DNA of 57,859 nucleotides from Mesonia profundi (lineage in GTDB: Bacteria; Bacteroidota; Bacteroidia; Flavobacteriales; Flavobacteriaceae), in the NCBI RefSeq assembly GCF_031085155.1, contig NZ_JAVHUL010000019.1:1-57859 (forward strand), written 5' to 3'. Position 1 is the first letter of the stretch; each line of letters begins with the position of its first letter. Position numbers and translations under genes: made by a program. Below, one piece after another: positions 1 to 57,859 of this stretch. The notes beneath the pieces were generated by a model that was not told where the DNA came from, searched no databases, and worked only from the letters and a program-made list of their open reading frames with translations.

Positions 1-405
1 TAATTGTCCGATAGAATTATGATAAAAATAAATTAGTATATTAACCAAAACGGTCAACTCTATTTAGGGAAGCACACATACTGAATACTGAACACCGAAT
101 ACTGAATACTGAATACTGAATTTTTAGCTTTTAGTTTTTATCTTTCCACTTTACAAAGTGACAGTCGGGACTTCATTGCATTCGCTCTGAATGACAGTTC
201 TTTTATTAGTTGTTATTCTGAAGAAGAAAGTCTTTAGATTAACGATTGAAGATTAACGATTGTGGATTTTTGATTTTTTTTCACACATTACTCATCACTC
301 AATACTCAATACTCAATACTCATTACTGAATACTCAATACTGAATTTTACACTTTTCACTCTCACATTGGTCTATTTTCTATTCTCTATTCTCTATATTC
401 TTTTC
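1..405. other. Non-coding tail downstream of trkH with low-complexity repeats
   Basis: No gene is supported in these 405 bases. They hold two tracts of short imperfect direct repeats, one around 80-121 built from ACTGAAT units and one around 296-347 built from ACTCAAT and ACTGAAT units. Between them, near 160-200, is a segment with GTGACAG and TGACAG arms that resembles the scattered REP-like repeats seen later in the window. No rho-independent terminator for trkH is evident. Confidence 0.6.
80..121. repeat. Short tandem repeat of ACTGAAT units
   Basis: The heptamer ACTGAAT (once ACACCGAAT) recurs about five times in a row. A second tract of the same flavour (ACTCAAT with ACTGAAT) lies at 296-347. 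Units are too short and have no spacers, so this is not a CRISPR array. It is low-complexity intergenic DNA. Confidence 0.6.
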
Positions 406-1902
406 TCACCTATTTCTCCAAAAGAAAGGCGTTAAAATGATAAGTACGGTAAAAAGCTCTAAACGCCCAATAAGCATTAAAAATGCACACCACCATTTTC
501 CGGCAGCAGGCAAGACGTCATAATTATTAACAGGACTTAAAGCACCAAACGCCGGACCTATATTTCCTAAGGAAGAAGCGGCACCTCCTATGGCGGTAGA
601 GAAATCTAAGCCTAAAGAAGCCAGGCCAATGGCACCAATAATAAATGCCAGCATATACAGAATAAAAAATCCCAGAATATTAAAAACAATCTTTCCTTGG
701 ATGCTTTTTCCGTTATAGCGAACCGGTAAAATAGCGTTGGGATGCAAGGTTCTCTTAAATTCGGTGATCCCGTTACGAATCATAATAATGTGACGCACCA
801 CTTTCACCCCTCCCGAAGTAGATCCCGCAGATCCTCCCAAGAAAAACATCCCAAAAAAGAAAATGGTCAAAAAAGGCGTCCACATAGTGTAATCTGCACT
901 AACAAATCCTGTAGTGGTAATCACAGACAATACCTGAAACAAGGCGTGCCTAAATGCACTTTCTCCTTGTCCCCAAACCATAGGATGCTCGATGGAAGAC
1001 AAGCCAACATCTGCATAGAAATAAATAAGCAAGGCTGCGATTACCGCAAAAGAACTCACAAATATTACATACCATTTAAATTCTTCATCGTGTAAAATAC
1101 GCTGTATTCTGCCTTTAAAAGCGAAGTAACTCATCACAAAGTTCATTCCTGCCAAGAACATAAACGCAATGATAATGTACTGAATAAGAGGTTTGTGATT
1201 CCAATAGGCAACACTGGCGTTTTTGGTAGAAAAACCTCCAGTAGAAAGCGTACTCAAAGCGTGGTTAGCTGCATCAAACATGCTCATTCCAGCAACTTTA
1301 AGCAAGATGGTTTCGGCTACAGTGTAGCCTACATAAATAAACCATAAACGTTTCGCAGTATCGGTGATGCGAGGTTTGAGTTTATCGGCGCTGGGACCCG
1401 GAGCTTCGGCGGCAAAAAGCTGCATTCCTCCAATTCCCAATAAGGGTAAAATAGCTACGGCGAGTACAATAATCCCCATTCCGCCAATCCAATGCGTTAA
1501 ACTTCGCCATATTAAAACCCCTTTGGGGATCACTTCAATATCATTTAAAATAGTAGCTCCCGTAGTGGTATAACCAGACATGGTTTCAAAGAAAGCATTG
1601 GTAATGGTGGGAATCGATTCGGTAAATAAGTAAGGCAGCATTCCGCTAAAAGCCATAAAAATCCACCCGAAAGTCACAATAATATAACCTTCGCGTTGCT
1701 TCATTTCCTTGCGGTAATCGCGGGTAAAAAACATCAGCAAAACGCCAATTAGCATAGTCGTAATAGATGCTGCCGCAATCTGTACGGTTACGCCATCTTC
1801 ATAATACCAACTTACCAATGTCGCTAGCATCATGAAACCTCCGTTGCACAGCAACAAAAGCCCCATAATATGAATAATAATCTTAAGGTTAAGTTTTGGC
1901 AT
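406..1902 (-). CDS. trkH: TrkH/KtrB-family potassium uptake protein
   Basis: Membrane subunit of a Trk-type potassium transporter, 498 residues, many hydrophobic segments. The four pore-loop filters of the SKT superfamily are visible: TTTGAT at 112-117, STGGF at 220-224, TTTGF at 329-333 and GNIGP at 446-450. The conserved GGSAGSTSGG stretch lies at about 356-365. The start ATG overlaps the stop of trkA by one base (TAATG), so the two are co-transcribed and probably translationally coupled. Function from the family: K+ uptake gated by the cytoplasmic TrkA ring. Confidence 0.95.
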   Translation of the reverse strand: MPKLNLKIIIHIMGLLLLCNGGFMMLATLVSWYYEDGVTVQIAAASITTMLIGVLLMFFTRDYRKEMKQREGYIIVTFGWIFMAFSGMLPYLFTESIPTITNAFFETMSGYTTTGATILNDIEVIPKGVLIWRSLTHWIGGMGIIVLAVAILPLLGIGGMQLFAAEAPGPSADKLKPRITDTAKRLWFIYVGYTVAETILLKVAGMSMFDAANHALSTLSTGGFSTKNASVAYWNHKPLIQYIIIAFMFLAGMNFVMSYFAFKGRIQRILHDEEFKWYVIFVSSFAVIAALLIYFYADVGLSSIEHPMVWGQGESAFRHALFQVLSVITTTGFVSADYTMWTPFLTIFFFGMFFLGGSAGSTSGGVKVVRHIIMIRNGITEFKRTLHPNAILPVRYNGKSIQGKIVFNILGFFILYMLAFIIGAIGLASLGLDFSTAIGGAASSLGNIGPAFGALSPVNNYDVLPAAGKWWCAFLMLIGRLELFTVLIILTPFFWRNR

Positions 1903-3251
1903 TAGGAAAATAGTTTTTCTACCTTATGGATGGATCTAGGCAAGCAACAAATCACTACGCGATCGCCTTCTTTTATCAAAAAATCTCCCAAAGCAATAAT
2001 CCCTTCTCCTTGCCTTACCACGCCACCCACAATAGCCGAACGCGGCAAATCTATATCTACAATTTTTTTATCGCATACCTTAGAATTAGGACGTACAATA
2101 AATTCTAGCAACTCCGCATTCATATTATTGAGTTTGGTCATTGCTACCACTTCTCCTTTTCTTACGTATCTAAAAATATTATTTGCTGCTAAGAGCTTTT
2201 TATTAATCAAGGTATTGATCCCTATGGAATGACTCAGCTGAAAATAATCCATATTTTCTACCAAGGCGATGGTTTTTTTTACGCCTTTAGATTTTGCCAC
2301 TAAGCAAGACATGATATTGGTTTCTGAATTTCCGGTCACGGCAATAAACGCATCCATATCATGAATATTCTCTTCTTCAAGAATCCCTACATTTCTTCCG
2401 TCGCCATTAATCACGAGCACTTTAGACATTTCATCTGCCAGCTCAAAAGCTTTGTCGTGGTCTTTTTCTACCAATTTTACATTAAATTTAGCGTCACTAA
2501 GCACTTGAGAGGTTTGCGCTCCAATTTTACTTCCGCCAAGGATCATAATGTTTTTAATTTCTTGTTTTACTTTCCCTGTAAGTTTATACAGTTCTTGTTC
2601 GCCATCTGCCGTAGTGATAAAAAATACTTGATCTCCTTCTTTAAACTGCGTATCTCCTCTAGGGATAAGCGTGTATTGCGTCCCAAATCGCTGGATGGCA
2701 ATAGGTACAAATCGTAAACTAGGGAAAATTAAAGCCGCATCTTGAACACTTTTCCCTACAAAAGGAGCATTTTTAGAAAGTTTAAATCCAATCATAGAAA
2801 GAGCACCTTCATCAAATTGAAAGTTCTCATTAAATGCAGATTGGTTGATGAGCAATTCTATTTCTTTCGCGGCAAGAGCTTCTGGAGAAATAAGCTCATC
2901 GATTCCAAACTGTACAAACCCAAGCTCATCTTTATCTTCAATAAACTCGGTGTTGGATATTCTGGCAATAGTTCTTTTGGCACCCAACTGCTTGGCCAAT
3001 ACGCAAACAGTAATGTTGGTCGTTTCACTGCTGGTTACACTCACAACCAGGTCTGCTCCTTTTATTTGCGCTTCTTTAAGAATCTTTATTGAAGTGGCAT
3101 CTCCTTTTACTGTCCTAATATCTAGGTGCGTATCTGCATACGCTAGATTAACTTTGTCATTATCTATTAAAGTGATATCCTGCGACTCGAAAGAAAGTAG
3201 TTTTGCTAAATGAAAACCAACTTCTCCCGCACCAGCAATAATAATCTTCAT
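1902..3251 (-). CDS. trkA: Trk system potassium transport regulator TrkA
   Basis: Cytoplasmic NAD-binding regulator of TrkH, 449 residues from the chosen start. It is a tandem RCK-N/RCK-C protein: a first Rossmann motif GAGEVG at residues 7-12 and a second with LGGSKIG near residue 235, each followed by a TrkA-C domain. The reading frame is open 23 codons further upstream, but that extension would cover the promoter-like TACCTTTG at 3274-3281 and adds no family sequence, so the ATG at 3251 is chosen. First gene of a trkA-trkH operon. Confidence 0.95.
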   Translation of the reverse strand: MKIIIAGAGEVGFHLAKLLSFESQDITLIDNDKVNLAYADTHLDIRTVKGDATSIKILKEAQIKGADLVVSVTSSETTNITVCVLAKQLGAKRTIARISNTEFIEDKDELGFVQFGIDELISPEALAAKEIELLINQSAFNENFQFDEGALSMIGFKLSKNAPFVGKSVQDAALIFPSLRFVPIAIQRFGTQYTLIPRGDTQFKEGDQVFFITTADGEQELYKLTGKVKQEIKNIMILGGSKIGAQTSQVLSDAKFNVKLVEKDHDKAFELADEMSKVLVINGDGRNVGILEEENIHDMDAFIAVTGNSETNIMSCLVAKSKGVKKTIALVENMDYFQLSHSIGINTLINKKLLAANNIFRYVRKGEVVAMTKLNNMNAELLEFIVRPNSKVCDKKIVDIDLPRSAIVGGVVRQGEGIIALGDFLIKEGDRVVICCLPRSIHKVEKLFS

Positions 3252-3273
3252 ATAAAGTGAAATTTTGGCTGAA

Positions 3274-3281
3274 CAAAGGTA
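3274..3281 (-). promoter_or_regulatory. -7 element of the trkA-trkH promoter
   Basis: On the minus strand this reads TACCTTTG, a perfect match to the Bacteroidota -7 consensus TAnnTTTG. It predicts a transcript starting about 15-20 bases before the trkA ATG at 3251 and argues against the longer reading frame. No good TTG is seen at -33. Confidence 0.6.
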
Positions 3282-3358
3282 AGTCTTTTTAAAAAGATTT
3301 GATAAAATCCACCCAAGCAATTTTTCAAAGCTTTAAAGTAATATTAAAGCATAAAACT

Positions 3359-3366
3359 TATCTTTG
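3359..3366 (+). promoter_or_regulatory. -7 element of the ubiE promoter
   Basis: TATCTTTG matches TAnnTTTG. A possible TTG start at 3364 lies inside this element, so it cannot be the translation start of a transcript made here. The ATG at 3382 follows after a short leader. Confidence 0.6.
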
Positions 3367-3381
3367 ACAAAAAAAACAAAG

Positions 3382-4110
3382 ATGTCTAAGAAAGTTACAC
3401 CCTACAAAGACTCAGAGCTTGGTAAAAAGAAGCAAGTGGAACAGATGTTCGACACAATTTCAGAAAATTATGACGGACTTAACCGCGTCATTTCTTTTGG
3501 AATTGATACTTCTTGGAGAAAAAAGGTGATCGATTTTGTAAAGCAAACCCAACCGCAGAATGCTTTAGACATCGCAACAGGAACTGGCGATTTGGCTATT
3601 AGCTTAGCGGAAGCGGGCATACCCAAAGTAATTGGCTTAGATCTTTCTGACGGAATGCTAAGTGTAGGTCGTAAAAAAATAGCCGATAAAAAATTGGACA
3701 AGGTGATTGAAATGATTCAAGGGGACTCTGAAGCCTTGCCTTTTGAAAACGATTCTTTTGATGCCATTACCGTTGCTTTTGGAGTGCGCAACTTTGAAAC
3801 CCTAGAAAATGGATTAAAAGAAATTTTAAGAGTCTTGAAACCCGAAGGTGTTTTTGTAATTCTAGAAACTTCTGTTCCTACCAAATTTCCTTTTAAACAA
3901 GGCTACCGTTTTCATTGCAGATTTATCTTACCTACCATTGGAAAACTCTTCTCTAAAGACAAAGTGGCTTATAAATATTTAAGCGATAGTGCTGCCGTTT
4001 TCCCATTTGGAGAAAAATTCAACAATATTTTATCAAAAATTGGGTTTACACAAGTGAAACATCTTCCACAAACTATGGGAGTGGCAACGATTTATACGGC
4101 ATCAAAATAA
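3382..4110 (+). CDS. ubiE: Demethylmenaquinone/ubiquinone methyltransferase
   Basis: SAM-dependent C-methyltransferase that makes menaquinone from demethylmenaquinone, the only quinone expected in this group (the gene could equally be called menG). The protein has 242 residues. The family start KxxxVxxMFDxIxxxYDxLNRxxSFGID is present at about 17-42, the SAM-binding motif DIATGTGDL at 63-71, and the conserved AFGVRNF follows near residue 133. The ATG at 3382 was chosen because the upstream TTG lies within the promoter. The gene runs into porT after four bases. Confidence 0.95.
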   Translation: MSKKVTPYKDSELGKKKQVEQMFDTISENYDGLNRVISFGIDTSWRKKVIDFVKQTQPQNALDIATGTGDLAISLAEAGIPKVIGLDLSDGMLSVGRKKIADKKLDKVIEMIQGDSEALPFENDSFDAITVAFGVRNFETLENGLKEILRVLKPEGVFVILETSVPTKFPFKQGYRFHCRFILPTIGKLFSKDKVAYKYLSDSAAVFPFGEKFNNILSKIGFTQVKHLPQTMGVATIYTASK

Positions 4111-4114
4111 GTTT

Positions 4115-4807
4115 ATGAAGAAAGTATTTTTTCTATTTATCTTTTTTATGGCATTTCAAACTACAGAGGCTCAGTGGCTTTTTAGTAAGGAGAAGATAAA
4201 GAACAAAGAGAATTTTGACAAACAACGCTGGTCTTGGGGTTATTTCCTAGGCTTTAACTCCTATGATTTCAAATTTGATTATGAGGAAGGAGCTTCAGAT
4301 GTGATTGTAGAAAAAAACATTGGTTTTAATGTGGGGCTTTTGGGGAACCTTAGAATTAATGATTATATCGACTTAAGACTAGAACCCGGAGTTGTTTTTG
4401 CCAATAGAAATTTAACTTTTCCAGATATTCCCGAAGATAATTTTAGGGAGGTAAAATCTACGTATGTTCATATTCCACTTCTGGTAAAATTTTCTACCAA
4501 GCGATTAAACAACTTTAAACCCTTTGTGGTGGCTGGGATTTCTACGTCTATCAACTTATCGAGTAATGAGAAAAATCCCGATGATAACAATGCGGGAGAA
4601 TTTAGGATGATCAACAACACCAACTATTTTGAGGTTGGGTTTGGTGTAGATTTATACCTTCCTTACTTTAAGTTTACGCCTTCCATACGAGGTATTTTTG
4701 CGATGAGCGATGAACTAAAAAAGGATGATGATCCTAACAGCGCCTACACCGGAAACATTAACAGTATGCAATCTAGAGGAGTCTTTATCAATTTCACCTT
4801 TCAATAA
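4115..4807 (+). CDS. porT: Type IX secretion / gliding protein PorT (SprT)
   Basis: Outer-membrane beta-barrel protein of 230 residues with a Sec signal peptide ending near TTEAQ (about residue 19). Sequence and neighbourhood (directly after ubiE, before a SpoU methyltransferase) match PorT/SprT, which is required for type IX secretion in Porphyromonas and Flavobacterium. Alternating hydrophobic strands and a C-terminal FINFTFQ fit a barrel of the PorT/OmpA-like group. It is relevant here because two proteins with T9SS sorting domains are encoded at 10.2-13.5 kb. The four-base gap to ubiE suggests one transcript. Confidence 0.88.
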   Translation: MKKVFFLFIFFMAFQTTEAQWLFSKEKIKNKENFDKQRWSWGYFLGFNSYDFKFDYEEGASDVIVEKNIGFNVGLLGNLRINDYIDLRLEPGVVFANRNLTFPDIPEDNFREVKSTYVHIPLLVKFSTKRLNNFKPFVVAGISTSINLSSNEKNPDDNNAGEFRMINNTNYFEVGFGVDLYLPYFKFTPSIRGIFAMSDELKKDDDPNSAYTGNINSMQSRGVFINFTFQ

Positions 4808-4808
4808 G

Positions 4809-5531
4809 TTAACCCCTTCTCCACTCGTTTAATAAAATAGCAGTAGCGGTAGCTACATTTAAACTTTCAGTAGATTGATTTTGCCCGAATTGAGGTATAC
4901 TTATTTTCTGTTGCGCCAAAGTTGCGATGCTAGAAGAAATCCCGTTAGCTTCATTGCCTAGAACTAAAATTCCGCTTGACGGGAACGAAGTTTTATAAAC
5001 ACTTTCTCCGTCCATAAAAGTTGCAAAAACAGGTAAATCGGTTTCTTTCAGCGTTTCATATAAATCCGCGTAAGCGATATTCACCCTCGTCAAAGAACCC
5101 ATCGTTGCCTGCACTACTTTTTCATTATAACAATCTACCGTATCTTTAGAGCACAACAATTGTTTCACCCCAAACCAATCGCAAAGCCTAATGATGGTTC
5201 CTAAATTCCCAGGATCCCTTACGCCGTCTAAGGCTACCACAAGATTTTTAAGAGGTTTTTCTTCCGTTTCCGGAATTTCAAACAAGGCCAAAGCAGATTG
5301 TGAAGAACTTAGCTTCGTAATTTTCTTCAGTTCTTGCGGAGTCACCAAAGTAAACTTATCTTTAGGAGCAAAGAATAAATCCACTTCGGCAAAAAGCATA
5401 TGAAGTTCGTAGGAAGAGTTAAGAAGTTCTTTGATAACTTTCACCCCTTCGGCTACAAACAATCTGTTTTTATTTCGATATTTCTTTTGAGATAGACTGT
5501 TTATTAACTTTATTTGGCTTTTGCTAAGCAT
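4809..5531 (-). CDS. TrmH/SpoU-family RNA 2'-O-methyltransferase
   Basis: SPOUT-fold RNA methyltransferase of 240 residues. An N-terminal substrate-binding domain (about 1-90) is followed by the SpoU motifs: DGVRDPGNLGTIIR at 102-115, LGNEANGIS at 191-199 and SLNVATATAI at 223-232, which form the knotted SAM site. The likely substrate is a ribose in rRNA or tRNA; the exact site cannot be read from the sequence. The ATG at 5531 was chosen because the frame continues upstream across the divergent tamL promoter without family sequence. Convergent with porT, with stops two bases apart. Confidence 0.88.
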   Translation of the reverse strand: MLSKSQIKLINSLSQKKYRNKNRLFVAEGVKVIKELLNSSYELHMLFAEVDLFFAPKDKFTLVTPQELKKITKLSSSQSALALFEIPETEEKPLKNLVVALDGVRDPGNLGTIIRLCDWFGVKQLLCSKDTVDCYNEKVVQATMGSLTRVNIAYADLYETLKETDLPVFATFMDGESVYKTSFPSSGILVLGNEANGISSSIATLAQQKISIPQFGQNQSTESLNVATATAILLNEWRRG

Positions 5532-5548
5532 AAATTGACGTATTTTTG
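5520..5548 (+). promoter_or_regulatory. Complete -33/-7 promoter of tamL
   Basis: TTTG at 5520-5523, then 17 bases, then TATTTTTG at 5541-5548. This fits both boxes of the Bacteroidota promoter (TTTG, about 17-19 bases, TAnnTTTG) and is the best two-box promoter in the window. It predicts a start near 5553 and a very short leader before the TTG codon at 5566. Confidence 0.7.
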
Positions 5549-5565
5549 AACCTAAATTATTTTTT

Positions 5566-8133
5566 TTGAAAGCTGTACCTGCAAAAATAACATTCTTACT
5601 TCTGGTACTTTTAATTGCAGGGTGTAGCCCGGTAAAACGAGTAAAAGACAATCAGCATTTACTAACCAAAAATAATATTTTAGTAAATGATGAGCACATT
5701 TCTACGCGACAAATATACAACCAGTTGTACCAAGAGCCTAATGTAAAGCTTTTACGTATTCCGTTAAGGTTACATATTTATAATCTAGCAGACCCCACTC
5801 CAGACAGCAGCTTCACCCGTTGGCTAGACAAAAAAGAAAAAAGAAGAGCTCGTTTAAAAAACATTTATTCTGACAAACAAGTTAGAAGAATGCGTAGAGC
5901 CTATATTTCTTTCAATGAGTTTTTGGAAGAAACTGGACAAGAACCCACCATTGTTAGCGAACTAAAGACCAAAAAATCTGCCAACCGATTAAAAGCTTGG
6001 TATTGGAATAATGGTTGGTTTAATGTAGAAACCGATTATAAAATTATCAAAAATGATAATAAACGCGCCGAAGTTGAATATTACGTTACCCCGCATCAAG
6101 CTTATCTCGTAGATTCGATTACCAAAAGAATAAAATCTCCCGTAGCCGATTCTTTATACCAATTAAGAGAAAACGAAGCTACCGTAAAAGAAGGAAAGCA
6201 ATTTAAAACCGAAGATTTTGAAGAAGAGCGGGAACGCATTACCACCCAGTTTAGAAATAACGGTTTATTCCATTTTGAAAAAGAATACATCACTTTTGAT
6301 GCTGATACGCTTGACACCAAGCATAAAGCGAATGTAGATATCGTAATTGCCAACCGAGAAGTAACGCGTTTGGACTCTACCTATTCTGTGCCCTATAAAG
6401 TTCACTACATCAGTAAAGTGAATATTTTTCCAGATTATAATTATGATAATAGAAATAAGCCCATCACCGATTCTACCAGCTTCAAGGGCTATGATATTTA
6501 TAGTTTTGAGAAATTAAAATACAGACCTAAGGCCATCTCTGATGCTGTTTTTATTAAGCAAGGAGAAGTGTATCGGGATTTGGATCGTTCTCGTACTTTT
6601 AAAAGAATGAATGAGCTGGGACAATTTAAGTACCCCAACATACAATACATTCCAGATCCAGAAGATACAACCGGAACAAAGTTGATTAGTAATGTGTTTT
6701 TAACGCCTAAACCCAAGTTTGGAGTCACCTATAATTTTGATGTTTCTCGAAGTAATATTCAGGATTTCGGAATCGGGTTTGGAGGTTCACTGCTCATTAG
6801 AAATGTTTTTAAAGGCGCAGAAAATTTAGAAATTTCGGGAAGAGGAAGTATTGGTTCCTCCAAAGACGCTGCCGAAAGTGAAGATCGCTTTTTTAATATC
6901 TCAGAAATTGGAGGAGATTTAAGCCTTACTTTTCCAAAAATTGCTTTTCCATTTATCAATACCGAAAAAATTATTCCTAAATCCATGTCTCCGTTTACCA
7001 CAGTAAGTTTAGGGATGAGCTCACAGCAAAACATTGGTTTAGATAAGCAAAACGTGACTGGTAAGTTTGCCTATCGTTGGTATCCCGATGAGGAATTAAC
7101 GCACAAACTCAACCTTCTCGACCTACAATACGTTAGGAACCTCAACACGGGGAATTATTTTAACGTGTATAGAAACTCGTTTAGCTCGTTAAATGAAATT
7201 GCGCAAAATAACATCAGTCAACTTAATCCTGAATATTTTAATGAAATTCCTGAAGGAGAAACTGGTGTCCCAGATTTAATTATTCCACAAGGCGTCAATG
7301 GGTTTATAAATGACATTAATAACAGTAATCTGATTCTCCCTACTGATGAACGAAGAGAAGCCCGAAATATTATTGAACGAAAAGAACGCTTAACGGAAGA
7401 CAACTTAATCCTCGCCACGAGCTTTAATTATATAAAAAATACCCGAGATAATATTTACGATAATGAATTTACACAGTTTAGGTTCAAGTTGGAAGCTTCA
7501 GGAAACACCTTAGCACTCGCCTCTAGTATTTTAAAAGTAAAAGAAAATAAAGTAGGGAAATATAATTTATTCGGAGTTCAATTTTCTCAATACCTAAAAG
7601 GGGAAGTTGATTTTATCAAACACTGGGATTTAGGAAATAAAAATATTATTGCTGTACGCGCACTTGGCGGATTGGCGGTTCCTTATGGAAACTCGAACAG
7701 CATCCCTTTCGCTCGAAGCTTTTTTGCAGGTGGCGCCAATGACAATAGAGGGTGGCAGGCTTATGATCTAGGTCCAGGTAGTACGGGTGGCGTTAACGAG
7801 TTTAACGAAGCCAATATGAAAATCACCTTTAATTTTGAGTATCGTTTTAATCTCTTTGGAGCTTTAAACAGTGCTCTATTTATAGATGTAGGGAACATTT
7901 GGAATGCCTTAGACAATGTAAAAGACGAAGCGGCGCGGTTTAGTTCTCTAAAAGATTTAGAGGAACTTTCGGTAAGTTCAGGGATAGGATTGCGTTACGA
8001 TTTAGACTTTTTCGTGATTCGTTTTGATGTAGGTTTAAAAACCTACAACCCCGCTTTAGAGCAAAAAAAATGGCTAAGAGATTACAACTTTTCAAATGCG
8101 GTTTATAATGTTGGGATTAATTATCCTTTCTAA
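5566..8133 (+). CDS. tamL: TamL: BamA/TamA-family outer-membrane lipoprotein
   Basis: 855-residue Omp85-family protein. It starts at a TTG and carries a lipoprotein signal with lipobox LIAGC (Cys at 20), as in the Bacteroidota TamA relatives called TamL. POTRA-like segments fill about 40-385. A long C-terminal beta barrel follows, with the conserved FFAGGANDNRGW loop (about 725) and the end GINYPF. The role is outer-membrane protein insertion, together with TamB. No tamB follows here (fbaA does), unlike many relatives, so a partner would have to be elsewhere. The start is supported by the two-box promoter 18-46 bases upstream. Confidence 0.88.
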   Translation: MKAVPAKITFLLLVLLIAGCSPVKRVKDNQHLLTKNNILVNDEHISTRQIYNQLYQEPNVKLLRIPLRLHIYNLADPTPDSSFTRWLDKKEKRRARLKNIYSDKQVRRMRRAYISFNEFLEETGQEPTIVSELKTKKSANRLKAWYWNNGWFNVETDYKIIKNDNKRAEVEYYVTPHQAYLVDSITKRIKSPVADSLYQLRENEATVKEGKQFKTEDFEEERERITTQFRNNGLFHFEKEYITFDADTLDTKHKANVDIVIANREVTRLDSTYSVPYKVHYISKVNIFPDYNYDNRNKPITDSTSFKGYDIYSFEKLKYRPKAISDAVFIKQGEVYRDLDRSRTFKRMNELGQFKYPNIQYIPDPEDTTGTKLISNVFLTPKPKFGVTYNFDVSRSNIQDFGIGFGGSLLIRNVFKGAENLEISGRGSIGSSKDAAESEDRFFNISEIGGDLSLTFPKIAFPFINTEKIIPKSMSPFTTVSLGMSSQQNIGLDKQNVTGKFAYRWYPDEELTHKLNLLDLQYVRNLNTGNYFNVYRNSFSSLNEIAQNNISQLNPEYFNEIPEGETGVPDLIIPQGVNGFINDINNSNLILPTDERREARNIIERKERLTEDNLILATSFNYIKNTRDNIYDNEFTQFRFKLEASGNTLALASSILKVKENKVGKYNLFGVQFSQYLKGEVDFIKHWDLGNKNIIAVRALGGLAVPYGNSNSIPFARSFFAGGANDNRGWQAYDLGPGSTGGVNEFNEANMKITFNFEYRFNLFGALNSALFIDVGNIWNALDNVKDEAARFSSLKDLEELSVSSGIGLRYDLDFFVIRFDVGLKTYNPALEQKKWLRDYNFSNAVYNVGINYPF

Positions 8134-8148
8134 GCAGTTTTATTTTAC

Positions 8149-8156
8149 TAATTTTG
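8149..8156 (+). promoter_or_regulatory. -7 element of the fbaA promoter
   Basis: TAATTTTG, a perfect TAnnTTTG, 31 bases before the fbaA ATG. No clear -33 TTG. accD probably shares this transcript (34-base gap after fbaA). Confidence 0.5.
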
Positions 8157-8187
8157 TCACCACAACTATTTAACGCATATTACAACT

Positions 8188-9261
8188 ATGAGTCACAATA
8201 TAAAATCTGGAGTCGCCACAGGGAAAGAAGTTCAAGAGATTTTTAACCATGCTAAAAAACACGCTTATGCTTTACCAGCCGTAAATGTGGTAGGTTCTAA
8301 TACGGTGAATACCGTTATGGAAACCGCTGCAGAATTAAATGCGCCAGTGATTATTCAGTTTTCTAATGGAGGTGCCGTTTTTAATGCAGGAAAAGGTCTT
8401 TCTAACGAAAACCATCAAGCCGCCATCCTAGGAGGCGTTTCTGGAGCAAAACATATTCACGATCTTGCGAAAGCTTACGGTGCAACCGTGATATTACATA
8501 CTGATCATTGTGCAAAAAAATTATTGCCTTGGATTGACGGACTTTTAGATGCAGGAGAAGAATTTTATAAAGTTCATGGAAAACCGCTTTATAGTTCTCA
8601 TATGATTGACTTAAGTGAAGAGCCTATTGAAGAGAACATCGAAATTTGTAAGGAATACCTTGCCAGAATGAGCAAAATGGGAATGACCTTAGAGATTGAA
8701 CTAGGAATCACAGGAGGAGAAGAAGATGGCGTAGATAATACCGATGTAGATTCTTCCAAACTTTATACCCAACCAGAAGAAGTGGCTTACGCTTATGAAG
8801 AACTAAGCAAAATAAGTGATCAATTTACGATTGCTGCCGCTTTTGGAAACGTACACGGAGTTTACAAGCCAGGAAACGTAAAATTAACGCCAAAGATTCT
8901 TAAAAACTCTCAAGAATACATTACCAAAAAATATAAGGTAGAAGAAAATCATATCGACTTTGTATTTCACGGCGGGAGTGGTTCTACCTTAGAAGAAATT
9001 AGAGAAGCTATTGGATACGGTGTGATTAAAATGAATATTGATACCGATTTACAATATGCCTTTACGGAAGGAGTTCGCGATTATATTTTATCTAAACAGG
9101 ACTACTTGAAAGCTCAAATAGGAAACCCTGACGGAAACGACATTCCTAATAAGAAATATTACGATCCAAGAAAATGGTTAAGAGAAGGTGAAATCACTTT
9201 CAAAAACCGACTTAAAAAAGCATTTGAAGATTTAAATAACGTACATACGTTAAACAAATAA
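8188..9261 (+). CDS. fbaA: Fructose-bisphosphate aldolase class II
   Basis: Zinc aldolase of glycolysis and gluconeogenesis that interconverts fructose 1,6-bisphosphate with dihydroxyacetone phosphate and glyceraldehyde 3-phosphate. It has 357 residues, the length of the class IIA (E. coli FbaA) type. The catalytic Asp and first zinc His are in HTDHC at 104-108; the ELGITGGEEDGV loop and the FHGGSGS phosphate/zinc region are intact. It is followed at 34 bases by accD on the same strand. Confidence 0.96.
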   Translation: MSHNIKSGVATGKEVQEIFNHAKKHAYALPAVNVVGSNTVNTVMETAAELNAPVIIQFSNGGAVFNAGKGLSNENHQAAILGGVSGAKHIHDLAKAYGATVILHTDHCAKKLLPWIDGLLDAGEEFYKVHGKPLYSSHMIDLSEEPIEENIEICKEYLARMSKMGMTLEIELGITGGEEDGVDNTDVDSSKLYTQPEEVAYAYEELSKISDQFTIAAAFGNVHGVYKPGNVKLTPKILKNSQEYITKKYKVEENHIDFVFHGGSGSTLEEIREAIGYGVIKMNIDTDLQYAFTEGVRDYILSKQDYLKAQIGNPDGNDIPNKKYYDPRKWLREGEITFKNRLKKAFEDLNNVHTLNK

Positions 9262-9295
9262 ATTTAACTTTTACAAAACCTAATTTAGCAACCCT

Positions 9296-10153
9296 ATGGC
9301 TTGGTTTAAAAGAACAAAAAAAGGAATCCAAACGGCGACGGAAGATAAGAAAGACGTGCCTAAAGGATTGTGGTATAAATCTCCTACGGGAAAGATTGTA
9401 GATGCAGAGCAGCTGGAGAAGAACTTCTACGTAAGTCCAGAAGACGGTTATCACGTAAGAATTGGAAGTAATGAATACTTCCAAATTTTATTTGACGACA
9501 ATAAATTCAAAGAATTAGATAAGAATTTAACGTCTAAAGATCCTTTAAAATTTGAGGACAAAAAGACGTATCCAGATCGTATTAAAGAAGCAGAAGAAAA
9601 AACGAATCTTAAAGATGCCATTCGCGTTGGGGTAGGAAAATCTAAAGGAAGAGACATCGTCATTGCGTGTATGGACTTTAGTTTTATTGGAGGTTCTATG
9701 GGGTCTGTTGTAGGTGAAAAAATTGCTCGTGCTGCAGAGCATTCTTTAAAGAAAAACATTCCGTTAATGATTATCTCCAAATCTGGAGGAGCGAGAATGC
9801 AAGAAGCGGTATTGTCTTTAATGCAATTGGCAAAAACATCGGTTAAATTGGCGCAATTAGCCGAAGCTAATATCCCTTACATTTCTCTTTGTACAGATCC
9901 TACAACAGGAGGAACAACCGCATCTTATGCGATGTTAGGTGATATCAATATTTCTGAACCTGGTGCATTAATTGGTTTTGCAGGACCACGAGTGGTAAGA
10001 GACACCACAGGAAAAGAATTACCTGAAGGTTTCCAAACCGCAGAATTTTTAAAAGAACACGGGTTTTTAGATTTTATCACGCCGCGAAAAGAACTTAAAA
10101 ACAAAGTGAATTTATACTTAGACTTAATTCTAAATCAAGAAGTACGAGCATAA
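9296..10153 (+). CDS. accD: Acetyl-CoA carboxylase carboxyltransferase subunit beta, zinc finger lost
   Basis: Beta subunit of the carboxyltransferase that makes malonyl-CoA for fatty acid synthesis, 285 residues. The crotonase-type core is intact, for example [11 protein letters not shown] and [18 protein letters not shown], and [10 protein letters not shown] follows. The N-terminal zinc ribbon of the E. coli type (two CxxC pairs) keeps its surroundings, but all four cysteines are replaced: Ser29, Gly32, Ser47 and Asp50. From memory this cysteine-less form is shared by other Flavobacteriaceae, so it is a lineage trait, not damage. Ends in a strong bidirectional terminator. Confidence 0.95.
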
Positions 10154-10183
10154 AAAAAGCGACCAAAAGGTCGCTTTTTTTTT
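10152..10183. terminator. Bidirectional terminator between accD and a T9SS protein gene
   Basis: Stem AAAAAGCGACC / GGTCGCTTTTT with an AAAA loop and T runs on both strands, placed between two convergent genes. Confidence 0.85.
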
Positions 10184-10202
10184 AAAGTTAGATTGACTTC
10201 TA

Positions 10203-11051
10203 TTAACGTTTAACAATTCGCTGTACTTTTTCTCCTTTAGTGCTTTGTATTTTTACAAAATACATTCCAGTAGAGAGTTGCGAAATATCATAATCTTGTT
10301 GCGAATTAAAATTTGCTACTTCTCTTCCTGCCACAGAAAATACACTCACGCTTCTTATCTCCTCTGAAGTTGTTATTTGAAATGTATTTTCTACAGGGTT
10401 GGGGTATAAACTTACCATCACTTTTTTGGAATCATCGATATCTAAATTACAATCATCTGAAAAGCTATAAAAACAACAAACTACCCAATTTGTATAATTA
10501 CCCTGCCCAGCAACAGCTTGGCTAGGGTTGGTAACCTGAATACATAAATCTCCTGTTTCAGTTGGGTCTCTATATACAGAAATCTCTAAATTGGTTAAAG
10601 TTAAATCACTCCCCGTTAGATCTATAGAATTTAATGACCAATTGCCAGTAGATTCTATCATTTGTAAATTTGGATTATTATTAAGCAATAGTCTCCCAAC
10701 AAATAAACTTATATCGTCTTTGTCTGCATCCATATATAATTCTTCTAAACTTATTAAGGCTGATAAATCTAGTGGAGTGGAATAATAATCTAAATAGGAA
10801 TATGAAATATCTAAAATTTTTAAAGATTGAAAAGCTTCTATTCCTGTTAAATCAGTCAAATTTTTCCAACTCAAATCTAAACTCTCTACACCACTAATAT
10901 CATTGGTTAATACTTGGCCGTTAATCACGCCATCACTATCAATCCCCTCATCAATGAGATGCTGTTCAAAAACTTGGTCGGGAATATTGGTGGTTTGCGC
11001 AGTGAGTCCGAATGAAAAAAGGAAACTTAAAATGCTTATATATATTTTCAT
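10203..11051 (-). CDS. Secreted leucine-rich protein with T9SS type A sorting domain
   Basis: 282 residues. Signal peptide ends at about LTAQ (residue 19). Residues 22-160 hold leucine-rich-repeat-like text typical of flavobacterial secreted proteins (IPDQVFEQHLI, VESLDLSWKNL, LKILDISYS, LISLEELYMD). Residues about 213-282 form a type A C-terminal sorting domain (LYPNPVENTF, SVFSVAGREV, LSTGMYFVKI), which directs export through T9SS and cell-surface attachment. It lies 11 bases downstream of the metalloprotease gene, so they probably form an operon and share its regulation. The molecular role of the repeat region is unknown. Confidence 0.85.
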   Translation of the reverse strand: MKIYISILSFLFSFGLTAQTTNIPDQVFEQHLIDEGIDSDGVINGQVLTNDISGVESLDLSWKNLTDLTGIEAFQSLKILDISYSYLDYYSTPLDLSALISLEELYMDADKDDISLFVGRLLLNNNPNLQMIESTGNWSLNSIDLTGSDLTLTNLEISVYRDPTETGDLCIQVTNPSQAVAGQGNYTNWVVCCFYSFSDDCNLDIDDSKKVMVSLYPNPVENTFQITTSEEIRSVSVFSVAGREVANFNSQQDYDISQLSTGMYFVKIQSTKGEKVQRIVKR

Positions 11052-11062
11052 AATTAATTATC

Positions 11063-13438
11063 TTATTGAATGATTAAGTTTTTGGTTTCGACAATTTCTC
11101 CATTACAATTTAATGCAACTACATACGTACCTGTAGGATAGGCAGAAACATCTATATTTACTGAAGCTGCATTTACATCTAGAATATAGTTATTGCTAAT
11201 TGCTGTTTGGGTAGAGGTAATACTTATATAACCAGAGTCAGCGCCAGCTGTTTGATAATTAACAGTTACTTGACTACTTGCTGGATTAGGACTTAAACTT
11301 TGCAATTTGTATGAACTATCTGCATATATATTGGTGTAATCTTTATACCCATCTGCCTCTGCAATAATTTCTAATTTATAAGTTTGCGCTATTGCACTAT
11401 TCACATTAAGCTGTTGTCCTGAATGCATCAAATTACCTTCTTCATCATACCAGTTGTAGATAGCAGGTTCATTGATAGCAGTAGCTTGCAAAATGGAAGT
11501 TTGATTAGTTGTATTGTTTACTTGATCAACTTGCGCCATAAACATAAGCCTATTAAATTTAGGGATGATTTCATAACTTTCTCCGCCTGTAACTATGCCA
11601 CTCTCACTTTCTATTTGTTTTAGGTGATACAAATAGTTAGGTTTATTAGTTACCTCTTCTGTAAGAAAATTAAAACTTAAGTGCATAGTTCCCCACTCTT
11701 TTCCTCCAAACATAATATTACTTATTTTTGCCTCTTTACTCAGAATACGTAATTTATTACCTCCTCCTTTAACTTCTCTTACAGCTATACCTTTCTTACC
11801 ACCAGCAAGCCATAAATTCCACGTATAATCATCTAAGGTTACAATTACTTCTGCCTCTTCTAAAATTGGATGAGGGTCATTTTGTGGTGGAAAAAACTCA
11901 AACTCTGTAAGAACTGGATACGTTTTTACAGGGTTACCAATAAGCACAGTTGCTCCTGGTTCTACCCCTAAATCCTCATTAAGATCTACAATGCTAATGT
12001 TCTTATTGGCTATATTATTATTATAATAAGCATTATTTTGTCCCGCTTGCTCTGGCACATTCATAGGATCTTGGGGGGATAGTATTCTCGCTAATAAACA
12101 AAAATGCCAAGGATCATTACTAATTGATTCAAAATCTACTGGGTTGGGAGGATACCACTCAAATTCTACAATTTCTGACTCACCTGCCGCAATATTAGGT
12201 AAATTTACAGCATTTATAGGTGCTCCTAGAGTAGGGTTACTAGTGCTACCATCCCATAATGTGGGCCATCCTAAACTAGTACTGGCTTTCGCCCAATGCA
12301 ATTTTAGAGTGTCGATAGGTGTTGCTACGAAATCTTGACAACTTTTATTATTTATCCTTACGTACACATAGACGGGGTTATTAGGGTCGTATTCTGCATT
12401 TTCGTGTTCTTGTACCACAAAACCATCAGCTTGGTTACGCACCCATATATCTGGACTTCTCCAAAGTATCATATTTGAGTGGATATCTGGCTCTACGCCA
12501 ACATCATCGGTAGAATTTCTTACATAAATATCAATTGTGTTAGAGCTAAACTTATTATTGTAGTAACTATTATTAACAATTATAGATTCTCTCATTCTAA
12601 TAGCCTGTCCAATACTAAAATGGTCTTGAAGATTCCAATTGGAATACGCCATAAAGTTAGTGATATCCTGCCAAGTTACTAAATCATAAGTTTCTTGATG
12701 GCAATTGGTAATAGCTCCTATGTATGTTTGATTTTCCACGTCAACTCCATCACTAAAATTTTCAAAATCACCTGTAAAACTTGGTACTGCGTTGGTATCT
12801 ACTACTCTATCTCCAGTACAAGGAGCATCATAGTTTGGATCATTGACATTTCGAGTTACATGCTCACAACTAGCGTGTGTATGAGAGAGCCCGAATACAT
12901 GACCCATTTCATGACCAATAATACCTGTACCATTAAAAAATGCATTTATATTTATTGTAGTCATGGCGTAGGAGCGACTTGCTTGTCCCTGAAATTCACC
13001 TTGTACTAAATACATATTAATGGCATCAAGTTTCATTAAATCTGGATTATTACTGTTATTCTGGACATGATGATCCAATCTAAAGCGATCATTTCCTGGT
13101 ATATTATAATAGTAGTCATCATTAATAGTATTAACGCCCATTAAATTTAAACAAATATTTGCTATAGAAAAATCACTATTCAATTGGTCAATTGCTTGTA
13201 AAACTTCCTCAGTATTATAATCTCTATCGTTGGTTCCATCACTCCTATTGACAATCCAAACTTGAACATTAAAACTGATAGGAGCAAATGTATCTAAATC
13301 ACTTTGCAAAATGGAAGCTGTAAAGCCCGGAGCAGGATCACATGAAGAGTTATTTTTATTCAAGGTTATCTGCTCACTAACTCCACAGTTATAATTAAAT
13401 GATTGCGCAGATACTAAACCACAAAATAATATTGCCAT
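11063..13438 (-). CDS. Secreted metzincin-type (pappalysin-like) metalloprotease with T9SS sorting domain
   Basis: 791 residues from the first ATG. The zinc site HEMGHVFGLSH at 176-186 is the HExxHxxGxxH of metzincins, with M43/pappalysin-like surroundings. The C-terminus is a T9SS sorting domain (LSPNPASSQVTVNY, YPTGTYVVAL). The annotated ATG gives a signal peptide without a basic n-region. The same frame read upstream supplies RVKGVFFF just before MAILFCGLVSAQ, a normal signal peptide. That upstream frame runs through a CCAA tract and has no ATG of its own. An ATG at 13535 would be in frame if the tract had one unit less (or two more). The true start is therefore probably 13535, with the gene currently out of frame. 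Confidence 0.85.
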   Translation of the reverse strand: MAILFCGLVSAQSFNYNCGVSEQITLNKNNSSCDPAPGFTASILQSDLDTFAPISFNVQVWIVNRSDGTNDRDYNTEEVLQAIDQLNSDFSIANICLNLMGVNTINDDYYYNIPGNDRFRLDHHVQNNSNNPDLMKLDAINMYLVQGEFQGQASRSYAMTTININAFFNGTGIIGHEMGHVFGLSHTHASCEHVTRNVNDPNYDAPCTGDRVVDTNAVPSFTGDFENFSDGVDVENQTYIGAITNCHQETYDLVTWQDITNFMAYSNWNLQDHFSIGQAIRMRESIIVNNSYYNNKFSSNTIDIYVRNSTDDVGVEPDIHSNMILWRSPDIWVRNQADGFVVQEHENAEYDPNNPVYVYVRINNKSCQDFVATPIDTLKLHWAKASTSLGWPTLWDGSTSNPTLGAPINAVNLPNIAAGESEIVEFEWYPPNPVDFESISNDPWHFCLLARILSPQDPMNVPEQAGQNNAYYNNNIANKNISIVDLNEDLGVEPGATVLIGNPVKTYPVLTEFEFFPPQNDPHPILEEAEVIVTLDDYTWNLWLAGGKKGIAVREVKGGGNKLRILSKEAKISNIMFGGKEWGTMHLSFNFLTEEVTNKPNYLYHLKQIESESGIVTGGESYEIIPKFNRLMFMAQVDQVNNTTNQTSILQATAINEPAIYNWYDEEGNLMHSGQQLNVNSAIAQTYKLEIIAEADGYKDYTNIYADSSYKLQSLSPNPASSQVTVNYQTAGADSGYISITSTQTAISNNYILDVNAASVNIDVSAYPTGTYVVALNCNGEIVETKNLIIQ

Positions 13439-13477
13439 AAAGAAGAAAACTCCTTTTACCCTACTCTGGTTAATTAA

Positions 13478-13522
13478 TTGGTTGGTTGGTTGGTTGGTTG
13501 GTTGGTTGGTTGGTTGGTTGGT
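13478..13522 (-). repeat. Tetranucleotide tract (CCAA)11 at the 5' end of the metalloprotease gene
   Basis: Eleven uninterrupted TTGG units on the plus strand (CCAA on the coding strand) plus one base. From the ATG at 13535 the frame reads MKQLY, then QPTN repeats, and meets TAA at 13470-13472. With 10 or 13 units it would pass through LINQSRVKGVFFFMAILFCG into the protease. Tetranucleotide tracts inside 5' coding ends are classical slipped-strand phase-variation switches; CCAA tracts do this in Haemophilus haemoglobin-binding protein genes. Confidence 0.8.
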
Positions 13523-13541
13523 AAAGCTGTTTCATAATATT

Positions 13542-13549
13542 CAATTTTA
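13542..13549 (-). promoter_or_regulatory. Possible -7 element upstream of the repeat tract
   Basis: On the minus strand TAAAATTG, one mismatch from TAnnTTTG, seven bases before the ATG at 13535. It would give a nearly leaderless mRNA starting at that ATG, which favours 13535 as the intended start of the metalloprotease. Confidence 0.35.
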
Positions 13550-13678
13550 CCTAGTTAAACTTCGTCTAAAGTACTAAAAAAATAGACATAAGCGAATAAA
13601 AAAGTTAAAATTACTCAAATAAATTATTTAACAAAACAAAAAAATTCTGTAAACCATCACATCTTTTTTTTAGAAAAC

Positions 13679-13796
13679 TACGTTTAATAACAAACTAAAC
13701 AGATAATGTTGCTATTAAATCGTTTCTTTTATGTTTCCTTTTTACTGAAAATCATTCAATTTGCTAATAAGACATAACGTATTCAAATTGGTATAA
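13679..13796 (-). repeat. Dispersed repeat, copy A (MITE-like)
   Basis: Read on the minus strand it starts TTATACCAATTTGAATACG and ends CATTATCTGTTTAGTTTGTT. Copy B at 48440-48606 on the plus strand matches along both ends, including CATAAAAGAAACGATTTAAT, but has about 55 extra bases in the middle. Copy B ends in AATTTGGTATTAA, roughly the inverse of its start, so terminal inverted repeats are likely. Confidence 0.6.
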
Positions 13797-13803
13797 CCCA
13801 TAA

Positions 13804-13850
13804 TAAAAAACACCCCAAAAAGCAGTTTGCTTTTTGAGGTGTTTTTTTTT
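13804..13850 (-). terminator. Terminator of the metal-related operon
   Basis: Stem CACCCCAAAAAGC / GCTTTTTGAGGTG with one mismatch and T runs on both strands, 15 bases beyond the stop of the HMA-domain gene. Confidence 0.75.
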
Positions 13851-13864
13851 AAAACTTTTTCTTA

Positions 13865-14230
13865 CTACTTCGTCTTATCATCTTTATGGTCGTCTTTTAC
13901 CTCCTCATCACGATACTTACAGCAATCGTGAATGCTAGCATAAGCTTCATCTGTCGCTTGAGTATTGGCTAAATCGTGTCCTGCCTCAAGAACACTCCCT
14001 TTGATAGCGTTTAAATTGGTTTTCTTTTCATTATAAATTAAATCCAATTGATGTGTGTTGACATCCCAATTAGCGCTTTTTACCCCTTTCGTTTTTATAC
14101 TGGCTTTTTCAATACGTTCTTTACACATATTACAAACGCCATCTACTTCAAAAGAAGCTTTGGCATTTCTATTTTGTGCAAAAATGACCGTAGTCATTAA
14201 AATCATAGCTATACTTAATAGGTTTTTCAT
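13865..14230 (-). CDS. Secreted heavy-metal-associated (HMA) domain protein
   Basis: 121 residues. Signal peptide ends near IFAQ (residue 19). One HMA/ferredoxin-like fold follows, with the metal site CNMC at 33-36 (VDGVCNMCKERIEKA), a second cysteine pair at 103-104 and an acidic, lysine- and histidine-containing tail (DDHKDDK). Such proteins bind Cu(I) or similar soft metals, here in the periplasm. It is the last gene of the operon with the TonB receptor (21-base gap) and the small Cys protein, so a role in handling the receptor's metal cargo is inferred. Confidence 0.85.
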   Translation of the reverse strand: MKNLLSIAMILMTTVIFAQNRNAKASFEVDGVCNMCKERIEKASIKTKGVKSANWDVNTHQLDLIYNEKKTNLNAIKGSVLEAGHDLANTQATDEAYASIHDCCKYRDEEVKDDHKDDKTK

Positions 14231-14251
14231 CTTATTTATTTTAATTGATTA

Positions 14252-16498
14252 TTAGTTAATTCTATACCTTATACCTGCATAATACATACTCCCAAAAATA
14301 GGACCGTACACAAATGTAGTATCAAAATTTGAACCAAAAGGATTTTCGGCTTCCAAAATGGGATTTCTCTGCCTTACATTGGTGATATTTTCTCCGCCAG
14401 CATAAATTTCAAATTTCGGAGAAAACACTCGGGTGATTTGCGCATTCATCGTGGCTACGGTAGGAGAATATTCTGGCATTTGAAAAGCTTCTGGATTGCT
14501 TTCTGTAGAAGGGAAACGTTGTTTCCCCAACCAGTTGTAGGTCACATCAAATTTCCATTTACTATTATTCTTAATGGGTGTTTCATAAGAAAGATTGGCA
14601 AAGAAGCGATGTTGCGCCGTTAGAGGCTTTATCTTTTCACCGCTTTGGTACTTGGTTTTTACGTCGTAATATTTATAGGCCAAGCGCGCATCCAAACCTT
14701 CAAGAATATTATAACTCACTTCTGTTTGAAAGCTATTTGCGTAGCTATTATTTTTTAAATTATAGAAACTAACCTGATTCGGGTTTTCCCAATCAACCAC
14801 CACTTGGTTTTGAAAATCGGTTCTATAAAAATCAAAAGTAACGTCTGCTTTTCGGTTAAACAAATTAAAACCCTGCAGGTAAGAAACACCATAGTTCCAC
14901 GCAATTTCTGGATCTAAACCATAAATATCTCCTTCCGCGGAAGCGATCACATTTATATTTCTAGAGGTAGCAAATAGATTCTGGTTTTCAGCAAAAATAT
15001 TGGCTAAACGCTTTCCACGTCCAACAGAAGCTCTAAACGCAGATTTCTCCCAAGGCGTATACCGTGCGTGAACCCGTGGTGTCACAAATACCCCTAGCCT
15101 ATTATGCTGATCTACGCGCATACCTGCCGTAAAATTTAGATCTTCTAGATTATCAAAATTATATTCAAAGAACGCTCCAACCGAGTTATCTACACGCTCA
15201 AAAGAAGAAGTTTCTACCAATTCTTCATACTTATCATAAGTAAAACTAATTCCCGTTTTTATTTTATGGCGAGAATCCCCAATAATACTATTGTAGGTAA
15301 AGTTAGAATAAATGCTGTTGTGCTCAATATTATAGGTACGCAAACCAAAATAAGAATCTTGTTGATGACTACTTGCCGCAAATTGAAGTCCGGCACTTCG
15401 CCAAGGAAGATCTGGATCTACATAACCCAATTTTCCAGAAAATTCATACCGCTGCGTATCAATTTCACTTCCCCAAGCATTGGTGGTTAACTTATCTGTA
15501 TCTGGATCAAAATTTACTTCTCCCGTTTGTTTATGATCATCTAAGAAACGAACGTCAAAAAAGCCTACAAACCCACTTTCAGTGTCGGTATATTGCCATC
15601 TATTCATTACATTTATTTGATGATACTTAGGCATGTCCAGAAAATTATCGTGATTTACATCGTGTTCTTTTTGATGCGAATTCCCGTGAAGATAAATTCC
15701 TGTACTCCACTTATCGCTTACTTTGGTATTGTAATGTGTATTCAATTCTAAGCGCTCGCTACTTGCACCATACACATTCAGAAAAAATTGATCGTCTTTG
15801 GTTGGTTTTTGCAGCTCGGCATTAATTTGTCCTGCGATACTTTCATAACCATTCACCACGCTTCCCGCACCTTTGGTAATTTGAATGCTCTCCACCCAAG
15901 TTCCCGGAGTAAATGTGAGTCCGTAGGCTTGAGAAGCACCGCGAACGTTAGGAATATTTTCCATCGCGATAAGAATATACGGACTTGTGAGTCCCAACAT
16001 CTTAATTTGCTTGGTTCCCGAAATCGCATCGGCAAAATTCACATCGATGGAAGGATTGGTTTCAAAGCTTTCAGACAAGTTACAACAGGCCGCTTTTAGC
16101 AATTCGTCGCTACTTACATTGATCACATTTTTAGCTTCAATATAAGATCTAGAAGTGGCTCTTTTTCTAGAAACCACTTTCACCTCATCTAAATTACTTT
16201 TGGGCGCTAGCGAAACTTTAATTTTCTTTTTAGGATTAGTTACCACAATGGTATCGGCTTTAAACCCAATATAACTAATGATTAATTGCTGGTATTCTTT
16301 TGTATACGGAATAGAAAATTTTCCATCAAAATCGGTTACCGTTCCAACTTCTGTGTTTAACCAATATACATTTGCTCCCAATAACGGAGTCTTAGCGTTG
16401 CCTGAACCTTCATCATAGATAATGCCTTCTACTTTCTCTTGTGAGAACATGCTTAACGGAAATATAAAGAGAAAAAACAGATAGAGTAATTTTTTCAT
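14252..16498 (-). CDS. TonB-dependent receptor, probably for a metal
   Basis: 748 residues. Signal peptide to about residue 20, carboxypeptidase-regulatory-like beta sandwich at about 23-100, plug domain from about 125 to 235, and 22-strand barrel ending YYAGIRYRIN. The plug has an unusual vicinal cysteine pair, Cys138-Cys139 (KAACCNLSESF), seen in receptors that sit beside HMA proteins. The substrate is inferred from the neighbours: a Cys-rich small protein upstream and an HMA protein downstream suggest copper or another soft metal. The coding region includes one copy of the palindrome CTTCCGCGGAAGCG at 14932-14945, which encodes ASAE. Confidence 0.88.
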   Translation of the reverse strand: MKKLLYLFFLFIFPLSMFSQEKVEGIIYDEGSGNAKTPLLGANVYWLNTEVGTVTDFDGKFSIPYTKEYQQLIISYIGFKADTIVVTNPKKKIKVSLAPKSNLDEVKVVSRKRATSRSYIEAKNVINVSSDELLKAACCNLSESFETNPSIDVNFADAISGTKQIKMLGLTSPYILIAMENIPNVRGASQAYGLTFTPGTWVESIQITKGAGSVVNGYESIAGQINAELQKPTKDDQFFLNVYGASSERLELNTHYNTKVSDKWSTGIYLHGNSHQKEHDVNHDNFLDMPKYHQINVMNRWQYTDTESGFVGFFDVRFLDDHKQTGEVNFDPDTDKLTTNAWGSEIDTQRYEFSGKLGYVDPDLPWRSAGLQFAASSHQQDSYFGLRTYNIEHNSIYSNFTYNSIIGDSRHKIKTGISFTYDKYEELVETSSFERVDNSVGAFFEYNFDNLEDLNFTAGMRVDQHNRLGVFVTPRVHARYTPWEKSAFRASVGRGKRLANIFAENQNLFATSRNINVIASAEGDIYGLDPEIAWNYGVSYLQGFNLFNRKADVTFDFYRTDFQNQVVVDWENPNQVSFYNLKNNSYANSFQTEVSYNILEGLDARLAYKYYDVKTKYQSGEKIKPLTAQHRFFANLSYETPIKNNSKWKFDVTYNWLGKQRFPSTESNPEAFQMPEYSPTVATMNAQITRVFSPKFEIYAGGENITNVRQRNPILEAENPFGSNFDTTFVYGPIFGSMYYAGIRYRIN
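14932..14945. repeat. Iterated palindrome inside the TonB receptor gene
   Basis: CTTCCGCGGAAGCG, core of the same palindrome found at 16601, 43421 and 45613. Here it is in coding sequence and translates as Ala-Ser-Ala-Glu. Confidence 0.55.
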
Positions 16499-16600
16499 TT
16501 TTTAAGAGGATATATATAAGTCAGCAAGAATATTTTTTCAAGTAACTTAAACTGATTTTTTAATTAAAATTGATAAGAATAAAGTTTTGTATCTCCTTTA

Positions 16601-16616
16601 TTTCGCTTCCGCGGAA
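16601..16616. repeat. Iterated palindrome between metal-operon genes
   Basis: TTTCGCTTCCGCGGAA, near-complete copy of the 19-base palindrome, in the 184-base gap between the small Cys protein gene and the TonB receptor gene. Nothing else is recognised in that gap. Confidence 0.6.
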
Positions 16617-16682
16617 ATTAATCCGTGTGCAATTTATAACATACTATTGTAAGAGCGGATGCAAAGGAAACCTCTTAGAGTT

Positions 16683-17102
16683 CTAAATTAAAAAAACTTG
16701 CTGCTGAAGCTGGATATCCGTCAGCATTTTGGGAGAAGAATAATATTGGTGTGGAATACAATTTTTAGGTAGATATTCTAATAAATCTGAATAGGGATTT
16801 TCCTGTATTATCCAAAAAATCTGTTGAGGATAGATAAGCTTCTCAAAATTCTTCAGAATTAATTGATCCTGACCTTTAAAAAATTTAGACGTATCCTTAC
16901 AGCAAGAAGGAGACTTTATTTCTGATTTCTCCAAAGGTGTAGAAATTACCAATTCACAACACGAATTTACTTCCGTAAAGATAGTAGTATCTATAAGAGC
17001 GTCACCGCAAAAATGCTTCTTCACCGTAAAGGAAGTGGTAGAAAGCAGAATAAGCACTGCTACTACAGAAGATAAAATTCTATGTAAAATATTAATTTTC
17101 AC
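16683..17102 (-). CDS. Small Cys-rich secreted protein of the HYC_CC_PP type
   Basis: 139 residues. N-terminal hydrophobic segment at 9-26, then HFCGDALID (His30, Cys32), two vicinal cysteine pairs (48-49 and 67-68), Cys115 and a C-terminal YYSSPK. This layout matches the small HYC_CC_PP-type family found next to metal-related TonB receptors; the function is unknown. It starts with GTG at 17102. The -7 element TACTTTTG at 17107-17114 puts transcription within a base or two of that codon, so the mRNA is essentially leaderless. First gene of the metal operon. The promoter-to-start sequence GCATCGTGAAAA is shared with the small gene at 52753-53115. Confidence 0.75.
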   Translation of the reverse strand: MKINILHRILSSVVAVLILLSTTSFTVKKHFCGDALIDTTIFTEVNSCCELVISTPLEKSEIKSPSCCKDTSKFFKGQDQLILKNFEKLIYPQQIFWIIQENPYSDLLEYLPKNCIPHQYYSSPKMLTDIQLQQQVFLI

Positions 17103-17106
17103 GATG

Positions 17107-17114
17107 CAAAAGTA
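17107..17114 (-). promoter_or_regulatory. -7 element of the metal operon
   Basis: Minus strand TACTTTTG, perfect TAnnTTTG, ending six bases before the GTG start at 17102. Confidence 0.55.
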
Positions 17115-17276
17115 ATCTTTTTTTAAGAATATGTAAAACCATATTTTTTTTTAGATAATGCGTTGTAAAACTAAAGCTGGCTTCAATCACAGCACTTTTA
17201 ATTAGTAATTGATTAGAATCAACAAGTTAAGCACTAAAAATACTTGTTTTAAAATAGGATATTTATTTTTTAGCCT

Positions 17277-17284
17277 TATATTTG
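17277..17284 (+). promoter_or_regulatory. -7 element of the rpsO promoter
   Basis: TATATTTG, perfect TAnnTTTG, 52 bases before the rpsO ATG. The leader between them has no clear structure. Confidence 0.55.
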
Positions 17285-17336
17285 CCGCTTGATAGAAAAA
17301 CTATCTGTACATAATAATCATTGAAATAATATTGGA

Positions 17337-17606
17337 ATGTATTTAACAAAGGAAGAAAAGCAAGATTTATTTGCAAAACACGGTAAAGGAAAAAACGATA
17401 CCGGTTCAACAGAGGGACAAATTGCACTATTTACTAAAAGAATAGCGTATATTTCTGATCACTTAAAGACAAATAAAAAAGATTACAACTCTGAGCGTTC
17501 ATTAGTAATGCTGGTAGGTAAAAGAAGAAGTTTACTAGATTATTTAATGAAGAAAGATATTGTAAGATATCGTGAAATCGTTAAAGAATTAGGATTAAGA
17601 AAATAA
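17337..17606 (+). CDS. rpsO: 30S ribosomal protein S15
   Basis: 89 residues, the usual S15 length. Conserved features: GSTEGQIALFTKRI (22-35), HLKTNKKDYNSERSLVMLVGKRRSLLDYL (about 43-71) and the C-terminal DIVRYREIVKELGLRK. It binds the 16S rRNA central domain early in 30S assembly. It has its own terminator, then pnp, the ancient rpsO-pnp order. Confidence 0.98.
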   Translation: MYLTKEEKQDLFAKHGKGKNDTGSTEGQIALFTKRIAYISDHLKTNKKDYNSERSLVMLVGKRRSLLDYLMKKDIVRYREIVKELGLRK

Positions 17607-17611
17607 TTTTC

Positions 17612-17635
17612 AAGGGGCTTTATGCCCCTTTTTTT
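17612..17635 (+). terminator. rpsO terminator
   Basis: AAGGGGC / GCCCCTT stem, TTTAT loop, followed by five T. Confidence 0.85.
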
Positions 17636-17869
17636 ATATTGAACTCGTATAAACTTTTTTCATTGACTAAAAAATTGCTCTTTTACGCTACAAAGCGAAA
17701 AGTATAGATGAGTTTACTGTTTTTTCCTGGTAAAACAGGTTTTTCTAGAGAAAAAGAAAAAACTACATTATTAGTTTTTCATTGGTCATATCATTGCACT
17801 ACACACCACACACAACCCAGACCGTCATGGTAAGGCGGAGACCAATTGTTAACTTAGAATAAAAAAATT

Positions 17870-20038
17870 ATGATTCCACAAGTTTTTAAAGAGGTCATCG
17901 ATTTAGGAGATGGAAGAGAAATCTCAATCGAGACCGGAAAATTAGCTAAACAAGCACACGGTTCTGTGGTTGTTCAATCAGGAAAATGTATGTTGCTTTG
18001 TACCGTAGTTTCTAACTACGAACAAAAAGACTTACCATTCTTACCCTTAACGGTAGATTACCGTGAAAAATTTGCAGCAGCAGGACGTTATCCAGGAGGT
18101 TTCTTTAAAAGAGAAGCACGACCAAGTGATGGGGAAGTTTTGACCATGCGTTTAGTGGATCGTGTACTACGACCATTATTTCCAAAAGATTATACTGCTG
18201 AAACGCAAGTAATGATTCAGTTAATGTCTCACGATGATGATGTGATGCCAGAAGCAATGGCAGGTTTGGCCGCTTCCGCAGCAATTCAATTATCAGATTT
18301 ACCATTTGAATGTGCTATTTCTGAAGCAAGAGTAGGACGTGTAAATGGAGAATTCATCATTAACCCTACTAGAGCTCAGTTAGCAGAGTCTGACATCGAT
18401 ATGATGATTGGCGCTTCTGCAGATTCTGTGATGATGGTAGAAGGTGAAATGGAAGAGATTTCTGAAGAAGAAATGATTGAAGCCATTAAGTTTGCACACG
18501 AAGCTATCAAACTTCAAATTGAAGCACAACATCGTCTAGCTGATGCTTTTGGTAGAAAAGAAGTACGTGAGTATGAAGGTGCTGTTGAAAATGAAGATTT
18601 AGCGAAAAAAGTGCACGATATGGCATACGATAAAGTATATGCCGTTGCAAAAGCAGGTTCTTCTAAACAAGAACGTACAATTGCATTCGCTACTATTAAA
18701 GAGGAAGTAAAAGCATCGTTCTCTGAAGAAGAATTAGAAGAATACGGTGGTTTAGTTTCAGATTATTATCGCAAAGCAGAAAAAGCTGCAGTTAGAGACC
18801 TTACGGTTAACGAAGGTTTACGCCTTGACGGTCGTAAGACTAATGAAGTACGTGACATCTGGTGTGAAATAGATTATTTACCCTCTGTACACGGATCTGC
18901 TATTTTTACACGTGGAGAAACACAAGCATTAGCTACGGTAACTTTAGGAACTTCTAGAGACGCAAATAAAATAGACATGCCATCTTACGAAGGGGAAGAA
19001 AATTTTTACCTTCATTATAACTTCCCTCCTTTTTGTACGGGTGAAGCAAGACCTATTCGTGGAACCTCTCGTAGAGAAGTAGGTCACGGTAATCTTGCGC
19101 AACGTGGTCTTAAAGGAATGGTGCCAGACGATTGCCCTTACACTGTTCGTGTAGTTTCTGAAGTATTAGAATCTAACGGTTCTTCTTCTATGGCAACGGT
19201 TTGTGCCGCGACTATGGCGATGATGGATGCAGGTATCAAAATGATAAAGCCAGTTTCTGGTATTGCCATGGGATTAATTTCTGATGCAGATTCAGGAAAA
19301 TATGCTGTCCTATCAGATATTTTAGGGGACGAAGATCACTTGGGAGATATGGACTTTAAAGTAACCGGAACAGCAGACGGGATTACCGCTTGCCAGATGG
19401 ATATAAAAGTAAAAGGATTGCGCTATGAGGTTCTTGTAACCGCATTAAAGCAAGCAAGAGACGGAAGACTTCATATTCTTGAAAAGCTAACCGATACGAT
19501 TGCTGCTCCTCGTGAAGATGTGAAGCCACATTCTCCAAAAATGGTTACTCGAAGAGTTCCGAACGAATTTATTGGAGCGATGATTGGACCTGGAGGAAAA
19601 GTGATTCAAGAACTTCAAAAAGAAACAGGAACAACAATCGTAATCAACGAAGACCCTGTGACTGAAGAAGGAATTATTGAGATTTTAGGAACAGATCAAG
19701 AAGGAATTGATAAAGTTCTTGCTAAAATTGACTCGGTCACCTTTAAACCAGTAAAAGGAAGTGTTTACGAAGTAAAAGTAATTAAAGTTTTAGATTTTGG
19801 AGTGGTAGTAGAATACATAGATGCTCCAGGAAATGAAGTTTTATTACACATTTCTGAATTGGCTTGGGAACGCACAACGAACGTAACCGATGTATTAAAC
19901 ATGGGAGACGTATTGGATGTGAAGTATTTTGGAGTAGATCCAAAAACTAGAAAAGAAAAAGTTTCTAGAAAAGCGCTTTTACCAAGACCACCAAGAGAAG
20001 ACAAAAAAGATTCTCCTAGTCCGAAGAAAGAAGATTAA
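17870..20038 (+). CDS. pnp: Polyribonucleotide nucleotidyltransferase (PNPase)
   Basis: 3'-5' phosphorolytic exoribonuclease of the RNA decay machinery, 722 residues. Two RNase PH domains (about 10-220 and 310-540), a KH domain carrying [12 protein letters not shown] (about 567-578) and a C-terminal S1 domain (about 625-700) are in the normal order. The tail is basic and Pro/Ser-rich ([16 protein letters not shown]). The 230-base region between the rpsO terminator and this ATG holds no gene. It has a CCTG/CAGG hairpin near 17730 and could be the autoregulatory leader that PNPase mRNAs have elsewhere, but I see no specific proof. Confidence 0.97.
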
Positions 20039-20347
20039 GAAGTCAAATCACTATGATATAAAATAGCCTTAGAAAACTCTAAGGCTATTTTTTTTATTCT
20101 TTTTTAAGGTTTTGTTAACTGACATGCTTTCACTTTTAAGACGTCTTGGCAGTACTTAGCAAGGTTAAGAAATTTTCAGCAATAAAGATATATCAGTATA
20201 TAGTATTAAAATAATGCAAAATTGAAGGCTGTTAGCCATAATTATTAGTATTTTGATAAAAACTAGATATTTTAAGAAATAATCAGGTCTTCTGTATGCA
20301 TGTTGCAGCTTATATGGCAGACAAATAATTAACTATAAATCAATCAC
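20039..20347. other. pnp-proC intergenic region
   Basis: 309 bases. The pnp terminator occupies the first part (20062-20095). The rest is AT-rich with no gene, no clear TAnnTTTG in front of proC and no repeat I recognise. Confidence 0.5.
20062..20095 (+). terminator. pnp terminator
   Basis: AATAGCCTTAGA / TCTAAGGCTATT stem with a four-base loop and a run of eight T. Confidence 0.88.
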
Positions 20348-21157
20348 ATGAAATTATTAGTAATAGGAGCAGGAAATATGGGATTAACCTATTCAGAAGG
20401 AATGGCAAAATCTCCTTTATTAAGTGGCAAAAAGCTTAAAATCTATGATACTGATCCTAACAAAATTGCAAGCTTAAGAGAAACTGGCACTTTTGATGTT
20501 TACGAAAATTTAGAAGACTGTCTTCCAAAAGCTGACATGGTCTTCATCGCAGTAAAACCTTACCACGCCGATTCACTTTTCGAAGAGATGAAACCGATGA
20601 TCAATGATGGTCAAATTTTCGTTTCTCTAATGGCTGGAGTAACTATAGGAAGTATTCAAGACAGTTTGGGAGTTAAAAAAGTAGTGAGAACTATGCCTAA
20701 CTTACCTGCGCAAGTAGGGAAAGGAGTTACTTCTTATACTGAATCTGAAGAAGTGTCTCGTATAGAGCTTCTTATGATTAGAAATTTATTAGATACTACA
20801 GGAGCTTCCATTCACGTAGAAACCGAAAACTTTATTGATGCTTCTACAGGAATTTCTGGAAGTGGTCCCGCTTATGTATTTTACTTTATGCAATCCATGT
20901 TAGAAGCTGCTAAGAAAATGGGCTTCTCAGACTACGATTCCAAAGTATTGGTAAGCAACACCTTTGAAGGAGCTGTAGAATTATTTAATCAATCAGACAT
21001 TTCTCCACAATCTTGGATGGATCGCGTAGCTTCAAAAGGAGGAACTACAAGAGCCGCCTTAGATTCTATGGCAGATAATAATGTAAACGAATTAATTAAA
21101 GATGCTGCCTACGCTGCTTTTGATAGAGCAGTAGAATTAGGGGAAGCAGATAAATAA
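20348..21157 (+). CDS. proC: Pyrroline-5-carboxylate reductase
   Basis: Last step of proline synthesis: reduces 1-pyrroline-5-carboxylate with NAD(P)H. 269 residues. Rossmann motif GAGNMG at 7-12, the VRTMPNLPAQVGKG segment near 117 and the dimer signature GISGSGPAYVFYFMQSM (about 168-184) are all present. It opens a proC-proB-proA operon (16-base and 43-base gaps), which makes the whole glutamate-to-proline route. Confidence 0.96.
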   Translation: MKLLVIGAGNMGLTYSEGMAKSPLLSGKKLKIYDTDPNKIASLRETGTFDVYENLEDCLPKADMVFIAVKPYHADSLFEEMKPMINDGQIFVSLMAGVTIGSIQDSLGVKKVVRTMPNLPAQVGKGVTSYTESEEVSRIELLMIRNLLDTTGASIHVETENFIDASTGISGSGPAYVFYFMQSMLEAAKKMGFSDYDSKVLVSNTFEGAVELFNQSDISPQSWMDRVASKGGTTRAALDSMADNNVNELIKDAAYAAFDRAVELGEADK

Positions 21158-21173
21158 ATACAAACAAGAAGTT

Positions 21174-21953
21174 ATGAGTAAGAAAAGAGTTGTAGTAAAA
21201 GTTGGAACCAATGTAATGACCAACAAGGACAACCGAATTCTAGGACCTATATTAAAAGAACTCGTAAGACAGATTTCTGTACTTTATGAGGAAGATATTA
21301 TGGTAGTTTTAGTCTCATCTGGATCTGCTATTGCAGGAAAAGAGGTGTTGGGAGAATGTGATATTAAAGATCCTTCTTCTAGAAGACAAGTCTATTCTGC
21401 AGTAGGACAACCAAGAATGATGAGACATTACTATAGTATTTTCCATGATTACGGAATGCGTTGCGCTCAAGTTTTAGCGACCAAAAGAGATTTTGATCCG
21501 GGAGCCTATAGAGAAAATATGATCAATTGTTACGAAGGTTTATTGTCTCAAGGTGTAATTCCTATCGCCAATGAAGATGATGCGGTTTCTTTAACCATGT
21601 CTATGTTTTCTGATAATGACGAACTAGCTAGCTTGGTAGCTCAACTTGTGAATGCCGATAAACTGATTATCTTAAGCGATACAGACGGACTTTACACAGG
21701 TCATCCTGATGACGATGACTCGGAAAAATTAGAACAAGTTAAAACCGATGATAACGTAGAGAAGTACGTGCAAGCTTCAGAAAAAGGCGAAGGTGAAGGT
21801 CGAGGCGGAATGGAGAGCAAATTAAAAATTGCAAAATATACTGCATCCAAAGGCATTCCTACCTATATCGCCAACGGGAAACGTCCTAACGTGATTGTAG
21901 ATATTGTTGATGGAAAAGATGTTGGAACAGAGTTTATCAATTCTGAAGAATAA
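21174..21953 (+). CDS. proB: Glutamate 5-kinase
   Basis: First step of proline synthesis: phosphorylates the gamma-carboxyl of glutamate. 259 residues, an amino-acid-kinase fold only, without the C-terminal PUA domain of the E. coli enzyme. Visible are KVGTNVMTN at 8-16, VSSGSAIAGK near 48, IPIANEDDAV (about 126) and the GRGGMESKLKIAK nucleotide/catalytic segment (about 206-218). Feedback by proline is typical of the family. Confidence 0.95.
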   Translation: MSKKRVVVKVGTNVMTNKDNRILGPILKELVRQISVLYEEDIMVVLVSSGSAIAGKEVLGECDIKDPSSRRQVYSAVGQPRMMRHYYSIFHDYGMRCAQVLATKRDFDPGAYRENMINCYEGLLSQGVIPIANEDDAVSLTMSMFSDNDELASLVAQLVNADKLIILSDTDGLYTGHPDDDDSEKLEQVKTDDNVEKYVQASEKGEGEGRGGMESKLKIAKYTASKGIPTYIANGKRPNVIVDIVDGKDVGTEFINSEE

Positions 21954-21996
21954 ATAGATGCAGAAGGAAAGAAATTTATAATTAAAAAAATAAAGA

Positions 21997-23196
21997 ATGG
22001 AACTTTTAAATTCAGATAAAAAAAATAAAGTATTACAGTCGATGATTAACATTATCGATGCCAAAAGAAGTGAAATCATTGCCGAAAACAAAAAAGATCT
22101 AGACGCTTTTAAAAGAGACGATCAAGCACTTTACGATAGATTAGTCGTAAATGAAGCTAAGGTGGATGACATGATTCAGGCGATAAAAGAAGTAAAAGCT
22201 CAAGAGGATCCTGTAGGGAAAACTATTTCTGATCGTACGCTTGAAAGCGGATTAAATATTCAGAACAAAACGGCTCCTTTCGGTACCATTATGATTATTT
22301 ACGAATCTAGACCAGATGTCACGATTGAAGCTGCCGTACTAGCCTTTAAAGCCAATAATAAAATTTTATTAAAAGGTGGAAAAGAAGCTTACCACAGTAA
22401 TGTAGTATTAGAAAAATGCTGGCACGAAGCATTGGCCGAAAATGATTTAGATAAAACTTGGATTCGCTTAATGCATATCAACAGAGAAGAAACGCAAGAA
22501 TTCTTAAGAAACCCTACAGAGCCCTTAGATCTTATTGTTCCTCGTGGAGGAGAAAGATTGATTCAATTTGTAAAAGAACACGCCAAATGTGCGGTGTTGA
22601 TTAGTGGTAGAGGAAACAACTTTTTATATGTTTCTAAAACTGCTGATTGGGCAAAATCTATTAGCGTAATTCTTAATGCTAAAACCGAAAAGATTTCGGG
22701 TTGTAACGCCTTAGATAAAGTACTTATCGACAAAAATATTCCTAATTACGAAGCTAAAGTAAAAGAATTAGCTTCGGTATTGGAAAATGCTAACGTGGAG
22801 ATTATTGTTGATAAAGACATCAAGTCTGTTTTAAGCGATAAAGAAGAAGTTGCAGGCAAAGAGGTTTGGCATGAAGAGTTTTTAGCTTTAAAAATTCTTT
22901 TAGCTGAAGTGGACGGATTAGATCAAGTGATTGAAATGATCAACGAATATTCTGGCGGACACTCCGCTTCTATTATGACTAGCAATAAGGCAGAAGCAGA
23001 AAAATTTATGGAGCAAGTAGATAGCGCTGCGGTTTACCATAATGCTTCTACCCGTTTCACCGATGGAGGACAAATGGGAGTTGGTGCAGAACTTGCGATT
23101 AGTACAGACAAGCTTCACCATAGAGGACCATTGGGACTTAAGCAACTGGTGACCAACAAATATTATGTATTTGGTGATGGCCACGTAAGAGTATAA
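21997..23196 (+). CDS. proA: Glutamate-5-semialdehyde dehydrogenase (gamma-glutamyl phosphate reductase)
   Basis: Second step of proline synthesis: NADPH-dependent reduction of gamma-glutamyl phosphate. 399 residues, ALDH superfamily. The catalytic cysteine is in KISGCNALDKVL (about 230-241). The end has the ProA signature RFTDGGQMGVGAELAISTDKLHHRGP, close to the C-terminus as usual. Last gene of the proC-proB-proA operon, followed by a strong terminator. Confidence 0.96.
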   Translation: MELLNSDKKNKVLQSMINIIDAKRSEIIAENKKDLDAFKRDDQALYDRLVVNEAKVDDMIQAIKEVKAQEDPVGKTISDRTLESGLNIQNKTAPFGTIMIIYESRPDVTIEAAVLAFKANNKILLKGGKEAYHSNVVLEKCWHEALAENDLDKTWIRLMHINREETQEFLRNPTEPLDLIVPRGGERLIQFVKEHAKCAVLISGRGNNFLYVSKTADWAKSISVILNAKTEKISGCNALDKVLIDKNIPNYEAKVKELASVLENANVEIIVDKDIKSVLSDKEEVAGKEVWHEEFLALKILLAEVDGLDQVIEMINEYSGGHSASIMTSNKAEAEKFMEQVDSAAVYHNASTRFTDGGQMGVGAELAISTDKLHHRGPLGLKQLVTNKYYVFGDGHVRV

Positions 23197-23259
23197 GCAC
23201 ATAGAGTAATTATCTTCAAATAAACTGCCATAAAAAGCAGAATTAATATTATTTTAAAA

Positions 23260-23293
23260 AGCAGCCCGTATTTTTATACGGGCTGCTTCTATT
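23260..23293 (+). terminator. pro operon terminator
   Basis: AGCAGCCCGTAT / ATACGGGCTGCT, a perfect 12-base stem, then a T-rich tail. Confidence 0.88.
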
Positions 23294-23344
23294 TTAAGAA
23301 ATAATTAGTACATTTAGCTTTATATTTATTAAACCCTCCAATTA

Positions 23345-24055
23345 ATGAAAAAATATTTTTTCCTGAATTTTTTAATTTTTTTTTTCTTTTCTAATTTCTC
23401 GTTGATTGCTCAGAACAATACAATTCTTCTAAAGGATTTTGATCGGGTTTATGGAAAAAACAACCTTGAAATTAACAATGGAACCTTACACTCCAATACT
23501 TTTAGGACTATTAATGACAAGATTCGATACTACTCCAAAAATTTTCTTTCTGGAACCTTATATTATGAAGGAGATGTATACTATGAAGTTCCTTTAAAAT
23601 TTGATGAGTTTGAAGAACAACTCATTCTAAAACTTCAAAAATCCAACACTAATTTTGGGCTTAATTTAATTACCCAAAAAGTGGATTCTTTTGCCTTTGG
23701 TGACACCAAATTCATTAACCTGAGTAAAGTTAACCATAATTATGCTCAAAGCAATAATTTGAGTTTTGTAGAAAAGAAATCTTATTCTAAACACCTACAT
23801 TTATACATAAACCATTCAAAAAATAAAAAGGATAAAATTGAAGGCTCTTCTGTTTATTATGAATTTGCAGAAATGAAAAGCTTTTTTGTTTCCCAAAATG
23901 AAATAATATACAAAGTAAGCTCTCGTAGCGATTTTTATTCCATATTCCCTTCAAAGAAAAAAGCTATAAAAAAGTTTTATAAAAATTACAAAACACTGCG
24001 GAAAGACAATGAGCTTAAATTCATAGATGAATTATTGAAACATCTTTCTGTTTAA
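23345..24055 (+). CDS. Secreted protein of unknown function preceding a TonB receptor
   Basis: 236 residues with a phenylalanine-rich signal peptide (about 1-22, ending LIAQ). The mature part is mixed alpha/beta, lysine-rich, with a basic C-terminus (SKKKAIKKFYKNYKTLRKDNE). I do not recognise a family. It lies 25 bases before the STN-type TonB receptor and shares its strand, so it is probably co-transcribed and works at the cell envelope with it. Confidence 0.6.
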   Translation: MKKYFFLNFLIFFFFSNFSLIAQNNTILLKDFDRVYGKNNLEINNGTLHSNTFRTINDKIRYYSKNFLSGTLYYEGDVYYEVPLKFDEFEEQLILKLQKSNTNFGLNLITQKVDSFAFGDTKFINLSKVNHNYAQSNNLSFVEKKSYSKHLHLYINHSKNKKDKIEGSSVYYEFAEMKSFFVSQNEIIYKVSSRSDFYSIFPSKKKAIKKFYKNYKTLRKDNELKFIDELLKHLSV

Positions 24056-24080
24056 CTAAACTTAAATTTTATTCCTATAA

Positions 24081-26861
24081 ATGAGATATTTCTTACTACA
24101 AATAACTTTACTCTGCGCGATAAATTTTTCGTTTGCGCAACAAAGCCAAGAAAAACTAAGTGTTAGCTTTAATAATGTTTCAGTGAAACAAGCTATTATA
24201 CAGTTAGAGAGTAAAACCGAAACCCCTTTCTTTTACAAAGAAGAATGGTTAGAAAAACCTAAAAAAAAAGTTCAGAAAACATTTAACAACGAGCTTCTAT
24301 CTACCATTTTGGAAGAGCTTCTACAAGAAACGAATATTAATTTTTTGGCACACAACCAATCTATTATTTTTTCTAAAAACAATTATATTTATAAAGATTT
24401 ACCCAACAATTACTTCGGAAAAGATTCTATTTCAATCCCCAATGAATTCGTTAACAAACCCGTTTTCTATCAAGAGTTTTACAATCCAAAAAATGATATA
24501 GACAGCGCGCGAACCCAGAAAAGACCATTGGCATTTATTGGGAAGGAAAATAAAGAAAAGACAGATGAGTTATATAAAATTAGTGGCGTTGTAAGAGCTG
24601 CAGAGACGGGAAGTCCTATTCCCTTTATAGGCGTAAGCACCACAGACAATAGCAAAAGTGTATCTACTGATGCTAATGGCTTTTATACCATGAAGCTTCC
24701 TGTAGGCGAGAGCGAACTTCAAGTCTCCTCTTTAGAATATCAGCGACAAACCAGAAAAATAATAGTTTACAGCGATGGCTCACTAAATTTTAATATGCTC
24801 CGCGACGTAAATTTATTAGGTGAGGTGGTGATTTCGGGTGAAAAAAAACGTAATATCAGAGCCGCCGTGACTGGAGTTTCTTCTATCAATATGGAAGATG
24901 TAAAAACGGTACCGATGGTTTTGGGAGAGCGGGATGTAATTAAGATTGTGACTACTCTTCCAGGAATAACAAATGTGGGAGAAGGCGCGCAAGGATTTAA
25001 TGTTCGCGGTGGTAAAACAGATCAAAATTTAGTTTTGTTAGATGAAGGTGTCATATACAACCCTTTTCATTTCTTCGGATTTTTCTCTGCTGTAAATCCG
25101 TATTTAGTAGATAAAGCAGACTTATACAAAGGGAGTATTCCTGCAGAATACGGAGGTAGACTTTCTTCTGTTTTTGACATTAAAACAAAGAAACCTAATT
25201 TAAAAAAATTTTCTGGAGAAGGAGGTATAGGTCCCGTAACGGGTAATTTAACTGCTAGCATCCCTATCATTAAAGAAAAAGCTGGAATTAGTATTGGAGG
25301 AAGAGCTACTTATGCCGATTGGATCTTAAACACTCTAGACGATGAAAACTTAAAAAATAGTGAAGCTTCCTTTTACGATGGCTTTTTTAAATATTATCAT
25401 AAATTAGACAAGAACAACACCCTAGAAGCCAATGCTTATTACAGTAGAGATAAATTTAGTGTTAGTTCAGATTCGCTTTACAAATACAATAATCTAATGC
25501 TTAACCTCAAATGGCAACACACTTTTAATAGTGACCACAGAGCAAGCTTATTGGTAAATAATAGCAATTATGGATTTGACATCATTTATGAATCCCGCGG
25601 CACCAATGATTTTGATTTTGGTTATAATATTAATGAAACCGAAGTGAAGGCTAAATTTGATTACAACTATAGCCCAAAACATAACATTACTTATGGTTTG
25701 TCTAGTAAGCTATATAATATTAATCCCGGTGAGATAAGCCCCAAAGGAAAAATCTCTAATATCATTCCCTTAAGTTTACAAGAAGAAAAAGGTTTAGAAT
25801 CTGCTTTATTTATTGGAGATGCTTTTAAAGTAAGTGATAAACTATTACTTAATCTAGGGTTACGTTATTCTTTTTATGCAGCTTTAGGACCTGCCCTAGC
25901 AAATGTTTATGACCCTAACCTCCCTATTAGTGATGCCACCCAAATAGGTACAGAAACCTACGAAAAAAATGAAATAATAGAAACTGATGGCAACTTAGAA
26001 TATAGGCTCTCTGCTCGTTATTTTTTATGGGATCACTTTTCTGTTAAAGCTGGTTTTGATACCAATACGCAATACATTCACTTATTATCTACCAATACGA
26101 CACAATCGCCAACAGATACTTGGAAATTATCAAATTCGAATATTAAACCTCAAGAATCTAAACAGTTTTCTCTTGGTTTCTTTAAAAACTTCAGTAATGA
26201 TATGTACGAAGTAAGTATAGAAGGCTATTACAAGACTATGAATAATATGTTAGATTATAAAACTGGCGCAGAAGTCTTACTCAACGAAAAATTAGAAACC
26301 CAACTTTTACAAGGAGAAGGGAAAGCTTACGGGGTAGAGTTTTTGATTAAAAAGACTTCAGGTAAATTTAATGGATGGTTAGGTTACTCTTACTCTCGCT
26401 CTAAATTAAAATTAGATAGTCCTTTTGAAGGATTAAAAGTAAATGACGGACGATATTTCCCTACCAATTATGATAAGCCACATGATTTTAGTTTAGTGTT
26501 AAATTATAAATTGACCAAACGATTTAGCTTTTCGGCAAATGTTGTCTATCAAACGGGGAGACCAATCACTTACCCTGTAGGTAAATATGGATATGGTAAT
26601 GCCGAATTTACCTTATATAGTGATAGAAATGCTTTTAGAATTCCAGATTATTACCGTTTAGATTTAGGAGTTAATATTGAAGCCAATCATAGAAAAGGCA
26701 AATTACTACATGGTTTTTGGAACATCTCAGTTTACAATGTTTTAGGCCGAAACAATCCCTACAATATCTATTTTGTTACTGAAAATGGTAGAGTAAAAGG
26801 TTATAAAAGTTCTATTTTTTCTATTCCAATTCCAACTATCAGTTATAATTTTAAGTTTTAA
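24081..26861 (+). CDS. TonB-dependent receptor with STN domain
   Basis: 926 residues. Signal peptide to about residue 19, an STN (secretin/TonB short N-terminal) domain at about 24-100, a carboxypeptidase-regulatory-like domain at about 165-245 (ISGVVRAAETGSPIPFIGVS), plug from about 255 (GERDVIKIVTTLPGI, FNVRGGKTDQNLVLLDEGVIYNP) and barrel to the terminal ISYNFKF. STN domains usually signal to an anti-sigma factor or connect to extra partners; no FecI/FecR pair lies nearby. The following MG2-like protein and two DUF4249 lipoproteins are the usual companions of this receptor class. The substrate cannot be told. Confidence 0.88.
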   Translation: MRYFLLQITLLCAINFSFAQQSQEKLSVSFNNVSVKQAIIQLESKTETPFFYKEEWLEKPKKKVQKTFNNELLSTILEELLQETNINFLAHNQSIIFSKNNYIYKDLPNNYFGKDSISIPNEFVNKPVFYQEFYNPKNDIDSARTQKRPLAFIGKENKEKTDELYKISGVVRAAETGSPIPFIGVSTTDNSKSVSTDANGFYTMKLPVGESELQVSSLEYQRQTRKIIVYSDGSLNFNMLRDVNLLGEVVISGEKKRNIRAAVTGVSSINMEDVKTVPMVLGERDVIKIVTTLPGITNVGEGAQGFNVRGGKTDQNLVLLDEGVIYNPFHFFGFFSAVNPYLVDKADLYKGSIPAEYGGRLSSVFDIKTKKPNLKKFSGEGGIGPVTGNLTASIPIIKEKAGISIGGRATYADWILNTLDDENLKNSEASFYDGFFKYYHKLDKNNTLEANAYYSRDKFSVSSDSLYKYNNLMLNLKWQHTFNSDHRASLLVNNSNYGFDIIYESRGTNDFDFGYNINETEVKAKFDYNYSPKHNITYGLSSKLYNINPGEISPKGKISNIIPLSLQEEKGLESALFIGDAFKVSDKLLLNLGLRYSFYAALGPALANVYDPNLPISDATQIGTETYEKNEIIETDGNLEYRLSARYFLWDHFSVKAGFDTNTQYIHLLSTNTTQSPTDTWKLSNSNIKPQESKQFSLGFFKNFSNDMYEVSIEGYYKTMNNMLDYKTGAEVLLNEKLETQLLQGEGKAYGVEFLIKKTSGKFNGWLGYSYSRSKLKLDSPFEGLKVNDGRYFPTNYDKPHDFSLVLNYKLTKRFSFSANVVYQTGRPITYPVGKYGYGNAEFTLYSDRNAFRIPDYYRLDLGVNIEANHRKGKLLHGFWNISVYNVLGRNNPYNIYFVTENGRVKGYKSSIFSIPIPTISYNFKF

Positions 26862-26883
26862 GCAATTAATGATTTTAAGTCTT

Positions 26884-28593
26884 ATGAAAATTCTTTTTCA
26901 AAAAATAGTATTCCTTGTAATTTTTAGCTGTTTTGCGCTAACCATAAAAGGACAAGATCTTAAATCGAAGATCGATCAGGTAAACGAAAAAGTGTATATC
27001 TCTACCAATAACCAAACTGTATTGACAGGAGAGAGTTTGCGCTATACTTTTTTTAATTTAACCGAAAATTTTGAACGTTACAGTTCTATAAGTAAAATTG
27101 GTTATATAGAATTAGTAAGTCCAAGTGGAGAACTGCTCAAAAAACAAGTCATAAATTTAGAAAATGGTTTAGGAAGCGGAAGCATCTATATTCCTACAAA
27201 TACTTTAACGGGTAATTATAAATTATTGGGCTATACGAGATGGATGCTTAATCGACCTATTTCTTATTCTTTTCAAGCCAATATTTATATTATTAATCCA
27301 TTTCAAACTCCAAAACAGGCATTAATAAGCAAAGAAAAAGACTCTCTAAACCCCATTAAAGTCCAATCAAAACCAGTTTCTTCACAGTTCCTCTTTGCTA
27401 AGTTATCTAAAGAAACCTACACAAAGCGCGAGAAAATTCAAATAGATTTAAGCGCTTTAGAAGAGGCAAATCTAAGTGTTTCCGTAAAGAAATTGGACAA
27501 TTTGGATATCACTAATAATATGAATCCAATTCATTTTACCGAGCAAAATTTTCCAAAAACCACTAACAATTCTACCACAATACTTCCAGAGCTAAGAGGT
27601 CAAATTATTGCAGGTCGAATTAGTGGGGATCTTGTTTCAAACAAATTTGTTGCTTTATCCATTCCGGGAGGAAAAAATTCACAAACCAAAATAGTAAGTA
27701 CAAATAATAAAGGTGAATTCCTTTTTAATTTAGCTCCATTTCCTGCATCTAAAAAAGCTTATATAGAAGTATTAGAAGAGAATAGAAATGTTTACCGTAT
27801 AAGCTTAGATAGTGCCGAAATCAACTACAAAAAACTTGATTTTGAAAACACACCTTTACTCCATTCTTACATGAAGAGCGATATAGAGCAAAGATCTATC
27901 GCATTACAAATTCAAAACGCCTATTTTGATGATAAAAAAGATAGCATTCTTGCCAATCCTGACACCAAAATCTTTTATGAACCACTAAAAAAAGTATACA
28001 AATTAGACGATTATAAACGCTTTCCTACTATAGCAGAAACCATTATCGAAATTGCAAATGAAATTTATTTCACTCAGAAAAACGATACGTATAAAATTTA
28101 TTTACGCGACCGGGAAAACTTTACCACTACTGAAGTTTACGGAAGTAGTTTAGTGCTTTTTAATGGAACCATAGTTCAAAACTTAAACCGTTTGTTTGAA
28201 CTACCAGCTAAGAACATCGAGAGAATTGAGTTTGTAAATAAAGGTTATGTATTTGGTCCTAGAATATTTAATGGAGTGGTCAATTTTATAAATGAAGACT
28301 ATGACTACGAATTAGAAACAGACAAAGATTACAGAGTTAAAGCTAATTTAAATAGACCTGACGCTATTAGATTACCAAATGAACCTAATTATCAAGAAGC
28401 AGTCAAATTAAATAAGATACCCGATTACCGCTATCAATTATATTGGAAACCTGCATTACAAATGGAAAAAGAGACTAAGAATCTTAGCTTTTTCACTTCT
28501 GATGTAAGTGGTGTTTTTGAAATTAAAATAGAAGGTTTCACCAAAAGTGGAAAACCTGTTTTAATTAGAAAGTATTTTGAAGTCACCAATTAA
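26884..28593 (+). CDS. MG2-like (alpha-2-macroglobulin domain) secreted protein
   Basis: 569 residues from the second ATG, which gives a clean signal peptide (MKILFQKIVF to IKGQ); another ATG five codons upstream also works. The first 110 mature residues read like a macroglobulin MG2 beta sandwich (VYISTNNQTVLTGESLRYTF, GYIELVSPSGELL, LTGNYKLLGYTRWM). A middle regulatory-like domain and a TonB-plug-like segment (IERIEFVNKGYVFGPRIFNGVVNFI, about 458-482) follow. Such proteins accompany STN-TonB receptors and DUF4249 lipoproteins in Bacteroidota. The role is unknown, probably surface assembly with the receptor. Confidence 0.65.
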   Translation: MKILFQKIVFLVIFSCFALTIKGQDLKSKIDQVNEKVYISTNNQTVLTGESLRYTFFNLTENFERYSSISKIGYIELVSPSGELLKKQVINLENGLGSGSIYIPTNTLTGNYKLLGYTRWMLNRPISYSFQANIYIINPFQTPKQALISKEKDSLNPIKVQSKPVSSQFLFAKLSKETYTKREKIQIDLSALEEANLSVSVKKLDNLDITNNMNPIHFTEQNFPKTTNNSTTILPELRGQIIAGRISGDLVSNKFVALSIPGGKNSQTKIVSTNNKGEFLFNLAPFPASKKAYIEVLEENRNVYRISLDSAEINYKKLDFENTPLLHSYMKSDIEQRSIALQIQNAYFDDKKDSILANPDTKIFYEPLKKVYKLDDYKRFPTIAETIIEIANEIYFTQKNDTYKIYLRDRENFTTTEVYGSSLVLFNGTIVQNLNRLFELPAKNIERIEFVNKGYVFGPRIFNGVVNFINEDYDYELETDKDYRVKANLNRPDAIRLPNEPNYQEAVKLNKIPDYRYQLYWKPALQMEKETKNLSFFTSDVSGVFEIKIEGFTKSGKPVLIRKYFEVTN

Positions 28594-28713
28594 GCTCTAA
28601 AAAAACAATGCTTTTTTATATCTTTATAAAGTTGTAAAACCTGTGCAAGTATTTATTGAACGTTTAACACCGCCCGGGTTACTGCCGAATTTACACAAAC
28701 TCAAAGCCTCCAA

Positions 28714-28761
28714 GAATTTTGTGAAGAGTAAATAAAATAAACAAAATGAAAAATATAAAAT
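28714..28761 (+). repeat. Relic of a third DUF4249 gene end plus duplicated junction
   Basis: From GAATTTTG to the first codons of the next gene this segment equals 29931-29978, the junction between the two DUF4249 genes, with one difference up to the ATG. In the real gene it encodes EFWEE and the stop. Here an extra A just upstream and a TGG-to-TGT change mark a decayed 3' end. It suggests that an earlier copy was lost. Confidence 0.6.
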
Positions 28762-29948
28762 TTATACTCTTTTTATTAATCGGCTTTGGTACATTACTAA
28801 GCTGTACAGAGCCTTATGAGTTAAGTTCTGACTTTTTTGAAGAACAAATTGTCATTGAAGCGAGTATTACGAATCGCTTTGAAAATCAACGCATTAAAAT
28901 ATCTAAGACCTATCCTATAGATTCCACCATTTACCAACCCTCTACAGGAGACGTTAGCGTAAAAATAAAAAATGAACAAGGCTTAGAGTTTATTTTCTCT
29001 TATAATGAAGAAAAGGAAGCCTATTTCTCTGAGCAGCCATTCAAAGCTCAACCTGATACCGAGTACACCCTAGAAGTTGTATCCAATGAAGATATCTATA
29101 CGGCAACTTCAATTTTAACCACAGAAACCGTTTTGGCTAGCTTGAATGCGCAAAAAACTACCAATCAAGATGGTGTAGAAGGTTTGGAGGTCGTAGCCAA
29201 TAGTTATGATCCTTCAGGAACCTCTCAATATTACAGATTCATTTACGAAGAAACCTATAAGGTAACCGCACCTTATTGGTCCAATAAAAAAGCAACTGTT
29301 ACAGAAATACCTCCTGAAGAGGTATGGTTAGATCCAACCTATGAAATTGGCTGGGAAATTGATGAAGATATCTATACCGAAAGATGCTACAAAACTAACT
29401 ATTACCAACAACCAGTTTTAACCCAAACATTAAGTTTAAACGAAGATAGGTTAACTAATTTTCCAGTAAAATTTATACCTAAAACAAATTATAGCATCAA
29501 CGAACGTTATAGCATTAAAGTTACGCAATACGTGGAAACCTTTGATGCTTATAATTTTTATAAAACACTAAATAATCTTTCTTCTTCCGGAGAAATTCTA
29601 TCGCCTAATCAACCAGGATTCGTAAAAGGAAATATCAAAGCTAGTAGTGATCCTAATAAAAAGGTAATTGGTTTCTTTGATGTGGTTGCAACCTCATCTA
29701 AGCGAATTTATTTTAATCATCAAGATTTTTTTGAAGGAGAGCCACTACCTCCCTATTTTATAGATTGTGATATTATTGGATTATCTAAAGGTATTCCAAG
29801 CGAACGTTTTAGACTAATCAGCAATATTAACACAGACTATTTACATTTATTCCAACCGGATGGTGAAATTTACTGGATGGTAAAACCAAGATGTAGCGAT
29901 TGTGCGATATATGCCAATCCCGAACCCCCAGAATTTTGGGAAGAGTAA
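28746..29948 (+). CDS. DUF4249 family lipoprotein, copy 1
   Basis: 400 residues. Lipoprotein signal with lipobox LLSC (Cys20), then TEPYELSSDFFEEQIVIEASITNRFENQRIKISKTY, the typical DUF4249 opening, an immunoglobulin-like domain to about 130 and a Tyr-rich C-terminal part ending CSDCAIYANPEPPEFWEE. DUF4249 proteins are encoded behind TonB receptors in Bacteroidota and are thought to sit on the outer membrane; the function is unknown. The next gene is a clear tandem duplicate. Confidence 0.85.
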   Translation: MKNIKFILFLLIGFGTLLSCTEPYELSSDFFEEQIVIEASITNRFENQRIKISKTYPIDSTIYQPSTGDVSVKIKNEQGLEFIFSYNEEKEAYFSEQPFKAQPDTEYTLEVVSNEDIYTATSILTTETVLASLNAQKTTNQDGVEGLEVVANSYDPSGTSQYYRFIYEETYKVTAPYWSNKKATVTEIPPEEVWLDPTYEIGWEIDEDIYTERCYKTNYYQQPVLTQTLSLNEDRLTNFPVKFIPKTNYSINERYSIKVTQYVETFDAYNFYKTLNNLSSSGEILSPNQPGFVKGNIKASSDPNKKVIGFFDVVATSSKRIYFNHQDFFEGEPLPPYFIDCDIIGLSKGIPSERFRLISNINTDYLHLFQPDGEIYWMVKPRCSDCAIYANPEPPEFWEE

Positions 29949-29962
29949 ATAAAATAAACAAA

Positions 29963-31207
29963 ATGAAAAATATAAAATCTACAATCTTTTTCTTAATCGG
30001 CTTTGGCACATTACTAAGCTGTACCGAGCCCTATGAATTAAGTTCTGACTTTTTTGAAGAACAAATTGTTATTGAAGCGAGTATTAGCAATCGCTTAGAA
30101 AAACAGCGTATTAAAGTATCTAAAACCTACCCCATAGATAGCATCTCTTACCAACCCGCTAACACTGGCACTAGTGTAAAAGTAAAGAATGATCAAGGAG
30201 CTGAATATGCTTTCTCGTATAACGAAGAAGATAGTACCTTTATTTCTGAGCAGGCATTTAAAGGAGAACCTAATATAACCTATACACTAGAAGTAGCTAC
30301 AGCTAATGATGTCTATACTGCCACTTCTAAATTTGAAAACTCAGGAGAACTAGATAGTATTAGCGTCAATAAAGCGTTTAATGAAGATGGAGTTGAAGGT
30401 CTTCAAATTGCCGTAAATTCTAACGATGTGACTAACACAAATAAATATTACCGCTTTAAGTATGAATCTACCTATAAAGTTACCGCACCCTATTATTCAC
30501 CTTATAAAGCAGTAATTGTAGGATTAGAACCAGAATATCCTTGGATGGAACCCATAGAAATTGTGATGCAAGAATATGATGAAGATATCTATCACGAAGT
30601 TTGCTATAAGTCTGAAGCTTCTAAAAAAGCTATTTTAACGACTACTGAGGATTTTTCTGAATCTAGTTTGGTGGACTATCCTATTAAGTTCATTTCAAAA
30701 GCAGATTATAGTCTAAACGAACGTTATAGCATAAAAATCACACAATATATACAAAGCTTAGAAGCTTATAATTTTTACAAAGCCCTAAATGGCTTATCTT
30801 CTGAAGGTAACATTTTATCCCCCAATCAACCTGGGTTTGTAAACGGAAACATACGATCGGTTAACATTTCAAATAAGAAAGTAATTGGTTTCTTTGAAGT
30901 AGTTCCTACTTCTTCTAAAAGAGTATATTTTAATCACCAAGACTTTTTTCCTGGGGAACCAATCCCTGAGTATTTTAGAGAATGTGAAGTGAGGGTTTTC
31001 GACAAAACCGATCCTTTGCCTCCAGCTGGAACAGGACAAGGCTATAAATTACAACAATACGTAACCTCTAATTCTCTTTATTTATGGAAAACTGAGAGTT
31101 TTATTTCTCAGGAAATGGGCTTTAAAAACTTCTTTATGGTTAAACCAGAATGCGGTGATTGCGCGGTATTAGCAAATCCTGAACCTCCTGAGTTTTGGGA
31201 AGAGTAA
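29963..31207 (+). CDS. DUF4249 family lipoprotein, copy 2
   Basis: 414 residues from the ATG at 29963, which aligns exactly with the start of copy 1. The frame is open further upstream, but only across the end of copy 1. The first 60 residues are nearly identical to copy 1 (both share GFGTLLSCTEPYELSSDF), then they diverge more, and both end in NPEPPEFWEE. It has extra residues near 170-185 and near 365-385 relative to copy 1. The pair suggests duplication followed by divergence, perhaps for different ligands of the same receptor. Followed by a terminator that closes the cluster. Confidence 0.85.
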   Translation: MKNIKSTIFFLIGFGTLLSCTEPYELSSDFFEEQIVIEASISNRLEKQRIKVSKTYPIDSISYQPANTGTSVKVKNDQGAEYAFSYNEEDSTFISEQAFKGEPNITYTLEVATANDVYTATSKFENSGELDSISVNKAFNEDGVEGLQIAVNSNDVTNTNKYYRFKYESTYKVTAPYYSPYKAVIVGLEPEYPWMEPIEIVMQEYDEDIYHEVCYKSEASKKAILTTTEDFSESSLVDYPIKFISKADYSLNERYSIKITQYIQSLEAYNFYKALNGLSSEGNILSPNQPGFVNGNIRSVNISNKKVIGFFEVVPTSSKRVYFNHQDFFPGEPIPEYFRECEVRVFDKTDPLPPAGTGQGYKLQQYVTSNSLYLWKTESFISQEMGFKNFFMVKPECGDCAVLANPEPPEFWEE

Positions 31208-31230
31208 ATTTTAGCTTAAGGTTTATCTTA

Positions 31231-31263
31231 AAAAATTCCTGCTTTTCAAGCAGGAATTTTTTT
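31231..31263 (+). terminator. Terminator of the TonB/DUF4249 cluster
   Basis: AAAAATTCCTGCTT / AAGCAGGAATTTTT stem with a TTC loop and a T run. Confidence 0.87.
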
Positions 31264-31381
31264 GCTTTATATTCAACTAGAAATCAATACATTAATAAAT
31301 ACTTCCTTTTTTTTGTAACATTATTCCAAAAGCACTCGTATAAGAAAGTATAACCCATATTTTAATTTTCAGGAAGATTCT

Positions 31382-32245
31382 ATGAGACAACTCAAAATCA
31401 CCAAACAGGTTACCAATAGGGAAACCGCCTCTTTAGACAAATACTTACAAGAAATAGGTAAGGTAGATTTAATTACCGCAGAAGAGGAAGTAGAGTTAGC
31501 ACAACGTATTAGAGCCGGAGACGACAAAGCTTTAGAGAAATTAACCAATGCCAACCTAAGGTTCGTGGTTTCTGTTTCTAAGCAATATCAAAACCAAGGC
31601 TTAACCCTACCCGATTTGATTAACGAAGGAAACTTGGGTCTTATTAAAGCGGCCAAAAGATTTGATGAAACTAGAGGTTTTAAATTTATCTCTTACGCCG
31701 TTTGGTGGATTCGTCAATCTATTTTACAAGCTTTAGCAGAGCAGTCTAGAATTGTGAGACTTCCGCTAAACAAAATTGGATCGATCAACAAGATCAACAA
31801 AACTTTCGCTTTTTTAGAGCAGTCCAACGAAAGACCTCCAAGTCCAGAAGAGATTGCCAAAGAGTTAGATATGACCATCAATGAAGTGAAAGAGTCTTTA
31901 AAAAACTCTGGCCGCCACATCTCGATGGATGCACCTTTAATTGAAGGAGAAAATTCTAACTTATACGATGTTTTACGCTCTGGAGAGTCGCCAAATCCAG
32001 ATAGAGAGTTATTACACGATTCGCTTAAAATAGAGATTGAAAGAGCCTTAGAAACTGTAACTCCTAGAGAAGCAGATGTAGTGCGTCTTTATTTTGGTTT
32101 AGGAGATCAACAACCTATGACGCTAGAGGAAATAGGAGAAACCTTTGAACTTACTAGAGAACGCGTAAGACAAATTAAGGAGAAAGCAATTAGAAGGTTA
32201 AAGCATACCACGAGAAGCAAAATTTTAAAAACATACTTAGGCTAA
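31382..32245 (+). CDS. rpoD: Primary sigma factor RpoD/SigA (short Bacteroidota form)
   Basis: 287 residues, the short housekeeping sigma of Bacteroidota: no region 1.1, a brief region 1.2 (residues 16-48), region 2 with [22 protein letters not shown] (about 97-118), region 3 and region 4.2 ending [19 protein letters not shown]. In this phylum it recognises TTG(-33)/TAnnTTTG(-7), the boxes seen throughout the window. It is monocistronic, between two terminators. Confidence 0.96.
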
Positions 32246-32308
32246 TATTTTAGTATATTTGCCTTGAACAAGCAGTATCATAACTGTTCGTTTTTTGATT
32301 GATGAATG

Positions 32309-32340
32309 AACCCCGGAGTGATGACCGGGGTTTTTATTTT
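32309..32340 (+). terminator. rpoD terminator
   Basis: AACCCCGG / CCGGGGTT stem, eight-base loop, TTTTTATTTT tail that reaches the convergent lplA stop. Confidence 0.85.
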
Positions 32341-33345
32341 TTACACCTCATCTTCTCCGTAAAGCAAATCAATAAATTCTTGTTGATCTACATTTCCAAA
32401 ATAATCATGAATAACTATAGGCTCTAAAGCGGTAGTGATTTCAGCAAGGTCGTAACGTTTACCCGTAAGCACTTCTTCTATGTTTTCTACGGGTTCTTTT
32501 CCAAAAAAGTCTCCGTAAATCTTAATGCTCTTAATGGTTCCTTTTTCCACAAAAATCCGAATATCTATTTCTCCTACCGCAAAACGCTTGGTTCTATGAA
32601 TATTAAATTTTGGAGATTTCCCATAGTTCCAATCCCATTGATCATACTTTTCGGCTTTTAACTTCTTTACGCCATCCCATTCGTCTTCCGTAAGATGATA
32701 GGTTTTAAAGTTTTCCTGCTCCCGATACACCTCTTCAATAATTTTTTTTCTGAAAGATTGAATGTCCATAGGCTCTGGCAGAAACTCGGTGATATTGGCC
32801 ACCCTACTGCGAACCGACTTATGCCCTTTCGACTGAATTTTACTCATCTTTACATTCAGTGTTTTCTGCACCTCACTTAAATCACAATCAAAAAGCAAGG
32901 TTCCGTGGCTAAACATTCGTTTTACACTAGAAAACTGAGCGTTCCCAGATATTTTCTTATCCCCCACTAAGATATCATTCCGCCCTTTTAGCTCTGCCTT
33001 TACGCCCATTCCATTCAACGCTTTGACCACAGGACTGGTGAAATTTCTAAAATTATTGAGTTTGGTATTATCATAATCGGTGATAAAACTAAAGTTTAAA
33101 TTTCCTAAATCGTGATACACCGCTCCCCCACCAGAAATTCTTCTCACGATATGAACTCCGTTTTCTTCGGTATAGGATTGGTTGATTTCCTCTAAGGTAT
33201 TTTGATTTCTTCCAATAATAATGGAAGGCTCATTAATATAAAAAAGTAAGTAATCTTCCCCACGATCAAAATTCCTTAGAATGTATTCTTCCAAAGCCAA
33301 GTTAAGATGCGGATCGTTAATGCCTTCATTTTCAATAAAAATCAT
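32341..33345 (-). CDS. lplA: Lipoate-protein ligase
   Basis: Attaches lipoate (via lipoyl-AMP) to E2 and GcvH proteins. 334 residues with the BPL/LPL catalytic domain: NLALEEYIL, the RRISGGGAVYHDLGNLNFSF lipoyl-AMP loop (about 69-88) and KISGNAQ (about 131-137). The C-terminal accessory domain follows (from about 250). Convergent with rpoD; no close operon partner. Confidence 0.93.
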   Translation of the reverse strand: MIFIENEGINDPHLNLALEEYILRNFDRGEDYLLFYINEPSIIIGRNQNTLEEINQSYTEENGVHIVRRISGGGAVYHDLGNLNFSFITDYDNTKLNNFRNFTSPVVKALNGMGVKAELKGRNDILVGDKKISGNAQFSSVKRMFSHGTLLFDCDLSEVQKTLNVKMSKIQSKGHKSVRSRVANITEFLPEPMDIQSFRKKIIEEVYREQENFKTYHLTEDEWDGVKKLKAEKYDQWDWNYGKSPKFNIHRTKRFAVGEIDIRIFVEKGTIKSIKIYGDFFGKEPVENIEEVLTGKRYDLAEITTALEPIVIHDYFGNVDQQEFIDLLYGEDEV

Positions 33346-33541
33346 AATATAAAAGTATTTAGATTTCCGTTTCCACGGAATAACAATTTTAATAAAAACC
33401 TCAACCTCTACCCAATAGATGCGACGAGTAAAGCATCAAAAGTTTCTCTTCGAGTAAAATAGTGAAAAGCGCACTTTAAAAAAAGAAAAAACTAGTTTTT
33501 AGGTTTTCGTTAAATTGAAATCAAGACTCAGTTTAAATCTT

Positions 33542-33549
33542 TATTTTTG
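33542..33549 (+). promoter_or_regulatory. -7 element of the rpe promoter
   Basis: TATTTTTG, perfect TAnnTTTG, 23 bases before the rpe ATG. A TTG lies 24 bases upstream at 33515-33517, too far for an ideal -33. Confidence 0.5.
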
Positions 33550-33572
33550 CAATTCAACACAACAAGACTTTT

Positions 33573-34238
33573 ATGAAAAATGATAAATTAATTGCGCCTT
33601 CTATTCTTGCGGCAGATTTTGCTAATCTTCAACGAGATATTGAAATGATTAACTCTAGTGACGCCGATTGGTTTCATATTGATATTATGGATGGTGTTTT
33701 TGTTCCCAACATTAGTTTTGGGATGCCCGTGTTAAAAGCCATTACCAAGCACACCAAAAAAACCATAGATGTACATTTAATGATCGTAGATCCAGATCGT
33801 TTTATCGACACTTTTGCGGCTTTGGGCGCCAATATTTTGAGCGTACATTATGAAGCTTGTACACATTTGCATAGAACCTTGCAAGCCATTAAAGGCGCTG
33901 GGATGAAAGCCGGAGTAGCCATCAATCCGCATACCAATGTTGCACTTTTAGAAGATGTAATTCAAGACATAGATTTGGTGTGTATGATGAGCGTTAATCC
34001 TGGGTTTGGAGGACAGAGTTTTATAGAAAATACGTATAAAAAGATAGCGCAATTAAAAGAAATCATCCTCAACAACAATGCTTCTACGCTCATTGAAATT
34101 GATGGTGGTGTAACCGATCAAAATGCAGAGAAATTAGTGAAAGCAGGAGCCGATGTATTGGTTGCGGGAAGTTTTGTATTTAAATCTGACGACCCAAAAA
34201 CCACCATCAAGCAACTAAAAGAAATCACTAACAAATAA
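33573..34238 (+). CDS. rpe: Ribulose-phosphate 3-epimerase
   Basis: Pentose-phosphate enzyme that interconverts ribulose 5-phosphate and xylulose 5-phosphate. 221 residues, a TIM barrel. The metal and catalytic residues sit in WFHIDIMDG (His35, Asp37), DVHLMI (His near 68), the MSVNPGFGGQSF loop and EIDGGV (Asp near 174). Normal length and complete. Confidence 0.96.
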   Translation: MKNDKLIAPSILAADFANLQRDIEMINSSDADWFHIDIMDGVFVPNISFGMPVLKAITKHTKKTIDVHLMIVDPDRFIDTFAALGANILSVHYEACTHLHRTLQAIKGAGMKAGVAINPHTNVALLEDVIQDIDLVCMMSVNPGFGGQSFIENTYKKIAQLKEIILNNNASTLIEIDGGVTDQNAEKLVKAGADVLVAGSFVFKSDDPKTTIKQLKEITNK

Positions 34239-34324
34239 CTGAAGATTAATTTTTTGGAAGCCTAATATTTCCTTATCGGAATTTTTTTCGTTTCCTAATA
34301 AAACCAATTTAAACGCAATCTGTT

Positions 34325-35287
34325 TTGAATAAAACTTTAGATGTGATCATTATTGGCGCGGGTCCCATTGGGATTGCTTGCGGCTTAGAAGCTAAAAAGA
34401 GAAATCTTAATTACCTCATCATAGAGAAAGGCCCTTTGGTAAATTCCTTGTACCACTACCCTACCAATATGACGTTTTTTTCTACGTCAGAAAAATTGGA
34501 GATAGACAATATTCCGTTCATCAGCAATAATCCTAAACCTACCAAAAGAGAGGCTTTAGAATATTACCGACGCATTGCTACTTCTAATGAGCTCCAGGTT
34601 CAGCTTTTTGAAAAAGTAGAAAAGGTAAGTCGGAAGGAAGAAAAATACGAAGTAAAATCATCCAAAGCTACCTACACTACCAAAAATATTATTGTTGCCA
34701 CGGGTTTTTATGACATTCCCAATCCCCTAAATATTCCTGGGGAAGGTTTACCCAAAGTGACTCATTATTATAACGATCCTCATTATTATGCAGGACAAGA
34801 TGTGGCCGTGATAGGCGCGAGTAATTCATCTGTAGATGCAGCTTTAGAGGTCTACCGCAAAGGCGGAAATGTGACTATGATTGTTCGCGGAAAGTCTATT
34901 GGTGAGCGCGTAAAGTATTGGGTAAGACCAGACATTATCAATCGTATTGAAGAAGGTAGTATTACCGCTTATTATGAATCGGAGCTGAAAGAAATCCGTG
35001 GCAACGACATAAAAATAAGCAGTCCAAAAGGAGAGAAAGTGCTTCCTAACGATTTTGTCTTGGCCCTTACCGGATATCAACCCAACTTTGCCTTTTTAAA
35101 ATCTATGGGGATTACGCTTGGTGAGACAGAGAAAAAAATCCCGACCTACAATCCGCAAACTATGGAAACCAACCAAAAAGGAATTTACTTGGCGGGCGTG
35201 ATTTGCGGCGGACTGGAAACGCACAAATGGTTTATCGAGAATTCTAGGATCCACGCCAAAATCATTATGGAGAACATCAATAGTTAA
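34325..35287 (+). CDS. ypdA: YpdA-family flavoprotein, putative bacillithiol disulfide reductase
   Basis: 320 residues. FAD motif GAGPIG at 12-17 and NADPH motif GASNSS near 160, with no CxxC of the thioredoxin-reductase kind. The text follows YpdA/Bdr, which reduces oxidised bacillithiol in Firmicutes and is found in bacillithiol-making Bacteroidota. It starts with TTG at 34325, since no ATG matches the family N-terminus. Its presence suggests bacillithiol as the low-molecular thiol, relevant to the persulfide dioxygenase at 45.7 kb. A NYN protein follows after 33 bases. Confidence 0.85.
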   Translation: MNKTLDVIIIGAGPIGIACGLEAKKRNLNYLIIEKGPLVNSLYHYPTNMTFFSTSEKLEIDNIPFISNNPKPTKREALEYYRRIATSNELQVQLFEKVEKVSRKEEKYEVKSSKATYTTKNIIVATGFYDIPNPLNIPGEGLPKVTHYYNDPHYYAGQDVAVIGASNSSVDAALEVYRKGGNVTMIVRGKSIGERVKYWVRPDIINRIEEGSITAYYESELKEIRGNDIKISSPKGEKVLPNDFVLALTGYQPNFAFLKSMGITLGETEKKIPTYNPQTMETNQKGIYLAGVICGGLETHKWFIENSRIHAKIIMENINS

Positions 35288-35320
35288 TCAATTTCAATTA
35301 CCTTTAAAAAAAATAAATTT

Positions 35321-36058
35321 ATGGATATCAATCTGGCTGTTTTAATTGATGGCGACAACATCACCTCTGCTTACGTTAAAGAAATGATGGAAGAGATTGC
35401 CAAATACGGCAATCCCACTATCAAGCGTATTTATGGGGATTGGACCCAACCTCACCTAAATAAATGGAAGAAAGTTCTTCTAGAAAATGCCATTAATCCC
35501 ATTCAACAATATGGGTATACGCAAGGTAAAAATGCTACCGATTCTGCCATGATTATCGACGCTATGGATATTCTTTATGGAGATCGCGTAGACGGTTTCT
35601 GCTTGGTTTCTAGCGACAGTGATTTTACGCGATTGGCAACCAGACTGCGCGAAGCGGGAAAGCACGTGATTGGAATTGGAGAAAAGAAAACGCCAGAACC
35701 TTTTATCGTGGCTTGTGATAGATTCATTTATATTGAAATCTTAAAGAACAAGTCCAAACAAGCGAGCGCCTCCAAAGATTCGAAAGAAAAGAGTACCAAA
35801 AATGATGTGGATAAAATCACTCCTAAAGTCATCGAGCTTATCGCTTCCACGATTGCTGATGTAACCGATGAAGACGGATGGGCATTTTTGGGCGATGTAG
35901 GAAGTTTATTGCAAAAAAAACAACCTAATTTTGATAGTCGTAACTACGGTTTTCACAAGTTAACGCCGATGATTAATTCTATCGACCAATTTGAAATTGA
36001 ATCTCGAGACAATCAGAAAGGTAGGCTTAAATTGATTTATGTAAGAAATAAAGAGTAG
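35321..36058 (+). CDS. NYN-domain (LabA/DUF88-like) protein with OST-HTH
   Basis: 245 residues. An N-terminal PIN-like NYN nuclease domain (about 1-140) has acidic residues in LIDGDN (Asp10, Asp12), in NATDSAMIIDAM (about 70) and in SSDSDF (about 97). A lysine/serine linker and a C-terminal OST-HTH/LOTUS module follow (about 168-243). Such proteins are thought to act on RNA. Lies 33 bases after ypdA. Confidence 0.85.
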   Translation: MDINLAVLIDGDNITSAYVKEMMEEIAKYGNPTIKRIYGDWTQPHLNKWKKVLLENAINPIQQYGYTQGKNATDSAMIIDAMDILYGDRVDGFCLVSSDSDFTRLATRLREAGKHVIGIGEKKTPEPFIVACDRFIYIEILKNKSKQASASKDSKEKSTKNDVDKITPKVIELIASTIADVTDEDGWAFLGDVGSLLQKKQPNFDSRNYGFHKLTPMINSIDQFEIESRDNQKGRLKLIYVRNKE

Positions 36059-36237
36059 CATTTGGGTGCTCCCCACCTTTCATGTGGGTCGGGCTATTCG
36101 TTATATCTTTTTTCTATTCTTTCTCAAGAATAGAAAAAAGGATGCCACTGCTATCCCTAGCACAAAAAAACGTTAGATGTTTCTTAATAAGTTTCTATTG
36201 GCGTTGATGTTCCTTAACTTAAGGAAAAATATAATTT
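36059..36237. repeat. Hairpin-bearing intergenic repeat
   Basis: 179 bases without a gene. A perfect 15-base stem (36107-36121 with 36126-36140, loop TCTC) lies between the text GGGTCGGGCTATTCGTTATATC and GGATGCCACTGCTATCCC. I recall similar text repeated between genes of other Flavobacteriaceae. It may serve as a terminator for the ypdA-NYN unit but has no clean T tail. Confidence 0.5.
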
Positions 36238-36639
36238 ATGAAACTTACATTAGAACAAGCACAGAAAGCAGTAGAAGCAGGAGTAAAAAAATCTAAAGAA
36301 CTCGACCTTAAAATGAATGTCGCAGTGGTAGATGCAGGAGCCAATCTAATGGCTTTTGGTAGAATGGAAGGCGCTTGGTTAGGATCTGTAGATATTGCTA
36401 TTAAAAAAGCTAAAACCGCACGTTATTTTGATATGGAAAGCGGAGAAATAGGAAAACTTTCGCAACCAGGACAACCTTTATTTAATATAGAACACTCTAA
36501 TAACGGACTTATTACTTTCCCAGGAGGCGTACTTATTGAAGATAAAAACGGAGAAATTATTGGAGCCATTGGCGTATCGGGAAGTTCGGTAGAAAATGAC
36601 CACGAAGTAGCGACTGCTGCTAAGAAAAGCATCAGCTAA
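36238..36639 (+). CDS. GlcG/HbpS-family protein
   Basis: 133 residues of the GlcG/HbpS (DUF336) fold. Conserved are [21 protein letters not shown] (about 26-46), [22 protein letters not shown] (about 95-116) and the C-terminal [12 protein letters not shown]. Relatives bind heme or assist small-molecule enzymes; the role here is open. No signal peptide, so cytoplasmic. Monocistronic with its own terminator. Confidence 0.85.
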
Positions 36640-37012
36640 TGGGTTAATATCAGCAAGAATTCAAAAAGGACAGTTTTTCAAACTGTCCTTTTTTTGTGTC
36701 CACTAACTATAACTTCAATTAATTACTTTGAGGTGATAATTGAAAACGATTTGCAACATAACTTTAATATTCCAAAATAAAAGAAGAGGTAAAATTGGTA
36801 GTAGTTCTCGATACACTATTTTTTCTTCTCTGCGTTACGAAAAAATAGCACTCGAACAGACAGTAAACTCAATTTGTCACTTCGAGTAATTAGTTTGAAG
36901 TGTTAACGAAAAACGAATTGTATCGAGAAGTCTCATGTTTCAGAATATATAAACAGTTGCCTAAGTTTATTCACGACAATTTCAAACTAAATTTTCCACT
37001 TCGGGTTTTATG
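36640..37012. other. Intergenic region with terminator and REP-like nested hairpins
   Basis: 373 bases without a gene. It contains the GlcG-gene terminator (36663-36697) and a nested inverted repeat: TTCTCGATAC at 36805-36814 pairs with GTATCGAGAA at 36920-36929, and inside it CTATTTTTTC at 36816-36825 pairs with GAAAAAATAG at 36839-36848. The words TTCTCGATAC, CACTCGAA and TGTCACTTCGAGT are typical of flavobacterial REP-like repeats. Confidence 0.55.
36663..36697 (+). terminator. Terminator of the GlcG-like gene
   Basis: AAAAAGGACAGTTT / AAACTGTCCTTTTT stem with a TTC loop and T tail. Confidence 0.88.
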
Positions 37013-37852
37013 CTAATATCCAGCGAAGTGATAATTAAGCATCTCTTTGATTTTCTTGTAAAACTCGGGGAAGTTCTGCTCAAAAACCTGCGGAGATTCG
37101 ATAAAAGACTCCACCAAAACAGCTAAAAACTCGACTCTATTGGTAAATGCATACTCCCGAAAATACCTAGAATTGATCAGCTTATGCCTAAGGTGATCTT
37201 GTTTTAACAAGTTCTCCAATTCTTTATTGGCATCACTAAAAATTACCGCACTTATATTTTTATGATTATGCGTATTGATTTGAATCACATGCATAAATTC
37301 GTGAATGGCAAGGTTCACATTATCCTTATCGTTGTCAAAGCCTTCTAGAAAATCTTTCCAAGAAAAAACCAAGGCTTTTAAATGTGGATTAAACTCTCCT
37401 TTATGCTTCACTTTATTAATGGTAGAAAAGTAAACATCGGGATAGATAATAATTTTCTGCAACCGATTCAGTAAAAAATTACGCATCCCAAACGTGAGCA
37501 TCACTGCGGTGGCACCAATATAAAGCTTTACCTCTTCGGTGATTTCAAAATCATCTCTGCCTTCAAAACTTTTATGAGCCACGAAAGTGACAAGCCTATG
37601 CTGAAAAAATCGCTGTTGCTTTGTTGAAAGCCTAGTATAGAATAAGAAATTTTGTTTTAAAAATTCTTGGTGCTGCGGAGAAAGTTTTTTTACCCTAAAA
37701 TAAAAATGCGTGTACAGAGGTTTCTTGTAAAAGTAACTGTAGAGATGTTCTACCAAAGAAACGGATTTTATCAAGATAATCACTACCAAAGCAATGACTA
37801 ACGCTCCTAAGCATAGCATCACAAATACATAATTAATCTCTTCTTCGGGCAT
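37013..37852 (-). CDS. MtfA-like membrane-anchored zinc peptidase
   Basis: 279 residues. One transmembrane helix at about 8-28, then an MtfA (M90) domain with the zinc motif HEFMH at 184-188 and the downstream glutamate segment RVEFLAVLVESF, plus a typical YFREYAFTNRVEF. In E. coli MtfA is a soluble peptidase tied to Mlc; the membrane-anchored form here is common in Bacteroidota. A MITE-like element begins ten bases upstream of its start and could carry or disrupt its promoter. Confidence 0.85.
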   Translation of the reverse strand: MPEEEINYVFVMLCLGALVIALVVIILIKSVSLVEHLYSYFYKKPLYTHFYFRVKKLSPQHQEFLKQNFLFYTRLSTKQQRFFQHRLVTFVAHKSFEGRDDFEITEEVKLYIGATAVMLTFGMRNFLLNRLQKIIIYPDVYFSTINKVKHKGEFNPHLKALVFSWKDFLEGFDNDKDNVNLAIHEFMHVIQINTHNHKNISAVIFSDANKELENLLKQDHLRHKLINSRYFREYAFTNRVEFLAVLVESFIESPQVFEQNFPEFYKKIKEMLNYHFAGY

Positions 37853-37861
37853 TGATTTTTT

Positions 37862-38103
37862 TTAGTCGTGTCCGATTAAGATTTTAGACCTGCCCGTACC
37901 GAAGTGGTACGTTCGGGCGGGCCGCTCCGCTTTTAGATAATAGAAGTAAGATTTAATTCCAATCCTTTAGCAAACAATAGTTTAATATTTAATTCCAGAA
38001 TTACCCAGTGTAAAAAATAGACTATAGCTATACAAATGCTTTGTTTCTAACTTCCATTATTAAGACGACTGCGATCTTTAAATTTCTAATCGAACACTAG
38101 TGA
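37862..38103. mobile_element. MITE-like element, copy 1
   Basis: About 242 bases bounded by inverted ends: TTAGTCGTGTCCGATTAAGA on the left and, reading inward from the right, TCACTAGTGTTCGATTAGA. Copy 2 at 53385-53586 has the same ends and a similar inner right end (ATCTTTAAnnTTnTAATCG). No open frame for a transposase. It contains a GC-rich hairpin at 37892-37918. Confidence 0.6.
37892..37922. repeat. GC-rich hairpin, copy 1
   Basis: Arms GCCCG and CGGGC with an inner GTACC/GGTAC stem, followed by GGGCC. It shares GCCCGT and CGGGCGGGCC with the hairpin at 42625-42663, and its base composition is far from the AT-rich surroundings. Confidence 0.45.
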
Positions 38104-38297
38104 TTTTTTTTATAAAACTACTAAAAATTTTCTTTAAAAGAGGAGGAATCTTGCAGGGAGACTTTCTAGATAAATTCAATTATTACAAATCCAAGATAAT
38201 GAGAATTCTTAAAGAAATTAAGTCTTCTGTGAAGGATTAAGCATTCTTAAACTTGTGTATATTTCTTAAAAAGTGTATTATTCCTGAAATAAAAAAA

Positions 38298-39341
38298 ATG
38301 TTAGATTTTATAGTCGTTGGAGCTGCTCAAGCTGGTTTATCTATATCTTATTACCTACAAAAACTCGATAAAAAATTTATCATGGTAGATAAAGAAGAGG
38401 AAATAGGTGCCTCTTGGCTTAATAGATGGGATTCCCTTACCCTTTTTACGCCAACTGAGTTTAACCACCTCCCAGGATTAGATTTTCCTGCCCCAAAAGG
38501 ACATTACCCTAACAAATACGAGGTAGCCGATTATTTTAAACTTTATGTCAAAGAATTTGATTTCCCTTTACAGCTAACTACTTTAATAGAGAAAATTGAA
38601 AAGAAAGAGGATCGGTTTATTCTTACGCATAAAGGTGGGACATATGAAGCTAAGAATGTAATTATTGCCACGGGACCATTTCACATTCCGTATACGCCGC
38701 CTTGTTCTGAAGATATTTCAGAAGATATTTTTCAGATTCATAGTAATTTTTATAAAAGTCCTTCTCAATTAAAAGCTGGCCCTACGATGGTGGTTGGAGA
38801 TGGAGATAGCGGAGTTCAAATATTAAACGAGGTCTCTTCCGAAAAGGAGAGAAAAACCTATTTCTCTGGAGATACGAATATTAAAACGCTGCCTCAAGAA
38901 ATTCTAGGAAAAACACTCTGGTGGTGGTTTACCAAAACAGGATTTTTAAGCTTCAGCAAAGATTCTTACCTAGGGAAAAAGATAAGTCACTCTAGACAGC
39001 CTGTTATTGGAACCGATGTAAAAGGAATTTTAGACAGAGAAAATGTCATTCCCGTGGGAAGAACCAATGACGCTCATCAGCATCAAATAGAAACCGATGA
39101 AAAATCTATAAGCGATATCAAAAATATTGTTTGGGCCACAGGATACCGTCCCAATTTTTCTTGGATTAAAGGTTTAGAACTCACTCAAGAAGGCTATCCA
39201 AAACATAAAAGAGGCATCAGTGCAATGAAGGGACTTTACTTTATTGGCTTACCTTGGCTGCATACGCGCGGCTCTGCAACGCTTGGTGGCATTAAAAAAG
39301 ATGCCAAGTATTTAAAAAAATACATCAACAAGGAAGAATAA
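38298..39341 (+). CDS. CzcO/FMO-like FAD-dependent oxidoreductase
   Basis: 347 residues from the ATG at 38298. FAD motif GAAQAG at 8-13, the flavin-monooxygenase-like segment GASWLNRWDSLTLFTP (about 46-61), a second dinucleotide motif VVGDGDSG (about 169-176) and a C-terminal IVWATGYRPNFSWI. This is the NAD(P)/FAD CzcO-like group of putative monooxygenases; the substrate is unknown. A TTG 15 codons upstream is in frame but adds no family sequence. Its stop is directly followed by the convergent DoxX gene. Confidence 0.83.
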   Translation: MLDFIVVGAAQAGLSISYYLQKLDKKFIMVDKEEEIGASWLNRWDSLTLFTPTEFNHLPGLDFPAPKGHYPNKYEVADYFKLYVKEFDFPLQLTTLIEKIEKKEDRFILTHKGGTYEAKNVIIATGPFHIPYTPPCSEDISEDIFQIHSNFYKSPSQLKAGPTMVVGDGDSGVQILNEVSSEKERKTYFSGDTNIKTLPQEILGKTLWWWFTKTGFLSFSKDSYLGKKISHSRQPVIGTDVKGILDRENVIPVGRTNDAHQHQIETDEKSISDIKNIVWATGYRPNFSWIKGLELTQEGYPKHKRGISAMKGLYFIGLPWLHTRGSATLGGIKKDAKYLKKYINKEE

Positions 39342-39755
39342 TTACTTCTTTAAAAATTTGTAATCTAGAGAGTATTTTCCGCTTCCAGAATAGAAAAGTA
39401 CCACATAACAAATTAAATACAAGGCTCCTAATTCTTGTGCTTGAAAACCATCGGTAGCATGATATATAAGAACTGCTACCGCCATATTTATAATTAATGG
39501 AATAACGGCAAGACGAGTTCCTAGCCCTAGGATAATTAAACCAGAGCAAATAACTTCGGCTACAACAGACAAAGCTAAGCTTGCTGTAACCCCAATCCCA
39601 ATAGGATTTGCAAATACAATTTCTTCTCCGCTAAATAATTGAATTAATTTAGGAATCCCATGAACGAGCATCATTCCGCCAATGGCAATTCTAAAAAGCA
39701 AGAGTGCAAAATCTGTTTTGGGTAAGTTAAGATTCGTAAAGTAAGAATTTTTCAT
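39342..39755 (-). CDS. DoxX-family membrane protein
   Basis: 137 residues with four transmembrane segments. The DoxX signature is visible: LLFRIAIGGMMLVHGIPKL (about 19-37), AEVICSGLIILGLGTRLA (about 85-102) and the final YSLDYKF. It lacks the sulfur-island operator in front, so I keep it apart from the DoxX at 52.2 kb. Function unknown beyond membrane redox associations of the family. Confidence 0.85.
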   Translation of the reverse strand: MKNSYFTNLNLPKTDFALLLFRIAIGGMMLVHGIPKLIQLFSGEEIVFANPIGIGVTASLALSVVAEVICSGLIILGLGTRLAVIPLIINMAVAVLIYHATDGFQAQELGALYLICYVVLFYSGSGKYSLDYKFLKK

Positions 39756-39790
39756 AGATACTTATTTAGTTATAAAAGATACTGTTCTGA

Positions 39791-40231
39791 TTAATCCTCA
39801 CCTAAAACCTTTTTTCCGTAAGCCACACTTTCAAACACGTCATCTCGCATTTTTTTGGCTGAAGTGATTTCAGGTTCTAATTTTTTCTTTTCTTTTTGCC
39901 ACTCTTCCTCGCTTAAGTCTTTTTCGGTATGAACATCTGGGAAATTCTCAGAAAAATCTTTCATCCAAGTCATCATATGATCGTGCGCCTGCTTCAATCT
40001 TTGCTCTGCTTTGAGAAGTTCTTCATCAGGCTCCCCTGTTTCCAAGGTTGTTTTCTTCTCTAGCGTAGCTATCAAATTGGCTATTTCTCCCATTTTTGGC
40101 ATCGCCTCATCATGGTAAGCAAAAACTTCTTTTAAGGTTTTATCATAATCTTCCTTGGCTTGAGAAGTTTCTTCTTGACAGCTCATCAATACTGCACATA
40201 CAGAAAACAATAGGATTATTTTTTTCATCAC
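39791..40231 (-). CDS. Small helical lipoprotein of unknown function
   Basis: 146 residues. Lipobox VLMSC (Cys18), then an almost wholly alpha-helical, charge-rich chain with many Glu/Lys, probably coiled coil (LLKAEQRLKQAHDHMMTWMKDF at about 77-98). Related lipoproteins occur widely in Flavobacteriaceae without known function. Either of the two initial methionines can start it. Lies 35 bases upstream of the DoxX gene on the same strand. Confidence 0.7.
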   Translation of the reverse strand: MMKKIILLFSVCAVLMSCQEETSQAKEDYDKTLKEVFAYHDEAMPKMGEIANLIATLEKKTTLETGEPDEELLKAEQRLKQAHDHMMTWMKDFSENFPDVHTEKDLSEEEWQKEKKKLEPEITSAKKMRDDVFESVAYGKKVLGED

Positions 40232-40271
40232 TTTAGTTTTCAGTAAAAGTAATTATTTTTAACCGAATAGC

Positions 40272-41618
40272 CTATAAATTCGTATGGATCCACTCTTTGA
40301 CAATCTCCAAAACTTTAAGAGAAATAGTCTCCTCTATTTGTCCGTATTCATTAGGCATTCCCGTTGTTGCTTCCTGAAATAAATGATTTAAACCTTCCAA
40401 CTCTTTTACGGTAACGTTTTTATTTCCGCCTTGAGCGAGATTATCTTTAATAGAAGTTAAATTCTGAGTTGCATTTACCTGCACATCTTTAGAACCGTTA
40501 AGTGCTAAAACAGGACAAGAAACCTGTTGTAAAGCGGCTGTGGGATCATAAGTGATGAACGAATAAAGCCAGTTGTCCTCAAACTGCTCCAGTTGTTTTG
40601 AAATCTCTGAATCTGACAATGATTTCTTCTTAGCATATTCTCCCACTTTCTTATCTAACTGTTTTCTATCTACCGTATTTAACACCTCATAAATACCTGT
40701 ATTTAAATCGATAATAGAGTCTATGCTAGCTTTAGGCATACCAGAACCTCCATAAACATCTTTTTGCTGTTGCAATAATACTTTATCTAAACGCACTCCA
40801 GGGCCAGCTAAAAGAACGATTCCTCCTAGCTTTTTATCTTTTGAAGCGATCAAGGGAGCTACTAATCCGCCTTCGCTATGTCCTAATAAGACAATTTTTT
40901 TAGGATCAATATCTTTTCTGCTTCTTAAGTAAGCTACCGCAGCTTTGGCATCTTCGGTGAAATCAAAAATGGTAGAATTTTGAAACTTCCCCGTAGATTC
41001 CCCAACGCCGCGATCATCGTATCTTAAAACCGCAATTCCGTTACGCGTTAGGTAATCAGATAGCACCAAGAAAGGCTGGTGTCCCATTAACTCTTCGTTT
41101 CGATTTTGTGGTCCGCTGCCGGTAATTAAAATTACGGTAGGAAAATTTTTTAGGTCTTTAGGCTTGGTTAAAGTTCCTGCCAAGATAACTGTATCGGTTA
41201 CATTCTCAAAAGTTACCTCTTCCTCTAAATAAGGATAAGGTTTTTTTGGGGTTTGCGGCCTGTTGATCTTCTTCTCGGTTGAACTTAACTGCAAAGGCAA
41301 ACTCATCCCTCCTTGTTGAAATTTTCCTGTAAGCTCACCTGCTTTTAAAACCGCCGTATAAGTCATCATCATATTGGGAGCCGAAATCGTCAAGGTATCG
41401 CTGTGAAAAGAAGTATTTGCCATGGGGATGCCATTGGCACCTTGATCTGGACTGTCCATCGTACTTTTTAAGTCATCACCTTCATTTTCAATATGAAAGG
41501 CAATACGAAGTTTTTGACCTTGTATGTCTAAAGCTCCGTACCAATCGCCCGTAACTTCCTGAGCTTGCATAGTGATGGAAACAATAAAACTGACTAGAAT
41601 AAAAGATAGATATTTCAT
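40272..41618 (-). CDS. Secreted alpha/beta hydrolase
   Basis: 448 residues. Signal peptide to about residue 20. An N-terminal beta domain (about 22-120) is typical of flavobacterial hydrolases. The alpha/beta-hydrolase domain has GSGPQNRNEE (oxyanion region, about 167-176), the nucleophile elbow GHSEGG with Ser248, an Asp in LNGSKDVQV and a His near the end in GLNHLFQEA. An esterase or peptidase of the S9/S15-like group; the substrate is unknown. Third gene of a DUF2089-Yip1-hydrolase operon (five-base gap). Confidence 0.85.
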   Translation of the reverse strand: MKYLSFILVSFIVSITMQAQEVTGDWYGALDIQGQKLRIAFHIENEGDDLKSTMDSPDQGANGIPMANTSFHSDTLTISAPNMMMTYTAVLKAGELTGKFQQGGMSLPLQLSSTEKKINRPQTPKKPYPYLEEEVTFENVTDTVILAGTLTKPKDLKNFPTVILITGSGPQNRNEELMGHQPFLVLSDYLTRNGIAVLRYDDRGVGESTGKFQNSTIFDFTEDAKAAVAYLRSRKDIDPKKIVLLGHSEGGLVAPLIASKDKKLGGIVLLAGPGVRLDKVLLQQQKDVYGGSGMPKASIDSIIDLNTGIYEVLNTVDRKQLDKKVGEYAKKKSLSDSEISKQLEQFEDNWLYSFITYDPTAALQQVSCPVLALNGSKDVQVNATQNLTSIKDNLAQGGNKNVTVKELEGLNHLFQEATTGMPNEYGQIEETISLKVLEIVKEWIHTNL

Positions 41619-41623
41619 AAGGC

Positions 41624-42202
41624 TTAGTAGTTAATTAATAATTTAGAGAATATTTCTGCCACAATAATGGCGATGACAAACAAGATACTATATTTTGTTC
41701 CTTTAGCGTTCGAAGCTACTTTTGTCCCGTTATATAAAAGAACCAACTGCCAAATAATGGCTAATAATGAAAGTCCCGAGAAAACCAGCAGTAGCAAAAG
41801 ATGAGGAATTGCAATGTTTCCGGTGGTTATCCCCATAGGATCTTTTAAAATTTCTTCTGAAACCTTCACCATAAGGCCATTCACATTAAAAAAGCTCAGT
41901 AAGTAATAGGGAATTCTTGCAAATAAGCAAACGGCCAAAACATCAATAATTCTTGTTCTTTTATTCATATAAAAAGCCACCGCTCCTAAACAAACCAACA
42001 AACAGACAACATTGACTGCCTGATCTGCAAAAGTTTGCCACAAGTCTACCTGAGATACAAAATGTAAGTCTAAAACGCCATCAAAGCGAGCCTGAAAATA
42101 AAACGCCAACAAAGCACCAATTATCAGGGCTATAATCCCTACAGAAATCAAAAAACGCTCTTGAAAACGTTCAAACGGATTGTAAAGTAATTTATAGTTC
42201 AT
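41624..42202 (-). CDS. Yip1-like integral membrane protein
   Basis: 192 residues with five or six hydrophobic helices. The text NPFERFQERFLISVGIIALIIG and the family's inner helices fit a bacterial Yip1-domain protein. It is squeezed between a DUF2089 regulator (two bases) and a secreted hydrolase (five bases), so all three are one transcript. Role unknown. Confidence 0.7.
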   Translation of the reverse strand: MNYKLLYNPFERFQERFLISVGIIALIIGALLAFYFQARFDGVLDLHFVSQVDLWQTFADQAVNVVCLLVCLGAVAFYMNKRTRIIDVLAVCLFARIPYYLLSFFNVNGLMVKVSEEILKDPMGITTGNIAIPHLLLLLVFSGLSLLAIIWQLVLLYNGTKVASNAKGTKYSILFVIAIIVAEIFSKLLINY

Positions 42203-42204
42203 TC

Positions 42205-42474
42205 TTAACGCTTAATTTGATTTAACTTCTCAATAATTTCATCTAGCATATTTCTCACGGTGGGATAACTCTTATTTAATTGTGTAGCCATTTTTTTTAA
42301 GCTTCCGCCGGAAAGCATAAAGTCTAAAATAAACTGTTGATCTTCCCTAGGTAAATTTACTAACACCGGCAAATCAAAACTTCCAGAAATGATGGTCTCA
42401 CATGCCTCACAAGAAAGCTGACTTACTTTTAAGCTGTTGGTACAACTGGGACATTTCACGGGTAGTTTTTTCAT
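42205..42474 (-). CDS. DUF2089 zinc-ribbon/HTH protein
   Basis: 89 residues. A zinc ribbon with CPSC at 8-11 and CEAC at 22-25 precedes a helix-turn-helix-like region (LKKMATQLNKSYPTVRNMLDEIIEKL, about 54-79). DUF2089 proteins are considered small transcription regulators. First gene of the operon, so it probably controls its own Yip1-like and hydrolase partners. Confidence 0.85.
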   Translation of the reverse strand: MKKLPVKCPSCTNSLKVSQLSCEACETIISGSFDLPVLVNLPREDQQFILDFMLSGGSLKKMATQLNKSYPTVRNMLDEIIEKLNQIKR

Positions 42475-42624
42475 TTTACAATCCTATTTTAAATAAAAGT
42501 AAGTATAAAATTAATAATATTCAAAATTATATTAATATTATTTAATGAATTATTTTTATTGAATAAATCCAGAACCTCGATCCAAGCGCACGAGGTATGA
42601 ATAGAAAAATACTTTTTAAAATTT

Positions 42625-42663
42625 CGAGGCAAGCCCGTCCGAACGTTACACGGGCGGGCCTCG
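42625..42663. repeat. GC-rich hairpin, copy 2
   Basis: Double stem CGAGGC/GCCTCG around GCCCGT/ACGGGC, in an otherwise AT-rich 270-base gap that holds no gene. Shares GCCCGT and CGGGCGGGCC with the hairpin at 37892-37922. Confidence 0.5.
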
Positions 42664-42745
42664 GGGAATTAAACCCTCTGGAGGGATTAAAAAAATAAGA
42701 ATGTTTATAAAATAGAAGGAATGAAGATTCTGAGTTTTTTTATTC

Positions 42746-43702
42746 TTACGGAAGATAAATCTCAAGATAAACTGGTAAATGGTCTGAACCGATATTCTCC
42801 CCTACCTCTCTTTTCTTGACCCTAATATTTTTACTGACTAATGCGTGATCTAAGGTAGTTTGAAGCGGAAAAACGCCTGCTGGCCAAGAGCTTTGCAAGC
42901 CAAAACCTTCCCGACTGTCTTTGAGTCCCGCTTTTTATTTAAAGTTTTTAAAGTTTCGGGAGAAAGAAGAAGTGTTTAAATCTCCTATAACCACTGCATT
43001 CTGTGGTTTTTCGGTAGTTAAAAAGGCAGCGATCTTTTGCAGTTGGCGGTTTCTTTGCTCAAATTGTTGCTGTCCCACTGGAGGAAATGGATGGGTCGCA
43101 ATAAGAGAAAGTGAGGTTCCTTCTGCTTTATAGCTTAACAAAATGGAAGGCAATTGGTATTTAGAGAAATAAAGAATATCTAATTCGACAGGGATTTTAC
43201 TCCATACCCCAATTCCGAAATTATCTTCCCGCACCTCTTTTAGCTGATAATCGTAAGTTCGCAACACCTCAACCAAATCTTGATCCCAGCGAGGAGTTAG
43301 TTCTACTAGCATCAAAATATCTGGATTTTTTTCTTTTATAAATTCCGCTACGGCAGCCACATCTTTATTGCTCGACAACACGTTGATACTCGCTATAGAA
43401 ATAAGTTCTTCAGTTTCATGTTTCGCTTCCGCGGAAGCGTTTACATAAAAAGGATAAATTTGATAGGCACTAAAAATAATCCCCACAGATAAAAAAAGTA
43501 TCCATTTCATATTTTTCTGAACAGCAAAAATGAGTAGCAAAAGAAGCATCAACACCAAATATTGCACTTGGAAATTAGAAAATATATCGATCCACCAAAT
43601 TTGGTATAAAAAGTAAGGAACAAAGCTAAGCGCTAGAAGTACCAACGCCATAATTTTAAATAAGGCCTTTAGAAGAGATCTACTTTTTGAATTCATAATC
43701 AC
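42746..43702 (-). pseudogene. Endonuclease/exonuclease/phosphatase-family gene with in-frame stop
   Basis: The frame from 43702 gives 255 residues: three N-terminal transmembrane helices, then an exonuclease/endonuclease/phosphatase domain (IASINVLSSNKDV, MLVELTPRWDQ, ATHPFPPVGQQQ, VIGDLNTSSFSR). It stops at a TAA at 42935-42937. The same frame continues past that stop for 62 more codons and encodes the rest of the family fold: KAGLKDSREGFGLQSSWPAG, TTLDHALVSK and the catalytic GSDHLPV, ending at 42746. Without that part the enzyme lacks its last catalytic Asp-His. One base change explains it, so this is a young nonsense allele, a recoded stop or a sequencing error. The palindrome at 43421-43439 is also inside this gene. 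Confidence 0.8.
43421..43439. repeat. Iterated palindrome inside the endonuclease gene
   Basis: TTTCGCTTCCGCGGAAGCG, full 19-base copy. It translates as Ala-Ser-Ala-Glu-Ala-Lys in a loop between the membrane segments and the catalytic domain. Confidence 0.65.
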
Positions 43703-43908
43703 TAAAATAAACTTTTTAAAATTAGAATGCCTCCCTTGCCACTAAACAATAGACTTAAGACTAAATTATGAATTTGCCTGAAGTAAATCTGTGCTTAAGT
43801 CTTATCTTCGCTTTAAGGAGAATTAGGTTTTGTAAAGACAAAATGAAGTGCTTTTTTGACATATTTCTTCATAACAGGGATTGTAAAATCATAAAAAAAA
43901 TCCAACCC

Positions 43909-44535
43909 ATGATTCAGGAGCTTAAAAAATATTACGGTTCGCAGTTTGAACCTGCACTTATAGAAGAAATTAATCGTGTAGCCACTTTTATGGAGGTACA
44001 AGAGGGGGAAGATTTAATAAAACCAGGACAATACATCAAATCGATGCCTTTATTACTTTCGGGAAGCATCAAAATTATGCGTCACGACGAAGAAGGACAA
44101 GAATTGCTGCTTTATTACCTAGAAAGAGGAGAAACCTGTGCGATGACGATGACTTGTTGTATGGGAAATACCAAAAGTGAAATTCACGCCATCACCGAAA
44201 CTCCGGTAAAGCTATTAATGATTCCCATTGGAAAGATGGAAGAATGGTCTAGCAAGTATAAAACTTGGCGAAACTTCGTTTTTTCCAGTTACCACGCGCG
44301 AATGATGGAGCTGCTAGAAAGTGTAGATAATATCGCCTTTAATAATCTAGATGAGCGCTTAGAGAAATACCTGCAAGAGAGAATGAAGATTCTAAACAGC
44401 AAACACATCTACACCACGCATCAACAAATTGCAACAGACTTGCATACGAGCAGGGTGGTAGTGTCTAGATTGCTAAAAAAAATGGAGAATAAAGACCGAA
44501 TAAAATTACACCGTAGTTTTATTGAGGTCTTGTAA
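43909..44535 (+). CDS. Crp/Fnr-family regulator of the sulfur island
   Basis: 208 residues from the ATG at 43909; upstream in-frame codons carry no family text. Cyclic-nucleotide-binding fold at about 15-125 and a Crp-type HTH at about 150-208 (THQQIATDLHTSRVVVSRLLKKME). The effector domain has three cysteines, Cys77, Cys83 and Cys84 (ETCAMTMTCCMGNTKSE). I see no CxxxC cluster of the FNR iron-sulfur type. The vicinal pair is a candidate thiol/persulfide sensor (inference). It heads the sulfur genes, and five matching palindromes stand in front of them. No such palindrome precedes its own gene. Confidence 0.85.
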   Translation: MIQELKKYYGSQFEPALIEEINRVATFMEVQEGEDLIKPGQYIKSMPLLLSGSIKIMRHDEEGQELLLYYLERGETCAMTMTCCMGNTKSEIHAITETPVKLLMIPIGKMEEWSSKYKTWRNFVFSSYHARMMELLESVDNIAFNNLDERLEKYLQERMKILNSKHIYTTHQQIATDLHTSRVVVSRLLKKMENKDRIKLHRSFIEVL

Positions 44536-44575
44536 CATCAGTTACCCAATTCAGTTCTAAAACGCTATACATTTG
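44532..44575 (+). promoter_or_regulatory. Operator S1 and -7 element of the TauE/SafE gene
   Basis: Palindrome GTAACATCAGTTAC at 44532-44545, overlapping the stop of the regulator gene, and TACATTTG at 44568-44575. Centre to centre 33 bp. This places the palindrome near -41 from the expected start, the class II activator position. A 180-base leader follows, with a 15-codon frame (44613-44660). Confidence 0.75.
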
Positions 44576-44760
44576 TTTTATACCATCATTACGTTAAAAT
44601 AGAGACAATAAAATGCCCTTTTTTCCTTTCTACTTCAAGATAAAAAGAAACCATAACTAAGGCTATGCTTCATTTTTCTAATTCGTATAAAGAATAAAAT
44701 CATCATTTTATTTTATCACAACTTCAAAGTAAAAATGGTATTAATTAGTGAATTAGACAG

Positions 44761-45561
44761 ATGGAAATTACAGAAATTTTTGGTTATGTAGGAGCGCTAC
44801 TCATAGGGCTCGTTTTAGGCTTAATTGGTGGCGGCGGTTCTATTCTCACCGTACCTATTTTGGTGTACGCCCTTAGTCTTAATCCCGTAATCGCCACAGC
44901 ATATTCTCTATTTATAGTAGGAACCACTTCTCTTGTGGGCGCCGTTAGGAATATGAAGAAAGGCATGGTAGACTTTAAAACAGCTATCATTTTTGCTATT
45001 CCTGCTTTTATTGCCGTTTACCTTACAAGAGCTTTTTTGATTCCTGCTATTCCCGAAGAATTGTTTCTGGTAGGTGATTTTGTAGTGACCAAAAACCTAG
45101 CAATTATGCTGTTTTTTGCCGTCATTATGTTACTTGCCTCGCTTTCGATGATTCGGAATAAAAATAAAGAAACCCACGAAAATGAAGTCATCACCTATAA
45201 TTACCCGCTTATTATTATAGAAGGACTTGTGGTGGGAACCATCACGGGGATTGTAGGAGCCGGAGGTGGTTTCTTGATTATTCCTGCTTTGGTACTATTG
45301 GCCAAATTACCTATGAAAAAAGCGGTGGCCACTTCCCTATTTATTATTGCTATAAAATCTCTTATAGGCTTTTTGGGCGATGTACAAACCCATCATATCG
45401 ATTGGAGTTTTCTACTTTCGTTTACAGCACTTTCAGTACTTGGGATATTTATAGGCATTTGGTTAAACCAATTTATTGATGGAAAAAAACTAAAAAAAGC
45501 TTTTGGTTGGTTTGTATTATTGATGGGGATTTATATTATTTACAAAGAGCTAATTGTGTAA
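44761..45561 (+). CDS. TauE/SafE-family sulfite/sulfonate exporter
   Basis: 266 residues with about eight transmembrane helices in two repeats: GLVLGLIGGGGSILTVPILVY (about 16-36) and GTITGIVGAGGGFLIIPALVLL (about 159-180), the duplicated TauE/SafE motif. Exporters of this family move sulfite, sulfoacetate and related anions out of the cell. In this context sulfite, the product of the adjacent persulfide dioxygenase, is the likely cargo (inference). Preceded by operator S1. Confidence 0.9.
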   Translation: MEITEIFGYVGALLIGLVLGLIGGGGSILTVPILVYALSLNPVIATAYSLFIVGTTSLVGAVRNMKKGMVDFKTAIIFAIPAFIAVYLTRAFLIPAIPEELFLVGDFVVTKNLAIMLFFAVIMLLASLSMIRNKNKETHENEVITYNYPLIIIEGLVVGTITGIVGAGGGFLIIPALVLLAKLPMKKAVATSLFIIAIKSLIGFLGDVQTHHIDWSFLLSFTALSVLGIFIGIWLNQFIDGKKLKKAFGWFVLLMGIYIIYKELIV

Positions 45562-45601
45562 CCTTGGTTACTAAAATCAAACCTAAAAACGTTTAATTTT
45601 A
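45558..45601 (+). promoter_or_regulatory. Operator S2 and -7 element of the persulfide dioxygenase gene
   Basis: Palindrome GTAACCTTGGTTAC at 45558-45571, the most symmetric of the five, and TAATTTTA at 45594-45601 (one mismatch to TAnnTTTG). Centre to centre 33 bp. Confidence 0.72.
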
Positions 45602-45612
45602 CCTGAAGAGCA

Positions 45613-45630
45613 AAGCTTCCGCGGAAGCAA
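45613..45630. repeat. Iterated palindrome in the persulfide dioxygenase leader
   Basis: AAGCTTCCGCGGAAGC, same core as at 43421. It lies about 12 bases after the -7 element S2 and 30 bases before the ATG, so it would form a hairpin in the 5' leader of the mRNA. Confidence 0.6.
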
Positions 45631-45660
45631 AAAAACAATAAAAACTTAAACTTAGAGATT

Positions 45661-47118
45661 ATGAAAATTGAGCAAATTTATACGGGTTGTTTGTCACAGG
45701 GCGCCTACTATATTGAAAGTCAGGGGGAAGTAGCGATTATTGATCCGCTTCGCGAAGTACAACCTTATATAGACAAAGCGGAAGCTTCTGGGGCAAAAAT
45801 CAAGTACATTTTTGAAACCCATTTTCATGCCGATTTCGTTTCGGGACACCTTACTTTATCAGAAATAACAGGAGCTCCTATTATTTTTGGCCCAAATGCA
45901 AACCCAGATTTTGAATCTACCACCGCTACAGACGGACAAGAATTTAAATTGGGAGAACTTACTTTTGTAGTGCTTCATACACCGGGACATACCATGGAAA
46001 GTACCACTTATCTTTTAAGAGATAAAAATGGAAAAGACCATGCTTTATTTACGGGAGACACCTTGTTTTTAGGAGATGTAGGACGTCCAGATCTTGCTCA
46101 AAAAGCAGCAGATATGACGCAAGAAGACTTGGCAGGAATTTTATATAATAGTTTAAGAACTAAGATTATGCCTTTGGCAGATGATATTACGGTTTACCCG
46201 GCTCATGGCGCAGGATCTGCTTGTGGAAAGAATATGATGAAGGAAACGGTAGATACGTTAGGGAATCAAAAAGAGATGAATTACGCGCTTCGTAGCGATA
46301 TGACCAAGGAAGAATTTGTAGAAGAAGTAACCGACGGTTTATTACCTCCACCCGCTTATTTCCCGATGAATGTGAAGATGAATAAAGAAGGCTACAAAAA
46401 TATTGAAGAAGTACTCAAACGTGGAAATAGCGCTTTAAGTCCAACTGCATTTGAAGCTGCAGCCAATGAAACTGGCGCTGTGATTCTGGATGTAAGAAAA
46501 GCCCAGGATTTTGCCAAAGGACATATTCCGGGTTCTATTTTTATAGGAATTGATGGAGGATTTGCACCTTGGGTAGGAGATTTGATTAAAGATGTAGAAC
46601 AGCCTATTCTTTTAATTGCAGACCACGATCGCATTGAGGAAACCATCACCCGTTTATCTCGTGTAGGTTTTGATCATACTTTAGGTTATCTAGAAGGTGG
46701 TTTTGAAGCTTGGAAAAAAGCGAGTAAAGAATACGATACCGTAACTTCTATTAGCGCACAAGAGTTTAAGAAAGCTCAAGAGGATGAAAAAGATATTCCT
46801 GTATTTGATGTACGAAAGCCGGGAGAATTTGAAGCAGAACATTTACCAAATGTTCACCACACTTCCCTTTCTGACCTTAATGATCATATGGCAGAATATC
46901 CAGAAAAAGAAACTTTCTATGTGCATTGTGCAGGTGGATACCGCAGTATGATTGCTTCGTCTATTTTAAAAAATCGTGGGATTCACAATCTGATTGATAT
47001 TCAAGGCGGTTTCAAAGCGATCAAAGAAGCAGGAATAGAAACGACAAATTATGTTTGTCCGTCTACCTTAAAAAAAAAAAATACGCCTGAATTGGATTCG
47101 TCCAACAAGGCCTCATAA
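45661..47118 (+). CDS. CstB-like persulfide dioxygenase with pseudo-rhodanese and rhodanese domains
   Basis: 485 residues in three parts. Residues 1-245 are an ETHE1/Blh-type metallo-beta-lactamase-fold dioxygenase: THFHADFVSGH at 53-63, PGH (His110), TGDTLF (Asp133), His182 and GSACGKNMMKE. Residues about 255-345 are a rhodanese fold whose active-site Cys is absent (IADHDRIEE). Residues about 366-446 are a second rhodanese with Cys423 (HCAGGYRS). This is the layout of staphylococcal CstB, which oxidises low-molecular persulfides and releases sulfite/thiosulfate. Preceded by operator S2. A run of twelve A at 47080-47091 near the 3' end could cause slippage. Confidence 0.9.
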   Translation: MKIEQIYTGCLSQGAYYIESQGEVAIIDPLREVQPYIDKAEASGAKIKYIFETHFHADFVSGHLTLSEITGAPIIFGPNANPDFESTTATDGQEFKLGELTFVVLHTPGHTMESTTYLLRDKNGKDHALFTGDTLFLGDVGRPDLAQKAADMTQEDLAGILYNSLRTKIMPLADDITVYPAHGAGSACGKNMMKETVDTLGNQKEMNYALRSDMTKEEFVEEVTDGLLPPPAYFPMNVKMNKEGYKNIEEVLKRGNSALSPTAFEAAANETGAVILDVRKAQDFAKGHIPGSIFIGIDGGFAPWVGDLIKDVEQPILLIADHDRIEETITRLSRVGFDHTLGYLEGGFEAWKKASKEYDTVTSISAQEFKKAQEDEKDIPVFDVRKPGEFEAEHLPNVHHTSLSDLNDHMAEYPEKETFYVHCAGGYRSMIASSILKNRGIHNLIDIQGGFKAIKEAGIETTNYVCPSTLKKKNTPELDSSNKAS

Positions 47119-47162
47119 TAACCCCTCAACGAAGGGAAAGTAAATTTTTGGTTGGTTAGTAG

Positions 47163-47192
47163 AAAAGAGCGGCAAGAGATGGTCGCTCTTTT
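47163..47192. terminator. Bidirectional terminator between persulfide dioxygenase and methyltransferase genes
   Basis: AAAAGAGCG / CGCTCTTTT stem between two convergent genes, with a T-rich tail on the plus strand. Confidence 0.7.
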
Positions 47193-47197
47193 CGTTT

Positions 47198-47788
47198 TTA
47201 TTCTTTTTGAAACACTAAAGTCGTCATCGCCCGCAGGTCTTGCACATTGGTCGTTTTTACAGGCTCCATAAGTTTTAAAGGATGGATTTCTAAAAGCGCT
47301 GAAATTAGTTCTCGAGTGATGTAAAAATTCCCATTTTCGTTAGTCTGACTATCTTGTACAAAACCATTCTTTCCTTGCAAACCAATAGTTGACGATACGC
47401 GAATAAATAAAGTTCCTGAAGCTTTTAGAACCCGAATTAATTCTTTAAACATCGCCTGAAAATGTTCTGTGTTTTTTGCAAAATGCAATACTGCAGAACA
47501 TAAAATGTGATCGAAACTACTTCTGCCGTAAGGCAAATTATCTAAGTCCCCTATCCTTAGCTGTGTTGCTATTTTAGAGTAAATTTCTTGCGCTATTTTA
47601 ATGCGTTCGGGATTGCTGTCTATTCCATAAAGAGAAAAGTCGTTTTGATAAAACCATTTTAGGTTTCTTCCTTCACCACAACCCGCATCTAGAATAGATT
47701 GCCCAGGCTGGTAGGTTCCTTTTAAAATTTGATCGAGTACATAAATGTCTATATTTCCTATTAACTCATAGGTTTTTTTGTGATCCAT
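47198..47788 (-). CDS. Class I SAM-dependent methyltransferase
   Basis: 196 residues from the ATG at 47788. SAM motif LDAGCGEGRNL near 40, acidic YGID after the second strand, and post-motif LRIGDLDNLPYGRSSFDHILCSAVLHF (about 86-112). It resembles TehB/Tam-like small-molecule methyltransferases often found beside rhodanese genes; the substrate is unknown. The operator S3 upstream is not in register for this strand (no -7 element at the mirror position), so it probably belongs only to the rhodanese gene. Confidence 0.82.
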   Translation of the reverse strand: MDHKKTYELIGNIDIYVLDQILKGTYQPGQSILDAGCGEGRNLKWFYQNDFSLYGIDSNPERIKIAQEIYSKIATQLRIGDLDNLPYGRSSFDHILCSAVLHFAKNTEHFQAMFKELIRVLKASGTLFIRVSSTIGLQGKNGFVQDSQTNENGNFYITRELISALLEIHPLKLMEPVKTTNVQDLRAMTTLVFQKE

Positions 47789-47832
47789 AGCAGAAATTTC
47801 AGAAAACAAGATAAGAATTCATGTGGAGTTTG

Positions 47833-47876
47833 GTAACATGGGTTACGTATTTTTACTGCTAGATTTCTTATCTTTA
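47833..47876 (+). promoter_or_regulatory. Operator S3 and -7 element of the rhodanese gene
   Basis: Palindrome GTAACATGGGTTAC at 47833-47846 and TATCTTTA at 47869-47876. Centre to centre 33 bp. Confidence 0.72.
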
Positions 47877-47925
47877 AAAATCGATAAGCGAAGATTGCTT
47901 TTATGAATTTAAAAACACCAAAAAA

Positions 47926-48300
47926 ATGAAAAATATAGTTTTAATACTGACCTTAATCAGCACTTTAACTGCTTGTAATGCACAACAGACCAACACCATT
48001 GAAGTTCTTTCTGCTACAGAATTTAAGGAAGCAGTTACCAACAAAGAGGTTCAACTGGTAGATGTTCGTACTCCAGAAGAATTTAAGGAAGGAGAGATTG
48101 ATGACGCTTTAAACATCGACTTTTTACAAAATGAGAGCTTTACGACTCAGTTTGAAAAGTTAGATAAAGAAGAGCCGGTATATATTTACTGCCGTTCTGG
48201 AAACCGAAGTGGAAAAGCAGCGAATCAATTACAAAAAATGGGGTTTAAAGAAATTTACGACCTTGAAGGTGGTTATATGAACTATCCTTATAAAAAGTAA
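47926..48300 (+). CDS. Rhodanese-domain lipoprotein
   Basis: 124 residues. Lipobox TLTAC (Cys17) places a single rhodanese domain in the cell envelope. The active-site loop is CRSGNRS with Cys89, and VDVRTPEEF is present. It can carry a persulfide on Cys89. Under operator S3 it is a plausible envelope sulfur carrier in the island. Confidence 0.9.
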   Translation: MKNIVLILTLISTLTACNAQQTNTIEVLSATEFKEAVTNKEVQLVDVRTPEEFKEGEIDDALNIDFLQNESFTTQFEKLDKEEPVYIYCRSGNRSGKAANQLQKMGFKEIYDLEGGYMNYPYKK

Positions 48301-48328
48301 GATAGCCCATAAGACTTGTATTTTATTT

Positions 48329-48376
48329 AAAATGCGCAAAGAAGAAAACATAAGGTTTTATTTCTTTGCGCATTTT
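48329..48376 (+). terminator. Terminator of the rhodanese gene
   Basis: Perfect 15-base arms AAAATGCGCAAAGAA / TTCTTTGCGCATTTT with an 18-base loop. Confidence 0.75.
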
Positions 48377-48439
48377 GCATTAGACTTAAGTTTTTCTGCG
48401 TAGAACTCTAATTCTAGATTCTAAAAATCAATTAGAATT

Positions 48440-48606
48440 TATACCAATTTAAATACGTAATGTCGCATTAAGAAATTGAATTATTTTTTGCTTGATTGAA
48501 GTTAAAAATTATTAGCATAGCCTTTGTTACGGTGATAATTTTTAATGAAAAGTAAGCATAAAAGAAACGATTTAATGGTTACATTATCTGTTTAATTTGG
48601 TATTAA
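48440..48606 (+). repeat. Dispersed repeat, copy B (MITE-like)
   Basis: Second copy of the repeat at 13679-13796, in the opposite orientation, with about 55 extra bases in the middle. It begins TTATACCAATTTAAATACG and ends AATTTGGTATTAA. Its end supplies the last codons (LIPN) and the stop of the membrane protein gene at 48592. Confidence 0.6.
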
Positions 48607-49089
48607 CACCTCATACATAAAATGCTGCAAGCTTCGCATCTCTTCTTTACCAACCTTTCTACCCAAGCGACCAGAGAAATATAGCACAAACCAAAGCACA
48701 AAAAGTGTTCCCATTGCTAGGATAGGCCAAGTACTGGGTCTCTCTAGTCTAATATTGGTGTACACCCATATACTTGCACCTATAAAAAGGCTTCCTACGA
48801 CAAAGTGCAAGAACATAAACAATGTCCATACCGTAGGACTTGGTCCGTAAAGTCCTTTTAAAACGGTAGGTTGATCTTCAATTTTATAGATTTCTAAGTG
48901 TAATTGTGGCGACCAGAAATGCTGTTTTTCTTTCGGAAATCGTATAAACACATGATCGTCTACCCTACTGGTCACAAAGCTTTCACTACTCTTTCCAGCC
49001 GACTTAAAAGCAACTAGTAGCTTTTCGGGATCTTCATTTAGCTCTAGGCGAAACCTAGGACGTAAAACTACTTGGTTAGATAATTCCAT
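48592..49089 (-). CDS. Small membrane protein of unknown function
   Basis: 165 residues: a soluble N-terminal half with beta-like text (VVLRPRFRLELNEDPEKLLVAF, VFIRFPKEKQHFWSPQLHLEIY), two transmembrane helices (about 88-110 and 120-137) and a C-terminal helix. I do not recognise a named family. The last four codons are inside repeat copy B, so the original C-terminus may have been replaced by the insertion. Confidence 0.65.
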   Translation of the reverse strand: MELSNQVVLRPRFRLELNEDPEKLLVAFKSAGKSSESFVTSRVDDHVFIRFPKEKQHFWSPQLHLEIYKIEDQPTVLKGLYGPSPTVWTLFMFLHFVVGSLFIGASIWVYTNIRLERPSTWPILAMGTLFVLWFVLYFSGRLGRKVGKEEMRSLQHFMYEVLIPN

Positions 49090-49171
49090 AATGGGCTAAA
49101 TATAGAACATTTAATTTGTGCCCTGCAAGAAGAAAATTTTCATATTTTTTTTCTGAAGTTTTTGATTTAAA

Positions 49172-49210
49172 AAAACAAAGAGCAGATTCATCAAATCTAC
49201 TCTTTGTTTT
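49172..49210 (-). terminator. Possible terminator of the minus-strand sulfur operon
   Basis: AAAACAAAGAG-C-AGATT pairs with AATCT-A-CTCTTTGTTTT, one mismatch, T-rich on either strand. Confidence 0.5.
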
Positions 49211-49261
49211 GTTTCTATTTTTTCTTCCGATAAGAGAGAAACTCTTTCAAAACATACTAAA

Positions 49262-49317
49262 ATGTCATTTCGAGCGCCAGCCCGAAAGAATTCATTCTGG
49301 CGGGGAGTCGAGAAATC
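49262..49317. repeat. REP-like hairpin (TGTCATTTCGAG...GTCGAGAAATC)
   Basis: Imperfect inverted repeat of the kind scattered through flavobacterial genomes; related words occur at 36805-36930. Confidence 0.5.
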
Positions 49318-49416
49318 TAACTATAAAACATTTCGATTCCATTCAGCATAGACATTTCGACGCTGTTCATTGTGACAAGGTTTTTTTTACCGTTACACTT
49401 CCGCAAAGTTTCTTTT

Positions 49417-50046
49417 TTACTTCAAACTATTTAAAAACTCCTTAAAATCGGGGTGGCTATAATCGGCCATTCCATTATGTGTCATCACCAAATTTCCTTT
49501 GGTATCGATCACATAAGTGGTAGGAATAGCAGAAGAATGATACATTCTAGGAACTCCGTTTGCTGCCGTATAAATGGGCAGATCATATTCTTTACGCTTG
49601 TCAAATGCCTTGGCTTTTTCAAAATCATCATCTAAAGAAAGCATCACAAAAGCAACCTCATCTCCCATTTCTTCGTGCAGCTCATCAATGCTAGGCATTT
49701 CTGCCACACAAGGCGGACACCAAGTGGCCCACAAGTTCATAAAGATGACTTTACCTTTCAATTCCTTTAAAGAGACGGTATTTCCATCTCTATCAATCAA
49801 ATCAAAATTGAAATCTGCTTTCGTTTTATTGGCATCAACTGCTGCCACCTCATCGCTTCCGGTGTTTTCTGCTACGGTCATTTCTTTTACATCAGGATTC
49901 ATTAAACCAGTAGCTAGAATTCCGCGTTGAGCGAAACCAATTACTTCGGTATGTAATCCTGTAGCGTAGAGCACCACAGCGATGGCTGCAAAAATTCCGT
50001 ACTGAATCCAGGTTTTCTTAGCGCTATCTTTTTTATTCTCTTTCAT
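49417..50046 (-). CDS. TlpA/ResA-like membrane-anchored thioredoxin
   Basis: 209 residues. N-terminal transmembrane anchor at about 12-30, linker, then a TlpA-type thioredoxin fold with the active site WATWCPPC (Cys110, Cys113) and the cis-Pro segment SAIPTTYVID. Faces the periplasm. It is the last gene of the operon with SoxB-like, DsrE-like and DoxX proteins (nine-base gap). Sox clusters carry similar thioredoxins (SoxW/SoxS) that keep the carrier cysteine reduced, so a similar job is inferred. Confidence 0.88.
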   Translation of the reverse strand: MKENKKDSAKKTWIQYGIFAAIAVVLYATGLHTEVIGFAQRGILATGLMNPDVKEMTVAENTGSDEVAAVDANKTKADFNFDLIDRDGNTVSLKELKGKVIFMNLWATWCPPCVAEMPSIDELHEEMGDEVAFVMLSLDDDFEKAKAFDKRKEYDLPIYTAANGVPRMYHSSAIPTTYVIDTKGNLVMTHNGMADYSHPDFKEFLNSLK

Positions 50047-50055
50047 AATTAATTT

Positions 50056-51717
50056 TTATTGAAATTTATATTCGGTTCCCGGTACGGTAGAGAAAGAGTA
50101 CTTTCCAAGATATTCACAGTAAGCTCTTCCCTCTAAAGTAGGAGATACTGGCGATTTCTTTTCTAAATATTCTTCTACCACTTCGTGAATGGTATAGTCT
50201 TTCACTTCTACATCTTCTACATTAGGCATTCTACACAAATTATCGATAGGATCTCCCGGTCTCACACAAGCAGAAATGGTATAATATTCATCATCTTGCA
50301 TAGGCTCTCCTTTCACGATAATGCTAGAAATACGCTCTCCTTTTTGATTTTGAGAATTAAAATTCACTTTCATTCCAGAGAAACGCACCAACCAACCGCC
50401 AAATCTTTCGGTGGCATTTTCAGCAAAAGCATTATGCATTTCACCTTCTAACCAATCCTTAATCTGTTTTCCAGTCGCTTTTCCTGTTTTCACTTTTTCG
50501 TTTACTGGAAGTAAATTCCACAAGTTAGCACGGGTAATAGGTTCTGGTTTACCATCTTTGGGAACTATAGGATTCCCAAAACGGAAGCCATTAGAAATTG
50601 AAATATCTGCTCCGGTTTTCCAACGTGCAGCATCGGTAATCATATTATCCATAGGATTTTCTACGGTTAAATAACGATATATTGGCGTATTGGTATAGCC
50701 TACCACCGTTTCTAGATACTCTTTATAAGGTGCTTTTTCTCTATCTACTAGCGCTTGCAATTCTTTATCTGCAGGATATTTGATAGGATCTACATCGATG
50801 AGTTCATAATCGTCTCCTACTAATTTTCCATCTACCAAATGTAAGGTTAATTTCCCCACGAAAGAACCAAATGCACCCGGTTCAGATACCTTAGCGTACT
50901 TTCCTTGTATCAATTCGCGTACCCTTTCGTGCGTATCATTACCCAATACATAATCTACATTTTCGGCAATCGGATTATTAGCCAATTCTACTTGTTTAAA
51001 AATTCCAATATGTGTCACTAAAAAAAGCACATCTATTTTTTCTTTCACTTTAATATCGTCCACCATCTTTTTCAAATCATCATCAAGGCCACTAAAGCCT
51101 ATTCCTTTACTAAAAATAGGATTTTGTCTTACCGGAACAGCGGGATCATTAATCCCTACAAAACCAATGCGAACTCCTTCAATCTCTTTCACCCAGTGCG
51201 CAGGAAACAAAGGCTCTTTGCTTTCGTCGTGGTGCATATTTTGTGCGATAATGGGCGTATCATAGCCTTTCATTACCTCCATCATATTGTCTTTCCCGTA
51301 CACTACCTCCCAATTTCCTGGAATAATAACATCAAATCCCATATTCTTAATAACGTCTGGCATCACTTTTCCTTCAGATAAAGCTGCATATCCACTTCCT
51401 TGAATCAGGTCACCCCCATCTACAATAATGGTACGGTTGGGATTTTTTTCACGCTCTTGGTCAAAAAGAGTCTTAATATTTGCTAGTCCGCCTCGATTTT
51501 TAAAGACCACTTCTTCGTCTTCCCAAAAAAGTTCTGGATGCGTATCTAATTGCCCGTGAATATCTGCCGTTTGAAGGATGGTAATACTCAAGGTATCTTT
51601 CGTTTCGGAATTTTTAGCCATATCTTTTGAAGTTTCATTTTTACAAGAAACGGTGGCTATTAATATTCCTAAAAGGCTAAGCCTTGCTAAAATTGTGGTG
51701 TTAAATAGGTTCATCAT
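50056..51717 (-). CDS. SoxB-like metallophosphoesterase/5'-nucleotidase-family lipoprotein
   Basis: 553 residues. Lipobox ATVSC (Cys25). The metallophosphoesterase domain has the metal motifs DIH (52-54), GGD (101-103), GNWE (134-137), LVTHIG (His236) and DTHE (His263). The C-terminal 5'-nucleotidase domain follows. In nucleotidases the third motif is GNHE; here the catalytic His is Trp and the text is GNWEVVYG. From memory SoxB reads GHWEFTYG there. GFRFG (377-381) and GGWLVRFSG (430-438) also resemble SoxB (GFRWG, GGDMVRVGG). SoxB removes sulfate from Cys-S-sulfonate on SoxYZ. Between DsrE and TlpA genes, a sulfohydrolase role is more likely than nucleotide salvage. The start overlaps the dsrE-like stop by one base. 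Confidence 0.75.
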   Translation of the reverse strand: MMNLFNTTILARLSLLGILIATVSCKNETSKDMAKNSETKDTLSITILQTADIHGQLDTHPELFWEDEEVVFKNRGGLANIKTLFDQEREKNPNRTIIVDGGDLIQGSGYAALSEGKVMPDVIKNMGFDVIIPGNWEVVYGKDNMMEVMKGYDTPIIAQNMHHDESKEPLFPAHWVKEIEGVRIGFVGINDPAVPVRQNPIFSKGIGFSGLDDDLKKMVDDIKVKEKIDVLFLVTHIGIFKQVELANNPIAENVDYVLGNDTHERVRELIQGKYAKVSEPGAFGSFVGKLTLHLVDGKLVGDDYELIDVDPIKYPADKELQALVDREKAPYKEYLETVVGYTNTPIYRYLTVENPMDNMITDAARWKTGADISISNGFRFGNPIVPKDGKPEPITRANLWNLLPVNEKVKTGKATGKQIKDWLEGEMHNAFAENATERFGGWLVRFSGMKVNFNSQNQKGERISSIIVKGEPMQDDEYYTISACVRPGDPIDNLCRMPNVEDVEVKDYTIHEVVEEYLEKKSPVSPTLEGRAYCEYLGKYSFSTVPGTEYKFQ

Positions 51718-52139
51718 TATAAACTTAAACTTTTATAGCCCTTTTTTTGAAGCTGAAAATTATACAAAATGCCGTTTTCTACGACCTTCATTTCTTCTGG
51801 TACCTTTGTGGTATCAATTTTAAATTTGTTCAGCGAAAAACCGCAAGCTACTAAGTGTACTCCGGCTTCCTCCGCTTTTCTTATAAATTTCTTCATTTTA
51901 TGCGTATCGGTGATATCCCCTATTTCCTTTCCGCAAATAATCACTTGAAAATCGCCAAAATCATCGCCTTCTTCCGCTTTAAGCGATTCCGCAGTAAGAA
52001 TTATAGGTTGTAATTGTGGTATCTTTTTAGTGAGTACCACATAATTATTTTTATCATTTAGATGTTGTTGCGCCTTTAAGTTAGCCGTGCTGAATAAATT
52101 CAGCATTAAAAAGAGGGCGCTTAAAATATATGTTTTCAT
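51717..52139 (-). CDS. Periplasmic DsrE-family protein
   Basis: 140 residues. Signal peptide to about residue 23 (LKAQ). The mature part is a DsrE/DsrF-like fold (GDFQVIICGKEIGD, HKMKKFIRKAEEAGVHLVACGFSL) with Cys69 and Cys99. Cys99 stands where DsrE-family proteins keep the sulfur-carrying cysteine. It is exported, unlike cytosolic DsrE/TusD. Its stop overlaps the start of the SoxB-like gene, so tight co-expression is implied. It could be the carrier on which the SoxB-like enzyme acts, since no SoxYZ is encoded nearby (inference). Confidence 0.78.
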   Translation of the reverse strand: MKTYILSALFLMLNLFSTANLKAQQHLNDKNNYVVLTKKIPQLQPIILTAESLKAEEGDDFGDFQVIICGKEIGDITDTHKMKKFIRKAEEAGVHLVACGFSLNKFKIDTTKVPEEMKVVENGILYNFQLQKKGYKSLSL

Positions 52140-52213
52140 TTTTATGGTTTTAGATGATTTTAGTTTGTGTTTAAAAAGTATCCTGTTTTTTCCGCTTTAC
52201 GGAAAGCTATCCG

Positions 52214-52630
52214 CTAAGGTTCATATTCATCTGGGTTCACAGATTTTCTGGTGTCGTTTAAAACAAAGAATAAAAGTCCGCCTAAGATGGCAATATTTTT
52301 AAAAAGTGGTCCTAATGTCGTGATTTGTCCTACCTGAATGGTTAAGGTAATGGGAATTAAAACGCCTATCAAAATGAGGGCTGCCCATTTGGTTTTGTAG
52401 CCCATAAGAAAAAGAAAACCTGCACTAAGCATCACCATTCCCGAAAGAATCACCAGCCATTGGGGATCTCCAAAAAGATGGGCAATCCCTTTAAAATTAG
52501 CTTTTTCTATGCGTTGTGCTGTCTTTTCTACCTGAAGCAAGTGGTTAAAACCTGCTACGAGAAATATACCACTAACGAATATTCTTAAAAGTTGGACCGA
52601 TCTAGCGTTTACTGAAATACGTGTCGCCAT
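52214..52630 (-). CDS. DoxX/MauE-like membrane protein of the sulfur operon
   Basis: 138 residues with four transmembrane segments: LLRIFVSGIFLVAGFNHLLQV (about 14-34), VILSGMVMLSAGFLFLMGY, ALILIGVLIPITLTIQVG and IAILGGLLFFVL. DoxX/DoxD relatives form thiosulfate:quinone oxidoreductase in archaea and pair with redox partners in bacteria. In this operon a link from periplasmic sulfur chemistry to the quinone pool is possible (inference). A 74-base gap separates it from the dsrE-like gene. Confidence 0.82.
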   Translation of the reverse strand: MATRISVNARSVQLLRIFVSGIFLVAGFNHLLQVEKTAQRIEKANFKGIAHLFGDPQWLVILSGMVMLSAGFLFLMGYKTKWAALILIGVLIPITLTIQVGQITTLGPLFKNIAILGGLLFFVLNDTRKSVNPDEYEP

Positions 52631-52752
52631 GAGAACTCATGTAAAAATTAAGAGTTGATTTTGTGCGGTGTCTATCCGTAATTACTCCTTTTTACATGCG
52701 TTTGGAAAAGAAACCATTACGGTAGCACCGACTTAAAATTTTATCATTATTC

Positions 52753-53115
52753 TTAAGCGATCCGGGGTGGCGGAGAGGTATTATCTAGGTGTAGATAATT
52801 GAATCTTGAAGTAAAGTAATCGTTGAAAATCGTGATGGGTTCTACCGTATTGGTTTCCCAAGAAAACAAATCGAACTGAAATTGTGAGGTACAAAAACTG
52901 TTTAAGGCAATCACCTGAGAAGTGATTTGATCTGCTTCAGAAAATTGAGCTTTCTTTTGGCCTTGCTTCGGAAAGTTTTCTTTCTTACAATGCGGATTCA
53001 CAAAAGTGATATCACTTCCGCTGAAAAGCAAATTCAATCCCCCCGCTTCTAAGGCCATAAACTTTGCCGAGAAGATGAAGATAAGTGCTGCCGCTATGTA
53101 AGTTTGTGTTTTCAC
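52753..53115 (-). CDS. Small Cys-containing secreted protein leading the sulfur operon
   Basis: 120 residues from a GTG at 53115. N-terminal hydrophobic segment (about 5-22), then NPHCKK (Cys43), SFC (Cys74) and the tail NTSPPPRIA. The length, hydrophobic start, few cysteines and proline tail recall the HYC_CC_PP-type protein at 16683-17102. Both genes have the identical 12 bases GCATCGTGAAAA over their GTG start. An in-frame TTG seven codons upstream lies within the promoter and is rejected. The transcript should begin about four bases before the GTG. Function unknown. Confidence 0.65.
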   Translation of the reverse strand: MKTQTYIAAALIFIFSAKFMALEAGGLNLLFSGSDITFVNPHCKKENFPKQGQKKAQFSEADQITSQVIALNSFCTSQFQFDLFSWETNTVEPITIFNDYFTSRFNYLHLDNTSPPPRIA

Positions 53116-53122
53116 GATGCTC

Positions 53123-53166
53123 CAAACATATAACAATTAAGCCGTGAGCTTTGTAACTTTTGTTAC
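53123..53166 (-). promoter_or_regulatory. Operator S4 and -7 element of the minus-strand sulfur operon
   Basis: Palindrome GTAACTTTTGTTAC at 53153-53166 and, on the minus strand, TATGTTTG at 53123-53130 (perfect TAnnTTTG). Centre to centre 33 bp. Confidence 0.78.
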
Positions 53167-53216
53167 TCAATCGCTTTAAAAGCTTTTTTTAACAAAATTT
53201 AGAAAAAAACACTTCC

Positions 53217-53372
53217 TTACTTAATCACTTGAATTGCCCAGACGACTAACAGAAAACCTATCCCTGTAACGGCGGGTGCTGGAATTTGAGCAACAACCCC
53301 CAATACAATCATTACGATAGCGGTGATGGCAAGTAATACAGAAATCAAGTTTAATTTTTTGGTACGTGTCAT
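53217..53372 (-). CDS. 51-residue membrane peptide
   Basis: MTRTKKLNLISVLLAITAIV begins a 51-residue protein with two hydrophobic segments (about 8-25 and 31-47), a Pro-Ala-Pro-Ala turn between them and a basic N-terminus. It lies between operator S4 and the MITE-like element. Composition and start context look like a real small membrane protein. I have no family for it. Confidence 0.55.
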   Translation of the reverse strand: MTRTKKLNLISVLLAITAIVMIVLGVVAQIPAPAVTGIGFLLVVWAIQVIK

Positions 53373-53384
53373 TTTTCTATTTTT

Positions 53385-53586
53385 ATTAGTCGTGTCCGAC
53401 TAAGATATAAAACCTAAGACTTGATCTTAATAGCCTGCTCATTAGATTAAATCGATGAAGCGTACGTATTAATTTTTAAATTTCAATGGTAAACTTAATA
53501 GCAAGCAGTCACTTCATAAAAAATCGCTGAACGTCTTTTATATTTGAATCAACAGAAATCTTTAATGTTGTAATCGGACACTAATG
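53385..53586. mobile_element. MITE-like element, copy 2
   Basis: About 202 bases with inverted ends ATTAGTCGTGTCCGACTAA and, from the right, CATTAGTGTCCGATTA. No transposase frame. Same ends as copy 1 at 37862-38103. It sits between the two divergent sulfur transcription units. Confidence 0.62.
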
Positions 53587-53625
53587 TATTTTTCTCTAAA
53601 CTAATAAAAAATAATCGGACTTATT

Positions 53626-53669
53626 GTAACGTTTGTTACCGATATCACTTTACAAAAACAGCATCTTTG
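53626..53669 (+). promoter_or_regulatory. Operator S5 and -7 element of the YeeE/YedE genes
   Basis: Palindrome GTAACGTTTGTTAC at 53626-53639 and CATCTTTG at 53662-53669 (one mismatch to TAnnTTTG). Centre to centre 33 bp. Confidence 0.74.
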
Positions 53670-53685
53670 CTCAAAAATTATCGAT

Positions 53686-54243
53686 ATGAATTGGATATAT
53701 GATCCTTGGCCTTGGTATGTTGCGGGACCGCTTATTGCTTTTACCATGTTTATTTTATTGCTCGCAGGAAAGCAATTTGGGATGTCTTCCAACCTTCGTA
53801 CGGCATGTTCGGCGATGGGAGCAGGAAAAGCAGCCGACTTTTTCAAATTTGATTGGAAAGCAGAACGCTGGAATTTGATGCTTGTCGCAGGAGCGGTGAT
53901 TGGTGGTTTTATCGCCTCTAACTACATGAGCGACAATATCGTAGAAATTAACCCCGAAGTTGCTCAGCAACTCGCCACCGACTATCAAATTGAAAGTGCT
54001 GGTGAAAGCTATTTACCTACAGAACTGTTTTCTACCGCAGCATTATCAAATCCTTTTACCATCATCATCCTTTTATTAGGTGGGTTAATGGTAGGTTTTG
54101 GAGCCCGTTATGCCGGTGGTTGTACCTCGGGTCACGCCATCTCTGGATTGAGTAACCTGCAACTCCCCTCTTTAATTGCCGTCATCGGTTTTTTTATAGG
54201 CGGCTTGGTCATGATTCATTTAATTTTCCCTTTAATCTTTTAG
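53686..54243 (+). CDS. YeeE/YedE-family sulfur transporter, first half
   Basis: 185 residues with four or five transmembrane helices. The conserved motif GARYAGGCTSGHAISGLSNLQLPSL (about 143-167) carries the cysteine that moves along the substrate in YeeE (thiosulfate) and PmpA-type transporters. The gene ends three bases before a second half-size YeeE-like gene, so the two proteins together should make one transporter, as in PmpAB. Thiosulfate or another sulfane-sulfur compound is the likely cargo. Under operator S5. Confidence 0.9.
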   Translation: MNWIYDPWPWYVAGPLIAFTMFILLLAGKQFGMSSNLRTACSAMGAGKAADFFKFDWKAERWNLMLVAGAVIGGFIASNYMSDNIVEINPEVAQQLATDYQIESAGESYLPTELFSTAALSNPFTIIILLLGGLMVGFGARYAGGCTSGHAISGLSNLQLPSLIAVIGFFIGGLVMIHLIFPLIF

Positions 54244-54246
54244 CAC

Positions 54247-54660
54247 ATGAAATATTTCACTTATTTAGTCATTGGTATTTTCTTCGGAATTGTGATGTTT
54301 AAATCTGAAGCCGCTTCTTGGTTTCGGATTTATGAAATGTTCCAGTTTGGAAGCTTTCATATGTACGGCATCATAGGCTCGGCCTTAGCTTTAGGCGTTA
54401 TAGGCGTTCAACTTATAAAACGCAAAAACATAAAACCCTTAGACGGAAGCGAAATGAGCTTACAACCTAAGAAAAAAGGCATAGCTCGCTACCTTATTGG
54501 CGGTATTATTTTTGGACTTGGTTGGGCATTGGCAGGCGCTTGCCCAGGACCTATGTACGTTCTCGCAGGTGCAGGTTATGGTTCTATTTTTATCGTTATT
54601 TTTGGAGCCCTTGCCGGAACTTTTCTTTACGGAATCTTAAGAAAACATCTTCCACATTAA
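54247..54660 (+). CDS. YeeE/YedE-family (DUF6691-like) sulfur transporter, second half
   Basis: 137 residues with about four helices and the second conserved motif GGIIFGLGWALAGACPGPMYVLAGAG (about 91-116) with its cysteine. Three bases after the first half. Complements it to a complete split YeeE/YedE transporter. Followed by a terminator. Confidence 0.9.
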   Translation: MKYFTYLVIGIFFGIVMFKSEAASWFRIYEMFQFGSFHMYGIIGSALALGVIGVQLIKRKNIKPLDGSEMSLQPKKKGIARYLIGGIIFGLGWALAGACPGPMYVLAGAGYGSIFIVIFGALAGTFLYGILRKHLPH

Positions 54661-54689
54661 GCTATAAATGCTAATTTTTAGTAAATCAA

Positions 54690-54726
54690 AAGTCCTTTAA
54701 ATTTTTTGTTTAAAGGGCTTTTTTTT
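54690..54726 (+). terminator. Terminator of the YeeE/YedE pair
   Basis: AAGTCCTTTAAA / TTTAAAGGGCTT stem (with one G-T pair) and a run of eight T. Confidence 0.8.
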
Positions 54727-54803
54727 GTTGTTGTAAACTCTGCTTTTTCTAATGCTTAGGAGTAATTAATTTTACTTTACGGAAACAAAAAAATGTTTTC
54801 ATC

Positions 54804-54835
54804 TTGCGGTAGGTTTTATTAAAGGACTATTTTTG
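54804..54835 (+). promoter_or_regulatory. Promoter of the 54.9 kb lipoprotein gene
   Basis: TTG at 54804-54806, 21 bases, TATTTTTG at 54828-54835. Perfect -7, slightly long spacing; 28 bases before the ATG. Confidence 0.5.
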
Positions 54836-54863
54836 CAGCCTTAAAATTAATAGCCCCCTAAAA

Positions 54864-55376
54864 ATGAAAATGATCCTCTCTTTAACTTTAATGCTTTTTG
54901 CGTTAACCTCTTGCAATGAACCCATAGAAACCAAATTTGAACATGATGGAGTTTCACTAATCTCCCCTACTGACTGGAAAATTACAGATGAGGAGAATTT
55001 TGAAAATGAAGGATATTATTTAGCCATAGAAAAAGAGGGATTAAATTCTAGTGGTTTATTGACCATAACTTGGTTAAACAATGAGGTAGAACTTAACGAT
55101 TGGAGATCTCTTATTATAGGAGAGTTAAAAAAGAGTACTCCTTTTGAAAATTCAGATTTAACCTTTGCTTCACCTTACGAAAGTAAGTATAATAGTATAA
55201 AATCTATTTCGACAGATTTCTCTGTGACTATTCTCAATTTAAAACACAGTGGCGTAATTCATGTTTTTAATAAAGCAAATAAAACATTTGGGGTTGTTAA
55301 ACAAGAAGCAGACGACGATAACTCTGAAAACAAAAAGGGGTTTGAACTAATTGAGAAAAGTCTGATAATTGAATAA
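54864..55376 (+). CDS. Lipoprotein of unknown function
   Basis: 170 residues. Lipobox ALTSC (Cys17). The mature part (VSLISPTDWKITDEENFENEGYYLAIEKEG, NDWRSLIIGELKKS, GVIHVFNKANKTFGVVKQEADD) resembles PsbP/DcrB-like or surface-exposed alpha/beta lipoproteins, without a firm match. It has its own promoter; no close partner. Confidence 0.65.
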   Translation: MKMILSLTLMLFALTSCNEPIETKFEHDGVSLISPTDWKITDEENFENEGYYLAIEKEGLNSSGLLTITWLNNEVELNDWRSLIIGELKKSTPFENSDLTFASPYESKYNSIKSISTDFSVTILNLKHSGVIHVFNKANKTFGVVKQEADDDNSENKKGFELIEKSLIIE

Positions 55377-55543
55377 AAATTCAATTATCGATAACTAGAA
55401 AGTCAATTAGTTTTCAGCACTAAGCTTTTGCATTTTTTCTCTAACATTACTGAAACCTTGCAAAAACAAAAAATCTTATTATTCTGTAAGGTTTGGCATT
55501 AAAAGTGTACTTTTATTTTGTCATAAATTCTTGTAAATAAGCT

Positions 55544-56161
55544 ATGAAAAGAGCAATTCTAAGTCTGTTATTTCTGATTCTTTTTAATACGTGTTTTGGA
55601 CAAACGTATTCGTTTGATAGACTCATAAAAAGCGAAGTTTCTACAACCTCCGCTAAGCATAAAGAAAATACCTATTTGTTTAATTCTGAAGATTACTCCT
55701 ATTCCTTGCGTCTAAATGAAGGCAAAGATTCTACAGAAGCATGGATCATTGACACAAAAAGAAGGCAAGTCCATTATTTTAATGCCGAGCGTAAAGACTC
55801 CTTAGAATTAAAGTTTGTAAAAACGAATCCGTATAAACTTAACCTTCCCGAATACACTTATGAGTTTTCTTATGTAAAATCGAAAAGCAGAGAGAAAGAA
55901 ATCTTACTCGCTATAATCGACAAAGAGAAAAAAGAAATTGCGAGCTACAGGTTGAAAATAGAAAAAACAGATCATAATTATTTTCCTATATTTCAAGCAA
56001 CAGCAGCCGTAGAGCCGTTTAATCTCATGAACATAAAAGCTCCTTTTAATTTTTTAGTTTTAAAATCTAACGGAAAAAATTCTAATGGCAAGGCGGTGAA
56101 CTATGAGTTAAGTTGTACAGAAGGTACAGAGCTTATGGTGACCATACCTCAAAAAAGTTAA
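55544..56161 (+). CDS. Secreted protein of unknown function
   Basis: 205 residues with signal peptide to about residue 19 (NTCFGQ). Beta-rich, charged mature part (YSYSLRLNEGKDSTEAWIIDTKRRQVHYF; EFSYVKSKSREKEILLAIID). Not recognised. Monocistronic; the 167 bases before it hold no obvious promoter. Confidence 0.6.
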   Translation: MKRAILSLLFLILFNTCFGQTYSFDRLIKSEVSTTSAKHKENTYLFNSEDYSYSLRLNEGKDSTEAWIIDTKRRQVHYFNAERKDSLELKFVKTNPYKLNLPEYTYEFSYVKSKSREKEILLAIIDKEKKEIASYRLKIEKTDHNYFPIFQATAAVEPFNLMNIKAPFNFLVLKSNGKNSNGKAVNYELSCTEGTELMVTIPQKS

Positions 56162-56322
56162 AGCTACAGCAAGTAGTTGTAAATCGCTTTCACAAATAAC
56201 ACGTAGTTTTCAAACAAAAGAAGTAACTTCATCAACCCCTAAGTCTTAGTTTACAAGGCATATTCGCATTGCAACATGTCTCAATCTAGACCGTTGGTGA
56301 TAACCTGCAAAGAAACACACGA

Positions 56323-56874
56323 ATGAACAAAGAGATTCTACTCACCCTACTCATAAGCTCGTTGCTATGGATTATCATATTGATAATTATTTATGTTAAA
56401 AATAAAAACCGGACAGAAAAGAATATTGCCAAGCAACATGAAAATGTAAGTCAGATCAATTCAGAATACAATAAAAAGCTGGAAAGTATTCTCACCGAAA
56501 GAAATGAGGACTTAAGACAGAGTTACGAAAAAGGATATGCTGACGCAGAATCAAAAAAAGAATTGTCGGTCCAGATTTCCCCTTGGAAAGAAGAGATGGA
56601 TAGTCGTACATTATTCAAGAATAAAAAATCGGTTAAGGTTGGTTATAAACATCAGTTATTCTCCAATGGAATGCCTTGTTTTGAGCCTCATATTACCGTA
56701 ATCGAGGAATTAACGGTAGACAAATTAAATGAAGAACATATAAAAAAGACCTTTTCTAACCTAGAGTTAATAATGAATAATATCCCGAATACTGGAAGCG
56801 TGGCAGTGAGCATTTTAGGAAACGGTAAAGATTTAGCCAATTCCCTATTGAATATGACTAAACGAAAAAAGTAA
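56323..56874 (+). CDS. Membrane-anchored coiled-coil protein
   Basis: 183 residues: one N-terminal transmembrane helix (about 7-25), a charged coiled-coil stretch (about 28-85) and a small C-terminal domain (VQISPWKEEMDSRTLFKNKKSVKVGYKHQLFSNGMPCFEPHITVIEEL). I do not recognise the family. The cell location is the inner face of the membrane if the positive-inside rule holds. Confidence 0.6.
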   Translation: MNKEILLTLLISSLLWIIILIIIYVKNKNRTEKNIAKQHENVSQINSEYNKKLESILTERNEDLRQSYEKGYADAESKKELSVQISPWKEEMDSRTLFKNKKSVKVGYKHQLFSNGMPCFEPHITVIEELTVDKLNEEHIKKTFSNLELIMNNIPNTGSVAVSILGNGKDLANSLLNMTKRKK

Positions 56875-56886
56875 ACTTTTGTTTAC
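56871..56886. promoter_or_regulatory. Palindrome GTAAACTTTTGTTTAC
   Basis: Six-base arms with a TTTT centre, overlapping the stop of the preceding gene, 35 bases before the flavoprotein ATG. It resembles the sulfur-island operators but has one extra base per arm and no TAnnTTTG at +33. It could be an operator of another regulator or a weak hairpin. Confidence 0.35.
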
Positions 56887-56920
56887 AAACTAGTTGAAAA
56901 CCATATAAAACAACTATATC

Positions 56921-57586
56921 ATGAAACAGGTAAAAATATTATCCAAGAAAAACGCAACCCACGATGTTGTACAGCTTAGAACCCAAAAACCAAAAGATCT
57001 TTCTTTTTTACCAGGGCAAGCCGTTGATGTTTCGTTGAATAAACCTGAATGGAAAGAAGAGTTAAGACCGTTTACCTTTACGTCTCTTCCCCAGGATGAT
57101 TATCTAGAATTTCATATTAAAATTTATCCTGAACACGACGGAGTTACCGAGCAGATTGGCAAACTAAGACAGAATGATTCGCTTTCCCTTGGTGATGTAT
57201 TTGGCGCGATCAAATATCAAGGGGAAGGTGTTTTTATTGCGGGAGGAGCCGGCGTCACCCCGTTTATCTCCATTTTAAGAGACCTTGAAAAACAAAACAA
57301 AATGGGCCATAACAAGCTTCTTTTTGCCAATAAAACCGCTGATGATATTATTGAAAAAGAATTATTTAATCAGTTATTGGGTGACAATTTTGTCAATGTG
57401 CTTTCAGATGAACAGAAGGAAGGTTACGAACATGGTTATATAACTAAAGACTTGATTAAAGCGCAAATTCAGAACGAAAACAGTCTTTTTTACTTGTGTG
57501 GTCCGCCTCCAATGATGGATGCGGTTTTAAAACAACTCAAAGAATTGGGCATAGACAAATCGAAAATCATACAAGAGGAATTCTAA
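56921..57586 (+). CDS. FAD/NAD(P)-binding ferredoxin reductase-like protein
   Basis: 221 residues of the ferredoxin-NADP+ reductase superfamily: RPFTFTS at about 51-57 (FAD binding), the glycine-rich FIAGGAGVTPFISILR at about 106-121 (NAD(P) nucleotide) and YLCGPPPMMDAV at about 189-200. No 2Fe-2S or globin domain is attached, so it needs a separate electron partner. The following 273 bases to the window end hold no gene that I can support. Confidence 0.85.
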   Translation: MKQVKILSKKNATHDVVQLRTQKPKDLSFLPGQAVDVSLNKPEWKEELRPFTFTSLPQDDYLEFHIKIYPEHDGVTEQIGKLRQNDSLSLGDVFGAIKYQGEGVFIAGGAGVTPFISILRDLEKQNKMGHNKLLFANKTADDIIEKELFNQLLGDNFVNVLSDEQKEGYEHGYITKDLIKAQIQNENSLFYLCGPPPMMDAVLKQLKELGIDKSKIIQEEF

Positions 57587-57859
57587 TCCTTCGTCGAGGT
57601 TTTAATATCTTAAATTTCAACTATAATCTTGAACCGAAGTTCTTAATTGTGGATGAGTAAAACAAATACAATACTGAAGTAAAAAAACAACTATAGACAA
57701 GGAAAAGTACCTTCATAGAATTAAATATTCGGGAAGCCGCGAACCTAACTTAGGTGTTTTAAAAGAGTTGCAAAAATGTCATTTTGGACTTCCTAGTAAT
57801 TTTGTGACTAATTTTATTAGGCCGCTTTGTTAAAAAATCCTTTTAATTTTAGTTCCATT

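Follow-up and report, generated by a model that had tools for sequence, protein, structure and literature searches.

A predicted Crp/Fnr regulon of sulfur genes in Mesonia profundi with operators in fixed register to the -7 element

Regulator, operators and candidate target genes in the window

The window, a stretch of 57,859 nucleotides from Mesonia profundi, carries on its plus strand a regulator gene (P0001, 43909..44535, start likely at 43909) whose 208-aa product was assigned to the Crp/Fnr superfamily from Pfam, alignment and an AF2 model. The protein combines a beta-roll of the cNMP-binding type with a Crp-type HTH. On a longer 255-aa frame, PF00027 (cNMP_binding) scored 38.8 bits (cut-off 27.5) and PF13545 (HTH_Crp_2) 27.5 bits (cut-off 27), while the AF2 model matches CRP, NtcA and FNR in Foldseek. 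Its recognition helix reads TSRVVVSR (Arg-Val), and its only cysteines are Cys77, Cys83 and Cys84, none of them N-terminal.

An exact pattern scan of the whole window found the palindrome GTAAC-N4-GTTAC at 44532, 45558, 47833, 53153 and 53626, the five positions named in an earlier note on this DNA, and no sixth exact copy, in line with its claim that no in-register copy lies elsewhere in the window. The distance of 33 bp from palindrome to -7 box on both strands was likewise reproduced, measuring 33.0 bp between centres in all five cases. At this spacing the first four boxes match TANNTTTR without mismatch and the fifth with one; two are exact TAnnTTTG and three carry a single change. Operator 1 (GTAACATCAGTTAC, 44532..44545, plus strand) includes the stop codon of the regulator (G-TAA-C) and is followed by the box TACATTTG (44568..44575) and a TauE/SafE-type exporter gene (44761..45561; PF01925, E=4e-49). 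Operator 2 (GTAACCTTGGTTAC, 45558..45571, plus) and its box TAATTTTA (45594..45601) precede a gene for a persulfide dioxygenase-like protein with a metallo-beta-lactamase (MBL) and two rhodanese domains (45661..47118; PF00753, PF00581 twice). Operator 3 (GTAACATGGGTTAC, 47833..47846, plus) with box TATCTTTA (47869..47876) stands before a rhodanese-domain protein with, by eye, a lipoprotein-like N-terminus (47926..48300; PF00581, E=6e-22). Operator 5 (GTAACGTTTGTTAC, 53626..53639, plus) with box CATCTTTG (53662..53669) leads to two half-size YeeE/YedE-type sulfur transporter genes (53686-54243 and 54247-54660), in both of which Sulf_transp (PF04143) is above its cut-off and the TsuA model below.

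Operator 4 reads GTAACAAAAGTTAC on the minus strand (53153..53166), with box TATGTTTG at 53123..53130. Its first gene (52753..53136, minus) encodes a small protein without a family match in profile searches and probably starts, by eye, at a GTG at 53115, 8 nt past the box; another genome (L055) has a 42% homologue preceded by an in-register site. Thus, the statement that each copy is upstream of one sulfur unit holds for four operators and only partly for the one at 53153. The minus-strand genes 49417..52630 are candidates for the rest of this unit and would have to be co-transcribed with it. They encode DoxX (52214-52630), a small protein without family match that is DsrE-like only by eye (51717-52139), a SoxB/5'-nucleotidase-like protein (50056-51717) and a TlpA-type thioredoxin (49417-50046). 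Exact in-register sites were found before 61/95 homologues of TauE, 57/93 of MBL-rhodanese, 9/30 of YeeE and 11/77 of rhodanese, counts taken with overlapping loci and those of the window left in, and with loose homology for rhodanese. The corresponding figures were 1/6 for TlpA and 1/2 for the 52753-53136 protein, and no such site was found before homologues of DoxX (0/4), the 51717-52139 protein (0/4), the SoxB-like protein (0/4) or a methyltransferase (0/8). The attempt to support these other window genes as direct targets mostly failed, and the genes from DoxX to TlpA would be reachable only by read-through from operator 4.

Operator and register in the genome and in relatives

In the assembly of 3,077,385 bases (3.08 Mb), the exact palindrome occurs seven times, and a reversed control pattern five times per strand. 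Five of the seven copies lie within 9.1 kb, a clustering with a Poisson probability of 3e-11 to 7e-14, depending on the background. Boxes with no more than one mismatch occupy 2.4% of fixed positions, counted over two strands, which puts five boxes in one common register by chance at about 4e-7 with 50 spacings allowed. The sixth exact copy (C10:23514, box TTACTTTG) is in register upstream of a rhodanese gene (PF00581). The seventh (C75:61798) was dropped as a regulon member, since its box has two mismatches and it looks like chance. In the rest of the genome, one-mismatch copies are in register before a DUF983 gene (C35:11344) and a DsrE gene (C19:7834), the latter a member on the strength of its own site, with in-register sites at 0/4 homologues compared. 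A scan with up to three mismatches was uninformative, the motif (40 forward and 43 reverse matches) doing no better than its reversed control (43 and 50); own-genome members were taken only from the nine matches with at most one mismatch, which include the 53626 operator read on the opposite strand. In this genome scan, which the earlier note had proposed, the motif was neither equally frequent nor out of register elsewhere.

The proposed comparison of the same gaps in related genomes showed that motif and register recur, with a spacer of 22 bp dominant. Around relatives of the regulator, 42 named loci contained 106 palindromes, whereas none of 59 scrambled half-sites gave more than 4. Over the spacers from 2 to 59, exact TAnnTTTG occurred in 48 cases at spacer 22 and no more than twice at each of the others. 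With one box mismatch allowed, 99/106 palindromes had a box at spacer 22; spacer 23 showed some excess, with 12 one-mismatch boxes versus 53 at spacer 22. The operator starts no more than 200 bp from the regulator stop in 33/42 loci and overlaps the stop codon in 17/42. Among the rows listed for the family, 117/150 have spacer 22. Other families and orders of the class Bacteroidia also show this register, and there 60/74 rows have spacer 22, compared with 0/6 rows from 260 genomes outside it. In the scan inside and outside the class, the reversed control gave 40 matches versus 80 for the motif; of these, 22 versus 6 were outside the class. No exact site lies within 20 kb of the Porphyromonas orthologue, and the 7 kb that were read there show no evident sulfur gene.

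According to PMC9723704, TAnnTTTG of F. psychrophilum occupies -12 to -5. The box centre thus falls at -8.5 and, with the 33 bp, the operator centre at -41.5, which by geometry is the class II activator position, as had been proposed. Among 225 sites, which were picked for a box at spacer 22 and whose box columns therefore prove nothing, the spacers show no enrichment of TTG at -33, bearing out the view of these promoters as lacking that element.

Proposed mechanism and signal

From the operators, their register and conservation, the target genes and the co-occurrence with the regulator, all of which are read from sequence, we infer that the local protein binds and activates, and what it senses. 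That this is a genuine regulon which the local protein binds and activates appears highly probable, and the comparative evidence strongly supports the Crp/Fnr regulon with class II geometry proposed earlier. A dimer of the 43909-44535 protein would bind GTAAC-N4-GTTAC, whose centre would lie at -41.5 in sigma-A promoters with a TAnnTTTG -7 box and no -33 TTG. It would activate them in the class II manner, touching RNA polymerase where the -33 element is missing. The targets in the window would serve chiefly in the oxidation, transport or detoxification of sulfide, sulfane sulfur and thiosulfate. Cys77, Cys83 and Cys84 would replace the phosphate cassette for cyclic nucleotides and may sense sulfane sulfur (persulfide or polysulfide) or a related thiol-reactive species.

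The segment of the CRP cAMP pocket around Glu72 presumably corresponds, aligned by eye, to CAMTMTCC of the regulator, without that Glu. The three cysteines are invariant in 73/73 aligned rows (one being the window's own locus), a count that leans on loci partly gathered by the peptide pattern AMTMTCCM and hence biased towards CCC; 30 loci from another search are free of this bias but are the closest relatives. This invariance is at most suggestive of Cys-dependent persulfide sensing. The persulfide-responsive regulators SqrR/BigR, CstR and FisR belong to the ArsR, CsoR and sigma-54 families, respectively. They control genes for persulfide dioxygenase, SQR, rhodanese, TauE and YeeE-type proteins, and SqrR/BigR and CstR are repressors. 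BigR and FisR are also treated in PMC7315123. The kinds of target are alike, whereas these families are unrelated to the Crp/Fnr domains and fold found here.

We put the chance that the signal is sulfane sulfur or a related thiol-reactive species somewhat below even. Also somewhat below even is the alternative that the triad is a site for a soft metal, haem or an Fe-S cluster, or a sensor of redox or NO, the sulfur genes then forming only part of what a broader stress response controls. In the named loci the recognised targets are mostly sulfur genes, with TauE the commonest (29 of 101 site-strand rows), followed by MBL-rhodanese (20), rhodanese (7) and YeeE (6), which argues against a signal other than sulfane sulfur. 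A second set of loci is led by TolC-type efflux genes (19 of 78 rows), ahead of MBL-rhodanese (15), TauE (10) and SulP (6), with none recognised in 15; this makes a persulfide sensor less probable. In the one such operon examined (L135), the TolC-type gene behind the in-register site has CusB-RND partners, and further in-register sites precede genes for a HYC_CC_PP protein, cytochrome bd and peroxiredoxin, which again favours the wider response. An FNR-type cluster is unlikely, because FNR has four cluster cysteines and the regulator only three, none N-terminal. A Crp/Fnr subfamily across Bacteroidia in which a C-x5-CC triad, persulfidated by sulfane sulfur, stands in for the nucleotide cassette, acting as direct persulfide sensor and class II activator of sulfide oxidation, is put forward tentatively, at somewhat less than an even chance.

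Binding protein and direction of control

The half-sites were compared with those of known Crp/Fnr proteins. E. coli FNR, which uses four Cys for a 4Fe-4S cluster, likewise binds two 5-bp half-sites 4 bp apart and acts in class II fashion at -41.5, and its half-site is TTGAT. The operator had been called FNR-like; this stands for the N4 spacing of two half-sites, whereas the half-site itself resembles those of HcpR2 and NtcA more. NtcA of cyanobacteria, with nitrogen targets and 2-oxoglutarate as signal, recognises GTA-N8-TAC at the same class II position of -41.5. Its helix STRVTVTR (PDB 2xgx, 8h3v) resembles TSRVVVSR, and the window regulator has the Arg-Val helix that in NtcA reads GTA...TAC and would thus be of the kind expected for this motif. 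The protein is far below the NCBIfam equivalog cut-offs for NtcA (39.6 versus 244.95 bits) and CRP (50.4 versus 266 bits), and it has Val in place of Glu181 of CRP.

That a different Crp/Fnr protein, of the HcpR2 type or another paralogue, binds these operators and the local gene is merely a neighbour seems unlikely. According to PMC1274295, the HcpR2 (Crp/Fnr) regulons of Clostridia, Bacteroides and Thermotogales have exactly this operator consensus, GTAACnnnnGTTAC, and CRP residues 180 and 181 are tied to the motif; the operator type is thus already known. However, the HcpR2 target is hcp, and the window's genome has no Prismane-family match at E 0.001. HcpR2 has Pro at CRP position 181, in contrast to Val in 72/73 rows of the present family and Ile in 1/73, and sulfur targets and the Cys triad are features of the window regulator. 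Membership in HcpR2 was therefore rejected despite the common operator. Among three HTH_Crp_2 proteins above the cut-off in the genome, only the 43909-44535 protein has an Arg-Val helix, the other two carrying TAKEACIR and RVETVIR; of seven weaker matches below the cut-off, two were inspected.

A motif match at spacer 7-37 was found in 173/195 genomes with a strong orthologue (leaving 22/195 without), 5/17 with a weak one and 6/37 with none, in a tally with E-value limits chosen post hoc and with genome size as a confounder. It includes chance matches, since the reversed control matched 73/249 family genomes (95 matches). Within one genus (g127, 22 genomes), spacer-22 sites occur in 5/5 genomes with the Arg-Val orthologue versus 1/17 with only an Arg-Glu paralogue; at any spacer from 16 to 28 the counts are 5/5 versus 3/17. 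This tracking and the operators close to the regulator stop argue for the local protein. On the other side, genomes G467 and G475 contain in-register sites, one of them before hcp (Prismane), and no regulator homologue at 1e-5, so that operator and register are open to a different regulator as well. In genome G402, where one in-register site precedes TauE, the single good homologue has an Arg-Glu helix. Spacer-22 sites also occur in two genomes whose Arg-Val regulators lack the CC pair (before TolC in the one case examined per genome), and hence the operator does not depend on the Cys triad. Taken with its Arg-Val helix, the clustering of operators beside the gene and the co-occurrence leave the local Crp/Fnr protein, already suggested as the obvious binder, as the best candidate.

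The position of the operators does not by itself prove the direction of control, and several known sulfide regulators are repressors. A repressor or dual regulator is nevertheless quite improbable here, because operators fixed at -41.5 leave the -7 box and the start uncovered, the promoters have no -33 element, and repression does not require a fixed register. Coincidence or recent duplication of one promoter was rejected and has next to no probability, given the spacer-22 dominance in relatives across families and orders, the scrambled controls, the mutual differences among the five 22-bp spacers and their little conservation over the 225 sites.

In the literature searched, which left subscription journals and RegPrecise outside its scope, the motif was spelled out only for HcpR2, and we found neither a sulfur regulon of this kind, nor a Crp/Fnr regulator with a Cys triad at the cAMP site of CRP, nor an account of how flavobacteria and relatives switch on sulfide and persulfide oxidation. 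These bacteria are abundant heterotrophs of sulfidic habitats. Across the class, the motif-plus-register rule predicts roles for DUF983, DUF2490, small membrane proteins and an RND pump, while the regulon would also supply a candidate sensor.

Operators, boxes and chance

The palindrome GTAAC-N4-GTTAC is present as exact copies at 44532, 45558, 47833, 53153 and 53626, and the window holds no sixth exact copy. As the earlier note claimed, the palindrome is centred 33.0 bp from an 8-bp box of the TAnnTTTG type in all five cases (read from the printed sequence); four operators face the plus strand and the one at 53153 the minus strand. The whole-genome scan that the note proposed was run on the Mesonia profundi assembly, which comprises 76 contigs with 3.08 Mb at 98.9% completeness, and located the palindrome at seven places. 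When palindrome and TANNTTTR were sought at the fixed spacing, tolerating no more than a single mismatch across both elements, nine matches were obtained: the five window operators, the 53626 operator counted again from the opposite strand, a sixth exact in-register palindrome on contig 10 upstream of a rhodanese gene, and one-mismatch palindromes in register on contig 35 (DUF983) and contig 19 (DsrE). Allowing three mismatches in this assembly gave noise (40 forward and 43 reverse matches, the reversed control giving 43 and 50). The second count of 53626 reflects a one-mismatch in-register box on the minus strand (operator and box within 53596-53639). It points towards what may be a 51-codon reading frame (~53220-53371, by eye), and this operator might act in both directions.

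Five of the seven genome copies lie within 9.1 kb, for which the Poisson probability is 3e-11 to 7e-14, depending on the background chosen. Boxes carrying no more than one mismatch fall at 2.4% of fixed positions on two strands, so a shared register by luck has a probability of ~4e-7 with 50 spacings allowed. Independent proof from 42 related loci (774 kb), taken from genomes encoding a relative of the local regulator, is stronger than these own-genome estimates. The palindrome occurs there 106 times, and each of 59 other arrangements of the half-site letters at most 4 times. Of the exact TAnnTTTG boxes, 48 stand at spacer 22, the in-register spacing (33 bp between centres), and no other spacer in the range 2-59 has more than 2. 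Once a single box mismatch is tolerated, spacer 22 is occupied at 99 of the 106 palindromes; the boxes that carry exactly one mismatch fall 53 times at spacer 22, 12 times at 23 and no more than 7 times at each remaining spacer.

Promoter geometry and the regulator gene

The standard class II position for FNR, CRP and NtcA is -41.5. In Flavobacterium psychrophilum, the sigma-A box TAnnTTTG is placed at -12 to -5 (PMC9723704), which would put the box centre at -8.5 and the operator centre at -41.5, in line with the class II phase near -41 proposed before. The proposed absence of a -33 TTG also holds: among 225 distinct in-register sites, picked for having the box and thus informative only in the unselected columns, the 22-bp spacers carry no TTG signal (offsets 0-3 in 7/225). 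Thus, the near half-site would stand in place of the -33 element. A T immediately precedes the palindrome in 74% of these sites. The geometry and the missing -33 element would fit activation better than repression. Some regulated genes seem to begin 3-8 nt past the -7 box (window 53115-53130 on the minus strand; loci L215, L160, L049 and L061), with starts assigned by eye or to the first ATG. This points to transcripts that are leaderless or almost so.

In 17 of the 42 loci, as in the window, the operator starts one base ahead of the regulator stop codon, so that the stop TAA forms part of the half-site (G-TAA-C, 44531-44536); in 16 more an operator starts elsewhere within 200 bp of the stop. 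Two relatives with 55% and 48% identity, L136 and L139, show this overlap too. Immediately upstream of the regulator at L098:9616-10014, DUF983 is encoded behind an in-register operator of its own, with a similar order in L099, L100, L103, L104, L113 and L116, so the regulator may be autoregulated via this upstream operator. In Mesonia profundi, DUF983 lies away from the regulator, on contig 35, with a one-mismatch operator.

The probable binding protein and its distribution

The local regulator (43909..44535, plus strand) is a Crp/Fnr member with recognition helix TSRVVVSR. In an alignment of 73 rows (the window and 72 loci, one being the window's own), Arg182, Val184, Ser186 and Arg187 are unchanged throughout, and position 183 is Val in 72 rows and Ile in one. 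NtcA, its second PDB sequence relative behind 3dv8, has the helix STRVTVTR at the same place and the site GTA-N8-TAC. Rodionov and colleagues link Arg180 and residue 181 (CRP numbering) to the motif, which for HcpR2, with Pro at 181, they give as GTAACnnnnGTTAC (PMC1274295). Three proteins of the own genome exceed the HTH_Crp_2 cut-off, and the two besides the local regulator have unrelated helices.

Any-spacer (7-37) matches occur in 173/195 genomes of the family whose orthologue is strong (E below 1e-52), 5/17 with a weak one and 6/37 with none. In this tally the E limit was chosen after viewing the data, background matches are counted in, and genome size confounds the comparison. A contrast within one genus strips out much of this problem: spacer-22 sites are present in 5/5 genomes with an Arg-Val orthologue vs 1/17 with only an Arg-Glu paralogue (Fisher 2e-4), and sites at any spacer from 16 to 28 in 5/5 vs 3/17. 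This co-occurrence agrees with the local protein as the probable binder. No match (spacer 7-37) was found in 22 strong-orthologue family genomes, and the other exceptions are genomes G402, G467 and G475 and a Porphyromonas orthologue. G475 (C3:771959; loci L140 and L207) and G467 lack this regulator though they carry in-register GTAAC sites, one of which precedes a hybrid cluster protein gene (Prismane); these sites would fit an HcpR2-like regulator using the same operator and register.

In 249 genomes of the family, searched with a free spacer (7-37), palindrome plus box matched in 184 and the reversed control in 73 (95 matches, counted from the table). Among the matches listed (150 rows, 74 genomes), the spacer is 22 in 117, 23 in 8 and 21 in 6. 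Across 345 genomes of the phylum (spacer 16-28), 80 matches vs 40 for the reversed control were obtained. Spacer 22 accounts for 38/49 same-family rows, 3/3 from another family of the order, 19/22 from other orders of the class (any match in 11/39 such genomes) and 0/6 of those that came from the 260 genomes beyond the class; there the reversed control produced 22 matches. Therefore, the regulon is patchily distributed through the class, and none was seen in the 260 genomes outside.

Target genes and the possible signal

Behind in-register sites of the 42 loci (101 site-strand rows), the first gene is TauE in 29, MBL-rhodanese in 20, single rhodanese in 7, YeeE in 6, the regulator itself in 2 and others in 37, including four without a reading frame found. 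In a second locus set (78 rows for which a reading frame was found; certain sites are entered twice), TolC-type genes lead with 19, followed by MBL-rhodanese (15), TauE (10), SulP (6) and rhodanese (6), with 15 unrecognised. Among single genes behind such sites, family models confirmed the identity of an AhpC-type peroxiredoxin, a SulP sulfate permease, a PF03601 transporter, an OEP-CusB-RND pump, cytochrome bd subunit I, a molybdopterin sulfite-oxidase type, a Tll0287/cytochrome c-like protein, DUF983 and DUF2490. Best NCBIfam matches among the targets also include sulfide:quinone reductase and SorA sulfite dehydrogenase, both scoring under the curated cut-offs. Besides the 19 second-set rows (e.g. 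L040, L041, L157), TolC-type genes with an in-register operator occur in L102, L129, L130 and L135; they sometimes adjoin the regulator gene, and the L135 operator heads an OEP-CusB-RND operon. It is possible that these targets tie sulfur stress to efflux. In the window, a SoxB-like/5'-nucleotidase-like protein (50056-51717, minus strand; SoxB model 253.7 bits vs cut-off 550) neighbours DoxX and TlpA, perhaps as a reduced thiosulfate-type cluster.

The regulator has three cysteines (77, 83 and 84), each kept in 73/73 rows, a count resting on loci partly retrieved by the peptide pattern AMTMTCCM, which favours CCC. According to the NtcA alignment and the order of elements in a structure model (low confidence at 80-82), they fall in CRP's cyclic-nucleotide-binding segment. 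Given targets consuming sulfide and sulfane sulfur, a persulfide sensor would be the likeliest single reading, with somewhat less than an even chance once the TolC share of targets is counted. In two genomes where the regulator has the Arg-Val helix without the Cys83/Cys84 pair, spacer-22 sites are still present (one examined in each, upstream of TolC), which hints that signal and operator are separable.

A literature search largely without subscription papers found no Crp/Fnr regulon of such content. Known kinds cover the operator type, the fold and the geometry of the promoters, and the regulator is possibly a new sensor variant.
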